Position numbers and translations under genes: made by a program. Source: Aphanothece sacrum FPU1 (GTDB lineage: Bacteria > Cyanobacteriota > Cyanobacteriia > Cyanobacteriales > Microcystaceae). From it: DNA of 64,000 nt. The stretch spans positions 1 through 64,000 of the forward strand of contig NZ_BDQK01000014.1 in NCBI RefSeq assembly GCF_003864295.1. The letters run 5' to 3'. Of this stretch, positions 1 to 64,000 are shown in pieces; positions within the stretch are counted from its first letter, which is position 1; every line of letters starts with the position of its first letter. A model generated the notes under the pieces. That model searched no databases. It was not told where the DNA came from and worked only from the letters and a program-made list of their open reading frames with translations.

Positions 1-1
1 T

Positions 2-2512
2 AATTTAGATCTAAGGAATGCACATCAAGAACTGATTAAAAGAGAATTAGAATCTGAGAAAACCTATCTTTTTTTAACGGGAAATCCTGGAATTGGTAAA
101 ACAACTGCTATAACTGAATTTTTGAAACAAGAAAAAATTTTAAAGGAAGGATTTTTATTCATTTATGTGAGTCCAAGAATACAAGTTAATTTAGATATTC
201 TGGAGAAATTTACCAATAAAACTACTAATCAACTTTGTGATGACCAAATTTTTACCATTACGACAAATTCTAATCTCATTAAACGTAACGGAGGGAAAAT
301 TACAGTTAATTATTGTTCCAATGAATATACAAAAGATAGATTTATTAATCAAAATGTTCATTTTATTAACCAAAGATCTGAAGAATTAGACTTTGAATAT
401 TCCAACTCTTCAAGAATATTCCGTCAAACTGAAGATACTGTAATAGATACAGGACAAAGAAATAAAGGGGTTTTACTTAGTCTTTCTCAAGCAATCAATA
501 CTATTATAAGTCAAGAAATTTCTAATAATATTGTTGCGACTGTAGCAATGCAATCCTATAAAAAGACGAAAAAATGTGATACTTTATCCCATTTAGAGAA
601 TATATTTTCTAGTGCGTATAATTCGAGTACGGAAAAGGTTATTGATAATGAGATGAAAAAGATATCCCAAAGAATTAAACATATATTTTTTATGCTGGAT
701 GAAATCACAGGAGATGAAAGTGGGGTTCATTTTCTTGATAGAATAAATAAGATTTTTAAAAAATTTAATTTAATCAATAACTCTTATGGATTTAACGCCA
801 AAATAATTATTGCTGATGCTTCTATTGTTAATCCAGAAGTGATTAATCAGCATCTTTCTGATATTTCTCCTGAACCCAATAAAATATTTTTTAGAAAAGT
901 AAATTCAAATGCTTTACCGTTATCATTACAGGAGTTTGAATTTAAAAATAAACAAGCAACTATCATTAATACTAATTCCTATCCTGCCACAAGTTTAAAT
1001 ATTACCTATAAAGTTCTTATTGAATCCATAAAATTTGATGAACAAGTTCATTTTCATAAGGAAAATAAACTAAAAGAAAAAGCCCAAAATCAAATTATAG
1101 ATGATATTCAAAGACTGTTAAAAGAACATCCTGATGAACAGATCATTGTTTATATACAAGATAAAGCGCGATTACAAAAATTAATTAACAACATAAAAGA
1201 GTTGCAAAAATTTGATTATCAACACCATTATTTAGAAATTCATGCAAATCTTTCTGATACAGATAAAAAAGAAATTTATCAACATCTCAATAAACCCACA
1301 CTTAAAGTAATATTTATGACTGCTTCTGCAAGTCGCGGTTTATCTTTTCCTAAAGTTAAACATATTTTAGTTGAAATTCCCAGATTTGAAGTTGAAAAAA
1401 ACTTAATGGAAGTGATTCAAGTTATATATAGAGGAAGAGGAGATAATGATATTGATCAACAAGATAAACAATTAATTTTTTATCTTGCAGAACAAGCAAT
1501 TTATGATGCAGAAGAAGATAAAAAAAATCGTCAATTAGCAATTCAAGAAAGTGTTCTATCATTAATTAATTTGTTGCTAATTTTGAAAACCTCAATTATG
1601 ACTCGAATTATGGGGTCAGGTAAAATTGGTAAATATGATTTTATGATGATTCCTATTGGTGGTAAATCGGTTTCTGCTGCGGGTGAGACTTTTAGTAGTA
1701 AAATGAATAATTTAATTAAACAACTGAAGAAAGAATATAGAAAACAGTCTAATTATAAACAATTAGAAAAGGTTTATAATTATCTCGAATATCTTTTAAA
1801 AGAATGTGATATCACTTTAAACAATTTAATTAAATCTCAAGAGAAAGCAGGAGTATCTTATCTAGATATAAGATCAGACTCATCTGATACATTTTTAGAA
1901 TTGATTGAAAGAAGTTTTGACAACTTATTGAATTACCTACCCCTTGAAAAAAGCCATATTAGTGGTAGTTTATTAGTTGTTCCTATTATCGGTAAAACTC
2001 TTGAAGAAAGATATAGAATACAACCAGACAAAAACTCATCAAAGTTAAGTTATGAACAATTAATCGAAAGTTTACAAAACCTTCTAGATGCGAAAACTCT
2101 ACCAGAAAATATAAAATCAGGAATTGGAGATGCTATTGACTTTATTAATATTATTTTTGATAAAGCTGATAGAACTCAAAACTTTGAACAAGATAGTCAG
2201 GATGAAGATCAATATTATGCTATTCCCTTATTTGCTTTTATTAGTGCTGAAATTATGGAACAATATTTTGCTAATAATGAGGAAGAATCAGCAGAATATA
2301 CATTTCGAGATATTCTCAATACTTATATACGTTCTCTTTACCCAGTTACTAATATGTTACCCATTGGTAATCAATATCAAGAATTTCCTTTCATTGTCTT
2401 TAGGAGTTATGGTTTAAATGAAATCAGAAGTAAATTATTTACTGATAAATATTTTTTGAATTCTAATGAAATTAATATTTTAACTTTAATTCTTTCAGCA
2501 AAAAATGACTAA
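2..2512 (+). CDS. Helicase-like P-loop NTPase, 5' end outside window
   Basis: The reading frame is open from base 2, so the gene starts before the window. A TTG at 122 is only an internal codon. A Walker A motif (GNPGIGKTT) lies at 80-106, upstream of that TTG, which confirms the longer frame. A Walker B-like FMLDE lies near 690-705, FMTASASRGLSFP near 1315-1355 resembles superfamily 2 helicase motif V, and IQVIYRGRGD near 1418-1447 resembles motif VI with its arginines. The C-terminal third (about 1600-2512) matches nothing I recognise. The gene is markedly AT-rich with long A runs, unlike the genes from 2.7 kb on, which suggests an accessory or transferred gene. It probably acts as an ATP-dependent nucleic acid translocase, possibly in defence or conflict, but that role is inference; the helicase-like fold is fairly sure. 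Confidence 0.7.
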   Translation, partial: NLDLRNAHQELIKRELESEKTYLFLTGNPGIGKTTAITEFLKQEKILKEGFLFIYVSPRIQVNLDILEKFTNKTTNQLCDDQIFTITTNSNLIKRNGGKITVNYCSNEYTKDRFINQNVHFINQRSEELDFEYSNSSRIFRQTEDTVIDTGQRNKGVLLSLSQAINTIISQEISNNIVATVAMQSYKKTKKCDTLSHLENIFSSAYNSSTEKVIDNEMKKISQRIKHIFFMLDEITGDESGVHFLDRINKIFKKFNLINNSYGFNAKIIIADASIVNPEVINQHLSDISPEPNKIFFRKVNSNALPLSLQEFEFKNKQATIINTNSYPATSLNITYKVLIESIKFDEQVHFHKENKLKEKAQNQIIDDIQRLLKEHPDEQIIVYIQDKARLQKLINNIKELQKFDYQHHYLEIHANLSDTDKKEIYQHLNKPTLKVIFMTASASRGLSFPKVKHILVEIPRFEVEKNLMEVIQVIYRGRGDNDIDQQDKQLIFYLAEQAIYDAEEDKKNRQLAIQESVLSLINLLLILKTSIMTRIMGSGKIGKYDFMMIPIGGKSVSAAGETFSSKMNNLIKQLKKEYRKQSNYKQLEKVYNYLEYLLKECDITLNNLIKSQEKAGVSYLDIRSDSSDTFLELIERSFDNLLNYLPLEKSHISGSLLVVPIIGKTLEERYRIQPDKNSSKLSYEQLIESLQNLLDAKTLPENIKSGIGDAIDFINIIFDKADRTQNFEQDSQDEDQYYAIPLFAFISAEIMEQYFANNEEESAEYTFRDILNTYIRSLYPVTNMLPIGNQYQEFPFIVFRSYGLNEIRSKLFTDKYFLNSNEINILTLILSAKND

Positions 2513-2709
2513 AAAATGTGTTATTATTTAAAATTTAATTAATTAAAGATATCAATTTATTTTATTTTTCTACGCCTTTTCCTTGTCTAAGTTATTCTTA
2601 AAAACAACAAGAATAAATTAGTGGTTTTGGTTTAATAAAACTTATGTTAAAAGCCAGGTGAACCAAATTAAACTTATAATCAGAAGAAACAGAGTTTTTT
2701 TGTGATATA

Positions 2710-3276
2710 ATGTTGCAGTTATTATCTAAAATTATTGTGAATAATCCAGTTCTAATCTCAACTTTTTTCCTGACCCTTCTACTCATGGTTGGCCTATTCT
2801 TTTTCCTTCGGGCCTCCGTTAAAGATAGGACTGAGCAAATGCAATTCAGCGCAGACATTGCCCCTATAAACTTATTAAGTCAATTACAAACTTATTTTAC
2901 CCAAAAAGCCTATAAAATTACTGCAGTTGATCCCCAAAAACAACAGATAACCTTCGATGGTTTTGTGCGTCCTAGTTGGTTTTTGGCGATTTTTTTGAGT
3001 TTTTTAGCGGCTGTGGGTTTATTTTGCTTAGGGTTAGTTCTATCCTTTCTCTATCCTACTCTAACCCCTATATTCCTGGGTTTAAGCCTATTATCTCCCC
3101 TAACTGGAGTCTTTTACTGGAAACAAGCTGGACGAATTGAGCAATTGTATCTATCAGTTGCTCCCCAAGAGTCCGCTTCACAAACTTATACTGTAGTGAC
3201 AGTAACTGCTCACCGAGATGAATTAATTCAACTACAAGAAACATTACCTATTTTACGAAAAATATCAGTTAATTAA
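2710..3276 (+). CDS. Cofactor assembly of complex C subunit B-like (CCB2/CCB4) membrane protein
   Basis: This 188-residue protein has an N-terminal membrane helix (about residues 10-33), a soluble stretch, and a hydrophobic hairpin (about 97-142) after the motif FDGFVRPSWFLA. That architecture, and the phrase around the second membrane segment, fit the cyanobacterial/plastid CCB2/CCB4 family (DUF2930), which helps attach the covalent heme c(i) to cytochrome b6 in the b6f complex at the thylakoid. The ATG at 2710 is the first in frame, and no strong ribosome binding site is visible. It stands alone between the helicase and a convergent TPR gene. The family assignment is from memory of the motif and is moderately sure. 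Confidence 0.6.
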   Translation: MLQLLSKIIVNNPVLISTFFLTLLLMVGLFFFLRASVKDRTEQMQFSADIAPINLLSQLQTYFTQKAYKITAVDPQKQQITFDGFVRPSWFLAIFLSFLAAVGLFCLGLVLSFLYPTLTPIFLGLSLLSPLTGVFYWKQAGRIEQLYLSVAPQESASQTYTVVTVTAHRDELIQLQETLPILRKISVN

Positions 3277-3332
3277 GCATTGTAGTAGGGGCGGGTTTTA
3301 AATTAAAAAAGTAATTATCAATTATTGAAAGC

Positions 3333-4415
3333 CTATTTTTCTTTAACAAAAGCCAACCCACTATAAAGTTGAAAAGCTGCATCCCAAGGGGTATCTTCCC
3401 GACGCAATAAATTAATATGAGGGTTAATTAATTTGAGTAATTCCTGAAAATCAATGGCAGATTCTCCAAAAGGCGTAAACTCTGACCAAACTTTCCTATC
3501 TGGTAACTTCTGCCCCAAAAATTGCAGTAAATGACTCCAACTATTTTGAACTGTTCCTCGTCCATCGGTCGCTTTTTGGCTGTCACAAAAGCTAATACCG
3601 TCTAAAAAATGATAATTTTGATCGCATAGACGAATAATACTATTTTGTTGGGATAAATGGAGATCACATACTTTAGCATAGTCTAGGGTTTTGGTTTTCC
3701 GTTGTACTTTCCCTCGTAACCCAATATCCACACATTCCTCAAATAACGGGAGTAACCCTTCTACCCGTTGACTTATTTCTGACCACTCAAATGTCAAAAT
3801 ATCTCGCTGTCCCTTTTTGGGTTCATAAACAACGGTTACTTTATTCTCCACTGACTCAAAATACAAAACCTGATAAACCCTTAACAAGCTAATATCCCGC
3901 GTCAACGCCGTAAAACAAGGAATTTGCGACTGATTAAGTTTTTCAGAATAAAAACGGAGTTTACCAATAGCTCCTGTGCGATATAATCGCCAAGAACGGT
4001 TAGGTAATTGTAAGCGGGCAGTATAAGGGTCAATTTCCATGATTTCGCCGAATTTTTGCGCCGCTTTTTGTTTTAATTCGTTTGCTATCCCCTCTAATAC
4101 CAGCATTCCCATTTCTAGACTACTCTTTTCCTCCATCGCTTGGGCTAACCCTTCTTTTCGTTTATTATCTTCAATTTCGGTGATTCTTTGAATTCCTTGA
4201 CGAATTTGGGTAATTAACTTAGGATTTGAGATCTTAGGTAATAATTGTCCATAAATTGCCCTAGCGGGGCTTAAATTTCCTTGAACTTCCTCTAAACGCC
4301 CTTTATAAAAATCAATCCAAGGGTTATCTGGTTCTAGTTGGGTAAACTCCTCCAGTAGTTGATGTGCTATTGGATAGTTTTGGGTATTGATAGCGTCGAT
4401 AATTTGCTCAAGCAT
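3333..4415 (-). CDS. Tetratricopeptide-repeat protein of unknown function
   Basis: The 360-residue protein starts with one or two TPR-like helical pairs (residues about 1-75, including NYPIAHQLLEEF and PARAIYGQLL). A charged helix follows, then a long region with no catalytic motif I recognise (about 120-360). No signal peptide or membrane segment is visible, so it is probably cytoplasmic. It lies 12 bases downstream of rsmE on the same strand and is probably co-transcribed with it. TPR proteins usually act as protein-binding scaffolds; the partner cannot be read from the sequence. Confidence 0.7.
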   Translation of the reverse strand: MLEQIIDAINTQNYPIAHQLLEEFTQLEPDNPWIDFYKGRLEEVQGNLSPARAIYGQLLPKISNPKLITQIRQGIQRITEIEDNKRKEGLAQAMEEKSSLEMGMLVLEGIANELKQKAAQKFGEIMEIDPYTARLQLPNRSWRLYRTGAIGKLRFYSEKLNQSQIPCFTALTRDISLLRVYQVLYFESVENKVTVVYEPKKGQRDILTFEWSEISQRVEGLLPLFEECVDIGLRGKVQRKTKTLDYAKVCDLHLSQQNSIIRLCDQNYHFLDGISFCDSQKATDGRGTVQNSWSHLLQFLGQKLPDRKVWSEFTPFGESAIDFQELLKLINPHINLLRREDTPWDAAFQLYSGLAFVKEK

Positions 4416-4427
4416 GGAAGAAAGGAA

Positions 4428-5147
4428 TTAAGTTGCACAATTATACTCAATAGCAGAAGATATTAGGGATAAAGCAACAATGGGCGCAGTTACCGCACGG
4501 AGAATACGGGGGCCAAGAGTGACGGGTTGAAATCCAACCGCGATCGCATCAGAGACTTCTTCATCTGTCCAACCTCCCTCACATCCTGTCGCTATAATAA
4601 GCGGAACAGTCTGGGGTGTAGACAAATAAGTCAATAAATGATTGGTTTTTTGCCGAGTAATACAAATATAGCAATTAATGTCATTGTCTGCTACATTTTT
4701 TAAAGATTGGGCCAAAGAAACTGGTTCAAGAATGATCGGCACAATTTGACGTTCTGACTGTTCTGCCGCTTCGATCGCAATTTTACGCCAGCGTTCTACT
4801 TTCTGAAGACTTGGTTTGAGTATTGTTCGCTGACTGATGACTGGAATCAGGGTATTTACACCTAATTCCGTACAACAACGTACAATGTCTTCAAAGCCAT
4901 TGCCTTTAGGAAGGGCTACTATTAATGTTACAGGAATCGGTAATTCAGTCGATTCTTTTAACGGTTTGATAATCTGTGCGGATTCATTGATAAATTGTGC
5001 TAGATAAACTTTTCCTTGTCCGTCCATCCCGACAAAATTATCACCATCTTTTAGCCGTAATACTCGCTTTAGATAATGTTTTTGTTGGTCGGTTAAAACA
5101 ATAAAATCGTCTGGATTTTGTAAAGTTTCAAGGACTAATCTATACAC
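4428..5147 (-). CDS. rsmE: 16S rRNA (uracil-1498-N3)-methyltransferase RsmE
   Basis: RsmE methylates N3 of U1498 in 16S rRNA of the assembled 30S subunit, using S-adenosylmethionine. The 239 residues match the family length. The N-terminal PUA-like RNA-binding part (1-70, HYLKRVLRLKDGD) and the C-terminal SPOUT trefoil-knot part with ATGCEGGWTDEE (about 186-197) and LGPRILRAVTAPI (about 211-223) are both present; the latter forms the SAM-binding knot. The start ATG at 5147 begins MYRLVLE. The TPR gene follows closely on the same strand. Confidence 0.95.
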   Translation of the reverse strand: MYRLVLETLQNPDDFIVLTDQQKHYLKRVLRLKDGDNFVGMDGQGKVYLAQFINESAQIIKPLKESTELPIPVTLIVALPKGNGFEDIVRCCTELGVNTLIPVISQRTILKPSLQKVERWRKIAIEAAEQSERQIVPIILEPVSLAQSLKNVADNDINCYICITRQKTNHLLTYLSTPQTVPLIIATGCEGGWTDEEVSDAIAVGFQPVTLGPRILRAVTAPIVALSLISSAIEYNCAT

Positions 5148-5251
5148 AAGGTGAACTGCTCCATTGTCAATTTTCGTGGCATATTAACTTCATGATTTTA
5201 AGAAAAAGTTAAGACAACCACTAAATTTTAGACCCTAATCTTTATCTATTT

Positions 5252-5578
5252 CTATTCTAATCGAGGGATAGCTTTCCAGCCAATTGATTTTTGTCCAATG
5301 CGAAAAATGATAGAATTTGCTAAGCCTAATTCTTGGATAGCATTAATTAATAAAGGTTCTTGTTCTTGGATAACATTGAGCAAATGAGGACATTGAGCAA
5401 AATCTAAACAAATCACCGTCGAACAATCCCACGGTTCCCGAAAAATTCGACACTGAGAAGGTAATAAGCTAACTAACGTGCGTAGTCGTTTAATAGCTTC
5501 TTTTTCTAACTCAACACTCGTACAATTAAAGGGTAAATGTGGATTGTTCATAAAATCACTGAGTAACTCTTTATACAA
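5252..5578 (-). CDS. Small hypothetical protein
   Basis: This 108-residue protein is not one I recognise by name. It has no signal peptide or membrane helix. The middle contains three cysteines (PSQCRIF, WDCSTVICLDF, AQCPHLL), and the end reads IIFRIGQKSIGWKAIP, which looks like a small beta-hairpin domain. It lies between comEC and rsmE on the same strand, about 85 bases from comEC. Codon use resembles its neighbours and the frame is clean, so I treat it as a real gene of unknown role. Confidence 0.65.
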   Translation of the reverse strand: MYKELLSDFMNNPHLPFNCTSVELEKEAIKRLRTLVSLLPSQCRIFREPWDCSTVICLDFAQCPHLLNVIQEQEPLLINAIQELGLANSIIFRIGQKSIGWKAIPRLE

Positions 5579-5662
5579 GGTAACACTATTGAGGGGATAT
5601 CATTGTGATTGTTTTAACTAATTTTTCTATTTGTTAAGATTAAATAACTTGAGGGTTTCTGC

Positions 5663-7900
5663 TTAGAGAGTGAGTTCCTGATTGACTAACCGAGTCTGAA
5701 AGCCTTTTTTGGGTGTCCATTCTATAGCCCCTTCTTGTTGTATCGGATACATTTTAATTTTATTTCGCTGTAATTGTCGTTTCAGTTTGTTGGGAATAAA
5801 AGGGGTGTTAAGGATCACTGCTTTCACTTGTATTTGTCTTAACCAACTCATCGGAATACTTTTTTGAGATCCTAACAATATTTTGGGAGAATTGTCTAGA
5901 TATTTTTGGGGTATTTTTCCGTTTGTGTCCTGACTGTTTATCCATAACCATGATTGATTCTCAATTTGCCACCATAAGATCAAGGGTTCATTTGCTAATA
6001 ATTTTATTTGAGTTGACCCGATTCGGATATTTTCTCCGATTAACATTGATTGAGTATTCTTCTTTGGAGTTCCTGAAGGAGACAAAAATTTATCAACTGT
6101 GGGAATAGCATTAATATTTAGCCAGTCCTTAATATTTTCCTCATTGAAAGCGATCGCCAGAGGAATATTGTTAATTCCTTGTTGAGATAAAAAAGGTACA
6201 AGAGTATATTTAATTGTTTGTTGATCGCCTAAATTAATTATAGCAATTTTTCCTCGGTTTTGAATGACGACAATTGGATCGGGTTTAGCGGTTAAAATTG
6301 TTACTTTGACTAGGGTTAAATTTTGGAAAATAAGAGGAAATGTAATTAAAGAGATAATCAATAATCCCACTAATGGCCAACGCGATCGCCAATATTGATT
6401 TAACCAGACTAAACCTAACAATACATAAATAATTATTAGAACTATCAAAGAAATTTTACCAACTACTAAGATACTTAAAGATAAGTTAGCAAAGAAGTGA
6501 ACTATATTTAATAATAAATCAAGGGGATAATAAAAAATTTGGGCTAAATAAGACCCCAATAAAGGAGATATCAAAGCCACAATAGCATTAATCATACCGC
6601 CTAAACTAATCAACATAATTAAGGGAGTGGTAATAATATTGCAAATAATAGTATAAAAACTCAAGGTATAAAAAAAATACATAATCAGAGGAGATGTCCC
6701 AATAGTTACTGCTACAGGGACAGCAATTATAGAAGCGATGTTAATGGGCAACCAATCTAATTTTTTTTCTATGGCAGGACTGAGAACAATTAAGCTAAAA
6801 GTAGCAATAAAACTTAATTGAAAACTTAAACTCCAGATCCATAAAGGGTTGTAAAGTAATAATAAAAATCCGGCTAATAACAAGGATCTTAAAGTATCAG
6901 TCTTTTGTTCAAATTTCATTCCTATTAAGACAAATACTCCCATTAAAGTTGCTCTAAAAATTGAAGGTTCTAACCCTGTTATACCAGTATATAATAATAA
7001 AATAATGCTGCCAAATATTAATTGTTTATTAGGCGAAAAAATTTTAGTTAACCAAAGGATTAAACCTAATAATAAAGCCACTTGAAATCCAGAAGCAGCC
7101 AAGACATGAGATAATCCTGCTCGCATAAATGAATCCCGAATATCCGGCGATAAATCAACAGCTTGTCTCCCTAATACTATAGAACTTAATAATGATCCTT
7201 TTTCCTCACCTAATCCCTTAATAAAAGTATTAGTAATACGGTTTCTTACTTTTGTCCATCCGAAAATAGGTAGTTGTCCTTTAAACTTAATTTCATTGCC
7301 TTTTAAACCGACAAATGCTCCTTCTTTAGCCAGATAATTTGAAAAATCAAATGCCCCTGGATTCTGAGGCGATCGCGGTTTATATAAAACTCCATTAATT
7401 GTTATTCTCTGTCCAGGTTCAAGATCATTATCTTGGTCAATAGGAATCGTAACATATATTTTTCCTGTGACATCTTTTTTATTAAGAATATCTTGATTTA
7501 TTTGAACAGATTTAGCCTGTAACCAAAAGCGTTTCCGTTGATTTGAAGTAAGTCTTGGTTCAGATAAAACTTTACCTGAAATATTCACTAATTGAGGGGG
7601 GTATTTATCTTTAAAAAATAGACTAATATCATCATAATTAGGCTGAGGTATACGAAACTGAAAATAGACAGATCCCAAGATAGCAAATATACAAATAATT
7701 AGCCAAAATTTTCCTTGAGGACATCTACGCCATCGCCTTTTAAGAAAGAGAAAAGTGAAGAATGTGAATAAACTTAATCCAACAATAACCATAGCCCATT
7801 GTTGCCATGAAGGGTTAGGATTGGGAAAGCCAAAAATACCTGTTGATAATAATCCTATTCCATAGGCTAAACTAACAATTGTCCAACGTTCTCGGTTCAT
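5663..7900 (-). CDS. comEC: ComEC/Rec2-family DNA uptake channel
   Basis: ComEC forms the inner-membrane channel that passes single-stranded DNA into the cytoplasm during natural transformation. The 745 residues contain two N-terminal membrane helices, an OB-like soluble section (about 95-205), and the polytopic competence domain with the family signature AGLSHVLAASGFQVALLLG (about 267-285), followed by many hydrophobic helices to about residue 525. The C-terminal 200 residues follow the beta-lactamase-like layout (IAIINLGDQQTIKYTLVPFL), but I see no HxHxDH metal site where it is expected; the segment reads LAIAFNEEN. The start is the ATG at 7900 (MNRERW). Confidence 0.9.
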   Translation of the reverse strand: MNRERWTIVSLAYGIGLLSTGIFGFPNPNPSWQQWAMVIVGLSLFTFFTFLFLKRRWRRCPQGKFWLIICIFAILGSVYFQFRIPQPNYDDISLFFKDKYPPQLVNISGKVLSEPRLTSNQRKRFWLQAKSVQINQDILNKKDVTGKIYVTIPIDQDNDLEPGQRITINGVLYKPRSPQNPGAFDFSNYLAKEGAFVGLKGNEIKFKGQLPIFGWTKVRNRITNTFIKGLGEEKGSLLSSIVLGRQAVDLSPDIRDSFMRAGLSHVLAASGFQVALLLGLILWLTKIFSPNKQLIFGSIILLLYTGITGLEPSIFRATLMGVFVLIGMKFEQKTDTLRSLLLAGFLLLLYNPLWIWSLSFQLSFIATFSLIVLSPAIEKKLDWLPINIASIIAVPVAVTIGTSPLIMYFFYTLSFYTIICNIITTPLIMLISLGGMINAIVALISPLLGSYLAQIFYYPLDLLLNIVHFFANLSLSILVVGKISLIVLIIIYVLLGLVWLNQYWRSRWPLVGLLIISLITFPLIFQNLTLVKVTILTAKPDPIVVIQNRGKIAIINLGDQQTIKYTLVPFLSQQGINNIPLAIAFNEENIKDWLNINAIPTVDKFLSPSGTPKKNTQSMLIGENIRIGSTQIKLLANEPLILWWQIENQSWLWINSQDTNGKIPQKYLDNSPKILLGSQKSIPMSWLRQIQVKAVILNTPFIPNKLKRQLQRNKIKMYPIQQEGAIEWTPKKGFQTRLVNQELTL

Positions 7901-8062
7901 CCCAGGCCTGTCTCATAACCCTACATAGTTCAGACTAACTTAAAAATAAATACATATCCACTATTATTACAATATTTTAATAAATAATTACTATAATTAA
8001 GCGTAGGGTGGGCAGTGCATTGGCCTACTGGTTACAATAGCAAAATTTTGAGAAAACCCCCT

Positions 8063-8235
8063 TGACAAAGGTGATAGAATAGGATATCAAAAATAAAATA
8101 CATAAAGTAAGTCAGCCTAATTGCTCAGTGTAATTATTAGACATCGACCGAACTTAACCTCAAACCCTTGTAGCATCGGGGTCAAATCTGGGATTTTGGA
8201 GATGTCTATTAAGTGATGAGAAAGCGGTCTTAAAT
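8063..8235 (+). ncRNA. Candidate structured transcript with its own promoter (unidentified)
   Basis: In the gap between divergently transcribed comEC and the exoD-like gene, TTGACA at 8063-8068 is followed after 17 bases by TATCAA, a promoter-like pair. Downstream, TTATTAGACATC (about 8136-8147) can pair with GATGTCTATTAA (about 8200-8211), 11 of 12 positions, and CTCA/TGAG flank this stem. The enclosed segment contains further short complementary runs. This is the outline of a rod-like small RNA such as 6S RNA, but I cannot confirm any known family. A leader or chance pairing is possible. Confidence 0.3.
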
Positions 8236-8295
8236 TTGAGATAATCTCCCAGCATGTTGGGGTAAAATGTAAGCTATGTTACAAAATCTTGGAAA

Positions 8296-8367
8296 GTGGG
8301 TTACGGCGCGGACAGGAAAACTAGATTAGAATTCACAAATTATGACCCGCGCCTAACCCAGCCTACG
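8296..8367. repeat. Palindromic intergenic repeat (GTGGGTTAcGGCGCGG family)
   Basis: GTGGGTTACGGCGCGG at 8296-8311 is the near-exact reverse complement of CCGCGCCTAACCCA at 8347-8360, with about 35 bases between the arms; the right arm continues to 8367. The same unit appears as TCGTAGGGTGG...GATGCGG at 20831-20853 with an opposing GCGCGTCGTAACCCACC near 20889-20905, as a single arm at 41231-41256, and as a fragment at 8001-8012. An 82-codon open frame starting inside this element (8296-8544) is therefore probably not a gene. Confidence 0.65.
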
Positions 8368-8645
8368 ATATATAAGATTTTGTTATCACCACAGGTACGG
8401 GAGACCAAAGTTAAAAAAGAGTCAATTTTAAGGATTTTAATGACTAGAGAGAGATTTGAGTATCTTTGGGAAGGAATAGACGAATCTCTATATTTTCTTA
8501 ATAATATTGGTAATAAAGAGGATAAAACTGATAGAATTAGCTAGAAATGATCTAGATTAGAGTATCATAGTTGATTAGTTTTCCTATCTCAAGGATAACT
8601 GATTAATGATTTAAAATAACTTAGTTAATTTGGGTTTATTAACAG

Positions 8646-9251
8646 ATGCACTTACGATTTTCTCAAGATATTGAAAGTTTACTTCATCGATTAATGGCTC
8701 ATCCTCTAACCTTAAGAGAAATTTTAGCAGAAACCTCAGAACGGGGATTTTGCCTGACCATTACTTTATTAATTTTACCCTTTCTTTTTCCCCTGCCCCC
8801 TGGATTTTCAACCATTTTAGGAGGAGGATGTTTATTATTGTCCGTGCAAATGGCCCTGGGAAGACGAACCCCCTGGTTGCCCAAACAAGTCGCTCAATTT
8901 CAGTTTCCCAAGGCTTTTACGGAACAATTGCTCAAAAATGTGAAAAGAGTGACCAAATTGATCGAAAAATTTTGTCGTCCTCGTATGTTAAGGGTAGCTA
9001 AACATCCCTTTGTCTGGCAAGGAAATGGACTCTGTATGGCATGGTTAGCCATTTTACTCATGTTACCCATCCCCTTAACTAATCCCATTCCCACTGTTGC
9101 TATTTTAGTCTTAGCCGTGGCCACATTAGAAGCTGATGGACTGCTGATGTGTATTGGGTACTTATTTACTATTATAAATACCCTAATTTTTGGTTTAATT
9201 GGTTATTTATTGTGGCAAGCCCCCCAATATTTACCCCAAATTCTCAGATAA
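8646..9251 (+). CDS. ExoD-family exopolysaccharide synthesis membrane protein
   Basis: The 201 residues carry the ExoD family layout: an N-terminal amphipathic region ending SERGFCLTITLLILPFLF, the conserved run LPPGFSTILGGGCLLLSVQMALGRRTPWLP (about residues 50-79), then a helix and three C-terminal membrane segments (about 130-195). ExoD homologues affect exopolysaccharide production and alkali tolerance in rhizobia; the biochemical activity is not known. It is an inner-membrane protein. The start ATG at 8646 follows an AT-rich leader with no clear ribosome site. The next gene downstream is the calcium ATPase. Confidence 0.88.
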   Translation: MHLRFSQDIESLLHRLMAHPLTLREILAETSERGFCLTITLLILPFLFPLPPGFSTILGGGCLLLSVQMALGRRTPWLPKQVAQFQFPKAFTEQLLKNVKRVTKLIEKFCRPRMLRVAKHPFVWQGNGLCMAWLAILLMLPIPLTNPIPTVAILVLAVATLEADGLLMCIGYLFTIINTLIFGLIGYLLWQAPQYLPQILR

Positions 9252-9376
9252 TTTAACTATAACGATTGCTCAATTTCTGCCCCTATGACCAAAAAAATAG
9301 GTTTTAAGCCTCATATCAGCAAGGGGATAGAAATAAAAATATTCGTTGTTTCAAGCTACCGACTTGTTGGCGGTAG

Positions 9377-9411
9377 TAACTGATAACTGATAACTGATAA
9401 CTGATAACTGA
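9377..9411 (+). repeat. Heptamer tandem repeat TAACTGA x5 abutting the pacL start
   Basis: Five exact copies of TAACTGA run from 9377 to 9411, and the pacL ATG begins at 9413. The repeat occupies the place where a ribosome binding site is expected, and no GGAG-like motif is seen. Heptameric short tandemly repeated repetitive (STRR) sequences are known in cyanobacteria. Confidence 0.9.
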
Positions 9412-9412
9412 A

Positions 9413-12214
9413 ATGACCTTTCCCACCACTTCTACTCAAGTTTCCACCTCTTTTCCTGACATTACCTCTCCTTGGCACTCCTTTTCTGCCGAAGAGTCCC
9501 TAGACAAATTTCAAAGTGACCCAGAACAAGGGTTAACCCAAGAACAGATCAACCAAAGACAGCAATATTTTGGTCCCAACGAACTCAAAGATACGGGGGG
9601 ACGTTCCCCTTTGACCATTTTATGGGAACAATTTACCAATATCATGTTGGTAATGTTGATGGCTGTGGCGGTTATCTCTGGTATCTTAGATTTACGTCAA
9701 GGGACATTTCCCAAAGATGCAGTGGCCATTTCTGCGATTGTCATTTTGAACGGATTATTAGGCTATTTACAGGAAAGTAAGGCAGAAAAAGCCCTTGCTG
9801 CCCTAAAAAACCTTTCTTCCCCTAAAGTGCGGGTGATTCGTCAGGGAATCGTTCAAGAGATCTCTGCCAAGGAATTAGTACCAGGGGATATCATGCTACT
9901 CGAAGCAGGGGTACAACTGGCGGCCGATGGTCGCTTACTCGAAGCCCAAAACCTACAGATCCGAGAATCTGCCTTAACCGGAGAAGCAGAGACGGTTAAT
10001 AAGCAAGCAGATATGATTTTAGGGGAAGATGCATCCTTGGGCGACCGCTTAAATTTAGTCTTTCAAGCGACAGAAGTAGTACAAGGACGAGGCAAAGTCT
10101 TAGTCACTAAAACGGCGATGGAGACAGAAATAGGCCATATTGCTGCCATGATTCAAGGGGTAGAAACGGAGGACACCCCCTTACAACAGAGAATGTCCCA
10201 ACTAGGGAACGTTTTAGTAAGTAGTTCTTTGGCTTTAGTGGTATTAGTGGTCATTGTGGGGGTATTAAGGTCAGGATGGCAGCATTTTGAGGCATTATTA
10301 GAGGTTTCCCTCAGTATGGCGGTGGCGGTAGTTCCTGAAGGGTTGCCGGCCGTTGTGACTGTTACCTTGGCCATTGGCACACAGCGAATGGTACGTCGTC
10401 ACGCCTTAATTCGTAAATTACCGGCCGTAGAAACCTTGGGGTCAGTGACTACCATTTGTTCCGATAAAACCGGAACCTTGACCCAAAATAAAATGGTCGT
10501 GCAGAAGGTTCAAACAGATAGTTATTGTTATGACGTGACTGGAGAAGGATACATACCAAAAGGAGATATAATCGCTCAAGATAGCGATGAATACGAGATT
10601 AGCGGCTCAATTAAACAACTTTTAACCGCTTGTATTTTGTGTAATGATGCCTTATTGCAGAAAAAAGATGATAATTGGGAAATTCTCGGAGATCCCACAG
10701 AAGGGGCCTTATTAACCCTAGCAGGTAAAGGAGGACTGTATCGGGAAGATTTTGTCTTAGAAATGCCCCGTGTTGCCGAAATTCCCTTTTCCTCCGACCG
10801 AAAACGAATGTCAGTCATCGTCAAAATAGGAGAAGTGGAGGATGTGAACCTTCACGCCTATGAGATGTTTACTAAAGGGTCGCCAGAGATTGTTTTAGAA
10901 CGCTGTACAGCCTTACAAGAAGGAGAAGGATATATACCCCTCAACGATGCACAAAGAAAACGTATTTTAGCTCAAAATGACCAATGGGCGGCTCAAGGAT
11001 TACGAGTATTAGGATTTGCCTATAACTCTATGGCTGAGATTCCCGATGAAGCACTAGAAGAAAATGCGGAAACAGGCTTAATTTGGCTAGGATTGGTAGG
11101 AATGCTCGATGCTCCCCGAAAAGAGGTCAAAGGCGCGGTATTACTCTGTCGACAAGCCGGAATTCGCCCCATTATGATTACAGGGGATCATCAATTAACT
11201 GCTAAGGCGATCGCCACAGATTTAGGCATTGCCCAAGCTAATGACACCATTCTCACTGGACGAGATTTACAGCAGATGACTCCGGCAGAATTAGAGCAAA
11301 TTGTCGGTAGTGTGAGTGTTTATGCCCGTGTTTCCCCAGAACATAAGCTTCGCATTGTCCAAGCTTTACAAAACCGAGGAGAGTTTGTCGCTATGACGGG
11401 GGATGGGGTCAATGATGCGCCGGCCCTGAAACAAGCAGATATAGGTATTGCGATGGGTATCACCGGAACTGATGTTAGTAAAGAAGCGAGTGATGCCATT
11501 CTCTTAGATGATAATTTTGCCACTATTGTCGCAGCAACAGAAGAAGGACGGGTCGTTTATGACAATATTCGTCGCTTTATCAAATACATTTTAGGTAGTA
11601 ATATTGGAGAAGTTCTGGTTATTGCGGCTGCCCCCCTGATTGGTTTAGGAGGCGTTCCCTTGTCCCCCTTACAAATTCTTTGGATGAACCTTGTTACTGA
11701 TGGTTTACCTGCCTTAGCTTTGGCTATGGAACCGGCAGAACCCAATGTGATGCAACGTCCCCCCTATAGCCCCCGTGAGAGTATTTTCTCAAGAGGTTTG
11801 GGCTTATATATGGTAAGAATTGGCATTATTTTTGCTATTTTAACCATTATCTTAATGATATTCGCTTATGATTACGTCAAAACACCTGGTTTAACTGGTG
11901 ATCCCGAACGTTGGAAAACGATGGTATTTACTACTCTTTGTTTAGCACAGATGGGTCATGCTTTAGCGGTGCGGTCTGATAGTCAATTAACTATAGAACT
12001 CAATCCTTTTTCTAATCCCTATGTTTTGGCCGCAGTAAGTTTTACCACTTTACTACAGTTTTTATTAATTTATGTTCCACCTTTACAGGTATTTTTTGGA
12101 ACTCATCCTTTAAGTTTGAATGAACTTTTAATTTGTTTAGGGTTTAGTGCTTTGATGTTTGTTTGGATTGAATTAGAAAAGTTAGTGCATCGCTGGTTTC
12201 TATCCAAAAAATGA
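9413..12214 (+). CDS. pacL: SERCA/PMCA-type calcium-transporting P-type ATPase
   Basis: This 933-residue type II P-ATPase pumps cations, probably Ca2+, out of the cytoplasm with ATP. The actuator loop LTGEAE (about 189-194), the membrane-4 ion-site run [17 protein letters not shown], the phosphorylated aspartate in DKTGTLTQ (about 351-358), the nucleotide-binding KGSPE, and the hinge [16 protein letters not shown] are all present. The conserved acidic/asparagine ion ligands in the C-terminal membrane bundle ([16 protein letters not shown]) are also present. Length and order are normal for the family. It heads a run of ion-transport genes on the same strand, separated by 115 bases from the next. 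A heptamer repeat immediately precedes the start. Confidence 0.93.
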
Positions 12215-12329
12215 TTGAATCATAACCGTTAATCATTGAGGTTTGTAGTTATTAAGGTTTATTAAAGAACCCGAAGCCCTTACTACAAACCGATTTTACT
12301 AAAAAAAAACTGTTCTCATCTGCAAATTT

Positions 12330-14120
12330 ATGCCAACACCAATCCTGTTAACTCTAACTGTCATTATTGTTGCTTTAGTTGCCTTTATCTTTGAATGGTT
12401 GCCCGCCGATTTAACCTCAATTTCAGTAGCTGTTGTTCTGATTGTCTTAGGATTAGTAAAACCCGATGAAGGTATTTCAGGATTTGGTAATTCGGCCACT
12501 ATCACTGTCATGGCCATGTTTATCCTAAGTGCTGGAATTACCCGAACAGGGGTAATTCAATTTGTACGGGATTTCTTAATAAGATGGGGAGGAAAAAACG
12601 CCAATCAGCAAATTTTAGTGATGGGATTAATTGTCGGACCTATTACTGCTTTTATTAATAATACTGCCGTTGTTGCGATATTTTTACCCATTGTAGAAGC
12701 TTGGTGTAAACAACAGAAAATCTCAGTTTCTAAAATGCTCATTCCTCTCTCTTATGCAACAGTTTTAGGGGGAATGATTACGGTGATTGGAACCTCAACA
12801 AACATTTTAGCTAGTGGTATTTCTAAACAATTAGGTTATGGGGAATTTGGTTTATTTCAGTTTACGGGTTTAGGGATTATTACCTTTATCTTAGGATTGA
12901 TTTACCTAACTATTGCTGCCCCGAAATTATTACCCGAAAGGATTCCGGCTCAAGATAATTTAACAAGTAGAAACTATGACTTAAAAGATTATGTAACAGA
13001 AGTAATTATTTTACCTAGTTCCAGTTTAGTTAACCAAACACTTAGGCAGAGTGCTATTCAAAGAAAGTTTGATATTGATATTCTAGAATTAATTCGCAAT
13101 GATACTCATTTTTCTCAACCCCTTGCAGATAAAGTTTTAGCCGTTGGCGATGTTCTTTTAGTACGAGGAAGTCGGGATAATTTACTACAAATTAAAGATG
13201 AAAGAGGCATAGAAATATTAGCTGATGTTAAATTTGGTAAATTAGAAGAAGAAATGACTCAAGATGAAGAAAAAATAGCTGAAGTCTTGGTATTATCTAA
13301 CTCTCGGTTAATTGGTTCTACCCTCAAAGATTTGAGATTTAGACAACGTTATAATGCAACGGTTTTAGCCATTCGTCGAGGGGAAGAATTAGTCAGAGAA
13401 AGGCTGGGAAAAGTATCCATACGTTTTGGAGATTTATTATTAATACAAGCCCCCAAAGAAAGTTTTATTGGATTACAAACTACTAGAGAACTTTTAGTCT
13501 TAGAAGAGAAGGAATTAGAAGGCTTAAGAACGGATAAAGCTTGGATGGCTCTAGTCATTATTTTAGGGGTTATTATAACAGCAGCATTCGATATAATGCC
13601 GATTTTAGTCAGTAGCTTAATCGGGGTTATTTTGATGGTAATAACAGGTTGTTTGAAACCCGGTGAAGTGTATGGTTCAGTTCGTTGGGATATCATTTTT
13701 CTCTTAGCAGGTTTAATTCCTTTAGGAATAGCCATGGAAAATTCAGGAACAACTGTATGGTTGGCTAAATATTTAGTAGTCGTTGGAGAGAATTTATCGG
13801 GTTATTGGATATTAATGTTTTTCTATTTAATTACCTCTTTTCTAACAGAACTTCTGTCTAATAATGCCACAGTTGTGTTAATGATTCCGGTAGCTGTAGA
13901 AGTAGCAAAAACTCTACAATACAATCCTCTGGCTTTTATGTTTGTCGTCACTTTTGCTGCTTCTAATAGTTATTTAACTCCGATTGGATACCAAACAAAT
14001 ACGATGGTTTATGCACCCGGAGGTTATAAGTTTTGGGACTTTACCATCATCGGTTTGCCCTTGAACCTAATGTTAACAATTGTTACTCCAGCCCTCATTA
14101 TCTGGCTGTATGGAATTTAA
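12330..14120 (+). CDS. SLC13/DASS-type anion permease with TrkA-C domains
   Basis: The 596 residues form an SLC13-type transporter: hydrophobic helices over about 1-205, a soluble insert of about 210-400 carrying two RCK-C/TrkA-C-like halves (VLAVGDVLLVRGS and IRFGDLLLIQAPK), and a second helical half to the end. The paired re-entrant motifs FINNTAVVAIFLP and LLSNNATVVLMIP, and GTSTNIL, are typical substrate/Na+ sites. Related proteins carry sulfate, dicarboxylate or other anions, so the substrate is unsure. The gene follows pacL and precedes another permease of the same superfamily. Confidence 0.88.
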   Translation: MPTPILLTLTVIIVALVAFIFEWLPADLTSISVAVVLIVLGLVKPDEGISGFGNSATITVMAMFILSAGITRTGVIQFVRDFLIRWGGKNANQQILVMGLIVGPITAFINNTAVVAIFLPIVEAWCKQQKISVSKMLIPLSYATVLGGMITVIGTSTNILASGISKQLGYGEFGLFQFTGLGIITFILGLIYLTIAAPKLLPERIPAQDNLTSRNYDLKDYVTEVIILPSSSLVNQTLRQSAIQRKFDIDILELIRNDTHFSQPLADKVLAVGDVLLVRGSRDNLLQIKDERGIEILADVKFGKLEEEMTQDEEKIAEVLVLSNSRLIGSTLKDLRFRQRYNATVLAIRRGEELVRERLGKVSIRFGDLLLIQAPKESFIGLQTTRELLVLEEKELEGLRTDKAWMALVIILGVIITAAFDIMPILVSSLIGVILMVITGCLKPGEVYGSVRWDIIFLLAGLIPLGIAMENSGTTVWLAKYLVVVGENLSGYWILMFFYLITSFLTELLSNNATVVLMIPVAVEVAKTLQYNPLAFMFVVTFAASNSYLTPIGYQTNTMVYAPGGYKFWDFTIIGLPLNLMLTIVTPALIIWLYGI

Positions 14121-14193
14121 TCTTAAGTATTTATCATCGTTTTTGTATAATAAGTATCCAAATTAACATAAATTTAGGATGCTCAATTCCAGG

Positions 14194-14248
14194 ATTTTAG
14201 CTATACTTTAACTGATGACAAGTTATTGGAGATTAGTATAGCTAAAAT
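14194..14248 (+). promoter_or_regulatory. Long perfect hairpin between two permease genes
   Basis: ATTTTAGCTATACT at 14194-14207 and AGTATAGCTAAAAT at 14235-14248 are exact reverse complements over 14 bases, and TAACT/AGTTA inside the loop extends the pairing. No T-tract follows directly, so it is not a classical terminator. It may be an mRNA-stabilising or leader structure, or a binding site for a dimeric regulator. Apart from this hairpin, I see nothing notable in the 310-base gap 14121-14430. Confidence 0.6.
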
Positions 14249-14430
14249 TATCTTTGTTAAATAAAGCTTAAATCTTTGTAGAGTCGGTGAGATAAATCTT
14301 AAATTGAGAGACTCAAGCAAAAATCAAATATCAGCCATAACCAACTATTAATAATAGTTTTGTCTTTTTTAAGATTAATTTGATAAACTATTTCCAAGAC
14401 TTTACCAAACAAAGGAGAATAATAACATTA

Positions 14431-15765
14431 ATGAATTTACCCGCACTTATTTCTATATCAAGCTTTATCGGTGTCATGTTTTTTATTATGACCGAAAGGC
14501 TGCACTTAACGACAGCAGCTTTTTTAGGGGCATTAATTTTAGTATTTACCCATGTAATGACTTTGCAAGAGGCAGTTGATTATATCAGCAAAAGTCATGG
14601 AACTTTAGCCCTATTTTTTGGAGTAATGATCTTAGTTAGGGCTTTTGAACCTACAAAGGTTTTTGAATATTTAGCTACTCAAATGGTGTTACTTGCTAAA
14701 GGCAGTGGTAAGCTTTTAGTATTAGGAGTGATAGCCATTACAACCCCAATTTGTGCGGTTTTACCTAATGCTACGACGGTCATGCTTTTAGCACCGTTAA
14801 TTCCTCCAATTGCGCAAGAAATAGGAGTAGATTTTGTTCCTTTACTCATTCTCATGGTATTTGTTGCTAACAGTGCAGGATTGTTAACTATAGTTGGTGA
14901 TCCTGCTACTTTTATTGTAGGAGATTCTATTAATTTAAGTTTTATTGAATATTTATCCAGATTAAGTTTAGGAGGAGTTCTTGCTGTAGTTACAATTTTA
15001 GCCATGTCTCCCTTCCTATTTTCTAAAATATGGAACACAAAATTTACCCATTTAGATGAGTTACCTCGAACCAAAATTAATCATCCTAAAGTGTTAATGG
15101 TCGGAGGAGTAATCATTGCTTTTGTCTTGTTATTTTTTGTCATCGGTGAGTCTTTACCTGTTCCCATTTCTCCGGCATCTGTAGCTTTATTAGGAGCAGT
15201 ACTAGCTTTAATATTAGCTAACCAAAGTAAAATTGACACGGTGAATAATATCCTTAAAGATTTAGACTGGAGTACCTTGGTATTTTTCATGTCCATCTTT
15301 GTCATAATTGGAGGTCTAGAAAAAACAGGAGTAACTAGCTATTTATCAGGTGTTCTCGCTGTAGTTATTGGCAAAAATATAATCTTAGGTTCCTTGATTT
15401 TATTATTTTCTGTTGGTATCCTATCCAGTGTTGTTCCTAATATTCCTCTAGTCGTAGCCATGGTTCCTTTATTAAAGGAATATATCGTTAATATTGGTAT
15501 GGCAAGTCCTGATATCTTAAGTCCTGATTTTTCTGGAAGTTTTCCTCCCGAAGTTTTACCATTATTTTATGCCATGATGTTTGGGGCAACATTAGGAGGA
15601 AATGGAACCTTAATAGGGGCATCTTCTAATATTGTTGCTGCGGGAGTTTCTGAACAGCATGGTAGACCTATTTCTTTTCAAACATTTTTGAAATATGGAC
15701 TTCCCGTGATGGCAATGCAATTGATAGTTTCTGCTTTATATGTTGTGATTTTCTTCCTCATATAG
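14431..15765 (+). CDS. ArsB/NhaD-type (SLC13) ion permease
   Basis: About 444 residues of almost continuous membrane helices belong to the ArsB/NhaD part of the ion transporter superfamily. The motifs VLPNATTVMLLAPLIPPIA and VGDPATFIVGDSI mark the first half, and VPNIPLVVAMVPLL and GATLGGNGTLIGASSNIVAAG the second. Related proteins export arsenite or exchange Na+ for H+. I place the start at the ATG at 14431 (MNLPALIS), preceded by AAAGGAG at 14411-14417; an upstream TTG at 14380 would add 17 poorly hydrophobic residues without a ribosome site. The cation antiporter gene follows 39 bases later, which suggests co-transcription. Confidence 0.87.
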   Translation: MNLPALISISSFIGVMFFIMTERLHLTTAAFLGALILVFTHVMTLQEAVDYISKSHGTLALFFGVMILVRAFEPTKVFEYLATQMVLLAKGSGKLLVLGVIAITTPICAVLPNATTVMLLAPLIPPIAQEIGVDFVPLLILMVFVANSAGLLTIVGDPATFIVGDSINLSFIEYLSRLSLGGVLAVVTILAMSPFLFSKIWNTKFTHLDELPRTKINHPKVLMVGGVIIAFVLLFFVIGESLPVPISPASVALLGAVLALILANQSKIDTVNNILKDLDWSTLVFFMSIFVIIGGLEKTGVTSYLSGVLAVVIGKNIILGSLILLFSVGILSSVVPNIPLVVAMVPLLKEYIVNIGMASPDILSPDFSGSFPPEVLPLFYAMMFGATLGGNGTLIGASSNIVAAGVSEQHGRPISFQTFLKYGLPVMAMQLIVSALYVVIFFLI

Positions 15766-15804
15766 CAATCCTACTAAATCATTCAATTCAATCAGTTTAC
15801 GCTT

Positions 15805-17949
15805 ATGCACATTGTCGTTTTAGTATTAGTTCAAATCTTGGTAGTAATTATCCTTTCCCGTATTATGGGACTAGGATGCCGCGCTATTAAGCAACCTTTA
15901 GTTATCGGTGAAATTGTCGCTGGTATCATGTTAGGTCCTTCTTTATTAGGCTTAATTGCACCGGATTTGATGACAACTTTGTTTCCGGCTGAAACCTTAC
16001 CAGTTTTAAACGTTTTATCTCAAATTGGTTTAATATTTTTCATGTTTTTGATAGGGTTAGAGCTAAACCCTTCCTATTTAAAAGGGCAACTTGATACTGC
16101 CATTTTAACCTCTCATGTCAGTATTTTAGTCCCGTTTTCTTTAGGTAGTTTACTCGCTCTTTTACTCTATCCATTAGTGTCTAATGATGGGGTTTCATTT
16201 ACAGCTTTTGCCTTGTTTTTAGGCTCAGCAATGTCTATCACAGCCTTTCCTGTTTTAGCCAGAATTATCACTGAAAATAACCTGCAAAAAAGCCGTTTAG
16301 GAACCCTTGCTTTAACCTGTGCTGCGGTTGATGATGTTACAGCTTGGTGTTTATTAGCTGTAGCAATAACGGTTATCAGGACTAATAGTTTTATTGGTGC
16401 TATTCCCACAATTATCGAGTCAATTATTTACATCATTTTCATGTTAACGGCTGTGCGTTGGTTGTTAGAAAAACTGGCCATTCATTATCAACGCACCCGC
16501 AAGTTAACTCAATTAGTTTTAGCCTGTATTTACATTGGGGTTGTTATTTCCGCTTTAATCACTGAATTCATCGGTATTCACTTAATTTTTGGTGCTTTCT
16601 TATTAGGGGCAGCCATGCCAAAAGACCCTGATTTAGTGAGAGAAATAGCCGAAAAAACAGAAGATTTTATTTTAATTTTTTTGCTTCCTATCTTTTTTGC
16701 TTATAGTGGGTTACGCACTCAAATAGGTTTATTAAATCGTCCCGAATTATGGCTTTTATGTGCCGCAGTTGTAACAGTTGCTATTAGTGGAAAATATATC
16801 GGAACTTATTTTGCAGCCAGATTTTGTGGAGTCAACAAAAGAGAGGCTTCGGCCTTAGGTTGGTTGATGAATACTCGCGGACTGACTGAATTAATTGTCT
16901 TAAATATTGGGTTGAGTTTTGGTGTTATTTCTCCCCTATTATTTACCATGTTAGTTATCATGGCATTGGTAACAACATTTATGACTTCACCTCTGTTAGA
17001 ATGGACATTCCCTAAAGAGAAGATTCGCTTAGATGCTTTAGCAGAAGAAACCCCTGAAATAGCTACCCCTAATTATCGAATTTTAGTGCCTGTTGCTAAC
17101 CCCAATACTCAACAAGGTTTGTTACAAATAGCAATGATCATTGCCGGAAATTCTTTAGCAGTAGTTCATCCTTTAAGTTTAATTCAATTAGACGAAGACT
17201 ATCTTTTTCAAAGTACACCAGAAGAAGCAAATCGTCTTATAAAACAACAAGAGGAAAAACTCAATGAGTTAATTCAAACTTTAGAACCCGTAGAATTAAA
17301 GCACATTATTCATCCTCTAGTTCGTATTTCTAATGATGTGCCGAGAGAAACAGCGAAAATTGCCTCAACTGAACAAATAAACTTAATTATTGTGGGTTGG
17401 CATCGTCCCGCTTTTAGTGATAATCGTTTAGGGGGACGAGTGGGACAAATTCTTAATACTTCTCACGTTGATGCGGCAGTATTAGTAGATAAAAATATGC
17501 CACAAATCAAATCAATTTTAGTCGCCTATGCAGAAAATATTCATGATGACTTAGCTTTATCTTTAGCCTTAAGAATGTTAGGAAATGATCCTTCAATTAC
17601 CCTAAAAGTATTTCGTTTTGCTCCAGAATCAACGCAAGAAAATGCCCTCAGTTATGAGTTTATGAATATGCTTGATATCTGTCCACAAGAAGTAAGATCT
17701 CGTGTTGAGGTCATTTATTTAGAAGATTCAGATCCCATGAATACAGTGATTGAAGCTTCCAAAGAAGTAGATTTAACCATTGCCGGAACCAGTAGAACTT
17801 GGGGAATTGAACGTCAAACTTTAGGCCTTTATACAGATAAATTAGCTAAAGAATGTCATTCATCTTTATTGATCGCTCGTCGTTATTCTCCCATGATGAG
17901 TCATATCAGTTCTTTATTTAATTCTAGTAATTTACAAACCACAAAATAA
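15805..17949 (+). CDS. CPA2 cation:proton antiporter with C-terminal Usp-like domain
   Basis: The N-terminal 400 residues form a CPA2 (Kef/Nap-type) antiporter with IGLIFFMFLIGLEL near residue 77 and the ion-site aspartate pair in AAVDDVTAWCLL (about 173-184). The C-terminal 280 residues are soluble and resemble universal-stress-protein repeats (YRILVPVANPNTQQGLLQI and later SILVAYAENIHDDLALSLA). It probably exchanges Na+ or K+ for H+ at the plasma or thylakoid membrane, with the tail as a nucleotide-sensing regulator. The 714-residue length fits cyanobacterial antiporter-Usp fusions. The next gene starts 2 bases after the stop. Confidence 0.9.
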   Translation: MHIVVLVLVQILVVIILSRIMGLGCRAIKQPLVIGEIVAGIMLGPSLLGLIAPDLMTTLFPAETLPVLNVLSQIGLIFFMFLIGLELNPSYLKGQLDTAILTSHVSILVPFSLGSLLALLLYPLVSNDGVSFTAFALFLGSAMSITAFPVLARIITENNLQKSRLGTLALTCAAVDDVTAWCLLAVAITVIRTNSFIGAIPTIIESIIYIIFMLTAVRWLLEKLAIHYQRTRKLTQLVLACIYIGVVISALITEFIGIHLIFGAFLLGAAMPKDPDLVREIAEKTEDFILIFLLPIFFAYSGLRTQIGLLNRPELWLLCAAVVTVAISGKYIGTYFAARFCGVNKREASALGWLMNTRGLTELIVLNIGLSFGVISPLLFTMLVIMALVTTFMTSPLLEWTFPKEKIRLDALAEETPEIATPNYRILVPVANPNTQQGLLQIAMIIAGNSLAVVHPLSLIQLDEDYLFQSTPEEANRLIKQQEEKLNELIQTLEPVELKHIIHPLVRISNDVPRETAKIASTEQINLIIVGWHRPAFSDNRLGGRVGQILNTSHVDAAVLVDKNMPQIKSILVAYAENIHDDLALSLALRMLGNDPSITLKVFRFAPESTQENALSYEFMNMLDICPQEVRSRVEVIYLEDSDPMNTVIEASKEVDLTIAGTSRTWGIERQTLGLYTDKLAKECHSSLLIARRYSPMMSHISSLFNSSNLQTTK

Positions 17950-17951
17950 TT

Positions 17952-18440
17952 ATGAGTCATTTCAGTCCCAAATCTTTAATGTTTTACGGAACCATGATCG
18001 GATCAGTTTTAATATTTTTTAACGTCGTCAGTAACTATGGAGAAAAGAATCTAAAAGCCCCCTCATTGTTAGGGGGCAGTTACCCAATTGAATCGAATAA
18101 TTTACCTCAATGTTTTGCTAAAAATCAAGTTAAATTAACCATTGATCAATCAGGACTTTATTTATTTGGAAAATTAACTGGATACTCTCAAATAGGGGAC
18201 AAAAAAAAAGAAATAGTCATTCCTTTAGATGGGATGCTAAATCAAGATCATTTTTCTTTAACCGGAAAATTTAAGGGTCAACAAGATTGTTCAGAATTAG
18301 CTAACAAAACCTTGAAGATAGAAGCAGAGAAAAAAGACAAGACAATTTTTGGTTCATTGAGTTGGGATAATTCTCAATCTAAATTAACGTTTATGGCCAC
18401 ATTAGAACCAAAGAAAACTGAGGCAGGGATTAATCATTAA
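17952..18440 (+). CDS. Exported small protein linked to the antiporter
   Basis: This 162-residue protein starts 2 bases after the antiporter stop, so it is almost certainly translated from the same mRNA. The N-terminal hydrophobic segment (about 8-26, MFYGTMIGSVLIFFNVVS) acts as an uncleaved anchor or signal peptide. The rest is a small beta-rich domain with two cysteines (LPQCFA and QQDCSEL), plausibly a disulfide in the periplasm or lumen. I do not recognise the family. Its position suggests an accessory role to the antiporter, which is inference. Confidence 0.7.
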   Translation: MSHFSPKSLMFYGTMIGSVLIFFNVVSNYGEKNLKAPSLLGGSYPIESNNLPQCFAKNQVKLTIDQSGLYLFGKLTGYSQIGDKKKEIVIPLDGMLNQDHFSLTGKFKGQQDCSELANKTLKIEAEKKDKTIFGSLSWDNSQSKLTFMATLEPKKTEAGINH

Positions 18441-18560
18441 CCCAAATTCCTGTAATCAGGTTTTCAGAGAATTTTGACATATTGTTAACAAATTATTCAA
18501 AACCCACAATTACGTGAGAATCTAGGTTAGTCTAGAATAAAAAATGGCGATCGCAAGCGG

Positions 18561-19973
18561 ATGAACATTTCCAGCACCCCAGAACTCTCGCTGTATCAAC
18601 TGGCCCAATCCCCTGATACTTCCCTAGCAGCTTTAAGCGTCAGGGCAACCACTTTCAGGATGTTAGTGGAAACAATAACTCAACTCCTCCTTGAACAGCA
18701 AATTTCAGCAACCCTGTGGGTAAAATTGCCCCCTAACCCCCGATGGTGGACTACCCTAGAAGCTTATCAGCAAGAAGGACTAGCGCAACAGATTTATCGA
18801 TGTAACATTAATCGCGACAATGGCACACCCTTAACCCGTTCAACATCCTCAACCAACGCTTACACTCCCAAAAATGGTATCACTCCCATTGTTCTCGAAG
18901 CCAGTTCCCAACTCAAACGAGAATACTTTTGTTTGATCCTATCCCCTCAATTATGCAGTCTTATTCTGGCCCAAGAACAAATCCCATCAGGAGAAGAACC
19001 CTCATCAGAACAAATAGAACCATCCTTATTAAAGCTGATTTACAGTTTTGAACCGTCCATCATCCAACGAGTTTTGACAGGTATTAGACGAGTCATTACC
19101 ATTACGGATACTACCCCGCCAGAACTCCTAGCAGACTCGGTTGTAGCCTTTCCCCTACCTCAATCTATAGAGACAAAAGTATTAAACAAACTACTATATC
19201 AACATCTTAAAACCTTTGAGTCTCAAGCTGTATCTTCTCCCTCTGATAAGGACAATACCGCAGAATTATCTCTAAAAATTAACTCTTTTGGTCTAAAAGA
19301 CGATTTTATCAATGCTTTGACCAGGGAATTGAGTATTCCTTTAACCAACATGAAAACCGCCTTAAGCTTGTTGGACTCCATGCAACACAAGCGAGAACCC
19401 CGTAAACGTTATCTAAACTTACTCCAAGAAGAATGCGATCGCCAAAATTCTCTAATTACGGGTTTACAAGAATTAGCCCAACTCAATCAACCTTTAGACG
19501 AAAGAGAACTATCCGTCAAACTTGAGGATGTAGTACCAGGAATTGTCAGTATTTATCAACCCATCGCCGAAGAAAAAGGCATCATCTTAGGGTATACCAT
19601 TCCAGCAGGATTTCCCCCAGTCGCCTGTCCTCATATTTGGCTCAAGCAAATTTTACGGAATCTCTTAAACAATAGCCTAAAATTTACCCATTCTAGCGGT
19701 CGCGTTAATGTCCAAGCCATCCTCAAATCTGAAGCAGTAGAACTGGTGGTCAGTGATACAGGAATTGGCATTGAGAATAGTGATCTCCCCAAAGTTTTCG
19801 AGAGTTTTTACCGAGGACGTAACGCCAGCACAGAAGATACAACAGGGCCAGGACTAGGACTAGCCATTGTGCATCATCTGGTTGAACGCTGTGGGGGTAC
19901 AATCAATGTTAACAGTTACATCGGCAAAGGCACAGTTTTTAAGATTACCTTACCTATCGCCATGTCTGCCTAA
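18561..19973 (+). CDS. DICT-domain histidine kinase-like protein lacking the canonical H-box His
   Basis: The N-terminal 200 residues (ELSLYQLAQSPDTSLAALSVRATTFRMLVE) match the DICT sensory domain found in cyanobacterial signalling proteins. HisKA-like helices and a complete HATPase domain follow, with an N-box (LKQILRNLLNNSLKFT, about 359-374), G1 (VSDTGIGI) and G2 (TGPGLGLAIVHHL). Where kinases have SHELRTPL, this protein reads TRELSIPL, so the phospho-accepting histidine is replaced by arginine. No membrane helix is visible, so it is cytoplasmic. A HIP1 octamer (18547-18554) sits just before the start. The domain calls are good; whether it autophosphorylates is doubtful. Confidence 0.88.
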   Translation: MNISSTPELSLYQLAQSPDTSLAALSVRATTFRMLVETITQLLLEQQISATLWVKLPPNPRWWTTLEAYQQEGLAQQIYRCNINRDNGTPLTRSTSSTNAYTPKNGITPIVLEASSQLKREYFCLILSPQLCSLILAQEQIPSGEEPSSEQIEPSLLKLIYSFEPSIIQRVLTGIRRVITITDTTPPELLADSVVAFPLPQSIETKVLNKLLYQHLKTFESQAVSSPSDKDNTAELSLKINSFGLKDDFINALTRELSIPLTNMKTALSLLDSMQHKREPRKRYLNLLQEECDRQNSLITGLQELAQLNQPLDERELSVKLEDVVPGIVSIYQPIAEEKGIILGYTIPAGFPPVACPHIWLKQILRNLLNNSLKFTHSSGRVNVQAILKSEAVELVVSDTGIGIENSDLPKVFESFYRGRNASTEDTTGPGLGLAIVHHLVERCGGTINVNSYIGKGTVFKITLPIAMSA

Positions 19974-19995
19974 ATTTTCCTGGTAAATTCCTCTG

Positions 19996-20802
19996 ATGAT
20001 GCATGGTTTTATTCCACCTCAACGATTTTTTCCTTATCTAACTTGGACGGAAATTGATACCATGTCTAACAAGGAAAATGTGGTCATTGTGCAACCTGTT
20101 GGGGCAATTGAACAACATGGCCCACACTTACCCCTAATTGTCGATTCTGCGATTGGTATGGGAGTGTTAGGGCAAGCTTTAACTAAACTTGAACAATCCA
20201 TTCCCGCTTATGCTTTACCCTGTTTATACTACGGTAAATCTAACGAACACTGTCATTTTCCAGGCACAATTACCCTAAGTGCAACTACCCTATTATCGGT
20301 TTTGATGGAAGTTGCCGATAGTATCTATCAGGCCGGATTTCGTAAATTAGTTTTAATGAACTCCCATGGGGGACAACCCCAAATTATGGAAATTGCGGCC
20401 AGAGATATTCATCAAAAGTATCAAGATTTTTTAGTTTTCCCCCTTTTTACTTGGCGAGTTCCTCATATTGCCAAAGAATTATTGACTCCACAAGAATTAG
20501 AATACGGTATTCACGCAGGAGATGCAGAAACCAGTATTTTACTGTCTTTATTACCTGATCAAGTCAAAATGGAGCAAGCAGTTCAAGAGTATCCTCAAGG
20601 ATTACCAGAAAATAGTTTACTTACTCTTGAAGGCAAATTACCCTTTGCTTGGTTAACAAATGAACTGACTCGCAGTGGTGTAATCGGCGATGCAACTACC
20701 GCCACCAAAGAAAAAGGCGATCGCCTATTAGAGTCAGTTTCTCAAGGTTGGGTACAAGTAATTCGAGATATTTATCAATTTTCTCAACCAACCCTTAGCT
20801 AA
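19996..20802 (+). CDS. Creatininase-family amidohydrolase
   Basis: The 268 residues carry the family's metal-binding motifs: VGAIEQHGPHLPLIVD (about 36-51), NSHGGQ (about 121-126) and the acidic HAGDAETS (about 174-181). Family members hydrolyse cyclic or linear amides using two metal ions; creatinine, mycofactocin precursors and pterin-related compounds are known substrates, and the cyanobacterial substrate is not established. The tandem ATG at 19996/19999 gives an ambiguous start by one codon. The stop codon is the first base triplet of a TAAGCTGTCACGCAT repeat arm, so a repeat element overlaps the gene end. Confidence 0.92.
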   Translation: MMHGFIPPQRFFPYLTWTEIDTMSNKENVVIVQPVGAIEQHGPHLPLIVDSAIGMGVLGQALTKLEQSIPAYALPCLYYGKSNEHCHFPGTITLSATTLLSVLMEVADSIYQAGFRKLVLMNSHGGQPQIMEIAARDIHQKYQDFLVFPLFTWRVPHIAKELLTPQELEYGIHAGDAETSILLSLLPDQVKMEQAVQEYPQGLPENSLLTLEGKLPFAWLTNELTRSGVIGDATTATKEKGDRLLESVSQGWVQVIRDIYQFSQPTLS

Positions 20803-20905
20803 GCTGTCACGCATCTAAATTAGCTTATAATTCGTAGGGTGGTTTAGATGCGGCTATCATTTTGATGAAAAACTCATAACTTTGAAGGCGCGTCGTAACC
20901 CACCA
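20800..20905. repeat. Composite of two palindromic repeat families
   Basis: TAAGCTGTCACGCATCTAA at 20800-20818 is the left arm of the foldback family seen at 23376, 24303 and 27656, and its first three bases are the creatininase stop codon. From 20822 a second family begins (AGCTTATAATTCGTAGGGTGG, also at 41225), whose opposing arm GCGCGTCGTAACCCACC lies near 20889-20905. One element therefore seems to have inserted into another. Confidence 0.65.
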
Positions 20906-21005
20906 TTTTAAGTATTGTAGCTGACTTCATTAACCCTTATCTTAGGCCTTGGTTATCTCAGACAAAGAAAAAGTCTCCCTTAAACTCGAATAGCAGATTC
21001 CCTCT

Positions 21006-22685
<1,680 letters not shown>

Positions 22686-22787
22686 TCTTGTTGGAAATCT
22701 CCTCAGTCAGCAGTTAAATTGCGTTATTTCACCGATTAGCTGTTGACTGATTGCCTCATTTTTCATAACTAATCTTTAATCAGTAAT

Positions 22788-23198
22788 ATGTCCTTAACAG
22801 TTCGTGTAATTACCCCAGACAAGGTGGTTTGGGATGGCAGTGTCGAAGAAGTGATCTTACCTAGCACTTCAGGACAACTGGGAATTCTCAAGGGACACGC
22901 TCCTCTTTTAACGGCCCTTGATATCGGTGTGATGCGGGTTCGTCTGGAAAAAGACTGGAAAAGTCTCGTGGTTATGGGCGGTTTTGCTGAAGTGGAAAAT
23001 GACGAACTCAAAGTTTTAGTCAATACGGCAGAAATTGGTGACGCGATCGATAAAGAATCCGCTAAAACAGAGTTTTCTCAAGCTCAATCTCGTTTAGATG
23101 AAGCTACTAAAGGAGGAGAACGTCGAGATCAAATTCAAGCAACAACCGCCTATAAACGAGCTAGAGCGCGTTTTCAAGCTGCTGGTGGTTTAGTGTAA
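22788..23198 (+). CDS. atpE: F1-ATP synthase epsilon subunit
   Basis: Epsilon joins gamma in the rotor stalk and inhibits ATP hydrolysis. The 136 residues show the N-terminal beta-sandwich ([40 protein letters not shown]) and the C-terminal two-helix part rich in alanine and charge ([23 protein letters not shown]). It lies 102 bases after atpB on the same strand, the usual cyanobacterial atpB-atpE order (bacterial name atpC). A short hairpin with a T run follows the stop. Confidence 0.96.
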
Positions 23199-23201
23199 TT
23201 T

Positions 23202-23224
23202 GAGGAAGTTATCCTCATTTTTTT
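23202..23224 (+). terminator. Terminator of atpB-atpE
   Basis: GAGGA (23202-23206) and TCCTC (23212-23216) form a short stem with a five-base loop, followed by a run of seven T at 23218-23224, three bases after the atpE stop codon. A second hairpin, AAGGGTAG at 23254-23261 with CTACCCTT at 23274-23281, lies just beyond and may back it up. Confidence 0.6.
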
Positions 23225-23295
23225 GATGTTTCTAGACAATTCTTTCTTATTATAAGGGTAGGGAATTACCTCTCTACCCTTAATTTATGTTTGTT

Positions 23296-23394
23296 CTAGT
23301 AGGAGTCAACGGCCGTTGACCCCCACATCATCCCCATCTGTAGTCAGATTTTGAAGCATTGGATTAATTCATAAATAAGCTGTTACGCATCTAA
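23296..23394 (+). repeat. 99-bp direct repeat, copy 1 (partner at 27566-27664)
   Basis: This stretch and 27566-27664 differ at only three of 99 positions. Each begins with a palindrome built on GTAGGAGTCAACGG and its complement, and each ends in the TAAGCTGTTACGCATCTAA arm of the foldback family. The copies lie downstream of atpE and of the PEP-CTERM gene, 4.3 kb apart. Confidence 0.9.
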
Positions 23395-23503
23395 ATTAGT
23401 CCTATTCGAGTGGTGGGGTGATGGGGTGATGGGGTGGTGGGGTGATGGTTTGATAGTTTGTTTCCTAATCTGCCAATATACAGTTTAAATGCGTCTTAGC
23501 TTA
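23376..23503. repeat. MITE-like foldback repeat, TAAGCTG family, copy A
   Basis: The left end TAAGCTGTTACGCATCTAAA and the reverse complement of the right end (TAAGCTAAGACGCATTTAAA) agree at about 17 of 22 positions, giving a 128-base element with terminal inverted repeats and no coding capacity. The interior contains a simple GGGGTGATG repeat. It shares interior sequence with copy C at 24484-24595 (CTAAATTAGTCCTATTCGA and TTTCCTAATCTGCCAATATA). Confidence 0.75.
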
Positions 23504-23577
23504 ATTCATAATTCATAATTCATAATTCATAATTCATAATTCATAATTCATAATTCATAATTCATAATTCATAATTT
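23503..23577 (+). repeat. Heptamer tandem repeat AATTCAT, about 10 units
   Basis: AATTCAT is repeated without interruption from 23503 to about 23577. Similar AATTCAT/AATTTAT heptamer tracts lie at about 35490-35557, just before an ABC permease gene, and in degenerate form at about 41070-41095. They match the short tandemly repeated repetitive class known in cyanobacteria. The remaining gap 23578-23917 contains no gene that I can support. Confidence 0.9.
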
Positions 23578-23917
23578 TACCATGCTTTCTTCTACATTAA
23601 AAAATAGACTATCTACTCCTTTAAATATTCGCAATTAACATTAAGAGTAAATTTGTCGGTGTCGAGTCATCAATTAAGTTAACTATTGTTAACTTGATCA
23701 AAACTTAAGCACCAGCAATAACAGTAGGGTCAATTCATGAATTGACCCTGCTAAAGCTCTCAATTAGAACGATAGGATCTTCGAGCGTGAGTAATTATAA
23801 CTACCTATTCCTAAAAATACCCAGATTTTATTTTATTACTAAATTTAATTTTCCGTAATTTCCAGTAGGACTCTTGAAGTGAATAATGACCGTATTATTA
23901 CTAGGGTGAAACCCCCA

Positions 23918-24287
23918 ATGATTACTAAAGAACAGTTTTGGGCAATGGCGGATGAGACTCGGTTAGAAACGCAATATTCCGTCGACGAAAAAGTAAAATC
24001 TTTGTCAAATTTCTCTGACTGCTGTCTATGAAAACTTGCTGAAAAGTCCTTATATTCAAGCTAATAAAGAAAAGATTGATTGGGAATTCTGGGATATTCA
24101 TGTCGGAGAAGCAGATATCCTTCATCGTCAATTGGTCAAACAAGCGATTAATGAAATAGTTGAAGCAGATCCAAGTACAGTACAAGAATTAGCAGAAGGC
24201 TATCAAAATGCCAAACATCTGTGGGAAACCTTCTGGGGTAATATGTATTCTGCTGCTCGTACCCCTGAATTAGTGGGAGTCGTTTAA
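23918..24287 (+). pseudogene. Frameshifted small gene of unknown function
   Basis: An ATG at 23918 opens MITKEQFWAMADETRLETQ and runs 37 codons to a TGA at 24029-24031. The next frame is open from 23997 and continues (CQISLTAVYENLLKSPYIQ) through a well-formed helical protein to the TAA ending at 24287. The two frames overlap only at 23997-24031, and together they would make one protein of about 120 residues. One base gained (or two lost) in the A- and T-rich stretch near 23990-24010 explains this. I do not recognise the family. Sequencing error is an alternative to true decay. Confidence 0.6.
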
Positions 24288-24302
24288 ACTCAGAGCTTGC
24301 AC

Positions 24303-24428
24303 TAAGCTGTCACGCATTTAATTGACCTGTTGTGACTGCATGGGAGCAGGGAGCTTCGGAGCAGGGAGAGGGGGTTTTAACGTCTGTACCAAAGTTCAAA
24401 ATAAGCGGTTTAAATGCACAACAGCTTA
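24303..24428. repeat. MITE-like foldback repeat, TAAGCTG family, copy B
   Basis: The left end TAAGCTGTCACGCATTTAA and the reverse complement of the right end (TAAGCTGTTGTGCATTTAA) match at 16 of 19 positions over a 126-base element. The interior (GGGAGCAGGGAG...) differs from copies A and C, so the ends are better conserved than the middle. Confidence 0.75.
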
Positions 24429-24483
24429 TCACTAAAAAGTGCCAAAAACCCGATTTTTATTGACAACAAACCGATTGAATTCG

Positions 24484-24595
24484 TTCATCTAAATTAGTCC
24501 TATTCGACTGATGGGGCGATGGAATAAGGGTTTTACTGTTTGTTTCCTAATCTGCCAATATACATTTTAAATGGGTCTTAGCTTAACAATCGGGT
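24484..24595. repeat. MITE-like foldback repeat, TAAGCTG family, copy C (left end decayed)
   Basis: The right end TTTAAATGGGTCTTAGCTTA and the interior match copy A closely, while the left terminal TAAGCTG is lost and only TTCATCTAAATTAGTCC remains. It is the third copy within 1.2 kb. The rest of the gap up to cysE (24596-24730) holds no gene I can support. Confidence 0.7.
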
Positions 24596-24730
24596 TTTCA
24601 ACATCAGGTGCAAGATCACCAGTTAAATATTAGCCTTCCTCTACTCTTGACTCCCCTAAGCAATCAGTAATTATCAACATAGTCCAATTCTTACTAACTC
24701 CACCCAAGCATAGGAATAGCTTGAAAAGCG

Positions 24731-25498
24731 ATGAATACCTTTAAACAATTTACAAATGAAGAAACTAGCGTCTGGGATAAGCCTCAAGAGCCTAGCTTGT
24801 CGAGAAATCTACTAAATACTATTAAAGCAGATTTTGAGGCAATTTTTGCCAAAGATCCCTCTGCCCGTTCCTGGTTTGAAGTTCTCACCTGTTATCCTGG
24901 TTTTCAAGCCTTGCTTGTCTATCGTATTGCCCATATCTTCCATCAGTGCCAATTTTATTGGTTAGCCCGTTTTATCTCCTATCTAGCCAGATGGTTAACT
25001 TGTATTGAAATTCACCCAGGGGCGAAATTGGGACGGGGTATCTTTATTGATCATGGTATGGGAGTAGTTATTGGAGAAACGGCGATCATCGGGGATGATG
25101 TGCTGATTTATCAGGGAGTCACTCTAGGAGGAACTGGCAAACAACAAGGTAAACGTCATCCTACCCTGGGAAACAATGTAATTGTCGGAGCAGGGGCTAA
25201 GGTTCTTGGAGACATTTTCATTGGAGATAATACCCGTATTGGCGCAGGTTCTGTTACCCTTTGTTCAGTGGATAATGATTGTACAGTGGTGGGAATACCT
25301 GGCCGTATCGTGCGACGTAGTGGACAGAAAGTTGATCCTCTTGCTCATAGTCAAATTCCCGATCCGGTTGCCGATCAGATTGAGTCTTTAATACAACGTA
25401 TTGAACAGCTAGAAAAACCCCAACAAATATCAGATTTACAGTGGACTCCTTTCTCTGTTAATTCATCACAACTAGCTCAATTTAGAGAAAAAGCCTGA
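24731..25498 (+). CDS. cysE: Serine O-acetyltransferase
   Basis: CysE acetylates L-serine with acetyl-CoA, the first step of cysteine synthesis. The 255 residues contain the helical N-terminal part (NTIKADFEAIFAKDPSARSW) and the left-handed beta-helix of hexapeptide repeats with catalytic and acetyl-CoA-binding segments IEIHPGAKLGRGIFIDHGMGVVIGE, GVTLGGTGKQQGKRHPTLG and GAGAKVLG. Length is typical; the C-terminal tail after about residue 205 is a helix that may lack the cysteine-feedback motif. It stands alone downstream of the repeat cluster. Confidence 0.95.
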   Translation: MNTFKQFTNEETSVWDKPQEPSLSRNLLNTIKADFEAIFAKDPSARSWFEVLTCYPGFQALLVYRIAHIFHQCQFYWLARFISYLARWLTCIEIHPGAKLGRGIFIDHGMGVVIGETAIIGDDVLIYQGVTLGGTGKQQGKRHPTLGNNVIVGAGAKVLGDIFIGDNTRIGAGSVTLCSVDNDCTVVGIPGRIVRRSGQKVDPLAHSQIPDPVADQIESLIQRIEQLEKPQQISDLQWTPFSVNSSQLAQFREKA

Positions 25499-25517
25499 AA
25501 ACAATCACCGAAATCTT

Positions 25518-26439
25518 ATGCTGATTCTTTACCGAAAAAAACTGATTACCCTTTGCTTTTGTCTTTCTTTGTGTTTTTGTCTACTGCTTAACCTCGTCAT
25601 CTCAGGAGGAGTCAAAGCTTTAACTCCTAACCCTATCAGTCACAAAACCTCTCTATCTAAAGATTTGGGAAATTACCATCATCCTGTGACTACTAAATCT
25701 CCTGAAGCACAAGGTTATTTTGATCAAGGTTTAACTTTGATTTATGGATTTAATCATGGGGAAGCCGGAGACTCTTTTCAAGAAGCGACTAAACTTGATC
25801 CTAATTGTGCCATGTGTTATTGGGGAATAGCCCTGGCATTAGGCCCCCATATTAACTCCCCAATGAATGATAAGGATGTCTCTCAAGCCTATCAAGCTTT
25901 AGCAAAAGCTCAACAATTAGCAAACCAAGTAAGTCCATCTGAACAAGCTTATATTAAAGCTTTATCACACCGTTATGGACAAAAACCCCAAAAGGATCGT
26001 TCTTCCCTATGCTAATGCTATGCGTGATCTTTCGAAAAACTATCCCGATGATCTCGACGCGGCGACCCTATTTGCTGAATCTTTAATGGACTTGATACCT
26101 TGGAGTTATTGGACACCAGAGGGCCAACCAAAACCGGAGACAGTAGAGGTTATTGCTGCCTTAGAAGAAGATGGACTACCATATATGGAGCCTCCCTATT
26201 GGTATCAGCCCGTAAGAGAATTGTTAGGTACTAGTTTCTTAAAGCTTAACCAACCCGGTGAAGCTGAAGCTGTTTATAAAGAAGATTTACAAAAGTATCC
26301 GGGTAATGGCTGGTCTTTATACGGGTTAGCTGAAAGTCTACGGATGCAAGGCAAGACGGAAGCTGCACAAAAGGTACAACAACAGTTTGATCAAGCTTGG
26401 TCAAAGGCTGATATTAGCATGACCCCTTTTAAGTCCTAA
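25518..26439 (+). pseudogene. Decayed exported TPR protein (frameshift plus large internal deletion)
   Basis: The first frame (25518-26015) encodes a signal peptide or anchor (LCFCLSLCFCLLLNLVIS) and the start of a TPR-type protein (AQGYFDQGLTLIYGFNHGEA, DPNCAMCYWGIALALGPHIN). Homology-like text switches frame near 26005-26015 and continues as YANAMRDLSKNYPDDLDAATLFAESLMDL and then LPYMEPPYWYQPVRELLG to 26439. As I remember them, intact relatives of this family are about 500 residues and carry a long central TPR region between those two parts; here the text jumps directly from VIAALE to EDGLPYMEPP. The gene therefore has a frameshift and a deletion of roughly 200-300 codons, and is probably non-functional. 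Confidence 0.75.
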
Positions 26440-26517
26440 TTTTTGTGGAATCTTTTCGTAAATCTACCAAGAAAATTATACGAGCGATAATTTATACGCA
26501 ATTGAAGGTTGATCATC

Positions 26518-27522
26518 ATGAAATTGACATTTTCTAGCATTGGTTTAGCATTGACAACAGTTGCAGCGATCGCGTTGAATATCCCAAAAGCTGAGGCGGC
26601 TTTCTTAGTTTCGAGTTTTGCTAGTAACAGCGTTTTGGAATACGATGAAACCACAGGGGCTTTTATCAAGGAATTCATTACTGCTGGTAGTGGTGGGCTA
26701 TCTGGACCTATTGTTCCAATCTTCGGCCCTGACAAGAACCTTTACATTACCAGTAATAATAACAATAGCGTTCTCAAGTATGACGGAAAGACAGGGGCTT
26801 TTTTGCAAGAATTTGTGTCTAATGGGTCAGGTGGTTTAATTTCACCCCTTGATCTTATTTTCGGTCCCGACAATAACCTCTATGTCAATAGCCAAGGCAA
26901 CGATAGCGTTCTTAAATATGATGGAACCACCGGAGCCTTTCTCCAAATCTTCGTTAGTTCTGGCAGTGGTGGCTTGAGTAATCTTCAAAGCTTAAAATTC
27001 GGGGCTGATGGCAACCTTTATGTGAGTTCCAATGCCAACAATAGTGTTCTTAAATATGATGGAACTACCGGAGCATTCATCGAAGCATTCGTTCCTTCTG
27101 GTGGTGGCGGCTTAAATGATCCTCATTTCATAACTTTTGGTCCTGATGGTAATTTATACGTCGACAGTGCTGGGAACAATAGCATTCTCAGATACGATCC
27201 AACTACCGGAGCTTTCCTCGGAGAATTCATTTCTTCTGGTAGTGGCGGCTTAAATGATCCACGAGGTTTTGCTTTCGGTCCTGATGGCAATTTCTATATC
27301 AGTAACTTTGGCGAGAATAGTATTCTCCAATTTAACGGAACGACGGGAGCCTTTTTGAAAGAAATTGTTTCTCCAGGTCAGAATGGATTATCTGTACCCA
27401 TAGGAATTGCTTTTACTCCGAGTGTCTCTGTCTCAGTTCCTGAATCTTCTTCTCTCTTACCAATATTAGCTTTGGGTATCTTCGGCTTAAGTTTTTTGGT
27501 AAAAAAAACCAATCAGTCATAG
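26518..27522 (+). CDS. Secreted NHL/Vgb-like beta-propeller with PEP-CTERM anchor
   Basis: A signal peptide (about 1-26, ending AEAAF) is followed by six near-identical repeats of about 43 residues. Each has the pattern NSVLKYDGTTGAFLQ-F-SGSGGL----FGPDGNLY, which form blades of a propeller. The C-terminus carries VPESSSLLPILALGIFGLSFLVKK, a PEP-CTERM-like sorting signal: VPE(P/S), hydrophobic helix, basic tail. Proteins of this type are exported and processed by exosortase. I choose ATG 26518 because AAGG lies upstream and the preceding TTG adds only three residues. A terminator-like hairpin follows the stop. Ligand or function is unknown. Confidence 0.85.
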   Translation: MKLTFSSIGLALTTVAAIALNIPKAEAAFLVSSFASNSVLEYDETTGAFIKEFITAGSGGLSGPIVPIFGPDKNLYITSNNNNSVLKYDGKTGAFLQEFVSNGSGGLISPLDLIFGPDNNLYVNSQGNDSVLKYDGTTGAFLQIFVSSGSGGLSNLQSLKFGADGNLYVSSNANNSVLKYDGTTGAFIEAFVPSGGGGLNDPHFITFGPDGNLYVDSAGNNSILRYDPTTGAFLGEFISSGSGGLNDPRGFAFGPDGNFYISNFGENSILQFNGTTGAFLKEIVSPGQNGLSVPIGIAFTPSVSVSVPESSSLLPILALGIFGLSFLVKKTNQS

Positions 27523-27525
27523 CGA

Positions 27526-27560
27526 AATACCCCGATCTCTCTATGGGGATTATTTTATTT
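27526..27560 (+). terminator. Terminator after the PEP-CTERM gene
   Basis: CCCC GAT and AT GGGG around a CTCTCT loop form a stem about ten bases after the stop codon, followed by the T-rich ATTATTTTATTTTT. The position and T run support intrinsic termination; the stem has a small mismatch. Confidence 0.6.
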
Positions 27561-27565
27561 TTGTC

Positions 27566-27664
27566 CTAGTAGGAGTCAACGGCCGTTGACTCCTACTTCA
27601 TCCCCATCTGTAGTCAGATTTTGAAGCATTGGATTAATTCATAAATAAGCTGTTACGCATCTAA
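27566..27664 (+). repeat. 99-bp direct repeat, copy 2, with perfect 28-bp palindrome
   Basis: This is the partner of 23296-23394. Here bases 27569-27596 form an exact 28-base palindrome, whose left half is GTAGGAGTCAACGG. Two of the three differences between copies lie in the palindrome arm, where copy 1 has lost pairing. The rest of the gap, 27665-28036, is very AT-rich and shows no gene, promoter or repeat I can support. Confidence 0.9.
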
Positions 27665-28036
27665 CCTGCATTATTCATGAAGAAAAAAACAACACACAAA
27701 AAATCAGAAATTAACATTCAGAGGAATTTTCAAGGAAATGGATTTCTAAAAAGTCAGTGATTTGGCGGATTAATTCATCAAAAACTAGCCTAAAAAGCTT
27801 AAAAAAGACACAATTAAGGTTATTTAGATACACCTATTTTATCAAAATAGATGTTAGAAAAAAACTAATTGTTGGCAAGAAGATAATCGTTGCACCATTA
27901 AGACGTAAGTAATTAGTGTAATCAGTATTTTTGTATTTTGGTGCTATTTGATAGATTCTTTACTTTATTTCTTTATTTATTATAGAATAAAATAGATTTT
28001 TTGACCATATTTTTTTCTTATTTTAAAAGAACCTAA

Positions 28037-29161
28037 TTAATCTTCTTCCTTCTCGAAATCTTCTAAAGTTTGATGAGGATATAATTCTCGTAAATTTTGA
28101 TGTTTTCCTCGACGGGAAGGACGACGATACTTTTTACTTTCTAATTTTGGTTCATAAGATTCTTGACCAGATGCTTTAACTTTTAACTTCATAGTAGATT
28201 CTTGTTCCCCTATTTGTTGTTGGGTTTCTTGTTGAATTATTGCTTCTTCAAGTAAAGTTAAATAATGTTCGTAACGTTCCCAATTATCACCGACTAAACA
28301 ATTAGGTTCTCCTCGATGTAAACAATCATTAAACTGACAATATCCCTTTTCTAATTGTTCTCTAGCTTCAGGAAAATAGTAAGCTAACTCATTAGGAGAA
28401 CAAGAAAGATCCGGTTGATTAAACCCTGGAGTATCAGCAATAAATCCCCCTTGAGGCAATTCAAATAGTTCAACATGGCGTGTCGTATGACGACCTTTTT
28501 TTAGTTTACCCGACACTTTTGCTACTCGCTGCTGAACTTGAGGAATTAACATATTAATTAAACTTGATTTACCTACCCCTGACGGCCCCGCAAAGATGGT
28601 GATTTTGCCCCGTAGACAGTCGGTTAACCCCTCTAACCCCTCATTAGTCATTACACTAATAAACGAGGGGTTGTAGCCCCATTTTCCCAAGCGTTCTTGC
28701 CACTCTTGACGTTCTGTAGGGGAGATCAAATCTAACTTATTAAAACATAATCCAATTTCCAGGGTCGTTGATTCAGCTTTGACCAAAAAACGACTTAATT
28801 GCCAGGGTTCTAAGGGAGGAGAAGCTAAAGCAAAGACTAACAAAATTTGATCTGCATTCGCTACCGGAGGACGAGATAATTCAGTCTTGCGGGGCAAAAC
28901 TTGAGCGATCGCCCCTCGTCCATCTTGATAGTCCGGTTCCTCAACAATTACGCGATCACCAACCATCACCTTTTGGCCAATTTTCTTGAGAAGAGCGCGT
29001 CGGGTACATAATAGATATGTATTTAGACTATGATCCAACCGCACCTGATAAAAATTAGCTTGTACTGCCACTACAGTCCCCAAAAGGTCGGAAAGACTCG
29101 ACACAGTAGAGACATTAGGGTTACTTAAGTCGCTCACAAAACTAACATACCTAGTTTCCAC
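28037..29161 (-). CDS. rsgA: Ribosome small-subunit-dependent GTPase A
   Basis: RsgA is a circularly permuted GTPase that checks late 30S ribosome maturation. After an OB-fold (about 20-85), the G motifs appear in permuted order: G4 FNKLDL (about 138), G1 GPSGVGKSSLIN (about 192-203) and G3 DTPGF (about 244). The C-terminal zinc knuckle GYCQFNDCLHRGEPNC (about 276-291) has its Cys and His ligands. The tail is unusually long and rich in charge (QQETQQQIGEQE onward, ending KYRRPSRRGKHQ and an acidic stretch). The start overlaps the tusA-like stop by 11 bases, so the two are translationally coupled. Confidence 0.95.
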   Translation of the reverse strand: METRYVSFVSDLSNPNVSTVSSLSDLLGTVVAVQANFYQVRLDHSLNTYLLCTRRALLKKIGQKVMVGDRVIVEEPDYQDGRGAIAQVLPRKTELSRPPVANADQILLVFALASPPLEPWQLSRFLVKAESTTLEIGLCFNKLDLISPTERQEWQERLGKWGYNPSFISVMTNEGLEGLTDCLRGKITIFAGPSGVGKSSLINMLIPQVQQRVAKVSGKLKKGRHTTRHVELFELPQGGFIADTPGFNQPDLSCSPNELAYYFPEAREQLEKGYCQFNDCLHRGEPNCLVGDNWERYEHYLTLLEEAIIQQETQQQIGEQESTMKLKVKASGQESYEPKLESKKYRRPSRRGKHQNLRELYPHQTLEDFEKEED

Positions 29162-29396
29162 GACGACAGACCTTCAGGGAGAAAAATTCCTGACGATCTT
29201 CGATAGTGTCTATGTGATAACCTTCCATTGTCAAACTGTCGGGAACTTGTTCAATAGGTTCTCCAGGATCTAGCCAAACTTCCAACCAGGAACCGGGGGA
29301 CATTTGCTCTAATTTTAGTTTAGTGCGAACAAAATTAATAGGACAAGGAGTCCCCCGTAAATCTAATAAAATTACATCAGGGGTTGGAGAGATCAT
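29151..29396 (-). CDS. TusA-family sulfurtransferase (SirA-like)
   Basis: The 81-residue protein contains the family signature [22 protein letters not shown] with the persulfide-carrying cysteine in the CPxxxxR motif (about residues 18-23), followed by the beta-alpha fold ending FSLKVCRR. TusA proteins relay sulfur for tRNA thiolation and molybdopterin synthesis; which pathway applies here is not shown. The gene overlaps dnaJ by 4 bases (29393-29396) and rsgA by 11, so dnaJ-tusA-rsgA is a tight operon read on the minus strand. Confidence 0.92.
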
Positions 29397-30517
29397 TTAT
29401 GAAATAATCCTCCTAAAAAGCCCTCAATACCTCCTTTTCCGTGACTTTGCCCCTTAATATGAGCTAATTTTTCTAACAGTTCTTTCTCCTCATTATTGAG
29501 TTTTGTGGGAATAGACACATGAACGGTAATCAAATGATCGCCCCGCATAGCAGTATTTCCTAACTTGGGAACCCCTCTATCTTCGAGAGTTAGAACTGTA
29601 TCTGGTTGAGTTCCGGCCGGAATGGGTAATACTTGAGGGCCATCCACCGTATTGACTTCCAAATGACAGCCTAAAATTGCTTGTAGATAGCTAATGGTAA
29701 TTTCCGAGAGGACATTCATCCCTTCACGGGTAAATTCTTTGTCAACTTCTACAAACAAGTAAACATAGAGATCTCCGGGGGCCCCTCCTCGTACGCCTGC
29801 ATCCCCTTCTCTGGATACTCTTAAACGGGTTCCATTGTCTACCCCGGCCGGAATCGTAATTTTAAGTTTTTTCGTTTCTTGTCTACGGCCGGCCCCTCCA
29901 CAGACTTCACATTTTTCTTCAATGACTTCTCCGGCCCCGTTACAAGTAGGACAGGTAGAAACTTGAGCAAAACTGCCAAAGGGAGTGCGAGTAGCGCGAC
30001 GAACTTGGCCTGCACCACTGCAAGTAGAACAAGTACGGGCCCCACTTCCTGGTTTAGCCCCGCTTCCACTACAGGTCTGACAACTTTCGAGATGAGGGAT
30101 ACGAATTTCTTTTTCACCCCCAAAAACGGCTTCCCGAAAGTCTAATTTTAGGTCAAGTCGCAGATCATCACCCCTAGAAGGGCCACTGCGTCGTCTTGTG
30201 GTTCCGGTTGCACCACCCCCGAAACCACTAAAAATGGTTTCAAAGATGTCAGCAAAACCTGCCCCCATATCCCCATACTCAAAGCCACCGGCCCCACCAC
30301 TAACTCCAGCTTCCCCAAATTGGTCGTAACGGGCGCGGGTTTCTGGTTCTGAAAGGACTTCGTAAGCGCGGTTAATTTCTTTAAATGTGTCTTCGGCTCC
30401 TGGTTCTTTGTTAACATCAGGATGATATTTACGAGCTAAACGACGATAGGCGCGTTTTAGGTCGTCTTTACTGGCATTACGGGCAACACCGAGGGTTTCG
30501 TAGTAGTCACCAGGCAT
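29393..30517 (-). CDS. dnaJ: Chaperone DnaJ (type I, Hsp40)
   Basis: DnaJ delivers unfolded proteins to DnaK and stimulates its ATPase. All type I features are present: J domain with KYHPDVN (about 30-36), Gly/Phe-rich linker ([15 protein letters not shown]), four CxxCxGxG zinc repeats ([32 protein letters not shown], about 146-208) and the C-terminal substrate domain to the end at LGGLFHK. The 374 residues are normal. It is first in the dnaJ-tusA-rsgA operon. Confidence 0.97.
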
Positions 30518-30629
30518 AGGGCATCGATTCGGTTAGTTGTGTTAGTAGTCGAGTGATCAGCTTAGTTGTTACTGTAGCAAACTATCGCCCATAAAGCACT
30601 ATAATTAGCAGAGATACCCTAAACCTTTT

Positions 30630-30716
30630 GGAGAGGTGGCAGAGTGGTTGAATGCGGCAGTCTCGAAAACTGCTAAAGATTTACGTCTTTCGTGGGTTCA
30701 AATCCCACCCTCTCCG
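30630..30716 (+). tRNA. tRNA-Ser (anticodon CGA)
   Basis: A complete class II tRNA can be drawn. The acceptor GGAGAGG (30630-30636) pairs with CCTCTCC (30709-30715), with G 30716 as discriminator. The anticodon loop CTCGAAA puts CGA at 30664-30666, reading UCG. A long variable arm follows (AAAGATTTACGTCTTT), and the T loop is TTCAAAT. CCA is not encoded. The long variable arm and G discriminator are serine identity features. It lies between dnaJ and the convergent M16 gene. Confidence 0.96.
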
Positions 30717-30741
30717 TTGAAATCAACAATTAAAATTAATG

Positions 30742-32214
30742 TTAACTTTTGTTGGGTTTAGGAATAGTAACATCAACGGTTGTGACATTTTTTCCTAAGT
30801 CACTTAAGGGAGGTTTAATTTCTTCCCCATTCCCCACAACTAAAGTGACAACACCCTCAAGATTAAGATATTTTTTGGCTACTCTTTGAATATCTTCAAC
30901 CGTAGTATTTTTTACCCCTTGCTGATATTTAAAGATAAAATCTTGAGGGTAATCATAATATTCATACGTCATTAAACGAGATAAGGTTTGACTAGGATTC
31001 TCAAACTTGAAAACAAAAGAATTGAGAATGGTTTCTTTAGCATCATCGAGTTCTTTTGAGGTGATAGGTGTGCTGCGTAAACGATCAATTTCTTTCATTA
31101 AAGATTCAACAAAAGCAACAGTAGTTTCCGTACGAGTTTGTCCCCCCGCAACAAACATTCCTGGGTAGTCATAACCCGCATTCCAAGACCCATAAACCGA
31201 ATAAGCTAACCCTTGACGCGATCGCAACTCATTAAATAAACGACCACCAAACCCATTTAAAACACCATTTAAAACAGTTAAAGCAGGATAGTCAGGACTA
31301 TTTAATTCTCCTCCTAAATGGCCCATTAAAACGTTACTTTGGGTTAATTGAGATTGATTGACTAAAAATAGCCCTTTATCATATTTTTGTTCCGCCGTAG
31401 GAATCTTAATATCCGGGTTAGGAGTGGTAGGTTTCCAGTCGCCAAAAGTCTTATTAATCAGTGCTTTCATCGTTTTGAGTTCAAAATCCCCCACAATGCC
31501 TAAAATCATCCGATCTGGACGTACATATTTTTGATGAAACCTGATGACATCCTCACGGGAAATATTATTAAGGGTACTATACTCTTGTGTGCGAGCATAG
31601 GGACTGTTATCCCCATAAATGAGTTTACGTAATTCTCGACCAGCAATATCACCTGGATCATCGTTACGACGGGCAATTTCTCCTTTATTCTGACTTTTCG
31701 CTAATTCAAATTGCTGGGGATCAAAAGCAGGATCACGAATGACTTGACCAAATAAGTCAAATACAGTGTCAATATCTTCGCTGAGGGCGTTAAAACCCGC
31801 ACTTGCTGTCCCAGTTCCTATACTGGTTTCTACTTCTGCGGCCCTTTGTTCTAATAGTTCGTTTAATTGTGCAGGAGGGTATTTTTTCGTTCCTCCGCTT
31901 CGCATTACCGTTCCTGTAATATCGGCTAAACCAACTTTATCGGCTGGTTCTAGACGGGAACCTGTACGGATCATCGCACTTCCTTTGATTAGAGGTAATT
32001 GGCGATCTTCCATCAAATAGACAATCATTCCATTGTCTAAAGTGTATCGTTCATATTTGGGAATCTGAATTTCTGGTAAGGTGGGAAACTGTAAGTCTGT
32101 GTAATGCCGTGGGGTTTGAGCGATCGCTGGTGCGCGGAATGTACATATTAACAGAATAGTCAGTACAATTAAGCTGAGCCAGCGAAAGCGTTTTAAATGT
32201 TTATCTTGGGTCAT
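30742..32214 (-). CDS. M16-family peptidase homologue without the zinc-binding HxxEH motif
   Basis: A signal peptide (about 1-33, LSLIVLTILLICTFRAPAIAQ) precedes two M16 half-domains in 490 residues. The fold markers LDNGMIVYLMEDRQLPL, GLADITGTVMRSGGTKKY and VRPDRMILGIVGDF are clear. Where active M16 enzymes have HFLEHMLFKGT, this protein has LADITGTVMRSGG, so neither histidine nor the glutamate of HxxEH is present. Many bacteria encode an inactive M16 subunit that pairs with an active one; no active partner is visible here. It is probably periplasmic. Confidence 0.88.
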   Translation of the reverse strand: MTQDKHLKRFRWLSLIVLTILLICTFRAPAIAQTPRHYTDLQFPTLPEIQIPKYERYTLDNGMIVYLMEDRQLPLIKGSAMIRTGSRLEPADKVGLADITGTVMRSGGTKKYPPAQLNELLEQRAAEVETSIGTGTASAGFNALSEDIDTVFDLFGQVIRDPAFDPQQFELAKSQNKGEIARRNDDPGDIAGRELRKLIYGDNSPYARTQEYSTLNNISREDVIRFHQKYVRPDRMILGIVGDFELKTMKALINKTFGDWKPTTPNPDIKIPTAEQKYDKGLFLVNQSQLTQSNVLMGHLGGELNSPDYPALTVLNGVLNGFGGRLFNELRSRQGLAYSVYGSWNAGYDYPGMFVAGGQTRTETTVAFVESLMKEIDRLRSTPITSKELDDAKETILNSFVFKFENPSQTLSRLMTYEYYDYPQDFIFKYQQGVKNTTVEDIQRVAKKYLNLEGVVTLVVGNGEEIKPPLSDLGKNVTTVDVTIPKPNKS

Positions 32215-32405
32215 GGACAGTTTGGATAACTATTTGCATTAATCACTTTCATTGTGATATATCCCGCCCCCTATTGGCCGCCATGAACATCATCACAAAC
32301 CCAATTCATACTTTATCCATTTTGTCAAGACTTTGAGGTTAACCCCAATTTAACCTCTTAAGGGTAGATTAAAAGGCAAAAGAAAGGGTCAGGAACAATG
32401 AGAAA

Positions 32406-32513
32406 ATGGACGTTACTATAGTAATCCAAGCAATTTCAATATCAATCGGTTTCATGATAATTTTAATTAAACACTTCAAACAACACCTTAACCGTGATCA
32501 TAACTCATACTGA
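32406..32513 (+). CDS. Possible 35-residue single-helix membrane peptide
   Basis: An ATG at 32406 opens a 35-codon frame (MDVTIVIQAISISIGFMIIL then a basic tail IKHFKQHLNRDH) with stop at 32511-32513. The hydrophobic helix plus polar tail is typical of small membrane proteins or hydrophobic toxins. A weak AGGAA (32390-32394) lies about 12 bases upstream. It sits in the otherwise empty 479-base gap between the divergent M16 and mnmE genes. It may be chance. Confidence 0.3.
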   Translation: MDVTIVIQAISISIGFMIILIKHFKQHLNRDHNSY

Positions 32514-32693
32514 TTTAAAGTACATGGGGGAAAATACGACTTTTGAGTAGGAACTTCTTGTCCGTATTTTTTCTAATCATGATTGAGTTCTATTCAGCAC
32601 ATTTAAGCTAACATTTTTAGGAGCAAAAGTCAACCCTTAGACAATAATTTATCATAAGTATTTAGTTTAATCAATTCTTAATTTATTCAATTT

Positions 32694-34073
32694 ATGTTTA
32701 AAGTTACGCCTGGAGATACCATTGCTGCCATCGCTACTGCCATTGTTCCCCAAGAGGGCAGTATCGGCATTGTGCGTCTGTCGGGTAACAATTCTTTATC
32801 TATTGCTCGTACTATATTTAATACACCTGGTCAACAAATTTGGGAAAGTCATCGCATTCTTTACGGTTATATTCGTCATCCTCTGACACAACAAATCATC
32901 GATGAAGCCCTATTACTTTTAATGTTAGCTCCTCGTTCTTATACCCGTGAAGATGTGATTGAATTTCATTGTCATGGGGGCATTATTCCTGTCCAACAGG
33001 TATTACAATTATGTCTTGAACAAGGGGCCAGATTAGCTCAACCTGGGGAATTTACTTTAAGGGCGTTTCTCAATGGTAGAATCGATTTAACTCAGGCAGA
33101 AAGCATTGCTGACTTGGTGGGAGCGCGATCGCCTCAAGCGTCTCAATTAGCTTTAGGGGGATTACAAGGTAAACTTGCTGCTCCTATTCGTCAATTACGT
33201 CATGATTGCTTAGATATATTAGCTGAAATTGAGGCTAGAATCGATTTTGAGGAAGACTTACCTCCTTTAGATGAAAGTCTTGTTTCTCAGGGATTACAGG
33301 ACGTTTTAAGGCAAGTTGAGGGCATTTTACAGACGGCCGATCAAGGGGAATTACTCCGTAGTGGGTTAAAAGTGGCTATTGTCGGTCGTCCTAATGTGGG
33401 AAAATCGAGTTTATTAAATGCCTGGAGTCGTAGCGATCGCGCGATTGTGACGGATTTACCGGGAACGACAAGGGATGTGGTAGAATCTCATTTAGTTGTG
33501 GGCGGAATTCCCATTCAAGTGTTAGATACTGCTGGAATTCGAGACACTTTAGATCAGGTAGAAAAAATTGGGGTTGAGCGATCGCGTCAAGCTGCCCGTT
33601 ATGCTGATTTAATATTATTAACTATTGATGCTCAAACGGGATGGACTAACCAAGATGAAGTGATCTATCAAGAAGTTAAGCACCGTCCCTTAATTTTAGT
33701 TATTAATAAGACAGATTTAGCTGAGGCAGATTTAATTAAATTTCCTGCACAAATTCAACAAATTGTCAAGACAGTAGCCGCTAAAAATCAAGGAATTGAC
33801 CAATTAGAAAACGCTATTTTAACTTCAGTTTATGGAGAGAATATTAAGGCTAGTAATTTGGACTTAGCTATTAATCAAAGACAAGCGGCAGCCTTAACCC
33901 GTGCTAAAATAGCCTTAGAACAGGTACAAGAAACAATTATAAATCAACTGCCTTTAGATTTTTGGACAATTGATTTACGGGCCACCATTCAAGCATTAGG
34001 AGAAATTACAGGAGAAGAAATAACAGAATCTGTATTAGATAGAATTTTTAGTCGGTTTTGTATTGGCAAATAA
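32694..34073 (+). CDS. mnmE: tRNA-modification GTPase MnmE
   Basis: With MnmG, MnmE modifies the wobble uridine of several tRNAs (5-carboxymethylaminomethyl group). The 459 residues contain the N-terminal formyl-THF-binding part ([24 protein letters not shown]), the helical domain, and an inserted G domain with [12 protein letters not shown] (about 228-239), LPGTTRD (G2), DTAGIR (G3) and NKTD (G4). The C-terminus ends with the family-specific FCIGK, whose cysteine is catalytically important. Length and order are normal. Confidence 0.97.
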
Positions 34074-34252
34074 AGTGTTTTCTCTGTGGGATAAATACAT
34101 GACAACAGCGAAAAGTCAAGAGATAACGTCTATGAAACCCTAAATGAACAGTTTTTACCTTAAATCTTGATCAGTATTAATAACTAACCTGACTAGGTGA
34201 ATCTAGTTTTTTGCTTGACAACTCATAATCATTACGAATACACTTTATTAAT

Positions 34253-34269
34253 AAACTCATAATGAGTTT
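34253..34269. promoter_or_regulatory. Palindromic site in the dps promoter region
   Basis: AAACTCATAATGAGTTT at 34253-34269 is an exact 17-base palindrome around a central A/T, ending 26 bases before the dps ATG. TTGACA at 34215-34220 lies upstream. The size suits an operator for a dimeric repressor such as a Fur/PerR-type protein, which commonly controls dps, but the sequence is not a clear match to a known box. Confidence 0.5.
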
Positions 34270-34295
34270 AAGATAGATTTAAAGTAAAGATAACT

Positions 34296-34829
34296 ATGGC
34301 AAGCGCACAAGTCACACAAGTGAAACCCAAAGCTGTTTTCTATCCCACCCGTATTGATATCCCTGTGGATGTTCGTCAAAAAATTGTTCCCATTCTCAGC
34401 CAAACTTTAGCCACCAGTTTAGATCTCAAAACCCAAGTTAAACAAGCGCATTGGAATGTGAAAGGACTGAATTTTTATCAGTTGCATGAACTATTTGATG
34501 CGATGGCAAAAGAATTAGAAGGATATGTAGACATGGTAGCCGAAAGAATTACCACCCTTGGGGGAACCGCCCTGGGAACCGCCAGAATAGCTGCTTCTGA
34601 TTCTTTAATTTCTGAATATCCTTATGATATTGCAGATGGTGTTGAACATATTACCGCATTAGCTCAACGGTATGCTATTTATGCTGCTCATCTACGTTCA
34701 GGAATTGAGAAAACGAACACATTAGGAGATGCGGATACAGCAGATTTATACACAGAAATTTCTCGTGACATTGATAAGAGTTTATGGTTCTTAGAAGCCC
34801 ATCTTACCCAGAAAATGAATCTCAGCTAA
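34296..34829 (+). CDS. dps: Dps-type ferritin-like DNA-protection protein
   Basis: Dps forms 12-subunit shells that oxidise and store iron, protecting DNA from peroxide. The 177 residues show the dinuclear iron-site residues in KQAHWNVKGLNFYQLHELFD (about 49-68, His and Asp ligands) and YVDMVAERITTLGG (Asp/Glu ligands), followed by the helices of the four-helix bundle. The start is the ATG at 34296. An exact palindrome precedes it and a strong intrinsic terminator follows, so it is a single-gene transcript. Confidence 0.95.
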   Translation: MASAQVTQVKPKAVFYPTRIDIPVDVRQKIVPILSQTLATSLDLKTQVKQAHWNVKGLNFYQLHELFDAMAKELEGYVDMVAERITTLGGTALGTARIAASDSLISEYPYDIADGVEHITALAQRYAIYAAHLRSGIEKTNTLGDADTADLYTEISRDIDKSLWFLEAHLTQKMNLS

Positions 34830-34854
34830 TCAATGCAGTATTATCCTAACCATA

Positions 34855-34877
34855 GCCCGCAGATGCGGGCTTTTTCC
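34855..34877 (+). terminator. Intrinsic terminator of dps
   Basis: AGCCCGC (34855-34861) pairs perfectly with GCGGGCT (34866-34872) around an AGAT loop and runs into TTTTT. It lies 26 bases after the dps stop codon. Confidence 0.9.
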
Positions 34878-34898
34878 CTTTGGGGATGTACAAAAAAT

Positions 34899-35237
34899 TT
34901 AAAATAAAGATGGATTAACAAGTTGATTTCCTAACCATTTTAAATAATTATTACTCTCGGAAACAATGGGTAAAGCAATAATTTCAGGAACTTCATAAGG
35001 ATGTATTTCTATTATAGTTTTTTCTAGTAAATCATAAACACTTTGATGACTTTTAATCAAACATAACCATTCTTGATCACAATTAATTTTATCTTGCCAC
35101 CAATAATAACTAGAAATTGAATCAATAATTTGTATACAAGCAGCTAATCTTTTTTCTAATAAATGTCTTGTTATTTTTTCAGCATCTTCTTTGTTGGAAG
35201 TTGTTGTTATAACCATAATATATTGATCTGACATCAT
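34899..35237 (-). CDS. cutA: CutA1-like divalent cation tolerance protein
   Basis: The 112 residues match the trimeric CutA1 family: VITTTSNKEDAEKITRHLLEKRLAACIQII at the start, the aromatic core SSYYWWQDKI, LIKSHQSVYDLLEKTI, and the family signature HPYEVPEIIALPI near residue 78. CutA1 proteins are linked to copper and divalent metal tolerance, though the exact mechanism is unclear. The gene converges on dps and ends 27 bases from its terminator. MMSDQ offers two start codons; AGGAGA lies just upstream (reading the minus strand). Confidence 0.93.
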   Translation of the reverse strand: MMSDQYIMVITTTSNKEDAEKITRHLLEKRLAACIQIIDSISSYYWWQDKINCDQEWLCLIKSHQSVYDLLEKTIIEIHPYEVPEIIALPIVSESNNYLKWLGNQLVNPSLF

Positions 35238-35289
35238 TATGATCTCCTTTGTAAATTTTTATATTTAGGTTTGATTAAGGTAAAAAAAC

Positions 35290-35475
35290 GGTTCTACCGG
35301 ACTTACTATGTTAAACTAATAATTAATAAAAGGCCAAAGCCTTATCCTATAGAAACAAAGTCCGACGAGCGCGGACAGCCATTCTAGGTTGGGTAGGCAA
35401 CCTTTGTTTGGTAGGAGTCAACGGCCGTTTACCCCTACGATGAACGAGTTAAAACCTATTATTTGTGATAATTTA
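35290..35475 (+). repeat. Four-hairpin foldback element, copy 1 (with inserted palindrome)
   Basis: The element starts GGTTCTACCGGAC and contains in order AAGGC..GCC..., GTCCGACGAGCGCGGAC and AGGTTG..GGCAACCT. Where other copies have the fourth hairpin arm TTAACTC, this one has the GTAGGAGTCAACGG palindrome (35411-35438) followed by the surviving arm GAGTTAAAACC and the right end TATTATTTGTGATAATTTA. One repeat family has therefore inserted into another. An AATTCAT/AATTTAT heptamer tract (about 35490-35557) follows. Confidence 0.8.
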
Positions 35476-35562
35476 GGCTTGCTATAAGACAAATTATAAT
35501 TTATAATTCATAATTCATAATTCATAATTTATAATTTATAATTCATAATTCATAATTCAGCT

Positions 35563-36438
35563 ATGGCCCATTCTAAACTAACTTTACCTAGTGTTTCCCG
35601 TCTAAATTTATCACAACGACTGATGATCATAGGCATAGGAATCACAATTTTTTGGATTTTAATCGCATTTTTGGCCCCCATTCTACAAACCATAGGATTA
35701 ATTCAAGATCCCACAGAATTATTAAGTAATAATCCCATAGAACCCCCTAGTATTTCCCATTGGTTCGGCACAAATTTAAGAGGTTATGATGTTTTTTCCC
35801 GGACTCTTTTGGGTTCCCAAGCAGCCTTAAAAGTTGTCTTTTTATCCACCATATTATCAATGATTATCGGGGTTCCTTTAGGGTTAATTAGTGGTTATTT
35901 AGGAGGTAAAGTAGACCGAATTTTATTATTTTTAATGGATACAATATATACCATACCAGGATTATTACTGTCAATCACTTTAGCATTTGTCTTAGGTCGT
36001 GGTATTTTAAATGTAGCCATTGCTGTTAGTATTTCTTATATTCCCCAATATTATCGAATTGTTCGCAATCATACTACCAGTGTTAAAAATGAATTATTTA
36101 TTGAAGCAGCTAAAGCAATGGGAGCAACTTCTACCCATGTTTTATCTCGATATTTATTCTTTAATGTGATTCAAAGTGTCCCCGTTTTATTTACATTAAA
36201 TGCGGCTGATGCTATCTTGGTATTAGGCGGATTAGGCTTTTTAGGATTAGGATTACCCGAAGAAGTACCCGAATGGGGACATGATCTCAAAGAAGCTTTA
36301 AGCGATTTATCCACAGGGGTTTGGTGGACAACCCTTTTTCCGGGACTAGGAATGACTTTGATGGTAGTTGGGTTATCATTTATTGGAGAAGGCATTAGTG
36401 AGATGTTTAACCCCACATTACGTAATCAAAGAAAATAG
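35563..36438 (+). CDS. Dpp/Opp-type ABC transporter permease (DppC-like)
   Basis: The 291 residues form a peptide/nickel-type inner-membrane permease: an N-terminal helix (about 22-45), a periplasmic loop with HWFGTNLRGYDVFSRTLLG (the FGTD-type motif of DppC proteins), and five further helices. The cytoplasmic EAA loop is EAAKAMGATSTHVLSRYLF, which contacts the ATPase. The C-terminal GPLGMTL-like segment appears as PGLGMTLMVVGLSFIGEG. No ATPase or binding protein is adjacent; the DppB-like partner may be the permease at 41944. The heptamer repeat ends directly before the start codon. Confidence 0.92.
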   Translation: MAHSKLTLPSVSRLNLSQRLMIIGIGITIFWILIAFLAPILQTIGLIQDPTELLSNNPIEPPSISHWFGTNLRGYDVFSRTLLGSQAALKVVFLSTILSMIIGVPLGLISGYLGGKVDRILLFLMDTIYTIPGLLLSITLAFVLGRGILNVAIAVSISYIPQYYRIVRNHTTSVKNELFIEAAKAMGATSTHVLSRYLFFNVIQSVPVLFTLNAADAILVLGGLGFLGLGLPEEVPEWGHDLKEALSDLSTGVWWTTLFPGLGMTLMVVGLSFIGEGISEMFNPTLRNQRK

Positions 36439-36455
36439 TAGAAGTTAATGATTAT

Positions 36456-36615
36456 GGTTCTATCGGACAAACTATGCTAAATTAATAATTAATGACATAC
36501 TCAAGTCTGATCCTATAAAGACTAAGTCCGCCTGCGCGGACAGCCATTCTAGGTTGCGTAGGCAAACTTTGTTTGTATAGCTTAACTATGAACGAGCTAA
36601 GGTCTATCTATTATT
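36456..36615 (+). repeat. Four-hairpin foldback element, copy 2
   Basis: The copy starts GGTTCTATCGGACAAACTATGC and continues with GTCCGCCTGCGCGGAC, TAGGTTGCGTAGGCAA and TATAGCTTAACTATGAACGAG, in the same order as copy 1. Pairing in the first and last hairpins is decayed. It lies directly downstream of the ABC permease. Confidence 0.75.
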
Positions 36616-36634
36616 ATCGACTAAAAACTTCACA

Positions 36635-36745
36635 TTAATTAACCACTAAAGGACGAACTTCTTCATTAGTTAAAAAAGCAGCATATTGGAGAGATTGACA
36701 AATATCCTCTGGTTCTAAATCGGGAGTAACTCCGACATATATTTT
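36635..36745 (-). pseudogene. Remnant resembling the C-terminal half of a DUF433 antitoxin-like gene
   Basis: On the minus strand a 36-codon open stretch reads YVGVTPDLEPEDICQSLQYA followed by AFLTNEEVRPL and a stop at 36635-36637. The LEPEDI-LQYAA pattern is that of the C-terminal helices of DUF433 proteins, which are often antitoxin-like and common in cyanobacteria. A stop at 36746-36748 cuts it off upstream, and no N-terminal half is present. The family call is tentative. Confidence 0.4.
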
Positions 36746-36805
36746 CTAGCAATATCTTGGGAGAGCATCTCTAAAAATCCCCTTTTTAAGGGGGATTTAG
36801 GGGTA

Positions 36806-37795
36806 TCAATTAGTTAATAAATCCCTGAGGGTTTGTGTCTCTAAACGAGGGCCATAAGTGGTTACAATACGAGAAGAAGCACGGGAGGCTAAATCACCTG
36901 CTTGTCCATAGGTCATGCCGTGGGTGATACCATATAAAAAGGCTCCAGCATACATATCTCCTGCACCTACTGTATCAATCGCTTGCACCGGATAGGGCCT
37001 AATTTCGAGCATTTCCTGACCATCAAAGATCACTGAACCCTTGGCCCCACGAGTAATCGCAAACCCTTTAGTTAAGGCTTTAAAATAGGCGATCGCTTGC
37101 GAAAAATCCTCTGTTTGGCTAATTTTCAAGGCTTCTGATTCATTGGCAAAGATAAAATCTAAACCAGATCCAATCATTTGTAATAACCCATCGTGAAAAA
37201 ATTGGGCCATATTGGGATCAGATAAAGATAAAGTGGTTTTAACCCCTGAATTTTCGGCAATTTCCCTAGCTTTAATAGCAGCAGTTTTAGCGGTGTCAGA
37301 TGTTACCAAATAACCTTCAAGATAAAGATATTCCGAGTCTGCGATCGCGTCTGAAACTAATTCATTTTCGGAGAGACTTGCTGAAATACCTAAAAAGGTA
37401 TTCATGGTACGATCAGCATCAGGAGTGACCATTACGAGGCATTTTCCTGTAGTTCCTACTGTTTCTTCATCATTATGGACATTGGTGTCTAAACCACAAC
37501 TGTTTAAGTCTTGTAAATAAAAGATTCCTGCTTCATCTTTAGCTACTTTACAGGAATAAAAACCATTTCCCCCTAATTGACTAATTGCTACCATTGTATT
37601 AGCAGCAGAACCTCCACCACTTTTTTTACAGAGGTTTCCGTTTAATTTTTCAACAATTTCTCCTTGACGCATTTCATCAACTAAGGTCATTACTCCTTTG
37701 TCAATATTAAGTTCTTGGAGTAGAGAAGATGTGACGGAAAATTCCATATCAACCAACGCATTACCCACACCATAAACATGATACTTTTTACCCAT
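36806..37795 (-). CDS. Adenosine kinase (PfkB/ribokinase family)
   Basis: The 329 residues have the PfkB layout: N-terminal [13 protein letters not shown] (di-Gly substrate loop region), [19 protein letters not shown] (about 58-76), and the C-terminal signature [16 protein letters not shown] (about 273-288) with the catalytic aspartate and anion hole. The closest fit is the adenosine kinase-type sugar kinases of cyanobacteria, which recycle adenosine to AMP. The substrate is inferred from family resemblance only. It is transcribed alone, with the YiaA/B-like gene 72 bases upstream on the same strand. Confidence 0.88.
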
Positions 37796-37867
37796 AAATA
37801 CTCCTTAAGGTTATAGGAGAATTAATATCATGTTTGGGGTATATTTGGCAACAACATAGAAAGGTTT

Positions 37868-38146
37868 TCAGTGGAGATCATGTCCGCTTAGTAATTTTTC
37901 GACTTTTGCTTCTTCGACACGGGAAATAAGTTTTTTGCTTTCATGTAAATCTCGTTGAGTTTTTACTAAACTAATAGTTGAACCTACGGTAAATGTTAAT
38001 CCCATTCCCATATAACCCTTGACCCAGTTATCAACGGGTAAAAATAAAATTCCGATAGAGGTTGCGCAGATCGATAAAATAAAAGATAACCAAGTCTGAA
38101 TCACCCATGCAGAACTATGATCTTGGGATAAATTTGGCTTATTCAT
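37868..38146 (-). CDS. YiaA/YiaB-family small membrane protein
   Basis: The 92 residues contain two membrane helices (about 17-36 and 45-63) and the family pattern WVIQTWLSFILSICATSIGI...VKGYMGMGLTFTVGSTISLVKTQRD. YiaA/YiaB proteins are small inner-membrane proteins without a known function. A charged C-terminal helix follows. It lies just upstream of the adenosine kinase gene on the same strand and may be co-transcribed. Confidence 0.85.
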   Translation of the reverse strand: MNKPNLSQDHSSAWVIQTWLSFILSICATSIGILFLPVDNWVKGYMGMGLTFTVGSTISLVKTQRDLHESKKLISRVEEAKVEKLLSGHDLH

Positions 38147-38259
38147 CTCTTTTTCTCTTGTGATACTAAGGAGTAAATGTCTCTAAATTTTCTTCCAGTA
38201 TAATTAATTAATTTAGAAACAATTAAACATTGTGACACTTATTTAACTGGATAAGTTAT

Positions 38260-39591
38260 CTATTTTTTATCTGCATGAACATAATCAATAAAATAAAACT
38301 GGGGTTCTAACCACCATTTGAGCCAACTATAAACCCCTAATCCTAAGATAGCAAACCCAACCAAAAATAAGCCCAAATTTTTACGAAGTTCATCGGGCAT
38401 AACTACAACAATAAGCACAGTTAAAACAAAATAAGTTAATAAGAAAAATTGTAATCTCTGAATCTGTTTTAAAGTATTACGACAACTGATACAATGTTGT
38501 GTATGTTGTTGATAACGATCTAAAACTTCTCGACGGTTATTATTAAGAGTTAATGAGGTATTATTAATGCCAACTTTATCCCAAGGTAATTTTCCTTGAC
38601 AATACATATCGAACCAACGACGAAACTCAATAACCATTCTATCTGCATCTGTGGGCATTTTATAAGCTGTTTTCCAACTTTCATGAGCTTGTCTTTGTTG
38701 TAATACATATTCTTGTTGATTTAAGAGAATCATATCTCCTTCTAAAACGGGATTACGAATCATTAAATGAGTCCACCAACGAGGAGTTAAACTATGAATT
38801 ATCTTGGCAAAGTTACGGGGAAATTGAGCCACAATTCTTGATTTTCCGGGGGATACAGGAAGACAATAAACTACTAATCCTATTTGTTTATCTTGCTCAA
38901 TATTACTAATAGAATATTCTAAACGACATGGTGGTTCAAAGGTAATGATTGTACTGCGATCGCCGTCAATTTCAACTTTAATTATTGTCGAGCTTGATTC
39001 TACAATTTTAAGAGGAATAGGTTTCCCTAGATTGCGGTTTCCTTGAATGCCATGATGAGCAAAAGGAACATGACTGGGATCAGCTACATTTTCAACTAAA
39101 GTTTGCGAATCATAAGCCATATCTCGTACATAAGAAGACCAAACAAAGCCTTTACTTTTATCAATATTAGGAGACAAAGAAAGAGGAGTTTTTTCGGCTA
39201 ATTCTTGACTATTGGCATCAGGCCAAACCCATAATAAATCATTTTGTTCCCGACAAGGAAATACAGTACAAGCAAAATTGGCTTGATTTTTTGTTACTAA
39301 ATCGGGATTTTCTGCTTGGGGAATTCGTTGGCAAATTCCTGTTTTATCAAATTCCCATCCATGATAACTACACATTAAATAACCGCTTTTTTCATCAATT
39401 CTGCCCTCACTTAAAGGGGCTAAACGATGAGGACATTGATCTAAAAATACTTGATAAGTTGGGGATGATTTAGGTTTCCAGATTACTAAATTTAACCCTA
39501 ATAACATTATCTTCGTTGGTCGTTGTGGATCAAGATCTTCGACGGGAGAAAGAGGATACCATTGTTGAAAAAAATTGAATTGAGAGATCAT
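38260..39591 (-). CDS. Rieske oxygenase of the pheophorbide a oxygenase (PaO) family
   Basis: The 443 residues show an N-terminal Rieske [2Fe-2S] site, CPHRLAPLSEGR (about 48-59) and CSYHGWEF (about 74-81). The mononuclear iron site follows in the middle (ENVADPSHVPFAHHGIQG, about 168-185), with a C-terminal CxxC (HCISC) and two membrane helices near the end. This arrangement is typical of the PaO/TIC55 family in plants and cyanobacteria, which oxygenates chlorophyll breakdown products or related ring substrates at membranes. The exact substrate is unknown. Confidence 0.9.
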   Translation of the reverse strand: MISQFNFFQQWYPLSPVEDLDPQRPTKIMLLGLNLVIWKPKSSPTYQVFLDQCPHRLAPLSEGRIDEKSGYLMCSYHGWEFDKTGICQRIPQAENPDLVTKNQANFACTVFPCREQNDLLWVWPDANSQELAEKTPLSLSPNIDKSKGFVWSSYVRDMAYDSQTLVENVADPSHVPFAHHGIQGNRNLGKPIPLKIVESSSTIIKVEIDGDRSTIITFEPPCRLEYSISNIEQDKQIGLVVYCLPVSPGKSRIVAQFPRNFAKIIHSLTPRWWTHLMIRNPVLEGDMILLNQQEYVLQQRQAHESWKTAYKMPTDADRMVIEFRRWFDMYCQGKLPWDKVGINNTSLTLNNNRREVLDRYQQHTQHCISCRNTLKQIQRLQFFLLTYFVLTVLIVVVMPDELRKNLGLFLVGFAILGLGVYSWLKWWLEPQFYFIDYVHADKK

Positions 39592-39734
39592 ATCAAATAC
39601 AGTTTAGTTAGGCTATTTATGTAGAGACAATTTATCAATTGCCTCTACGGGGTTTCATTAACTATATCACTAGGATTTTAGTTTTTTGTACTGATAAAAG
39701 GTGACTTCTGCTATACTCTTGAAAAGCTTATAGA

Positions 39735-40403
39735 CTAGGGATTTGAGGGAGTTGAACCCGTATTAGGGGAGGGAGAAGGAGTGGTATTAGGGAGTGGTTG
39801 AGTGGGAGTTGGTTGGGTTTTAGGTTCAGGTTCCCTAACTTGAGGAATAGGAAGCAAGAACAGAACAAAAGCTGCCACCACTAAACTAGCCATACCTAAA
39901 CTAGCAGGAATAACCCGTTGAGCTAAAGGTTCATCAGGGGGACGATAGCGACGGGAAACAGGCTGTAATTTTAGGGTTAAATCAGGTAAAGTGCGACTAT
40001 CGGCAAAAAACTGGTCAATTCCTTCCACAAGATCAAATAATTGTACCGTAGTTAAAATCAGTTCAACAGGTGAATTATTGACTGAAATTGAAGGATACCA
40101 AGTTAACCGATGAAGATGATCACCCGGAATTGTTTCTAAATCAATCTTATCTTCTGATGATTGATGATTTTGAGGATGAGGAATACCACTGAGGTATTCT
40201 TGAGCGTAAGCACTGACAGATTTAACCAAATTTTCCAGAAAAGTTCGGCCTCCTTGTAGTTTTTGGGGAATGCCGACAAAATAACATTCCGCATTAACTA
40301 AAATCGTCAGCAGTTCATCTTGAGCATTGCTACTACTAATATCACTGAAGCCTTCGAGAATCAACGTACAATTAGGTAAAATGTATTGACGACGGACGTT
40401 CAT
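39735..40403 (-). CDS. DUF4335 membrane-anchored protein
   Basis: The 222 residues start RRQYILPNCTLILEGFSD, the beginning I associate with the cyanobacterial DUF4335 family. One membrane helix (about 168-187, ASLGMASLVVAAFVLFLLP) and a proline- and threonine-rich tail (PTPTQPLPNTTPSPSPN) end the protein, a layout typical of a surface- or lumen-exposed flexible tail. The gene overlaps the upstream DUF3038 gene by 4 bases, and the two are usually paired in cyanobacteria. Function is unknown. Confidence 0.8.
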   Translation of the reverse strand: MNVRRQYILPNCTLILEGFSDISSSNAQDELLTILVNAECYFVGIPQKLQGGRTFLENLVKSVSAYAQEYLSGIPHPQNHQSSEDKIDLETIPGDHLHRLTWYPSISVNNSPVELILTTVQLFDLVEGIDQFFADSRTLPDLTLKLQPVSRRYRPPDEPLAQRVIPASLGMASLVVAAFVLFLLPIPQVREPEPKTQPTPTQPLPNTTPSPSPNTGSTPSNP

Positions 40404-41050
40404 GCCACCTCTCCATCAAATAAACTAATCCAAAACCGTTGCATTCCGGTAGTTCCCGTACAAAATAAGAGTTGTTTGAGCAGGGACAAAGCCAGTTCAT
40501 TTAATTCTGCCTCAGAAGCTAGATAAATGGAGACTTTCGCGCGACGGGGGTTCATTCGACTAGAGAAATGAGAGCGAAATTGATCGAGATATTCAGCCAG
40601 CAGAAAGTGACAATTAACAGGTAATCCCTTTTCTCTCATTTGTTGTTCAGCGAGTAATAATTGTCGAATCTGAACTGTTAAAGTTTTGGCCCGGTAACTA
40701 GCAATAATCACCAAAGCTTTAGCTTGCTCAAGATTTAGGGTATCACGAGCATAGGAACGTCGCCAAGGGTTAGTAGAACGTAGTCGCCACAGAACAATGC
40801 GATTTTTGACAATTTCTTGTAGATTTAACTGTTGAATTGTCTGTAACATATATTCAGAAGCCCCTAATTCTAGGGCTTCAATAGCCAGCAACCATAAATC
40901 AATTTGTTGCTGAATTCGCATAGCACATCCTGGGCCAGAAATAGGAAAATCAGGCAGGATATCTAGAATAACTGGTTTAGATTCAGTAGCCAAACTCGAA
41001 TCAGACATTATACTTATAAAAGGACTCATTCTAGAATAGCTTAGTAGCAA
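40400..41050 (-). CDS. DUF3038 protein
   Basis: This helical 216-residue protein has the pattern CAMRIQQQIDLWLLAIEALELGASEYML and NPWRRSYARDTLNLEQAKALV, which I associate with the cyanobacterial DUF3038 family. No catalytic residues or membrane segments are visible. The annotated start at 41050 (MLLSYSRMS) is possible, but an internal ATG at 41008 (MSDSSLATES) fits a 202-residue protein and lies closer to the conserved part. The stop overlaps the DUF4335 start by 4 bases, which indicates translational coupling. Confidence 0.8.
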   Translation of the reverse strand: MLLSYSRMSPFISIMSDSSLATESKPVILDILPDFPISGPGCAMRIQQQIDLWLLAIEALELGASEYMLQTIQQLNLQEIVKNRIVLWRLRSTNPWRRSYARDTLNLEQAKALVIIASYRAKTLTVQIRQLLLAEQQMREKGLPVNCHFLLAEYLDQFRSHFSSRMNPRRAKVSIYLASEAELNELALSLLKQLLFCTGTTGMQRFWISLFDGEVA

Positions 41051-41224
41051 AGTGGTCTAGTAGTAGCATAAATTATGAATTATAAATTATAAATTGGGAT
41101 TTTTGAAATCTAGACCTCACAGCTTCTCGCCCCGGAAAGCTAAGTTCAATTCTTATTAATTCATAATTCAATGTACGACGCGGATAAAAACTTATGCCTC
41201 TCCCGTACCTGTTGTGATAAGTAA

Positions 41225-41256
41225 AGCTTATAATTCGTAGGGTGGGTTAGACGCGG
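41225..41256 (+). repeat. Single arm of the GTAGGGTGGGTTA palindromic repeat
   Basis: AGCTTATAATTCGTAGGGTGG followed by GTTAGACGCGG matches 20822-20853 at all but two positions. The opposing arm is missing here, except for a short TACGACGCGG about 50 bases upstream. The gap 41051-41325 also contains a degenerate AATTATA heptamer tract and no other feature I can support. Confidence 0.7.
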
Positions 41257-41325
41257 TTTTAAGGTTCACAAATAATTTAGGATAAGGATATAACTAACTA
41301 TAATGGTTAATTTAAACAGAAATTT

Positions 41326-41844
41326 ATGGATCTTAAAGCTCTAATTCGTGATATCCCTGACTTTCCCAAACCGGGCATTATGTTTCGGGATATTACCACC
41401 TTACTTAATCATGCTGAGGGACTTCGTTATACGATTGATACCCTCACTCAAAAGTGCCAAGCGGCTAATTTATTGCCTGATTATGTGGTCGGTATTGAGT
41501 CCCGTGGCTTTTTGTTCGGTGTACCTTTAGCATATCAACTTCAGGCCGGTTTTGTTCCCGTGCGTAAACCGGGTAAACTTCCGGCGGCAGTACATCAGAT
41601 AGAATATGAGTTGGAATATGGTACAGATCGTCTAGAAATTCATCAAGATGCGTTAGAAAATCATCATCGTGTTTTAATTGTTGATGATTTGATGGCTACT
41701 GGTGGAACGGCTAAAGCAACGGCAGATTTGTTAGGAAAAATTGGTTGTGAGGTGTTAGCCTTCGCTTTTATTATTGAATTACAAGCTTTAGGTGGTCGTC
41801 AAAAATTGCCTAATGTTCCTATTATTTCTTTGGTTGAATATTAA
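41326..41844 (+). CDS. apt: Adenine phosphoribosyltransferase
   Basis: Apt salvages adenine to AMP with PRPP. The 172 residues contain the family start [26 protein letters not shown], the flexible loop region [12 protein letters not shown] and the PRPP-binding signature [17 protein letters not shown] (about 117-133). Length is normal. With the adenosine kinase at 36.8 kb it covers both routes of adenine salvage in the window. The gene is transcribed alone. Confidence 0.96.
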
Positions 41845-41943
41845 AGGAGACAAGAGGAAAAAACTTTTTCTAAAGTAAGTCTTTTTGCTTCACTCGAAGA
41901 TATAATCATGGCTGATAATTCATATATATAGGGTTAATAAATT

Positions 41944-42993
41944 ATGACTTCGACTCGTTCTACTCAAGTAAATAAACAATTAACCCGACTGCAAAATCTG
42001 TTAACCAATGACACTGTATTTTATGTTTTCAAACGAACTCTACAGGGTTTTTTAACCTTACTTTTAGCTTCTTTTTTGAGTTTTGTTATCATTCAACTTG
42101 CTCCAGGAAACTTTCTTGATACTTTACGCCAAAATCCGGCAATTTCTCCTGAAACTTTAGAACAATATAATATAATATTGGGGTTAGATCAACCTTGGTA
42201 TATTCAATATTGGAAGTGGTTAGTTCAAGTAGTGACTCAATTTAATTTTGGCTATAGTTTTGTTTATAAACGTTCGGTGAGTTCTTTATTAGTAGAACGA
42301 GTAAATGCTACTTTATTATTAGCCATTTCTTCAATTATTTTAACTTGGTTAATTGCCTTACCGTTAGGAATTTTAAGTGCGGTTAAACAAAGTAGTTTAA
42401 TTGACAAGGTGTTACGAGTGGTTAGTTATTTAGGGCAAGGGTTTCCTAGTTTTATTACCGCTTTATTCTTATTAATTGTTGCTCAAAATGTTTCCCCTAT
42501 TTTACCTGTTGGGGATATGACCAGTCTGAATTTTTCTGAGTTATCACCCCTGGGTCAAATCTTAGACATTGGTTGGCATATGATTTTACCAACTATTGCT
42601 TTAAGTATTACCAGTTTTGCCGGTTTAATGCGGTTAATGAGGGGACAAATGCTCGATGTTATGCGACAAGATTATATTCAAACAGCCAGAGCAAAAGGAT
42701 TACCTGAAGATAAAGTTATCTATGTTCACGCATTAAGAAATGCCATTAACCCCTTAATTACCTTATTAGGATTTGAATTTGCTAGTTTATTAAGTGGGGC
42801 ATTTATTGCCGAATTTTTCTTTAATTGGCCAGGGTTAGGACGGTTAATTTTACAAGCAGTAATAGCTCAAGATTTATACTTAGTAATGGGAAGTTTAATG
42901 ATGGGGGCAGCTATGTTAATTATAGGGAATTTATTAGCTGATTTATTACTTAAATTTGTTGATCCTCGTATTAAATTAGAAGACCTCAAGTAA
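41944..42993 (+). CDS. Dpp/Opp-type ABC transporter permease (DppB-like)
   Basis: The 349 residues match DppB/OppB permeases: an N-terminal helix (FKRTLQGFLTLLLASFLSFVIIQLAPGNFLD, where the APG motif is characteristic), a periplasmic loop with LGLDQPWYIQYWKWL, and five further helices. The cytoplasmic EAA loop is YIQTARAKGLPEDKVIYVHALRNA (quoted region about 245-270). It is the expected partner of the DppC-like permease at 35563, although the two genes lie 5.5 kb apart. A small gene follows 8 bases after the stop. Confidence 0.93.
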   Translation: MTSTRSTQVNKQLTRLQNLLTNDTVFYVFKRTLQGFLTLLLASFLSFVIIQLAPGNFLDTLRQNPAISPETLEQYNIILGLDQPWYIQYWKWLVQVVTQFNFGYSFVYKRSVSSLLVERVNATLLLAISSIILTWLIALPLGILSAVKQSSLIDKVLRVVSYLGQGFPSFITALFLLIVAQNVSPILPVGDMTSLNFSELSPLGQILDIGWHMILPTIALSITSFAGLMRLMRGQMLDVMRQDYIQTARAKGLPEDKVIYVHALRNAINPLITLLGFEFASLLSGAFIAEFFFNWPGLGRLILQAVIAQDLYLVMGSLMMGAAMLIIGNLLADLLLKFVDPRIKLEDLK

Positions 42994-43001
42994 TTAGAAT
43001 T

Positions 43002-43292
43002 ATGTTATCACAAACCCACTATTTAGTTCGTTCTAGAAGCGATGGCAAATATTTAGTTGCTCGTATAAATCAAGAAGGAAATGAAACTCCTTTGAGTTAT
43101 TTATTATTGTTTCAAGAACATTTTGATGCCTTAAGTTATCTGAATACTCACGGTTCTAATGTTAGCGATCGCTTTTCAGTAGAATCAATTCCCGGAACTC
43201 AATTAAAAGGCATTTTACAACGATGGGGATTTGATGGAGTAGGATTAGTTAGAGATCCTTTAATTCCTCGTGTTGAATTTTTATCACTTTAG
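43002..43292 (+). CDS. Small protein co-transcribed with the DppB-like permease
   Basis: The 96 residues start 8 bases after the permease stop, so it is probably translated from the same mRNA. It is soluble, with no signal peptide. The sequence (TPLSYLLLFQEHFDALSYLNTHG, QRWGFDGVGLVRDPLIPRVEFLSL) has a mixed alpha/beta look, and I do not recognise a named family. Clean frame, position and codon use support a real gene. A hairpin element begins 17 bases after the stop. Confidence 0.65.
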   Translation: MLSQTHYLVRSRSDGKYLVARINQEGNETPLSYLLLFQEHFDALSYLNTHGSNVSDRFSVESIPGTQLKGILQRWGFDGVGLVRDPLIPRVEFLSL

Positions 43293-43308
43293 AAAACTTA
43301 TAATTATT

Positions 43309-43468
43309 GTTTTACACAGACAAGTTATGCTAAATTGTTATAAATAATAGGCTTTAACTCTAAAGAGTTAAGCTATAGAAACAAAGGTTGCCTACGCAAC
43401 CTAGCATTTAGTCCGCGCTCGTCGGACTTAGTTTTTATAGAATCAGACTTTAGTCTGTTATTATAGCA
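43309..43468 (-). repeat. Four-hairpin foldback element, copy 3 (reverse orientation)
   Basis: Read on + it begins with the right-end inverted repeat (TTACACAGACAAGTTATGC). It continues with TTTAACTCTAAAGAGTTAA (43353-43371), AGGTTGCCTACGCAACCT, GTCCGCGCTCGTCGGAC and CTTTAG, the reverse order of copies 1, 2 and 6. A further perfect hairpin, AACCGCC/GGCGGTT at 43468-43483, abuts it and overlaps the stop codon of the IS630 transposase. Confidence 0.8.
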
Positions 43469-43481
43469 ACCGCCAAGGCGG

Positions 43482-44138
43482 TTAGGACACTGTGCGAAGC
43501 ACATCTTCCATGGCATCCCGGAGACAGTCAAACTGACTAATTTTTTTACGAATTCGACTCTTTAACCATGACCAGCATCGCTCAATTTTATTAAGGTCAG
43601 GTGAATAAGGTGGCAAGTATTTTAACTGGCAACCAGCAGCTTCAATTAATTCTTTAATACCTCCACCTTTATGAAAGGTAGCATTATCGGCAATCACTAT
43701 TTGACCCGGTTTTAGTGATGGGATCAAACAAGTTTCTAGCCACGTTTCAAAAACGATTCTATTACAAGCTCCTTCAACAGTAAACGGAGCGAACAGCTCT
43801 CGATTACACAAGGCAGCAATCATATTAACTCGTCCTTCCCTCCTCCCACTTTTGAGTGCATAAAAACGTTTTCCTCTTTCATTATAACCATAGCCATAAT
43901 CTTCTCTATTATCCATGCCCGCCTCATCTATATAAACTCTTTGCTCAGGTTTATATCTAGCTATTTCTTCAGAGAATTTCTGTCTAGCGAAGTCTCCTGT
44001 TTCTTTAAGACGCTTCAGCCATAAATCTATGGTATTACGACTAATGTTGAATAGTTCGCTTGCTTCACTCTTTTTGAGTCCATCAAGCTCGGTGCTTTCG
44101 CACTCGCGCAGCGAGAAGGTTTTTAAAAACCCCTGCAA
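43482..44138 (-). pseudogene. IS630-family transposase, internally deleted and trimmed by hairpin repeats
   Basis: The 218-codon frame keeps a helix-turn-helix (KKSEASELFNISRNTIDLWLKR) and the DDE catalytic core: YIDEAGMD, VIADNATFHK and YSPDLNKIERCWSW supply D, D and E. Between LKETGDFARQ and KFSEEIARYKPEQ about 60-75 residues present in full-length relatives are missing. The first 10-15 residues (FSLRECESTE) are encoded by three tandem hairpins at 44092-44131 rather than by IS630 sequence. The start is a TTG. It is therefore probably inactive. It lies between a foldback element and the hicB gene. Confidence 0.8.
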
Positions 44139-44147
44139 GGTCTTAAA
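44092..44147. repeat. Three tandem hairpins and a 32-bp repeat at the transposase 5' end
   Basis: GTGCTTTCGCAC (44092-44103), CTCGCGCAGCGAG (44103-44115) and GGTTTTTAAAAACC (44118-44131) follow one another directly. The segment 44116-44147 (AAGGTTTTTAAAAACCC then TGCAAGGTCTTAAA) recurs at 45270-45301 with two differences. TGTGCGAAGCACA at 43491-43503, inside the 3' end of the transposase, is a variant of the first hairpin. Confidence 0.8.
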
Positions 44148-44168
44148 CTCAGAATAAAGTATTAAAGA

Positions 44169-44399
44169 TTAAGCAGGCAGAGGAATAGAATCTTGATATT
44201 GAATAGCAGTTTTTAGCCATTGTTGCTTTGCGTCTAGAATATTATCCATTGCTTCTTGGAGAGTTTCTCCTGTAGAAATACAACCGGGTAAATCTTGAAT
44301 GATAACTGTATAACCTCCTTCTTCTTCAGGATAAAAAGTAATTGGATAGTTAACATTTAGATAATCTTCTAAGGTTTTGAGAGTAGGAATAGTCTTCAT
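44169..44399 (-). CDS. hicB: HicB-family antitoxin
   Basis: The 76 residues show the HicB fold start YPITFYPEEEGGYTVIIQDLPGCISTGETLQEAMDNI (quoted region 19-55), where GGYTV-DLPGC-GET is the family signature. The C-terminal DNA-binding part is very short or absent, as in the HicB type that is only a partial RNase H-like domain. It lies 7 bases after hicA on the same strand, the usual hicA-hicB order. HicB binds and inhibits HicA, and the complex normally represses its own promoter. Confidence 0.9.
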   Translation of the reverse strand: MKTIPTLKTLEDYLNVNYPITFYPEEEGGYTVIIQDLPGCISTGETLQEAMDNILDAKQQWLKTAIQYQDSIPLPA

Positions 44400-44406
44400 G
44401 GTTCTA

Positions 44407-44640
44407 TTACTCTAATTCTAGGAGTTTTACGATTTGTTTTAGGTAAGTTCTTTTTACGGTTTGACCTCCTTTTTTGGGTATAGTAATTTTTAGCTTGTTT
44501 TCAGAACGAAAAGTGTGATGACTCCCTTGGTTAGAAATCTCTTGAAAGCCAAAGTTCGTAAGAATATAATACACTTCATCATAGCTTAATTCCGGTGGAT
44601 CTCTCAAGAGTTTTTGAATCAGTTTTTCTAGTTTACTCAT
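44407..44640 (-). CDS. hicA: HicA-family mRNA interferase toxin
   Basis: The 77 residues carry the small double-stranded-RNA-binding-like fold of HicA. The active-site histidine lies in NQGSHHTFRSE (about 38-48), followed by KITIPKKGGQTVKRTYLKQIVKLL. HicA cleaves mRNA and arrests growth until HicB neutralises it. The N-terminus LEKLIQKLLRDPPELSYDEVYYIL is slightly longer than in minimal HicA. The gene is first in the hicAB pair; the TGTTCACAATGAACA palindrome at 44861-44875 lies upstream. Confidence 0.9.
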   Translation of the reverse strand: MSKLEKLIQKLLRDPPELSYDEVYYILTNFGFQEISNQGSHHTFRSENKLKITIPKKGGQTVKRTYLKQIVKLLELE

Positions 44641-44998
44641 TAAGAATTAGTAGAGGGATTTATCTTAAATCAGAATAAAAATAGAGGTCAACCACGCCGC
44701 AAGATGCCTGTGCCACATTGACCCCTGCTCAATTAAGGGTCTATATGCAGACATAAATAGCCCATTATACCTTTACTATTACAAAAAAATATACAATAAG
44801 TAGTATGCTTCTGTCAAGCCCATTCCCTCGTTCCTTATTAAGAATATTTCTTAGATTTTTTGTTCACAATGAACATTTTTGCCAGTATTTTGTATTTAAT
44901 CTTACAGTTTTTGGAGAGAAAAATAATATTAAAGATACAAATATGTTACAGGGTTATTAATTACCAAAGCTTTTCAATAGTATAGATTTCGGTTTTTC
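44641..44998. other. Region upstream of hicAB
   Basis: This AT-rich gap carries no open frame I can support. It holds a palindrome TGTTCA CAA TGAACA at 44861-44875, about 220 bases before the hicA start, which could be an operator, but distance makes that uncertain. No other structure stands out. Confidence 0.4.
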
Positions 44999-45149
44999 GG
45001 TATACATTATGCCAAATTATCACAAATAATAGTCTTAACTCTTTAGAGTTAAGCTATATAAACAAAGGTTGCCTACGCAACCTAAATATAGTCCGCGCTC
45101 GTCGGACTTAGTTCTTGTAGAATCAGGCTTTAGCCTGTTATTTATTATT
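44999..45149 (-). repeat. Four-hairpin foldback element, copy 4 (reverse orientation)
   Basis: It opens on + with the right-end sequence GGTATACATTATGCCAAATTATC and continues with TTAACTCTTTAGAGTTAA, AGGTTGCCTACGCAACCT, GTCCGCGCTCGTCGGAC and AGGCTTTAGCCT. All four hairpins pair perfectly. The outer left end (GGTTCTACC, reverse complemented) is lost. The sequence between this and 45269 holds no gene. Confidence 0.85.
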
Positions 45150-45269
45150 CGTTTTTCTGGTTTTTCTTGTCTTATTGAGTTGAGTTAGAAGGATTAAAAT
45201 TGCGATCGCTGTTCTGTACCCCATATAACTTGATTCTAAAAGCAATAAATAATTTTCTAAAATAGATAT

Positions 45270-45301
45270 AAGGTTTTTAAAAACCCATGCGAGGTCTTAA
45301 A
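45270..45301. repeat. 32-bp repeat, partner of 44116-44147
   Basis: This copy differs at two of 32 positions. It contains the exact palindrome GGTTTTTAAAAACC and lies directly at the 3' end of the coiled-coil pseudogene, while the partner lies at the 5' end of the IS630 transposase. The shared sequence may be the end of a mobile unit. Confidence 0.7.
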
Positions 45302-45303
45302 TC

Positions 45304-45510
45304 CTAATCAAGACCTACCTTTTCAGCCAAGTCGGGAATTTTGTCGATCGCTGGTTTCCAATCCTGTAGACGGGTTTCGATGACAGCTAATCATTCTTTA
45401 ATCTCCGTTTGACCCTTCTCAATACCAGTCAATCGAGTATCTAAAGCTTTTTGACTGCCGATGATTAAGTCTTCTAATCGTTTCAGGTCATTTTCTGTTA
45501 CCGTTGACAT
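45304..45510 (-). pseudogene. Coiled-coil small protein gene with in-frame stop
   Basis: On the minus strand an ATG at 45510 opens MSTVTENDLKRLEDLIIGSQ, continuing ALDTRLTGIEKGQTEIKE, then a TGA at 45391-45393, then LAVIETRLQDWKPAIDKIPD and LAEKVGLD to a TAG at 45304-45306. The heptad-like text and the WKP-IDKIPDLAEKVG segment are typical of small cyanobacterial coiled-coil proteins that normally end with a membrane helix. Here the 3' end is cut off exactly next to the 32-bp repeat. Both the stop and the truncation indicate a dead gene. Confidence 0.75.
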
Positions 45511-45538
45511 CCTGTTATTCTCCAATTAGATATCGATA

Positions 45539-46891
45539 TTAACCATTCAATAAAGCTTCCACAAACTCATAACTAGAAAACGGCCGCAAATCCTCAATAC
45601 CTTCTCCGGCCCCAATAAAACGAATCGGTAAATTTAATTGTTGCGCCACAGCTAAAGCGACACCCCCTTTAGCCGTCCCATCCAACTTAGTTAAAACCAC
45701 TCCACTCAATTTAGCAGACTCGGCAAAAACTTCCGCTTGACGTAGACCATTTTGTCCCAAAGTCGCATCTAATACCAGCAAAGATTCTACATGAGCATTA
45801 GGAGCTTTTTTATCAATAATACGGCGAATTTTACTTAATTCTTCCATCAAATTCTTTTTATTTTGTAACCGTCCTGCCGTATCCACCAACAATAAATCAA
45901 TCTGACGCGCTTGAGCAGCCGCGATCGCATCAAAAACAACCGCAGCAGGATCAGTATTTTGACCAGGATTAGCAATTACTGGAGTATTACTTCTTTGTCC
46001 CCAAACCTTTACTTGTTCAACCGCCGCAGCGCGAAAAGTATCAGCAGCAGCAATAACACAACTGTAACCCGACTTTTGTGATAAATGGGCTAATTTGCCG
46101 ATAGTTGTGGTTTTTCCGGCCCCATTAACCCCCGTGATTAACCAAATATTGAGAGTATCCTTTTCAGGAGCAAACCCAGGATTTTTGACCTGTTGTAAGG
46201 GACGGTCTAAAATATCCCGTAAAATCGCTTTTAAAGACTCTATGGCTTGTTCTGGGGGTAAAGCTTCCTCTCTCAATTGAGTTTGTAGGGTATTGATAAT
46301 ATAATCCGTCGCTTCCACCCCCACATCCGCTTGCAACAGTAACGCTTCTATTTCCGTCACAGCGTCTTGATTAAGAGGCCCTTGACCAACAATAGCCTTA
46401 AGTTGGTTAACGAGGTTACGGCGCGTTTTTCCCAGGCCTTGACGTAACCGTTTCAACCAGCTAATTTCTTCAGCAGAAATATCGTCAGGGGTGCGACCTT
46501 GGGCGGCTAATACTTTAGCAGACCAGACAAACTCCTCGTCAAAAGCTAATTCTGGTGTTTCTGGAACTGTTTCTGTTTCCAGGGCCGTTTCTTTGAGGAT
46601 GTCCAAACGTTCAGATTTTTGCATCCAAGCAGGTAATGCTTCGGTGACTTCTTGCGGTTGAACTTCAGGGGTTTGAGGTTTTTCTGTAGGATTGTCTAAA
46701 GTTTCGGGTTCAGGTGCGGTTTCTTGACGTTGTTGAATATTTTTGTAAGCAGTTTTAGCCCAAGTCAGATAGTCATCTTGACTGGTTTGGGGAGTTGGGG
46801 TTTCAACTGGGGTAGGTTCAACTTCTGGGGTTGAGGTTGGTTCTTCGGGTTGACTAGATTTTTGAGTTTGACGACGAAACCAGTTAAACAT
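45539..46891 (-). CDS. ftsY: Signal recognition particle receptor FtsY
   Basis: FtsY binds the SRP-ribosome complex at the membrane and exchanges cargo to the translocon on GTP hydrolysis. After an acidic, Pro/Glu/Thr-rich linker (about 1-145, typical of cyanobacterial FtsY), the N domain and the SRP-type GTPase domain follow: G1 GVNGAGKTTTIGKLA (about 255-269), the insertion DTFRAAAVEQ, G3 DTAGRLQNKKNLMEEL and G4 TKLDGTAKGG. The first residues FNWFRRQTQK are amphipathic and probably help membrane contact. The 28-base gap to the next upstream gene suggests co-transcription with the signalling operon. Confidence 0.97.
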   Translation of the reverse strand: MFNWFRRQTQKSSQPEEPTSTPEVEPTPVETPTPQTSQDDYLTWAKTAYKNIQQRQETAPEPETLDNPTEKPQTPEVQPQEVTEALPAWMQKSERLDILKETALETETVPETPELAFDEEFVWSAKVLAAQGRTPDDISAEEISWLKRLRQGLGKTRRNLVNQLKAIVGQGPLNQDAVTEIEALLLQADVGVEATDYIINTLQTQLREEALPPEQAIESLKAILRDILDRPLQQVKNPGFAPEKDTLNIWLITGVNGAGKTTTIGKLAHLSQKSGYSCVIAAADTFRAAAVEQVKVWGQRSNTPVIANPGQNTDPAAVVFDAIAAAQARQIDLLLVDTAGRLQNKKNLMEELSKIRRIIDKKAPNAHVESLLVLDATLGQNGLRQAEVFAESAKLSGVVLTKLDGTAKGGVALAVAQQLNLPIRFIGAGEGIEDLRPFSSYEFVEALLNG

Positions 46892-46919
46892 AAGACTTAA
46901 GTATAATTTTTATTGTTTA

Positions 46920-47414
46920 TTAGGTATTCTTTTTGGTTCGGCTATCTTTAATTTTTTGAATTTTTTGCTTTAAATTTTTAAAAGAATCTGTTTGTACAAT
47001 TTCAGCAACTTGTTTTTGTTGTCTCCCTTTATCAATTTCAATGCGTAATTCTTCAACTTGTTGTTGTAATTTACTTTCTCTTATTTTAACTTGTTCTGCC
47101 ATATTCTGAAACACCCGGGCCAGTTGACCTAATTCGTCTTCTCTGGCCGACACATCATTAAGACTAGCGATCGCAAAAGTTCCTCCTTCTACTTCGGCCG
47201 CCGCCTCTGTAATTAATTTAACTTGCTGTAAATATTTCAGCATTATTTGATTTTTTTGATAGATTTCATTTTCGAGATCAGTAGAGTGTTCCGTAATGGT
47301 ATCCAGAAGAATTTCTAAATCTTCTTTATCATTTTCTAACTCTCCGATGCGTTGTTTTAGTAACTCTATTTCTGTGTTTAACTGTTCTTGAGATGATATA
47401 TCTTTAGACATCAT
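46920..47414 (-). CDS. Coiled-coil protein with HAMP-like segment
   Basis: The 164 residues are almost entirely helical. Coiled coil covers about 5-60 and 105-160; between them AEVEGGTFAIASLNDVSAREDELGQLARVFQNMAEQV (quoted region about 75-112) matches the second half of a HAMP linker, in which the D-ELG-L---F--M signature is typical. No membrane helix or sensor domain is present, so it is a soluble HAMP/coiled-coil module. It is last in a five-gene operon with STAS, RsbW-like, CheB and PP2C proteins and may be their scaffold, which is inference. Confidence 0.75.
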   Translation of the reverse strand: MMSKDISSQEQLNTEIELLKQRIGELENDKEDLEILLDTITEHSTDLENEIYQKNQIMLKYLQQVKLITEAAAEVEGGTFAIASLNDVSAREDELGQLARVFQNMAEQVKIRESKLQQQVEELRIEIDKGRQQKQVAEIVQTDSFKNLKQKIQKIKDSRTKKNT

Positions 47415-47425
47415 TTAATTAAAAT

Positions 47426-47770
47426 TTATTCAAATTCTAGAGTCAAAGTAGGCATTAACCGTTGTAGATTTTTCAAGGATTTATCTTGCCAAGCGATAGC
47501 TTTTGAACCTTTCACGCAAATAACCATGCTACCTTTTTTACGGACATTAATGACAAATTTAGAGAGCATACTAATACCAGAACTGTTTAAAAATTCTAGC
47601 CCTTTTAAATCGAGTGTAATGACAGGCTTATCTTCCTGGACTACATTATTAAGTAAGTCAACAATTGGCTGATATTCTTCCATTCCACTTAATCTTAAAG
47701 AACCTTTAAAACTAACGGTTACAGTTTCAGAATCATAATCAATTGTACAACCCTCTGTTGTGATGTTCAT
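47426..47770 (-). CDS. STAS-domain anti-sigma-antagonist-like protein
   Basis: The 114 residues form a STAS domain: FKGSLRLSGMEEYQPIVDLL, KPVITLDLKGLEFLNSSGISMLSKFVINV (quoted region about 51-79), and a C-terminal beta strand. In proteins of this class a serine in the D-x-S-G-type loop (here LNSSGI) is phosphorylated by an RsbW-like kinase and dephosphorylated by a PP2C phosphatase, and both kinds of protein are encoded next to it. NCBI names a very similar cyanobacterial family after Synechocystis slr1659, as I recall. It lies between the ATPase and HAMP genes, all on the same strand. Confidence 0.85.
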   Translation of the reverse strand: MNITTEGCTIDYDSETVTVSFKGSLRLSGMEEYQPIVDLLNNVVQEDKPVITLDLKGLEFLNSSGISMLSKFVINVRKKGSMVICVKGSKAIAWQDKSLKNLQRLMPTLTLEFE

Positions 47771-47833
47771 AGTTAATAACTCCTTAAATTTGATCTCGTT
47801 TAAATCACCCTGATTCTAGCCATTTCCCTGAGA

Positions 47834-48433
47834 TTATACTTGTAATTTTACCATAGTCTTTACCGTTAATATAGTTTCATTATCTTGGTTATGAATAATT
47901 TTCCAGCCTAGGGTTGCGCCATAATCACATCTAATAGTAATTAATCCTAACCCTGATGCTTGACCATCATCTTGTTCTGCGAGTTTCTCCATATGATTAA
48001 CATATAACTCGTCTGGGTCAGAACCGGTCAAGTTTTCAATAACCTGATGTAACTTGGGCCAGCCCTCTATATTAATACAATTGGTAGAAAATAAAACGAC
48101 TGTATCTTTGAGCAAATGAATACCAAATTGAATAGTATCATGTAAAGTTTCATCATGAAACTTCATGGCATTTTCCAATAGTTCATTAGCAATATAACTG
48201 ACAGCCCCTTTCAATTCCTTTTGCCGATTCATGGAGGCAGGGTCATCTTCTTGGGCAGGAAAAAAGGTAGTTAAATAATCTGCCACAAAATCCGCAGATA
48301 AACCATTATTACGCCATCGTTGTTTCAGGGGAATAGAAGAAGGAGAAAAGCTAATCACCAAAAATTGATCACTAGCGGGTAACTCGTCTTCAAAATCTCC
48401 ATAAATCTCAGAATCTTTCATCGGTTTTTTCAT
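47834..48433 (-). CDS. RsbW-like (HATPase) regulator
   Basis: The 199 residues contain GHKL-ATPase features: the N-box-like AVSYIANELLENAMKFHDE (about 76-94) and a glycine-rich QASGLGLITIRCDYG (about 158-172) in place of the G boxes. It probably binds ATP and phosphorylates, or sequesters, the STAS partner encoded next. The N-terminus (KDSEIYGDFEDELPASDQFL) and the fold resemble the cyanobacterial family named after Synechocystis slr1658, as I recall. A shared, single-strand operon with PP2C and STAS genes supports a partner-switching role. The kinase activity itself is inferred. Confidence 0.78.
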   Translation of the reverse strand: MKKPMKDSEIYGDFEDELPASDQFLVISFSPSSIPLKQRWRNNGLSADFVADYLTTFFPAQEDDPASMNRQKELKGAVSYIANELLENAMKFHDETLHDTIQFGIHLLKDTVVLFSTNCINIEGWPKLHQVIENLTGSDPDELYVNHMEKLAEQDDGQASGLGLITIRCDYGATLGWKIIHNQDNETILTVKTMVKLQV

Positions 48434-48438
48434 ATAAA

Positions 48439-49491
48439 TTAGGAAGTATGGATCACTTTTTTAATCAAGGTTGGGGCAATTTCTAAAAGAGGTAAAACTT
48501 CCATAGCTGAGTCCATTTCCACGGCCGCTTTAGGCATTCCGTAAACGACACAACTACTACGATCTTGAGCAATGGTGTGCCATCCTCGTGAACGTAATAC
48601 TCCCAATCCAGTCGCCCCATCTCGTCCCATTCCTGTTAATAATACCGCAATACCCTTTCGACTCCAATATTGAGCCACACTCTCACAAAAAACATCCACA
48701 GAGGGACGATAAGGATTATCCTGGGGCTTCTTAGTGTATGTTAACGTTAAATTGGGACGTAATACTAGATGATCGTTCGTTCCTGCTAACAAAACCGTTC
48801 CAGGGACTAACTGATCTCCTTCAACTGCCAAACGAACTGTCAAAGACCCTTGTTGATTTAACCATTTGGCTAACCCTGGTGCAAACTGACTATCCACGTG
48901 CTGAATAATGACAATAGCGGCCGTAAAATTAGCAGGCAGTTCCGATAAAATAGTTCCTAATGCTTTTGGCCCCCCAGTGGATGCCCCCAGAATAATCAAA
49001 AAGGGTATGTTTCGGGGAGGATGAGAGACTTTACTTAAGGTTGTCCCTCCTCCTGGAGAAGAAACATCGGAGGTGTGGGTATGTTTTGAACGACGCTTAC
49101 CAATTAAAACCCCAATAGTAGCAATTTTATTGAGTAAAGTTTGAGACACTTCTCCTAGTCCAGAAGTCCCTAATGGGGGTGTATTCACCGCATCTAAGGC
49201 CCCATATCCCATTGCTTCAAAGACTTTGGCCGAGTTTTGTTGAACATTGGCTGTGACAATGAGGATAGCACAGGGAGATTGTTTCATAATCATGCGCGTT
49301 GCTTCTACCCCATCGACATCTGGCATAATCATATCCATTAAAATCAAATCAGGGGGATCAACAGCACATTTGGCGATCGCTTGAGAGCCATTATGAGCGA
49401 TCCAGGCTATTTTATAGTAAGACGCTGAAGTAACTATCCGTCGTAGCACTTCCACTGCCATCACCGTATCATTAACAATTGCGATCCTCAT
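48439..49491 (-). CDS. cheB: CheB-type protein-glutamate methylesterase with receiver domain
   Basis: The 350 residues combine a receiver domain (phospho-aspartate in [13 protein letters not shown], about 55-67) and a methylesterase domain with the catalytic triad: serine in [12 protein letters not shown] (about 168-179), histidine in [14 protein letters not shown], and aspartate in [13 protein letters not shown]. CheB demethylates chemoreceptor glutamates. No cheA, cheR or receptor gene lies in the operon, so the substrate is either encoded elsewhere or not a chemoreceptor. It overlaps the upstream PP2C gene by 4 bases. Confidence 0.93.
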
Positions 49492-50675
49492 TTTTGTTTA
49501 ATCACCAGTAAGGTGATGTCATCAAAGACGGTATGATTGCTGATGTGTTGCCTAACATCAGCGATCGCGGCCGTTTTAATATTTTCGGCGGATTGTTCCC
49601 AGTTTTGACTAATAACTTGACATAAACGATCAAGGCCGTAGAGTTCTCCGGTTACATTTTCTGCCTCTGTAATACCATCAGTATACAAAACCACTACATC
49701 TCCAGAATTTAAGTGAATCTCGGTTTCTCCTAAAAAATCGGTAATATCTGCTTCTAATCCCACTGGAAAGCCTAAATCTATTGTATCAACAATTTCTACT
49801 TCTCCTGCCTGACGCACCACAATAACCGATTCATGTTGTCCACTCAGTCGTAGACAATTATTTTCATAGTCTAACAAAGCCAGGGTCAAATTTTTATCAG
49901 AATTAATTCGTTCTACATTGTCATAAATAGTGCGATTAAGGGCAGCCCAAAATTTAACCATATCTGTTTCATTATGGGTCATTAAAGTGCGAATAGCCGT
50001 TTGCACCATAATCATTACTACACCACTTTCTAACCCGTGACCAGTCACATCGCCAATACCAATTTTCACCCGACCATTGTAATGTAAAACATCGTAATAA
50101 TCACCTCCAACATCACTAGCAGGTTCCATGAAACCAGCTATTTCTAATCCTTCAATTTGTTCTAACTCGGTTTGTTTTGGTAAAATCATCTGCTGTAGAC
50201 GACGGGTAATTTCTATTTCTGCACTCAAGCGTAAATTTTCTTCTTTGAGTCTTTCTTCTGCTTTTTTGCGTTTTAATAAGTTAATATAAGCTGCCGAATG
50301 ATAACGAATGCGAGCAATTAATTCCATTTTATCAGGTAATTTTACCAAATAGTCATTAGCCCCTAATTTAAAAGCTTCAGCTTTAATTAAAGGTTCTTCT
50401 TTACTTGACAAAACAATTAAAGGAGTTTCGTGAGTAGGTGCATCTTTGGCCCGCAAAAATCTGACCAACATCAAACCTTCGATGTCGGGCATAACTAAGT
50501 CTTGTAAAATCACGGTAGGACGCACTTCTCGCGCTTGTTTAATGGCTTGAGTAGGATCACGACAATAATAAAAAATAATGTCAGTTTCGCTGGCTAACAT
50601 ACGACGAATGGCTTCACCAATGGTAGGTTGATCGTCAATAAGAAGAACTTTAATAGAGGAGTCAGAGTCAGTCAT
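49488..50675 (-). CDS. Fused response regulator / PP2C (SpoIIE-like) phosphatase
   Basis: The N-terminal receiver domain ([18 protein letters not shown], phosphorylation Asp in [13 protein letters not shown], about 54-66) is followed by a coiled-coil linker (about 135-175) and a SpoIIE-type PP2C domain. The PP2C metal-binding residues are in [14 protein letters not shown] (about 186-199), [11 protein letters not shown] (about 211-221) and [12 protein letters not shown]. In partner-switching systems this enzyme dephosphorylates the STAS protein. It is the first gene of the operon and overlaps cheB by 4 bases, so phosphorylation of its receiver is likely the input signal. Confidence 0.92.
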
Positions 50676-50760
50676 CAGTCAGGTTAAAGTCAATAAGTTC
50701 GCGCCGCGAGCAAATCCTTTCTCTAGAATAACCTAGTGCAGTGACAGAAGAAGAATATTT

Positions 50761-50876
50761 GGTTCTACCGAACTTGTCATGTAAAATTAATAAATCAATA
50801 CAGGCTAAAGCCTTATTCTATAAGAACAAAGGCTGTCTACACAGCCTAATTTTAAGCCTGGGTAGCCAGGCTTTTT
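50761..50876 (+). repeat. Four-hairpin foldback element, copy 5 (divergent, covarying)
   Basis: It begins GGTTCTACCGAACTTG and contains AGGCTAAAGCCT. It then carries AGGCTGTCTACACAGCCT, in which the stem differs from AGGTTGC/GCAACCT of other copies but still pairs, and AGCCTGGGTAGCCAGGCT followed by TTTTT. The stem changes on both sides are compensatory, which suggests that the hairpin is selected as structure. It lies in the gap upstream of the REC-PP2C gene. The remainder of the gap to 51000 has no gene. Confidence 0.75.
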
Positions 50877-51000
50877 ACATAAATCAATGATTTTCACAAA
50901 AAAACTAAATAAACCCACCCCTACTACCTTTGTTACTCAAGCATTACGACTATATCAAAATCTGCCCCGACTGTGCAATTAATTTTGCTTCGATACTTAT

Positions 51001-52359
51001 TTAAGTCCTCTCCAGAAACTCAGAATTATTTTCTTGAGTTCCATTACGAATATGTAAGTCGCGTTGAGGATAAGGAATTTCAATATTATTTTCCTTAAAT
51101 GTTTGCCAAATTTCGCAAATCAAATTACTGGTAACAATCTTCTTACTCAAAGGATTATCAATCCAAAATCTTAATTCAAAATCAATACTAGACTCTCCAA
51201 AATTAATAGCGAATGCTATCGGATTAGGTGATTTTAATATCTTTTCATTACTATCAGCTACTTTTAACAAAATTCCTAATACTCTGTCTGGATTACATTG
51301 ATAACTTGCTCCAACAATTAAAGAACAGCAAATCAAAGAATTACTTCCAGTAAAAGTTGTAATATCTTGAATAAAAAATACTTGATTAGGTATAATTTTT
51401 TCAGAATTATCTCGTATAACTTGAACTGTTGTCGCCCTGATTCCCAACTTTTTTACTTGACTCATTTCATTATCTATGCTAATAATATCTTCTGGTTTTA
51501 AAGCTCCTTCAAATAAAAGCCAGATACCACTAACAAAGTTACTAATTACTTCTTTTAAACCAAAACCAATACCTACAGATAAACCCCCTGTAATTGCAGC
51601 GATCGCCGTAGAACTAACACCAACGTAGCCAAAAATCAAAACAATGCCTAATCCGATTAAAAAATAACGAAGAATTAGAGAAATTGCTTGAATAATTTTG
51701 GGATTATTGTTAATTTTAAAAGAAAAAATACAAAATAATAATTCTTCTAAAAGAAGACAACCAACAATCCAAAAATATAAACCTCCTAAGGTAATAAAAA
51801 CTGTCGCTAAAGTAACAGAATCTCCAAATAATTTAATTAAAGAAATTTGAGATAAAGTTTCCAAATTAGTGAAAATATTAATAATTTTAGTTAAAATGAA
51901 AATAAAAAATAAAGGAGCAAAAAAACGATGATGATAGTATTTAACTTTCACTCTATCAAATAAAGTATACAGAAAAATTAAGAATATACGATAAAAGCAA
52001 TAAATCCCTAAAAGTTTAATGCTGTCTGTTAAATATCCCAAAAACAAGCCTTGATGGAAAAAAACAATTTTTAGTAAATTAACGATTAATAAACAAAGTA
52101 ATGGAGGGATAAGATAATGAAATAAAGCTGCTCCACATTGTTGCCAATAGAGTTGTGAATTTTGTTGACAAAATTGACTACTTTTAGGAAATCGCTGACA
52201 AAACTGATACCATAACCAGCGAGAAATAAACCAAACAAGAATAATTGACAAAGCAATAGCTAATAGTTGTACTTGAACGGCAGGACGTTGTAAAACAATC
52301 GTAATTTTCAGCCATTCTTCCCAAAAATAACTAACATCAAGTATCAAATTGGTTTCCAT
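51001..52359 (-). CDS. MscS-family mechanosensitive channel
   Basis: The 452 residues carry six hydrophobic helices and the MscS core: the pore-lining helix GGLSVGIGFGLKEVISNFVSGIWLLFEGALKPEDII (quoted region about 256-291), rich in Gly/Ala and phenylalanine, followed by the cytoplasmic beta domain with VKKLGIRATTVQVIRDNSEKIIPN. Such channels open under osmotic down-shock and release solutes. The long N-terminal extension is common in cyanobacterial members. The start lies 9 bases after the solute-binding lipoprotein gene on the same strand, so the two probably form an operon, an unusual pairing. Confidence 0.92.
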   Translation of the reverse strand: METNLILDVSYFWEEWLKITIVLQRPAVQVQLLAIALSIILVWFISRWLWYQFCQRFPKSSQFCQQNSQLYWQQCGAALFHYLIPPLLCLLIVNLLKIVFFHQGLFLGYLTDSIKLLGIYCFYRIFLIFLYTLFDRVKVKYYHHRFFAPLFFIFILTKIINIFTNLETLSQISLIKLFGDSVTLATVFITLGGLYFWIVGCLLLEELLFCIFSFKINNNPKIIQAISLILRYFLIGLGIVLIFGYVGVSSTAIAAITGGLSVGIGFGLKEVISNFVSGIWLLFEGALKPEDIISIDNEMSQVKKLGIRATTVQVIRDNSEKIIPNQVFFIQDITTFTGSNSLICCSLIVGASYQCNPDRVLGILLKVADSNEKILKSPNPIAFAINFGESSIDFELRFWIDNPLSKKIVTSNLICEIWQTFKENNIEIPYPQRDLHIRNGTQENNSEFLERT

Positions 52360-52368
52360 AAATTATCC

Positions 52369-53631
52369 TCATTGCGATTGCTCAAATTGAGTATTAATTA
52401 CTTGATTAATTTGCCAACCAGCCTCCTCAGCAGTCAGTTCTCCTTCTAAGATTTTGTGATAAAGAATATCGGCGTATTTCCAAATTGCTTGATTTTGATC
52501 TCCTTGATCGAGAGAAACCACAACCCCAGTTTTAGATTGTTCAACTAATACTGCTTGCATAGGAAACAAACGAAAATCAACTGTAGCATTTTTATTAACA
52601 GGAATGAGAAAAGGAACTTCTACTTGAATCTTTTTTTGAGATTGACGATTACTCAAAAACTGAGATAATTTTAGAGCAAGTTGATGTTGATTAATATTAG
52701 AAGCCCTATTAAAAATAAAGCCCACTGTCCATAATGGAGGAGTTGCTGGTTGATTTTCTCGACCAGGTAATAAAGTTACCCCTAGATTATTATTACCCAA
52801 AGCTTCTGTGAGGCTAGGAAGCCAAGTTGATGAACAAGTAATATAACTTAATTTCCCTTCAATAAAAGTTTTTTGCAGGATATTAGCCTCTTCAATCATA
52901 AAAAAATTAGGTTCATTTTCTGCATCCTTAAGCCATTGCATCCACTTTGCCCAACCTTTATTTTCCCCCAAAACAAGACGATCTGATTTATCAAATAGTT
53001 CACCACCAAAAGCCCCTGTTCCCCAAAAAGCTTCTCGGAAACCTGAGTGTAAACCAACAGAATATCCTTGACGTGCTTGAGTAATTAAATCATCTAAAGT
53101 TTTTGGTATTTCTTGTACCTTGTTTTTGTTATAACAAAGAACTTGAGTAGCTAAATTAACCGGTAAGGCATAAAGTTTACCGTGATAGCGTACTTGTTTA
53201 AGAGTTTCAGCGCGAAATTCAGATAAATCTAGCTGTTTTTCATCGAGACTTTTGATATATCCTAAGCGAATGAGTAAGGGCAGTTTATCCGTTAATAAAG
53301 CAACAGAAAAAAGATCTGGTCCTGCCCCCCTTTCAATTTGTTGACTAAATTTAGATAAATTTTCATCGGCTGGCACAAATTCTGTAACGATTTTTACCCC
53401 AGGATTGAGTTTCATAAATTGCTCAATTCTTTCGGTGACAATTGCTTTAAATTGTCTGCTTTGCTTTTGTGTTAATCCTAAGGGAATTTCTGCCCATCGT
53501 AAAATCTCTCCCCTAAGAGGTGTTTGGGATGATTGACTTATTGTCCCTGGGTTACTCGTACAACTGTTGAGTAACACAAAGGTGAGCAGTAAAATAGTCA
53601 GGAGTAAACTTTTAAGAGAATGTTTGATCAT
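52369..53631 (-). CDS. Extracellular solute-binding lipoprotein (ABC family 1)
   Basis: A lipoprotein signal peptide ends in the lipobox LLNSC (about residues 20-24). The rest (420 residues in all) shows the family 1 periplasmic-binding pattern: LNPGVKIVTEFVPADENLSK, AGPDLFSVALLTDKLPLLIRLGYIKSLDE, KLYALPVNLATQVLCYNKNKV and SYITCSSTWLPSLTEALG. These proteins capture sugars, polyols or compatible solutes at the outer face of the plasma membrane for ABC import. No permease or ATPase is adjacent, but an MscS channel follows in 9 bases. This may indicate a solute-uptake/release pair in osmoregulation, which is inference. Confidence 0.88.
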   Translation of the reverse strand: MIKHSLKSLLLTILLLTFVLLNSCTSNPGTISQSSQTPLRGEILRWAEIPLGLTQKQSRQFKAIVTERIEQFMKLNPGVKIVTEFVPADENLSKFSQQIERGAGPDLFSVALLTDKLPLLIRLGYIKSLDEKQLDLSEFRAETLKQVRYHGKLYALPVNLATQVLCYNKNKVQEIPKTLDDLITQARQGYSVGLHSGFREAFWGTGAFGGELFDKSDRLVLGENKGWAKWMQWLKDAENEPNFFMIEEANILQKTFIEGKLSYITCSSTWLPSLTEALGNNNLGVTLLPGRENQPATPPLWTVGFIFNRASNINQHQLALKLSQFLSNRQSQKKIQVEVPFLIPVNKNATVDFRLFPMQAVLVEQSKTGVVVSLDQGDQNQAIWKYADILYHKILEGELTAEEAGWQINQVINTQFEQSQ

Positions 53632-53655
53632 AGAAGGGCATTAAGAGCATCTGCT

Positions 53656-53815
53656 GGTTCTACCGGACAAACTATGCTAAATTAATAATGAATAAAAGGC
53701 TAAAGCCTTATCCTATAGAAACGAAGTCCGACGAGCGCGGACAGCCATTCTAGGTTGCGTAGGCAACCTTTGTTTGTATAGCTTAACTCTAAGCGAGTTA
53801 AAGTCCATTATTGCT
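53656..53815 (+). repeat. Four-hairpin foldback element, copy 6 (best preserved)
   Basis: From GGTTCTACCGGACAAACTATGC it holds AAGGC TAAA GCCTT (53696-53709), GTCCG ACGAGCG CGGAC (53726-53742), AGGTTGC GTAG GCAACCT (53752-53769) and TTAACTC TAAGC GAGTTAA (53783-53801). All four hairpins pair perfectly. It lies between the solute-binding lipoprotein gene and yqeG, close to the yqeG 3' end. Confidence 0.88.
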
Positions 53816-53825
53816 GTTTTCAAGC

Positions 53826-54380
53826 TTAAAATTTACTATCTGAATGATCTCGATGCAGCAGATGCTTAGCCGCACTGAAAGACACCCCTAACTTTTGCGA
53901 CACCCACACCTCAAAATTATGGATCGGATAGGAAGGAGTTGTCATCGGGTCAACCATCGGTTCCACTAGAATAGTAAACATTCCCAGACGATTTCCTGCC
54001 AAGACATCCGTAAACAAACGATCGCCCACCATGGCCACATGAGACACCGGTAAATTCATAGCCGCGATCGCTTTTCTGAGTTTACGTCGAGAGGGTTTGA
54101 TCGCACCTAAAAGGTAAGGTAACTGTAAACTATTAGCAATGCGGCTAATGCGATTTTCGCTAACATTATTACTAACTAACCAGATGGGGGTATTATGACG
54201 AATGGTATCAATCCAAGCCATCAGGTCATCAGAGACATGGCTTTTTTTGAGGGGGACTAAGGTTTCATCCACATCTAAGATTAATCCTTCAATATGATAA
54301 CGTTTGAGGATATTGGGGGTTAATCCTAGAATGGTATTGCCTAAAATTAAATCGGGCTGTAACAACTTGGCCTTAGTCAT
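53826..54380 (-). CDS. YqeG-family HAD phosphatase
   Basis: The 184 residues show the HAD IIIA-type motifs: the catalytic pair in LILDVDETLVPLKK (about 33-46), WLVSNN (motif II), a lysine-containing AIKPSRRKLRKAI (motif III) and VAMVGDRLFTDVLAGNRLG (motif IV, about 116-134). YqeG members are phosphatidylglycerol-phosphate-phosphatase-like or ribosome-linked phosphatases; the plant homologue acts in phosphatidylglycerol synthesis. I assign the family, not the substrate. It is transcribed on the minus strand, 37 bases after the methyltransferase gene. Confidence 0.88.
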   Translation of the reverse strand: MTKAKLLQPDLILGNTILGLTPNILKRYHIEGLILDVDETLVPLKKSHVSDDLMAWIDTIRHNTPIWLVSNNVSENRISRIANSLQLPYLLGAIKPSRRKLRKAIAAMNLPVSHVAMVGDRLFTDVLAGNRLGMFTILVEPMVDPMTTPSYPIHNFEVWVSQKLGVSFSAAKHLLHRDHSDSKF

Positions 54381-54417
54381 GGGTTGAGTTAAATTAAATA
54401 CGGGCTAATCTTTAATT

Positions 54418-55041
54418 TTATTTGGTTCCTTGAACCACTTGCAAACTTCCTCCAGCATAAAGACGTTGGTGACATTCACGCCACCCTAAAGTCTTCAGGT
54501 CAGCCACTAAATCAGTTTTTAAAAGTGACCAAGCGGTTTCAGTTTCAAACAGCCAGATAAAAATAGCTAAAGAGGGCCAAAATAAAGGATTAGTCGGTTG
54601 ATGTAAATCTATTAAAGTAAAAATTCCCCCAGGTTTCAAGACCCGATACACTTCTTTGAGAATTTTTTGTAGTTGTTCGGGTTCCATTTCATGTAAAGCA
54701 ACACTGGTATGAACTACATCAAACTGTTCATCAGCAAAGGGCATTTGTTCGGCTAATCCCTCCACATAGGAACCTCTCGGAACTGCTTGTTTAGCCCGTT
54801 TAAGGGCATTAGGAGAGGCATCAAGACCTGTTACCTCAGAAGAACGTTCTACTAGAAAACGGGTGGCTTGACCCCCGCCACAACAAAGATCTAAAATTTT
54901 TGTGTTGGTATCAATGGAGATATCTTGCAGAGGGAGTTGATGAAATCGGGTTTCACCTCCAACTGCGATCGCCGCCAAACGAGAAACGGTATTATATAAC
55001 CAAGGATACTGATAACTCCAGGTTCTTAAAATGGTTGCCAA
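54418..55041 (-). CDS. Class I SAM-dependent methyltransferase
   Basis: The 207 residues show the class I motifs: I, ILDLCCGGGQATRFLV (about 48-63), the acidic residue of post-I in VTGLDASPNALKRAK, motif II (FDVVHTSVALHEM) and motif III (VLKPGGIFTLIDL). The N-terminus (TWSYQYPWLYNTVSRLAAIAVGG) is typical of the UbiE/COQ5-like group in cyanobacteria. The substrate is unknown. It is followed closely by yqeG on the same strand. Confidence 0.88.
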   Translation of the reverse strand: MATILRTWSYQYPWLYNTVSRLAAIAVGGETRFHQLPLQDISIDTNTKILDLCCGGGQATRFLVERSSEVTGLDASPNALKRAKQAVPRGSYVEGLAEQMPFADEQFDVVHTSVALHEMEPEQLQKILKEVYRVLKPGGIFTLIDLHQPTNPLFWPSLAIFIWLFETETAWSLLKTDLVADLKTLGWRECHQRLYAGGSLQVVQGTK

Positions 55042-55075
55042 CGCTTAATATCTCCCTCAATAAAACCCCTTACCA

Positions 55076-55990
55076 TTAAAGACGATCATGCCAATTATTA
55101 TTTAACTTCCGTTCAGGGTTAGCAAAAACTTCGGTAGGCATGGTACGAAACTGAGTTTTTACTTCTAATTGTAAACTACTTTTAAGTCTTTTGAGGATTT
55201 CCGAGGGACTTGTCCGATAGGCTGTTCTTAAAAACGTATCAATATCTCCAACTTCGTCTTTGGGAAGAGAAGCAAAGAAAATATCGACTTGTGAGTCTCC
55301 CCAATTTGTCGCTTGAGTTCTTCTAGCTGAAGGCAGATTTGCTTGACGTAAGGCAGTAGGTCCACTAGCTTGGGTACCTGCAATGACTGGTAATGCGCCA
55401 CCAAAACGGGGTAATGATAAAGACTCAATGGTTTCAGGAGAGGGACTAGCTACCCCGATTGTTCTAGTTCCGACAGTTCTCGGTTGAGATACCCTATAGG
55501 AAACAGGGGGAGGTGCTATAATGCCTGAATCGAGGGGTTGACTGAGATCTTCAGACGTAGTATTACCAAAATCATAAATCCCTTGATATACATTAGATAA
55601 TTCTGTTTGCGGCAAAACCGGAACAGCCTTGACTTCCTTGTTATTAGCCCTTGCATCTAATTTTAACCGGCCAAAAGACGATATCACAGATTGTATAGAT
55701 ATAGAACTGTTATTTGCAGAAGGTTGAGTCACTTGTGCAACCTCAAAATAAGTCTCATTAAGAGCAGTAAATTGTTGTTCTGTCACAATTAATTGACTTA
55801 CTAGATTAGATGTGCTTAAATCATCAGATCTGAAAAAATCATTGGCTAAAATTGGCTCAAATCCTGTAACATCACTTCCCCCCGCCTGAAAAGTACCAGC
55901 AAGGGTTATGATGGGGAATAGGTTAAGAAAGCCTAAAAAAATAGCACTTCCGATAGTAATATTTCCCAGTTGAAAATTGTAATGAGACAT
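55076..55990 (-). CDS. Exported hypothetical protein
   Basis: The frame is open from 56125, but I place the start at the ATG at 55990 because it gives a signal peptide: MSHYNFQLGNITIGSAIFLG followed by FLNLFPIITLAG. The upstream 45 codons are basic and hydrophilic and do not suit an exported protein. The mature part is rich in serine, threonine and proline with no repeats or motifs I recognise; SSFGRLKLDARANNKEVKAV and PKDEVGDIDTFLRTAYRTS are its most regular parts. It is probably periplasmic or secreted. If the upstream start is used, the hydrophobic segment becomes an internal anchor. Confidence 0.6.
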   Translation of the reverse strand: MSHYNFQLGNITIGSAIFLGFLNLFPIITLAGTFQAGGSDVTGFEPILANDFFRSDDLSTSNLVSQLIVTEQQFTALNETYFEVAQVTQPSANNSSISIQSVISSFGRLKLDARANNKEVKAVPVLPQTELSNVYQGIYDFGNTTSEDLSQPLDSGIIAPPPVSYRVSQPRTVGTRTIGVASPSPETIESLSLPRFGGALPVIAGTQASGPTALRQANLPSARRTQATNWGDSQVDIFFASLPKDEVGDIDTFLRTAYRTSPSEILKRLKSSLQLEVKTQFRTMPTEVFANPERKLNNNWHDRL

Positions 55991-56175
55991 CAGACATTTC
56001 CTGATATATTTTAAGTGATCAATTTTAGAAGTTGTAGGCCGATGCATTACCCACAATAACTTCTTAATAAGAGTTTTATCCTTTAAATTAGCAATGCTCA
56101 TTCTAGGTTTATTTATAATTACCAAATTAGGCTAAAAAACGGAAAATTGTTAGGGTAATTTTCAAGAACAATCAG

Positions 56176-57441
56176 TTAAGAATTAAGAAAACTTAATTGT
56201 CGCTCAACTATTTTAGCTATTTTTAGGGCTGCACCGGGCTGTCCCCTAACTTGTGATAAGCGATCGCGGATATTATCCAGCTTAACGGGATTGTTTAACC
56301 AGTCTAACACTAATTGAGCTACCTCGTCCGCTTGGAGTTCTCCGAGTAATTCAGGTACGATTTCTTCTTTGGCCCAAATGTTAGGCCAAGCATATAACCG
56401 TCCTTGTTTAATGATAATGGTATTAATCACTTTTGACAAACTTGTCCCTATTAGGGGTAAATTAGACAAAATTCCGGGAATTCCGTCCCAAGTTCGCATG
56501 GCATCCAGTTGTTGAATGGGCAATAATATAATCATGGGTAGTCCTAATGCTGCTAATTCTGCAGTATTTGCTCCTGCAGAAGTCAAAGCTAAACAACAGT
56601 GACGCAGACGCTCATAAGCGGGAAATTCCGTAATCAGTTCTACTTGTAACCCATCAGGAGTCTCTAGATAGGAAGATTTTCCTGTATTTGGGGTCGTAAT
56701 GACTAATTTTCCCCTAATTCCTCCCAATTTCCTCACAAAAGGATTTTTTTGAGGATCAGCAAAATTGGCTAAAGTAGTTAAATCTAGGGTAGGGGCCACA
56801 GCAAGGATAAAACGAGTTTGGGGTTTTTGTTGATGAACTGCTTGCGCGATCGCCAAACATAAAGGAACCCCCTGGGTCAACTTTCCGGGTTTAGACCCTG
56901 GTAAAAGAGCAATAATCGGAGAATTGACTAAATCCTGGGATGAAGTAGCAATAGGAGCCACATTAGCCATTAAATCCCCTACTACGGTAAATTTATCTTG
57001 ATAGGATGGGGGGATAGAGTCAATGACTGAAGCATTCATGACAGCAAAGTGATCAATAGCACGATACCAACGAGCTTCCCATTCTGCATAGATAATAGTA
57101 CGATATCCTAAGCGTTTGCCTAAAATTAGGGGAAAAAATTGATCCCCTCCTAAAAATAGAACAATCCCTTGTTTTCTCCAGTCCCAATTTTCGGCAGTTT
57201 TTCCCCACAATAAAAAGGTAAAAAAATGTTCACTTGATTGTACCCGATCTACTTCTGAATAACGACTAGCGATCGCTGCTTCTTGTCCGGTAGCATGGGG
57301 ACAAATGGACAATATTACAGAAATTCTAACTTGAGAACGATCATGTCCCAGGATATCCCGTAAAGCTTTCACTACGGGACGAACCCAAGTTGTGACTTCT
57401 CCTGGGCCATTAGAAAGAATTAGGATATCAATGGGTTTCAT
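56176..57441 (-). CDS. Lipid-A-disaccharide synthase-related (GT-B type) protein
   Basis: The 421 residues start with ILILSNGPGEVTTWVRPVVK, matching the conserved beginning of the cyanobacterial LpxB-related family. The middle has IIYAEWEARWYRAIDHFAVMN and IALLPGSKPGKLTQGVPLCLAIA, and the end has the GT-B donor-site region CLALTSAGANTAELAALGLPMIILLPIQQ. LpxB joins two acylated glucosamines in lipid A synthesis; this family is clearly related but more divergent, so the reaction is uncertain. It is transcribed away from radC. Confidence 0.85.
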   Translation of the reverse strand: MKPIDILILSNGPGEVTTWVRPVVKALRDILGHDRSQVRISVILSICPHATGQEAAIASRYSEVDRVQSSEHFFTFLLWGKTAENWDWRKQGIVLFLGGDQFFPLILGKRLGYRTIIYAEWEARWYRAIDHFAVMNASVIDSIPPSYQDKFTVVGDLMANVAPIATSSQDLVNSPIIALLPGSKPGKLTQGVPLCLAIAQAVHQQKPQTRFILAVAPTLDLTTLANFADPQKNPFVRKLGGIRGKLVITTPNTGKSSYLETPDGLQVELITEFPAYERLRHCCLALTSAGANTAELAALGLPMIILLPIQQLDAMRTWDGIPGILSNLPLIGTSLSKVINTIIIKQGRLYAWPNIWAKEEIVPELLGELQADEVAQLVLDWLNNPVKLDNIRDRLSQVRGQPGAALKIAKIVERQLSFLNS

Positions 57442-57531
57442 TTATATTGTGTGTTTATATTTGTTTACAATCACTGACACTCCTATAAAAATAGACTATA
57501 AGCGAAATATTCGTACTTAACTGTTGAATCG

Positions 57532-58263
57532 ATGACTTATAGCCTAAGAATTGCGGATATTCCCTCTAGTGAACGTCCTCGTGAACGTTTAATTGCCCTT
57601 GGTGCCAATAGTTTGGCCACTGCCGAACTGTTAGCCATTCTTTTAGGTACGGGACAGGGTAAAGGTAAATTATCAGCAGTGGGACTTGGCCATTATATCC
57701 TGCAACAATTAAGTCAGCATCGTCGTGATCCTCTTGATGTTTTGCGTGATATTAATGCTCAGGAGTTGATCAAGATAGAAGGGATTGGCCCTGCTAAAGC
57801 TACAACTATTTTAGCAGCGATCGAGTTAGGAAAACGAACCTTTCAGATCAGACCTTTAGAAAGGGTAATCATTGAAAATCCAACGGCAGCAGCAGCAGCT
57901 TTAAGTCATGATTTGATGTGGGAGTCTCAAGAACGTTTTGCGGCTATTTTTTTGGATGTTAAAAATCGTTTAATTGGCATTAAAGTGATTACCATTGGAA
58001 CAGCAACTGAAACTTTAGTTGAACCGGGAGAAATTTTCCGAGAGACTCTTAAACAGGGGGCAAATCGTTTAATTGTAGCTCATAATCATCCTTCGGGTAA
58101 TCTTGAACCGTCTCAAGAAGATATTAATTTGACTCAAAGATTATTAGAGGGTGCTAAAATTTTAAGAATTTCTTTGTTAGATCATTTAATTTTAGGAGAG
58201 GGTAATCATTGTAGTTTACGCGATTTAACGGATTTATGGACAAAATATCCTCAAGATGATTAA
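57532..58263 (+). CDS. radC: RadC-family JAB/MPN protein
   Basis: The 243 residues have the helix-hairpin-helix-containing N-terminal half ([45 protein letters not shown]) and the JAB metal-site domain. The JAB ligands are at [40 protein letters not shown] (quoted region about 163-203), with E, HxH and SxxxxD. The historical radC DNA-repair role is now questioned; a metal-dependent hydrolase activity is likely by family. Confidence 0.93.
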
Positions 58264-58338
58264 AAGTCCCTGTATTATAATTAAACGTTAGCTTTTTGAT
58301 CATTAGCTTTAAATCATAGGAGAAGCTGCTGTATTTAT

Positions 58339-59430
58339 TTATTTAAAATATTCAACTACAGCACAAGCAATAACTTCTGCACCATCTTTAGATAAAGTTT
58401 TACCAATTTTTGGTCTATTAAGAGGTGTCAATAAAAAATCCCAATTTCCTTGATAAAAAGTTTCAGTATTAATAATCTGATGATCTGCATAATTTTGAAT
58501 TCCTTCTAATAAAAAAATCGCCTCAGCAAAATCATTTCTGGTTAGAGAAACAATGGGAACATCTAAGCGCATTGTTTCTGAAAAGGTACTAAATCCAGGT
58601 TTAGAGACAACTCGACCACAAATGGGCATAAAATCCACAGGTCTTAATGAAGTTTCTGTAATTTTGGTTAAATTAGGTAATTCGGGTGCTTGACGATCAA
58701 ATGTAATAAATTGCCAATCAGAAAATCTAGATAAATTATGATAAGGAATTTGGTCTAATCCTAAGCCCCCAAAGGTTAATAAAACAATCTGGTTACGAGG
58801 CGCAACTAACTTAAATTTATCTCTTAATTCTGCTTCTGTATAATGGGGATTTCCCCCCGTTAATCCCACATCAATGATAGAATTAAAGGCGTTCATCGGT
58901 TCAGCCATGGGTAGACGAAATAAGCGATCGCATTGTTGATAACATTGACTAATTTGATCAGCAATTATTTGAAAATCATCGCCCCAATCTCTATAAATAA
59001 AATCCCAACCAAAATTACTCATCATCCAACAAGGAATATTAGCTGTTTTAGCAATTAAAGCAGCCAAGGGGGGAATATCAGCTAATATTAAGCCAACCTT
59101 ATTGGTTTTAATAAAATTAACTTCTGAGGCAATTATTGAATTCTTTTTAGAAAAAATTTCTTGATTCTTTTTGAGAGTTTCTGTTTGATCCATTTTTAAA
59201 CTATCTGATTGAATTACTCCCACATCAAAAGCACGAGGACGATAAATAAAATCTCCAGGAATATAAGCTTCTAGTAGCCATCTTGGGGCAGTTGTGACAA
59301 GGATTAATAAAATATTAGGATTTAATTGTTGAATAGCTGCTGCAACAGCGCAAATACGCACAGCATGACCAAAACCATGACCAGTAGCAGCTAAATAAAC
59401 AACAGGTTGAGATTGATGAGAAAGTGACAT
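58339..59430 (-). CDS. GT-B-like glycosyltransferase-related protein
   Basis: The 363 residues start YLAATGHGFGHAVRICAVAAAI, the Rossmann-like beginning with the GHG-GH motif of glycosyltransferases related to MurG and to the N-terminal half of plant arabinokinases. The second half has LLTFGGLGLDQIPYHNL and VVSKPGFSTFSETMRLDVPIVSLTRNDFAEA, the latter typical of the C-terminal nucleotide-sugar site in GT-B proteins. No membrane helix is visible. Sugar and acceptor are unknown. Confidence 0.8.
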   Translation of the reverse strand: MSLSHQSQPVVYLAATGHGFGHAVRICAVAAAIQQLNPNILLILVTTAPRWLLEAYIPGDFIYRPRAFDVGVIQSDSLKMDQTETLKKNQEIFSKKNSIIASEVNFIKTNKVGLILADIPPLAALIAKTANIPCWMMSNFGWDFIYRDWGDDFQIIADQISQCYQQCDRLFRLPMAEPMNAFNSIIDVGLTGGNPHYTEAELRDKFKLVAPRNQIVLLTFGGLGLDQIPYHNLSRFSDWQFITFDRQAPELPNLTKITETSLRPVDFMPICGRVVSKPGFSTFSETMRLDVPIVSLTRNDFAEAIFLLEGIQNYADHQIINTETFYQGNWDFLLTPLNRPKIGKTLSKDGAEVIACAVVEYFK

Positions 59431-59476
59431 AATTTAGATAGTGATGGGGTGATGGGATGATAATCTATTACTTATT

Positions 59477-59513
59477 AATAAAAATCCTCCGTACTGTAAC
59501 AGCCGGAGGGATT
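59477..59513 (-). terminator. Intrinsic terminator of the CAAD gene
   Basis: Read on the minus strand, AATCCCTCCG (59513-59504) pairs with CGGAGGATT (59491-59483), with one bulged C, and runs into TTTATT. It lies about 20 bases after the CAAD stop codon. Confidence 0.8.
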
Positions 59514-59533
59514 AGAAAAGTAAGCTCTTTTGC

Positions 59534-59944
59534 TTAGTCGTTGTCGCCAAACATTTGATTTTTTAAAGCATCAAATTCAGCGAGCAACTCTTGACGATTA
59601 GAAGCTTTCCATAAATAACGCCAAACAAACCAAGCTGTATAAGATAGCCCTACTAATTGTAAGATGGGAGATAATAAAGGAATATCATCGATCGCGCCAA
59701 GAATAGCGATAGTAATTTTGACACTGATGATACCTAGTAACAGAAGACCAAGAGTGGTCAAAGGTTGTTTGTATTCACTGAAAAATTGTCCGATATATTC
59801 AGGCACTTTAGCCAAGATATCGACAACAGGTTCGATCCATTCTTGCCAAGGTTGATCCCCTAAAGAGGTTTTTTGAGTCATGGCACCAGGTAAGTCAGTA
59901 CTAAGATCTTTGGGTGTGGTTTGTTGTTGAACATTGGATTCCAT
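59534..59944 (-). CDS. CAAD-domain thylakoid membrane protein
   Basis: The 136 residues have a short hydrophilic N-terminus and an amphipathic helix (WQEWIEPVVDILAKVPEYIGQFF). Two membrane helices follow (about 62-84 and 92-112, PLTTLGLLLLGIISVKITIAIL and LSPILQLVGLSYTAWFVWRYL), then a short charged helix (NRQELLAEFDALKNQMFGDND). This is the CAAD architecture (cyanobacterial aminoacyl-tRNA-synthetase-appended domain), here free-standing and related to plant CURT1 curvature proteins. It probably shapes or organises thylakoid membranes. Confidence 0.88.
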   Translation of the reverse strand: MESNVQQQTTPKDLSTDLPGAMTQKTSLGDQPWQEWIEPVVDILAKVPEYIGQFFSEYKQPLTTLGLLLLGIISVKITIAILGAIDDIPLLSPILQLVGLSYTAWFVWRYLWKASNRQELLAEFDALKNQMFGDND

Positions 59945-60274
59945 TTTTAACTTATCCTTATCTAAGATTGGCGGGTTTTGAGCAAAAAGACAGTCGCACT
60001 ATTTAGCAGACTATCTAACCTCTGCTCATATTATCAGACACCTTTGAGGCCTGGATCGTTTCATTAAGCTAACTGTATTTACCGCTCAACTAAACTTACT
60101 CAAACTTAACTATTAAGTAGGCTTTGCCTAGTCATTCGTAGTGGGTAAAGCACCACTGGGTTAAACGGCAAACCCTTTATTCCCTTTTTTTAGTCTCTGT
60201 ATTTACCCCCTTAAAAGAGTGAGAGGGAGAACATAGGAGAGTAAATTGATGTCCGACACGGCCTAGACTTCCCC

Positions 60275-60339
60275 GTAGGGGCTGGTTTTTAACAAAATTT
60301 GAAGATTCTAACAAATATGTTAGATAAACCCGCCCCTAC
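60275..60339. repeat. Inverted repeat GTAGGGGCTGGTTT with inner hairpin
   Basis: GTAGGGGCTGGTTT (60275-60288) and AAACCCGCCCCTAC (60326-60339) pair at 13 of 14 positions, and CTAACA/TGTTAG (60308-60323) forms an inner stem. Single arms of the same sequence occur at 3285-3298 and 50911-50924. The gap 59945-60388 otherwise holds no gene I can support. Confidence 0.7.
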
Positions 60340-60388
60340 ACCCAATTTTTCCACACTTCCCACACTCCCTATCACATCAGGCAAATCC

Positions 60389-61264
60389 TTATTTAATACC
60401 CGTTAGGGCAGGTTCTCGATAGGACAATATTTCTTGGGGTTGAAGGGACTGGTTACAGTAAATTTCACAAGAGTTATTAGGACTCTCAATTAATTTTACC
60501 TTATCAAGTTCGGCACCTAATTCTTGAATGGGTTTTTGTAGTAATTGGGCAATATGTAGGGCAATATTTTCGGCAGTGGGGACAACTTGGGCAAAGTAGG
60601 GGATATCTTTGTTGAGAAAACTATGATCAAAGGGTTCGACCACATAGTCATTAATCACCTGGTGCAACCCGTCTAAATCGACTAACATACCCGTACGAGG
60701 ATCAATTTCTCCGGCGACAGAGACTTCTAAATGATAATTATGTCCATGGCCGTGAATACGGGCGCATTTGCCGTAAATTTCGCTGTTTTGTTCTAAGGTT
60801 AATTCGGGTAAGGCTAACCGATGGGCTGCACTAAAATGGGTTTGAACAGTTAATGTGGCTTTCATAGCGTTTCCTTGATAATCTGCCCATAATTGGGGAT
60901 GTTCAAATACCTGGATTTTGACGAGGGGTAAACGGGGGGCTAAACGTTGCCAAATGACTCTAGCAATGTTTTCTGTGGTGGGTAAGGTGTCTTCAAATTC
61001 TGGCCAAACGTCGTTAAGATAACCGTAGTCTAATTGACTGGTTACTTCTTGTTTAATCACTTTTTTGACGATAGACAGATTTTCTACCATGCCATAAGTG
61101 TCGATTTCTCCTACTAAAGAAACAGACAAGACGTAATTGTGTCCATGACCTGGAAATTGACTGGCTACCCCGAATTTTTCCCTATTTTGGGCTTCATCCC
61201 ATTCTGGCAACCAGTATCGGTGACTCGCTGAAAATTGAGCGCGACGGTTGATAATACATTGCAT
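60389..61264 (-). CDS. Double-domain QueD/6-pyruvoyl-tetrahydropterin synthase-like protein
   Basis: Two PTPS-type domains follow each other in about 291 residues. Each has zinc-binding histidines: FSASHRY and FPGHGHNY in the first, FSAAHRL and IHGHGHNY in the second. The second has the catalytic cysteine in GKCARIHGHGHN, while at the same place the first reads GVASQFPGHGHN, without cysteine. I place the start at ATG 61264 (MQCIINRRAQFSA), where the fold begins, rather than at 61369. It probably makes 6-carboxytetrahydropterin for queuosine, or a related pterin. Double-length members of this kind are known in cyanobacteria. Confidence 0.88.
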   Translation of the reverse strand: MQCIINRRAQFSASHRYWLPEWDEAQNREKFGVASQFPGHGHNYVLSVSLVGEIDTYGMVENLSIVKKVIKQEVTSQLDYGYLNDVWPEFEDTLPTTENIARVIWQRLAPRLPLVKIQVFEHPQLWADYQGNAMKATLTVQTHFSAAHRLALPELTLEQNSEIYGKCARIHGHGHNYHLEVSVAGEIDPRTGMLVDLDGLHQVINDYVVEPFDHSFLNKDIPYFAQVVPTAENIALHIAQLLQKPIQELGAELDKVKLIESPNNSCEIYCNQSLQPQEILSYREPALTGIK

Positions 61265-61549
61265 AGGTTTGGTCAAAATTAGGAATTTTGTAAAGTTAAG
61301 TAAACTTTCTCTTTCTTTTAGGATATCATTGTTTGCTGAGAAATTTTTGGGATCTCCCGTACCTGCCACCCGAACTACATATACTCCTTTTCCAACGACC
61401 TCTCAGACTGTACCATCATCCCCCATTGTTTTTAATGTTGTTGTCTAGGATGATAAAGTGGCGATCGCACATCTGAGTCTTTTGACGAGTTGATGTTGGC
61501 AATTGAGTAAAACATTAAAAGCCTCTCGCTGTGAGTTAGCCACGTCTAC

Positions 61550-61590
61550 GCCACCTGCTCTACTTGGGGAGACCCCAAGACCGCAGTGGC
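61550..61590. repeat. Nested palindromic hairpin
   Basis: CTTGGGG AGA CCCCAAG (61563-61579) is a perfect inner stem. GCCACCTGC (61550-61558) and GCAGTGGC (61583-61590) form an outer stem with one bulge. Sequences of the type ending in CTTGGGG..CCCCAAG are common dispersed repeats in cyanobacteria. An 81-codon minus-strand frame over this region (61445-61690) is therefore probably not a gene. Confidence 0.75.
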
Positions 61591-61699
61591 TCCTTTTAAG
61601 GCGTGGCGGTTGAGCGAAACGGGGTTTTAACCGGTGTGTATCCTTCGATATGCTACAATAAAAAGCGTGAGTAAGAACAAGGTTGGTCATAATAATATT

Positions 61700-61855
61700 T
61701 TGCTAGATATGGTGAAATTCCAGCCAGTAAGAGACGGGGTAAATCCTACGACTATGGGACAGGCAAGCAACGCAGCAAAAAGGAGTGATTTATTGCCGTA
61801 ACTATTGGTACAACCACTCGGAAAGCAATTACTTAAAAGTAAGTCCAGAGGTGAA
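61700..61855 (+). other. Possible structured-RNA / mobile-element remnant (unassigned)
   Basis: The stretch from GGTGAAATTCCAGCC (about 61709) through GAGACGGGGTAAATCC, GGGACAGGCAAGCAACG and CGGAAAGCAATTAC to the phosphoesterase start is G/A-rich and looks like conserved RNA rather than coding sequence. It recalls the 5' structured part of cyanobacterial group II introns, but no reverse transcriptase frame or intron 3' end is visible. A TTG at 61805 would extend the phosphoesterase through it, which I consider unlikely. Confidence 0.3.
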
Positions 61856-61882
61856 ATGGAAGATCATGTCTCTGATGTCATC

Positions 61883-62899
61883 ATGAATAACATTACTTGG
61901 CTTCACCTCTCAGATTGGCATCAAAGAGGAAAAGATTTTGATAGAAGAATTATACGTGATGCTCTAATTAAAGACATTAAAAATCGAGTTCAAATTAGTC
62001 CTCAATTAAAAAAAATTGATTTTATTATTTTTAGTGGCGATGTAGCTTGGTCAGGAACGTCAGAACAGTATAGTGGAGCGATCAATGATTTGTTTGATCC
62101 GCTCTTACAAGTTACTGGATTACCTAAAGAGTGTCTATTTATTATTCCTGGTAATCATGACTTGGATGAAACTGAATTTAGATTTTTACCAGAAGGAATT
62201 AAAAACCCTTTTCAGACTGAAAACGAGGTTCAACAATGGTTAAATTATGAAAAAGAACGTAATTATTTGTTGACCCCTTTTACCGCATATCAACACTTTG
62301 TTACTACATATACTGGTCAAGAGAGTCCTGGATATGCTAGTATTCGTCAGTTAGAAATACGGGGACAAAAAGTTGCTTTGCTTGGTCTAAACTCAGCTTT
62401 AATGTGTAGGCGAAATAAGCAAATATCATCTGATGGAGAGAAAGTTAATGATAATCGCTTTTTGATAGTAGGGGAACATCAAATTTACAATGCTTTAAAT
62501 AAAATAATAGATGATGATCTAAAAATTGTTGTACTTCATCACCCATTAGACTGGTTAATTGAGTTCGACCAAACTCGTATTGAAAGTCGGCTTCTGAGCA
62601 ATTTCCATTTTCTCCTTCATGGACATCGACATTATCCACAAATTAGAACTGGAAATAGTTCAGAAGGAGATTGTGTCATTATTAGCGGTGGAGCAAGCTA
62701 TGATCGACGTATTCCAACAGATCCACGCTATAATAGCTCCTATAATTTTGTACATCTTAATTTTGAGAATGGAAAAGGAAATGTCTATTGGCGTCGCTGG
62801 AGTGATAGGCGAAACGGAGGAGCATGGATTGAAGATACAGAGACATATAAAGATGGACAATATGAATTTCCCCTTCCTCAACAACTACTCCCAAAGTAA
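61883..62899 (+). CDS. Calcineurin-like metallophosphoesterase, stop follows a -1 slippery site
   Basis: All five blocks of the calcineurin-like family are visible: LHLSDWHQRG (DxH), FIIFSGDVAWSG (GDxxxSG), FIIPGNHDLDE (GNHD), VVLHHPLDW and FLLHGHRHYPQ (GHxH). It should hydrolyse phosphoesters of nucleotides, nucleic acid or protein with two metal ions. I use the ATG at 61883, where the fold starts; ATG 61856 and TTG 61805 are alternatives. At 62890-62896 the frame reads C CCA AAG followed by TAA. The -1 frame is open from there to the window end and encodes the membrane part described next, so the full product may be a fusion. Confidence 0.9.
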   Translation: MNNITWLHLSDWHQRGKDFDRRIIRDALIKDIKNRVQISPQLKKIDFIIFSGDVAWSGTSEQYSGAINDLFDPLLQVTGLPKECLFIIPGNHDLDETEFRFLPEGIKNPFQTENEVQQWLNYEKERNYLLTPFTAYQHFVTTYTGQESPGYASIRQLEIRGQKVALLGLNSALMCRRNKQISSDGEKVNDNRFLIVGEHQIYNALNKIIDDDLKIVVLHHPLDWLIEFDQTRIESRLLSNFHFLLHGHRHYPQIRTGNSSEGDCVIISGGASYDRRIPTDPRYNSSYNFVHLNFENGKGNVYWRRWSDRRNGGAWIEDTETYKDGQYEFPLPQQLLPK

Positions 62900-64000
62900 C
62901 AACCCCTCAGCCTCGATATAAAACAAATGGGACTGGGGGGGAAACAACTGTTATTAACCCAGCGAATCTTGAAGAGTATAATCTACTTCTTCAAGATATC
63001 TTGAGTATTTATCCTTCAGAGCAACAAACTGAAATTAAAATTATTTTTAATGAATTAAACTTAACTCAAAAACAACTAGAATTAGTCAAAAAAATAATAA
63101 AAGCCTCTCGTAATCAAATATCTTCGCCACAAGATGTAAAAGAGATAAAGTTACCTATAGTAGTAGAGTTTTTAGCTCAGCTTGAATCTAAATCAAAGAG
63201 ATTAAGCAATAGGTTAAAAAATAATCCTGAAATTAAGTCTGAGCAAATAGTAACTCTTCAAAAAATTCCCAGCATTATAAAAGCTTCTTCGCAATATAAT
63301 CAGAAAGAAATAACATCATCATCTCTTATTCTCACATTTGCTTTACCTATTATTTCATTAAGTTTACATTTAAAATCAGAAGCAGAGTTAGAAACAGAAT
63401 ATAATATTAATTTTAAAGAGTTAGTAAGAAAACTTCAAAGATATAGCAATCCTGTAAAAAATTATTTAAAAGTTTTTTTTATAGCATTGTTACTTTTTTT
63501 TCCAATAATAATGGAAAGAATAACATCCCTAGAAGTGTTTTTAAAATGGGAATTAAAGGTATTTGATACGCTAACACAACGAAAACCTTTTGAAAAACCA
63601 GATTCTCATTTATTAATTGTTGAAGTAACAGATGATGATCTGCAACGATATGGGTATCCTATACCGGATAATACATTAAGTCAGTTAATCAATAGACTAC
63701 AAAGACATCAACCAGCTATCATAGGGATTAATATTTTGCGTCTCAACAAAGTAGAAAATGATGATAAGGTAATTTATGTTTGTAATCATCAAATTGAGAC
63801 AAATGATCCTAATAGTAGAGGCGATTCTGCTCCATCTGACGTTTCAAATGATCATATAGGTTTTAGCGATATCATTGAAGACTCAGATAATGTTATTCGT
63901 CGTCATCTTTTGTTTCAAAAACCATATGCCACATCTCCTTGTCAAACTCCATTTTCTTTTAGTTTTTTATTAGCAGCATATTATTTAGAAGATAAAGGAA
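62896..64000 (+). CDS. CHASE2-domain membrane sensor, no own start, runs off the window
   Basis: In the -1 frame relative to the phosphoesterase, sequence is open from about 62863 to the window end. It begins with a Thr/Pro linker (VTTPQPRYKTNGTGG). A helical block of about 100 residues follows (NLEEYNLLLQDILSIYPSEQ onward), then one or two hydrophobic segments (VKNYLKVFFIALLLFFPIIM, about 63460-63515). A CHASE2 domain then starts: PDSHLLIVEVTDDDLQRYGY and LQRHQPAIIGINI (about 63598-63745). No good start codon exists before 63001, so translation probably depends on the upstream gene. CHASE2 is an extracytoplasmic sensor. The helical block resembles small effector-associated adaptor domains of cyanobacterial conflict proteins, tentatively. 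Confidence 0.75.

Follow-up and report, generated by a model that had tools for sequence, protein, structure and literature searches.

The 28-bp palindrome at 27569-27596 of the window, the 64,000-nucleotide stretch of Aphanothece sacrum FPU1 DNA analysed here, is probably a dispersed, non-autonomous double-foot REP that would be moved by a RAYT. It is best read as a small mobile repeat of a type already described and not as a signal particular to this locus. Since the repeat begins with GTAG and ends with CTAC, either strand would fold into a 12-bp hairpin with a GTAG foot. A RAYT would bind the single-stranded hairpin with this foot, cut nearby and join it elsewhere. Copies would be retained at sites of little harm, chiefly intergenic ones, and would decay afterwards. 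The features of the window are as follows.

27569-27596, no strand assigned: perfect 28-bp palindrome (probable double-foot REP), 46 bp 3′ of the stop codon of an NHL-repeat gene
23299-23326, no strand assigned: copy of the palindrome with 2 differences, 100 bp 3′ of the stop codon of the ATP synthase epsilon gene
35411-35438, no strand assigned: copy of the palindrome with 2 differences, in MITE A, with divergent cutA and ABC-permease genes on either side
35290-35480 (approximate), no strand assigned: MITE A copy that carries the palindrome, right end truncated, GGTTCTACCGGA end at 35290, several hairpins
27566-27664, + strand: 99-bp duplicated segment, made up of the palindrome, the ‘C’ flank and 19 bp from the start of repeat D
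23296-23394, + strand: counterpart of the 99-bp segment, which differs from 27566-27664 in three places
23327-23366 (borders approximate), + strand: ‘C’ flank, 40 bp, with the same flank at 27597-27636; resembles one arm of the Crocosphaera element E
23376-23503 (end approximate), + strand: repeat D, which ends in TAAGCTGTTACGCATCTAAATTAG ... GTTTAAATGCGTCTTAGCTTA and contains a GATGGGGT minisatellite
23724-23751, no strand assigned: second 28-bp GTAG-type palindrome with a different core (GTAGGGTCAATTCATGAATTGACCCTGC)
23201-23217, + strand: terminator-like hairpin and T run just 3′ of the epsilon gene and upstream of the palindrome, from a consensus scan alone
23253-23282: second terminator-like hairpin, upstream of the 23299 palindrome, from the consensus scan

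Within the window, the palindrome was matched three times at ≤3 mismatches (0, 2 and 2), compared to no match in 100 dinucleotide shuffles. This bears out the original prediction, which had described a perfect copy at 27569-27596 and an imperfect one at 23299-23326, both inside a 99-bp repeat with three differences. Alignment of the two segments confirmed this repeat; two of the differences lie within the palindrome and one just 3′ of it. The third copy, at 35411-35438, had been placed inside a hairpin element and is indeed located in the multi-hairpin repeat MITE A. The window copy GTAGGAGTC..GACTCCTAC is a variant of the genome-wide consensus GTAGGGGTC..GACCCCTAC. The NHL-repeat gene upstream of 27569 is the one that had been labelled PEP-CTERM. 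By a Pfam match (ATP-synt_DE), the gene upstream of 23299 codes for the epsilon chain of ATP synthase, usually named atpC in bacteria and atpE in chloroplasts. Repeat D runs on beyond 23376 but breaks off in the copy at 27566-27664 after its first 19 bp (27646-27664), so that the 99-bp repeat is duplicated repeat debris and not an element of its own. It would be a later local duplication, in which the palindrome was carried along with adjoining repeat debris. The C flank matches one E arm with a score of 27, where the 99% background is 23. More copies or parts of repeat D were seen at three other loci (L077, L081 and L106). In an Rfam search at gathering thresholds, a single tRNA was the only match in the window.

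A genome-wide search, as suggested with the original prediction, gave 118 copies of the palindrome (≤3 mismatches) in the 4.49-Mb genome (20 contigs), with the consensus GTAGGGGTCAACGGCCGTTGACCCCTAC, so that the family is not limited to the window. The reversed but not complemented control gave 0 matches at the same threshold in the same genome. A random spread inside genes, which had been named as a reason to give up the prediction, was not found either, as 66 of 67 copies with gene context are intergenic, whereas 82% of random positions are genic. These 67 copies come from unbiased stretches and from copies listed by the search, so perfect ones are over-represented; gene context was assigned by our own ORF calls (≥80 codons). 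The intergenic copies lie between genes in the same direction in 31 cases, between convergent genes in 24 and between divergent genes in 11. Random intergenic places show approximately 53, 18 and 29%, respectively, and convergent pairs are thus in excess among the copies.

Perfect copies make up 34 of 85 places found at ≤9 mismatches. The changes in these 85 copies comprise 105 one-sided and 8 paired ones (shuffled mean 1.3, maximum 6), and all 8 paired changes are confined to four copies. These counts indicate that single copies change without restoration of the pair, while subfamilies differ by paired changes. When four core positions were left free, complementary letters were counted by eye in 82 of 84 places among the matches listed. 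The heptamer GTAGGGG occurs 111 times on both strands of 464 kb, compared to 20 expected, and is most commonly followed by CGGGT (28) and TCAAC (13; palindromes are counted on both strands). In the same 464 kb, GTAGGG and CCCTAC form 20 pairs within 260 bp and 4 in the reversed order; spacings of 28 bp (7 pairs) and 64-65 bp (5 pairs) were observed among the 20. At 60275-60339, the window also contains a 65-bp sequence of the GTAGGGG..CCCCTAC class, whose long arms enclose an AT-rich loop. Half-sites (GTAGGGGTCAAC, one mismatch) outside palindromes number 10 in 648 kb; five of them lie ≤50 bp from a palindrome and look like slippage duplicates. No insertion sequence ending in GTAGGGGTCAAC half-sites was seen in these 648 kb.

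According to Quentin et al. (2018, PMC6006769), double-foot REPs, which carry GT[AG]G 5′ and C[TC]AC 3′ of a hairpin, go with TnpA_REP proteins (RAYTs) of subclass 2.4. They find this subclass, marked by NH[IFV]H, WQ and YIxNNP, to be abundant among Cyanobacteria and Bacteroidetes, and REPs can also stand in frame within its gene. For the canonical long REPs of the subclass, they state that the stem has three G-C pairs in a row at its base. The palindrome has GTAG 5′ and CTAC 3′, and its consensus has the three pairs (GTAG-GGG / CCC-CTAC), which the perfect window copy (GTAG-GAG / CTC-CTAC) shows in part. It also resembles these REPs in its long hairpin, in its many dispersed and mainly intergenic copies and in its occurrence in Cyanobacteria, and a sister variant lies inside two RAYT genes (see below). 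Unlike them, the exact palindrome was not found at any RAYT gene among the Y1_Tnp loci of this genome, 80 listed loci around exact copies and 13 homologue loci, and it also occurs in unrelated MITE-like repeats. For other groups, PMC8266576 reports that TnpA_REP cuts single-stranded REPs at CT, and once also at CA, and that GTAG is essential or important for cutting, depending on the group. By analogy, these cutting rules may hold for the palindrome as well.

The likely candidate enzyme in this genome would be the product of the RAYT-like gene G000:C4:37928-38413, whose flanking repeats have the GTAGGGG end in common with the palindrome. The protein scores 66 bits against NF047646 (cut-off 80), and the other 12 matches are weaker. 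Judged by the motifs alone (NHLH, WQ and YILNNP), it is close but not exact to subclass 2.4. The gene is bracketed by a GTAGGGG repeat of the CGGGT type and not by the palindrome, the nearest copy of which is found approximately 1.1 kb away, inside a MITE A copy. IS200/IS605 TnpA was also considered as a direct partner and was rejected, since no palindrome (≤7 mismatches) was present within flanks of up to 1.5 kb at any of the 15 Y1_Tnp matches of this genome; at six of these loci, the search was extended to other hairpins. Comparison of 23 RAYT/IS200 proteins with the 80 loci listed around exact copies gave no match.

A sister palindrome with two paired differences, GTAGGGGCGAACGGCCGTTCGCCCCTAC, was observed at 2 of 13 loci with genes similar to the RAYT-like gene. 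In Pleurocapsa MO_192.B19 (L385), it lies 24 bp 5′ of the RAYT gene, occurs again in frame inside the gene with one change, and is followed by a degenerate copy 3′. In Planktothricoides SR001 (L392), it is located in frame within the RAYT gene. The motifs of the two proteins are NHFH, WQ and YIVNNP for Pleurocapsa and NHFH, WQ and YVQNNH for Planktothricoides, and both genomes contain the exact palindrome too. At the other 11 loci, we found GTAGGGGCGGGTTT-type repeats in three cases, another double-foot palindrome in one and, by the criteria used, none in seven. A different double-foot palindrome, GTAGAGACGTTGC..GCAACGTCTCTAC, was seen both beside and in frame inside another RAYT gene (L393, genome G007). 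A point against our reading is that the genomes of the genus Crocosphaera, which hold many copies of the palindrome, match the RAYT-like protein only weakly (E 2e-8 to 2e-6), though RAYTs of another type are present in them. Our reading would tie a common cyanobacterial palindrome to the system of double-foot REPs and subclass 2.4 RAYTs. With one RAYT-like gene and 118 near-identical copies, this genome might also serve as a simple test case for the movement of REPs by RAYTs in cyanobacteria.

Other described repeats are similar to the palindrome in part. The GTAG-REP superfamily, in particular the families GTAG-12, -15 and -16, is described by Di Nocera et al. (2013, PMC3733652) as having a GTAG end and a length of 20-40 bp, as intergenic and mainly behind genes, and as present in Cyanothece and Anabaena strains. 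In this superfamily, however, GTAG is an unpaired terminal tag, whereas the GTAG of the palindrome is paired with CTAC in the 12-bp stem. The palindrome could still be identical to GTAG-15 or -16. REPINs and BIMEs, as presented by Bertels and Rainey (2011, PMC3116915), are likewise RAYT-linked miniature mobile DNA and are also reported for Nostoc punctiforme. A REPIN is a REP doublet, whereas the palindrome is a single 28-bp unit; such a form could arise from an inverted REP dimer by central deletion, as noted by Quentin et al. (PMC6006769). The small dispersed repeats of Nostoc, reportedly described by Elhai et al. in 2008, are likewise very small mobile repeats of cyanobacteria.

The palindrome is spread widely but unevenly among cyanobacteria. 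A strict pattern matched in 10 of 58 genomes, A. sacrum itself included. Among 291 genomes from 122 genera of the order, a sample of a larger group, 50 genomes in 28 genera had matches to a generalised pattern. Exact copies were found at at least 80 loci, in Crocosphaera watsonii WH 8501, Cyanothece sp. BG0011 and several Crocosphaera MAGs, as well as in Oscillatoria sp. SIO1A7, Planktothricoides sp. SR001, Pleurocapsa, Zarconia, Roseofilum and others. The genomes of the genus Crocosphaera (G017, G024, G029 and G033) contain 19 to 104 copies each. Genomes of the same family are often without the palindrome while distant ones have it, which points to gain and loss or to horizontal spread. In Planktothricoides SR001, five exact palindromes stand in tandem with a spacing of approximately 107 bp (L244, 6151-6608). 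Two contigs of a Bacteroidota bin (Crocinitomicaceae MAG ALOHA_ZT_7; L276 and L279) carry the palindrome with E arms of the Crocosphaera type and are probably Crocosphaera contamination of that bin. The palindrome was not met in searches of the running text of papers, either by topic or by exact letters, including 10- and 12-mers, where there was no cyanobacterial title among the matches listed; it may nonetheless have a name in print.

The suggestion that the palindrome is a mobile unit, made with the original prediction, gains ground by inference, as the copies are dispersed, intergenic, high in number and patchy among genomes, have the double-foot form and are present in a minority of MITE A copies. 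Read from this distribution and form, the palindrome appears to be mobile. The empty-site comparison proposed at the same time gave no clean case, which counts against this reading; the 58 relatives included no second genome of the genus. In Cyanothece BG0011, the rsgA region differs from that of relatives by more than the palindromes and was rejected as an empty site, and a second test region was rearranged. A 2-bp target duplication was also discarded. It was seen at 12 of 40 copies (shuffled mean 4.7, beyond 2000 shuffles) but was not repeated in further sets, with 0 of 11 new copies and 4 of 33 copies from other genomes (mean 3.2). Uma2 genes account for 6 of 129 ORFs adjoining palindromes, and the 25 families listed for 130 control ORFs do not include Uma2. 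We claim no enrichment, given that 112 Uma2 (PF05685) matches are present in the genome. In Cyanothece BG0011 (G024), two palindromes enclose a gene that is Uma2-like by our reading and by its match to a Uma2 place of the A. sacrum genome. Several of the 112 matches in this 4.49-Mb genome are in tandem, and one tandem pair is split by a palindrome.

The palindrome occurs both alone and within longer repeats. Among the 78 copies read in this genome, a flank in common with another copy was found for 29 and E arms for 2 others, which leaves 47 with neither. The shared flanks belong to MITE A, to repeat B (TAGCACTAC ends), to the C flank and to a few pairs. MITE A is a repeat of approximately 190 bp that ends in GGTTCTACCGGA and contains several hairpins, in the stems of which both arms vary together, e.g. 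AAGGCTTTAGCCTT versus CAGACATAAGGTCTG. It has at least 41 matches genome-wide (L113-L142), with 40 of 259 first-look candidates scored. Only 3 of 21 MITE A copies in 464 kb carry the palindrome, which there substitutes for GTTAAGCTATA or more (at least 11 bases) and is not a simple addition, a point against the double-foot REP reading; at least three left junctions were seen. A single origin of the palindrome inside MITE A was not favoured by a tree of 60 MITE A copies, 11 of which carry the palindrome, as the label changes 8 times. The shuffled mean is 10.2, and 15 of 500 shuffles are as low, so that clustering is weak in this short alignment. Several gains or exchanges in MITE A seem likely. 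In Crocosphaera, the palindrome is the centre of an inverted repeat of approximately 105 bp, element E, with TAATACCAATTTC-like ends. Oscillatoria and Planktothricoides have shared flanks that differ again from A, B and E. The unit shared among copies in unrelated flanks is 28 bp long. The identical palindrome inside several unrelated MITE-like repeats of different genera is the least ordinary point of our data. As a tentative extension, the double-foot REP might be an exchangeable hairpin module that travels alone and on carriers as the inner hairpin of unrelated MITE-like families, namely A and B here, E in Crocosphaera and others in Oscillatoria and Planktothricoides. The hairpin would perhaps be replaced or added at TAG/TAC micro-matches, a detail that we put forward equally tentatively.

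Alternatively, the palindrome could be merely the centre of larger MITE-like elements moved by a DDE enzyme (A, B, E and others), with solo copies as eroded MITEs. The flanks in common and the inverted repeat of Crocosphaera fit with this, as do the E arms in the scan loci, where 17 of 136 copies have both arms and 16 one arm. The remaining 103 have none, however, and carriers differ between and within genera while the common part stays the same 28 bp. A longer element hidden around solo copies was not supported, as the 47 copies with neither kind of flank also lack extended symmetry (the 95% null is exceeded by 3 of them, compared to 2.4 expected). A transposase with the ends of a palindrome carrier was not seen in the loci examined. 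We consider this origin unlikely.

A functional 3′-end element, i.e. a bidirectional terminator or an mRNA-stabilising hairpin selected behind genes, seems quite unlikely to explain the family. The perfect copy does fold into a strong RNA hairpin (−19.1 kcal/mol, z −6.9), convergent gene pairs are in excess, and 30 of 78 copies are flanked by T-rich sequence on one or both sides, compared to 18.5% of random intergenic places. In addition, REPs are said in PMC3733652 to terminate transcription or to stabilise mRNA in other bacteria. On the other hand, the T-rich flanks are not oriented to the gene: among 79 gene ends, the far side is T-rich in 16 cases and the near side in 18, so that a downstream preference is absent and the terminator reading of these flanks was rejected. 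The two imperfect window copies fold weakly (−9.7 and −7.9), one-sided changes far outnumber paired ones, and presence among relatives is patchy. Eleven of the 66 intergenic copies, and the 35411 copy of the window, lie between divergent genes. Two terminator-like hairpins are already present between atpC and the 23299 copy. The scan that detected them gave 15 matches in the window versus 10.4 in shuffles, and none of the window palindromes is included in its list. The proposal that the palindrome marks transcript ends is thus left weak. The position relative to gene ends, which had been suggested as a check, supports it through the convergent pairs and T-rich flanks but not through the divergent copies, the orientation of the flanks or the one-sided changes. 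Overall, a terminator role is weakly supported for the family, whereas single copies may have one. Repeats of this type can be mistaken for terminators or regulatory sites.

It is very improbable that the palindrome is a protein-binding site or part of a promoter that was multiplied for that function. Its perfect dyad symmetry and very even sequence would suit such a site, and its arms hold TTGAC(T/C), which was scored as −35-like at 27579 and 23309 in a promoter scan (49 matches versus 38.2 in shuffles). Against this, no preference for places upstream of genes was observed, as only 11 of 66 copies lie between divergent genes, and the near identity of the copies, their one-sided changes and their patchy presence suggest spread rather than a degenerate motif. 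The double-foot REP remains our preferred reading. At both 27579 and 23309, the −35-like element is on the − strand and is followed at 16 bp by TAAAAT/TAAATT in the promoter scan, and the palindrome could therefore be part of an outward promoter.

Follow-up and report, generated by a model that had tools for sequence, protein, structure and literature searches.

Introduction

Chemosensory gene clusters in which the methyltransferase CheR is fused to TPR domains have been classed as ACF systems, and the main text of the survey that describes them includes response regulators with a PP2C phosphatase and reports ACF systems in Cyanobacteria (PMC3447774). Chemosensory genes and a partner switch have been described together in the Che1 locus of Shewanella oneidensis, with CrsR and CrsA and a proposed link to RpoS (PMC9855816). 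Effects on iron recovery and on pgr5 expression have been described for the Slr1658 protein of Synechocystis, namesake of a family of serine kinases (Zer 2018, as cited in PMC7555055). Here we compare with these systems a five-gene operon in a stretch of 64,000 nucleotides of Aphanothece sacrum FPU1 (NZ_BDQK01000014.1, positions 1 to 64,000; hereafter the window).

The Operon and Its Predicted Partner Switch

The list of open reading frames and the domain matches agree with the original prediction in placing five genes on one strand, here the minus strand, at positions 46920-50675 (Table 1), and the Pfam and NCBIfam matches bear out its assignment of REC-PP2C, CheB, ATPase, STAS and HAMP domains. 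As had been noted, the first two reading frames overlap by four bases (49488-49491) and are followed by short gaps, i.e., 5 bases between CheB and the kinase (17 with the second ATG as the kinase start), 63 bases between the kinase and the STAS gene, and 11 bases between the latter and the gene of the soluble HAMP protein (HAMPc). The synteny check that had been proposed was positive: the switch module is syntenic in relatives and the five-gene set was found again in approximately ten further genomes from the window's family, so that the gene order goes beyond chance. The ftsY gene begins 28 bases past the HAMPc gene on the same strand and may be co-transcribed with the operon, but it is not a member of the pathway; it also lies downstream of the operon in G137 and G394, and not in the other relatives. 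Promoter and terminator scans gave results at chance level. The operon holds neither a sigma factor gene nor a diguanylate cyclase gene. A transposase-like reading frame (43482-44138; DDE type as judged by eye) lies about 3 kb away.

Table 1. Positions in the window and best domain matches of the operon genes and of the gene that follows them.
Gene product	Position	Strand	Domain or family match
REC-PP2C response regulator phosphatase	49488-50675	-	Pfam Response_reg (71 bits), SpoIIE (134 bits)
CheB (receiver + esterase)	48439-49491	-	CheB_methylest (193 bits), Response_reg (61 bits), NCBIfam PRK12555 (460 bits)
slr1658-family GHKL serine kinase	47834-48433	-	NCBIfam slr1658_cyano NF052618 (265 bits)
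slr1659-family STAS protein (antagonist)	47426-47770	-	NCBIfam slr1659 superfamily NF047705 (160 bits), Pfam STAS (26 bits)
Soluble HAMP/coiled-coil protein (HAMPc)	46920-47414	-	Pfam HAMP (26.7 bits)
ftsY	45539-46891	-	SRP54 GTPase (250 bits)

The earlier reading of the phosphatase, kinase and STAS protein as a complete predicted partner-switch module stands, since the key residues of all three are kept across relatives. The REC-PP2C protein has an invariant receiver (D14, D15, D59, K112) and an invariant SpoIIE-type phosphatase (D192, D209, D333, D385, D386; metal-binding Asp type) in 9 relatives. The kinase, a GHKL protein of the SpoIIAB/RsbW/SiaB type, gave an AlphaFold model with a pLDDT of 86, for which the best PDB matches were SiaB (6kko_A, the SiaB-SiaC complex) and SpoIIAB (1tid_A), and its N-box residues E84, E87 and N88 are invariant in relatives. 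In the STAS protein the motif N62-S63-S64-G65 (NSSG) is invariant in 19 relatives and is expected to contain the phosphoacceptor Ser. A version of the module that appears to be driven by a sensor kinase was encountered in G383 and G384 (loci L180 and L181), where a Cache-HisKA hybrid kinase, a receiver and a HisKA-REC-PP2C protein accompany the kinase and STAS genes; BLAST had given the impression of a second CheA-driven switch there, which was discarded once Pfam identified the Cache-HisKA hybrid kinase.

The CheB Protein

The window's CheB is the only CheB domain in the genome (4.49 Mb, 99% complete). In a tree of 90 CheB sequences all 57 CheBs from the clusters described below fall, together with that of the window, on one side of a branch with a support of 99. 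The catalytic triad, S171, H198 and D291 in the window's protein, is kept in all 90, and therefore this WspF/cluster-type methylesterase is probably active. Its receiver, however, is not canonical: the switch Lys is replaced by Thr (Thr104). None of the cluster CheBs has this Lys (most have Thr), while it is present in all of the 33 other CheBs; furthermore, the first acidic position is Asn in most cluster CheBs, and even the phosphosite Asp is lost in some (G365, G366, G380, Moorena, Rhizonema). Control of CheB through phosphorylation by CheA is doubtful because of this degenerate receiver. The canonical receiver of REC-PP2C, the gene of which adjoins cheA-cheB in complete clusters, is more likely to accept the phosphate of CheA, as judged from these residues. 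In G394 the cheB of the operon is split into three reading frames with intact neighbours (L178:1758-3218), which may be an assembly error or decay.

Matching Chemosensory Genes Elsewhere in the Genome

The absence of CheR and receptors had been the basis for regarding CheB as an orphan. This absence holds locally, but both are present elsewhere in the genome, which has one CheR (CheR1), eight MCPs and several CheAs. CheR1 combines CheR and TPR domains, is encoded in a cheW-cheR-MCP operon on contig C1 and shares 39% identity with the cluster CheR. When genes of relatives with a single cluster (G365/G366 type) were used as queries, orthologues of the remaining components were identified as well: MCP1 matches the cluster MCP at 63% over 276 aa (the next-best receptor at 30%); a CheA on C13 matches at 59% over 584 aa, every other CheA reaching 35% at most; CheW1 belongs to the operon with cheR and the MCP on C1; and CheW2 is encoded on C17 (E 1e-99). 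The CheA is a hybrid with the domains Hpt, HATPase, CheW and a C-terminal Response_reg, and keeps the Hpt residue H60 (HSIKG) and the G1 box DDGKG. Counted with the operon, the gene set of the predicted pathway is thus complete and spread over four contigs (C1, C13, C14 and C17), with this CheA and the second CheW as single genes on two of them. The orphan interpretation was consequently abandoned.

This gene set has the characters of an ACF/Wsp-type pathway, namely a CheR fused to TPR, a hybrid CheA with C-terminal receiver and a multidomain response regulator as output, but not their arrangement in one cluster, which is found in relatives. Because the genes are not co-located here, assignment to this pathway type rests on orthology. 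The original prediction had named a separate complete chemotaxis operon served by CheB as grounds for its own rejection; in spirit this was found, as a pathway for CheB does exist, although it is dispersed and no single operon is complete. A further locus on C13 (L013, positions 115000-127000) contains three MCPs, a CheA and a stand-alone receiver and lacks a CheB; in the G014 counterpart a canonical CheB takes that place.

Clusters and Co-occurrence in Other Genomes

In G365, which belongs to the same family, all components are encoded in a single operon in the order cheW1-cheR-MCP-cheW2-cheA-cheB-REC/PP2C-kinase-STAS-MscS-like. The order is unchanged in G366, also of this family, except that this genome has two MscS-like genes and that a hybrid histidine kinase gene (L149:7192-9132) separates cheB from REC-PP2C; the inserted kinase carries three receivers, one of them 68% identical to the receiver of REC-PP2C. 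An intermediate arrangement occurs in G380, where cheW2-cheA-(inserted gene)-REC/PP2C-cheB-kinase-STAS-HAMPc are together and cheW1-cheR-MCP are apart. The inserted gene, between cheA and REC-PP2C (L224:2884-5010), encodes a fused C5 DNA methylase-BsuBI/PstI restriction enzyme and is the sole interruption of this cluster.

A scan of the genome collection with REC-PP2C as query showed that full or nearly full clusters also occur in Brasilonema CT11, Kamptonema UHCC 0994 and Cuspidothrix issatschenkoi CHARLIE-1, in the last of which the switch genes are inverted at the cluster end; Rhizonema NSF051 has the part from cheW2 to the MscS-like gene. At many of the listed loci of Planctomycetota, Deltaproteobacteria and other bacteria, REC-PP2C adjoins related chemosensory genes with no kinase match. 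In the cyanobacteria Moorena, Nostoc, Oscillatoria and Phormidesmis the regulator in the same slot joins a receiver to a class III cyclase domain and in most cases has a HAMP linker. We do not claim that REC-PP2C arose from such a regulator by an exchange of outputs, as the receiver tree mixes both kinds in cyanobacteria and is poorly resolved.

Within the family, the kinase gene has cheB as a direct or close neighbour in 15 of 50 genomes. CheR was matched in every one of these 15, as an intact CheR1 type in 14 and in G367 only as fragments at contig ends; these counts do not represent independent events since the genomes are related. CheR1 occurs in the absence of this CheB in one of the 50 genomes (G379), which retains cheW1-cheR1-MCP1 and CheW2 and has neither CheB nor the kinase. 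G369, a separate loss, lacks both this CheB and CheR1 and retains the rest.

The HAMP Protein and a Candidate Target of the Switch

A search of HAMPc for hydrophobic segments of transmembrane strength found none, in line with the earlier view of a HAMP protein without a membrane anchor. Its sequence is that of a Glu/Gln-rich coiled coil, and its structure model (pTM 0.33) consists entirely of long helices. Residues 60-123 share 47-59% identity (E to 2e-14) with the HAMP linkers found in REC-HAMP-cyclase regulators at the same slot of sister clusters in other cyanobacteria. At the loci examined, a stand-alone gene of this kind was encountered only in the window's family, and HAMPc may have originated as a fragment of such a regulator that turned into a separate gene.

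HAMPc, which as originally proposed may be a scaffold or the target of the switch, holds the position that in the older one-cluster form is occupied, as the last gene, by an MscS-like membrane protein. This protein may be the target of the switch in that form, which is suggested by a fusion in G366 (L149:3072-4976) of an MscS-like core with a C-terminal STAS domain that is 40% identical to the window's STAS protein; the residue matching S64 is Gln rather than Ser in this fusion. One could envisage that an array would signal via the phosphatase/kinase/STAS relay to a mechanosensitive-type channel in the one-cluster form, and that a HAMP adaptor would have replaced this channel in the Crocosphaera-like family, although we consider this scenario unlikely. 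No description of an array-to-channel pathway of this kind was found in the literature consulted. Upstream of the operon, the window itself encodes on the same strand a protein of the MscS family (51001-52359), the gene of which lies beside the operon in none of the relatives examined. This gene was considered as the MscS gene of the cluster and dismissed as a coincidence, since relatives do not share its position and the channel cores are no more than 27-34% identical.

Discussion

The operon is likely to supply CheB and the output branch of a single chemosensory pathway of the Wsp/ACF type, the genes of which have become dispersed in this lineage. On the basis of gene content, orthology, conserved catalytic residues and synteny, from which each phosphotransfer, methylation and binding step below is predicted, the receptor MCP1, together with CheW1 and CheW2, would control the hybrid kinase CheA. 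CheA would phosphorylate the receiver of REC-PP2C and so alter the activity of the phosphatase towards the STAS protein, which the slr1658-type kinase would re-phosphorylate. CheR1-TPR would add and CheB would remove methyl groups on MCP1, thereby setting the sensitivity of the receptor, and the unphosphorylated STAS protein would bind, or free, a target.

That these genes form a single pathway is deduced from orthology and not from co-location, and both the degenerate CheB receiver, which makes control by CheA doubtful, and the presence in G379 of cheW1-cheR1-MCP1 and CheW2 without CheB or the kinase count against it. Moreover, the other MCP/CheA clusters of the genome could share its sole CheB and sole CheR. 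CheB might then serve another cluster (e.g., the one at 115-127 kb on C13 with three MCPs, CheA and a receiver) or all of them, its position next to the switch being incidental. The G014 counterpart of that cluster, which is directly followed by a CheB, would fit such an arrangement, but the G014 protein is a canonical CheB with the switch Lys, shares only 33% identity with that of the window and falls outside its clade. Since the window's CheB also accompanies REC-PP2C, the kinase and CheR1 across genomes, we regard service to another cluster as improbable.

If only the partner switch mattered, CheB would be a relic preserved through its place in the gene order, and an unlinked histidine kinase would drive REC-PP2C. 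The state of the CheB receivers, without the switch Lys throughout and in some relatives without the phosphosite Asp, is in agreement with this, as are the fragmented gene of G394 and the absence of CheB in G369. Against it, all CheBs compared have kept S171, H198 and D291, and the orthologues of CheA, MCP1, CheW1/2 and CheR1 are kept together in many genomes, which makes this explanation highly improbable. The original prediction had instead looked to HAMPc for methylated glutamates, i.e., to an orphan CheB acting on a non-receptor substrate within a self-contained switch. The two genes do share an operon and HAMPc is rich in Glu and Gln; however, HAMPc occurs without this CheB and this CheR1 in G369, and no HAMP gene accompanies CheB in the clusters of g168, Brasilonema and Kamptonema. 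HAMPc is therefore unlikely to be the substrate of CheB and, with a matching receptor and CheR in the genome, we give an orphan CheB of this kind hardly any credence.

With the Wsp/ACF-type pathway as the preferred explanation, an apparent orphan CheB becomes part of a defined and testable pathway, and the lack of a nearby CheR turns out to be weak evidence for an orphan CheB. A chemosensory system can evidently persist as a gene set while its operon breaks up. The pathway also connects the slr1658/slr1659 family of partner switches with chemoreceptor arrays, and it appears unusual in acting on a kinase/phosphatase partner switch rather than on a motor or a second messenger.

Comparison with Known Systems

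Published precedents exist both for PP2C regulators in ACF pathways and, in Shewanella, for a partner switch within a chemosensory locus; new here are the combination of parts, the dispersal of the genes and the HAMP exchange. The closest match in components is the Wsp system of Pseudomonas, of the ACF class, which likewise comprises an MCP, two CheWs, a CheR-TPR (WspC), a hybrid CheA-REC, CheB and a multidomain regulator. Its output is a REC-GGDEF protein (WspR), whereas here a REC-PP2C protein feeds a kinase/STAS switch and the genes are scattered over four contigs; with PP2C in place of GGDEF the pathway is Wsp-like rather than Wsp. The clusters of the ACF survey share the CheR-TPR gene and include regulators that join REC and a Ser/Thr phosphatase of family 2C in one protein; in the main text of that survey the term STAS is absent, and a dispersal of the pathway genes was not found there (PMC3447774).

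The Che1 locus of Shewanella oneidensis (PMC9855816) similarly unites chemosensory genes and a partner switch, but sigma S is acted on there, while the operon described here has no sigma factor and its kinase and phosphatase are separate proteins. SiaABCD of Pseudomonas aeruginosa resembles the switch in that the kinase model matches SiaB best (6kko_A) and the window's STAS protein is weakly similar to SiaC; it differs in that the phosphatase of the window is receiver-driven and no diguanylate cyclase accompanies it. Finally, the kinase and the STAS protein belong to NCBIfam families named after Slr1658 and Slr1659 of Synechocystis. Homologues of the kinase from genus g2 (perhaps Synechocystis), however, form a separate branch from that of the window in the kinase tree and their genes adjoin neither REC-PP2C nor CheB; because of this separate branching, transfer of the slr1658 phenotype to the window's kinase is doubtful and may not hold.
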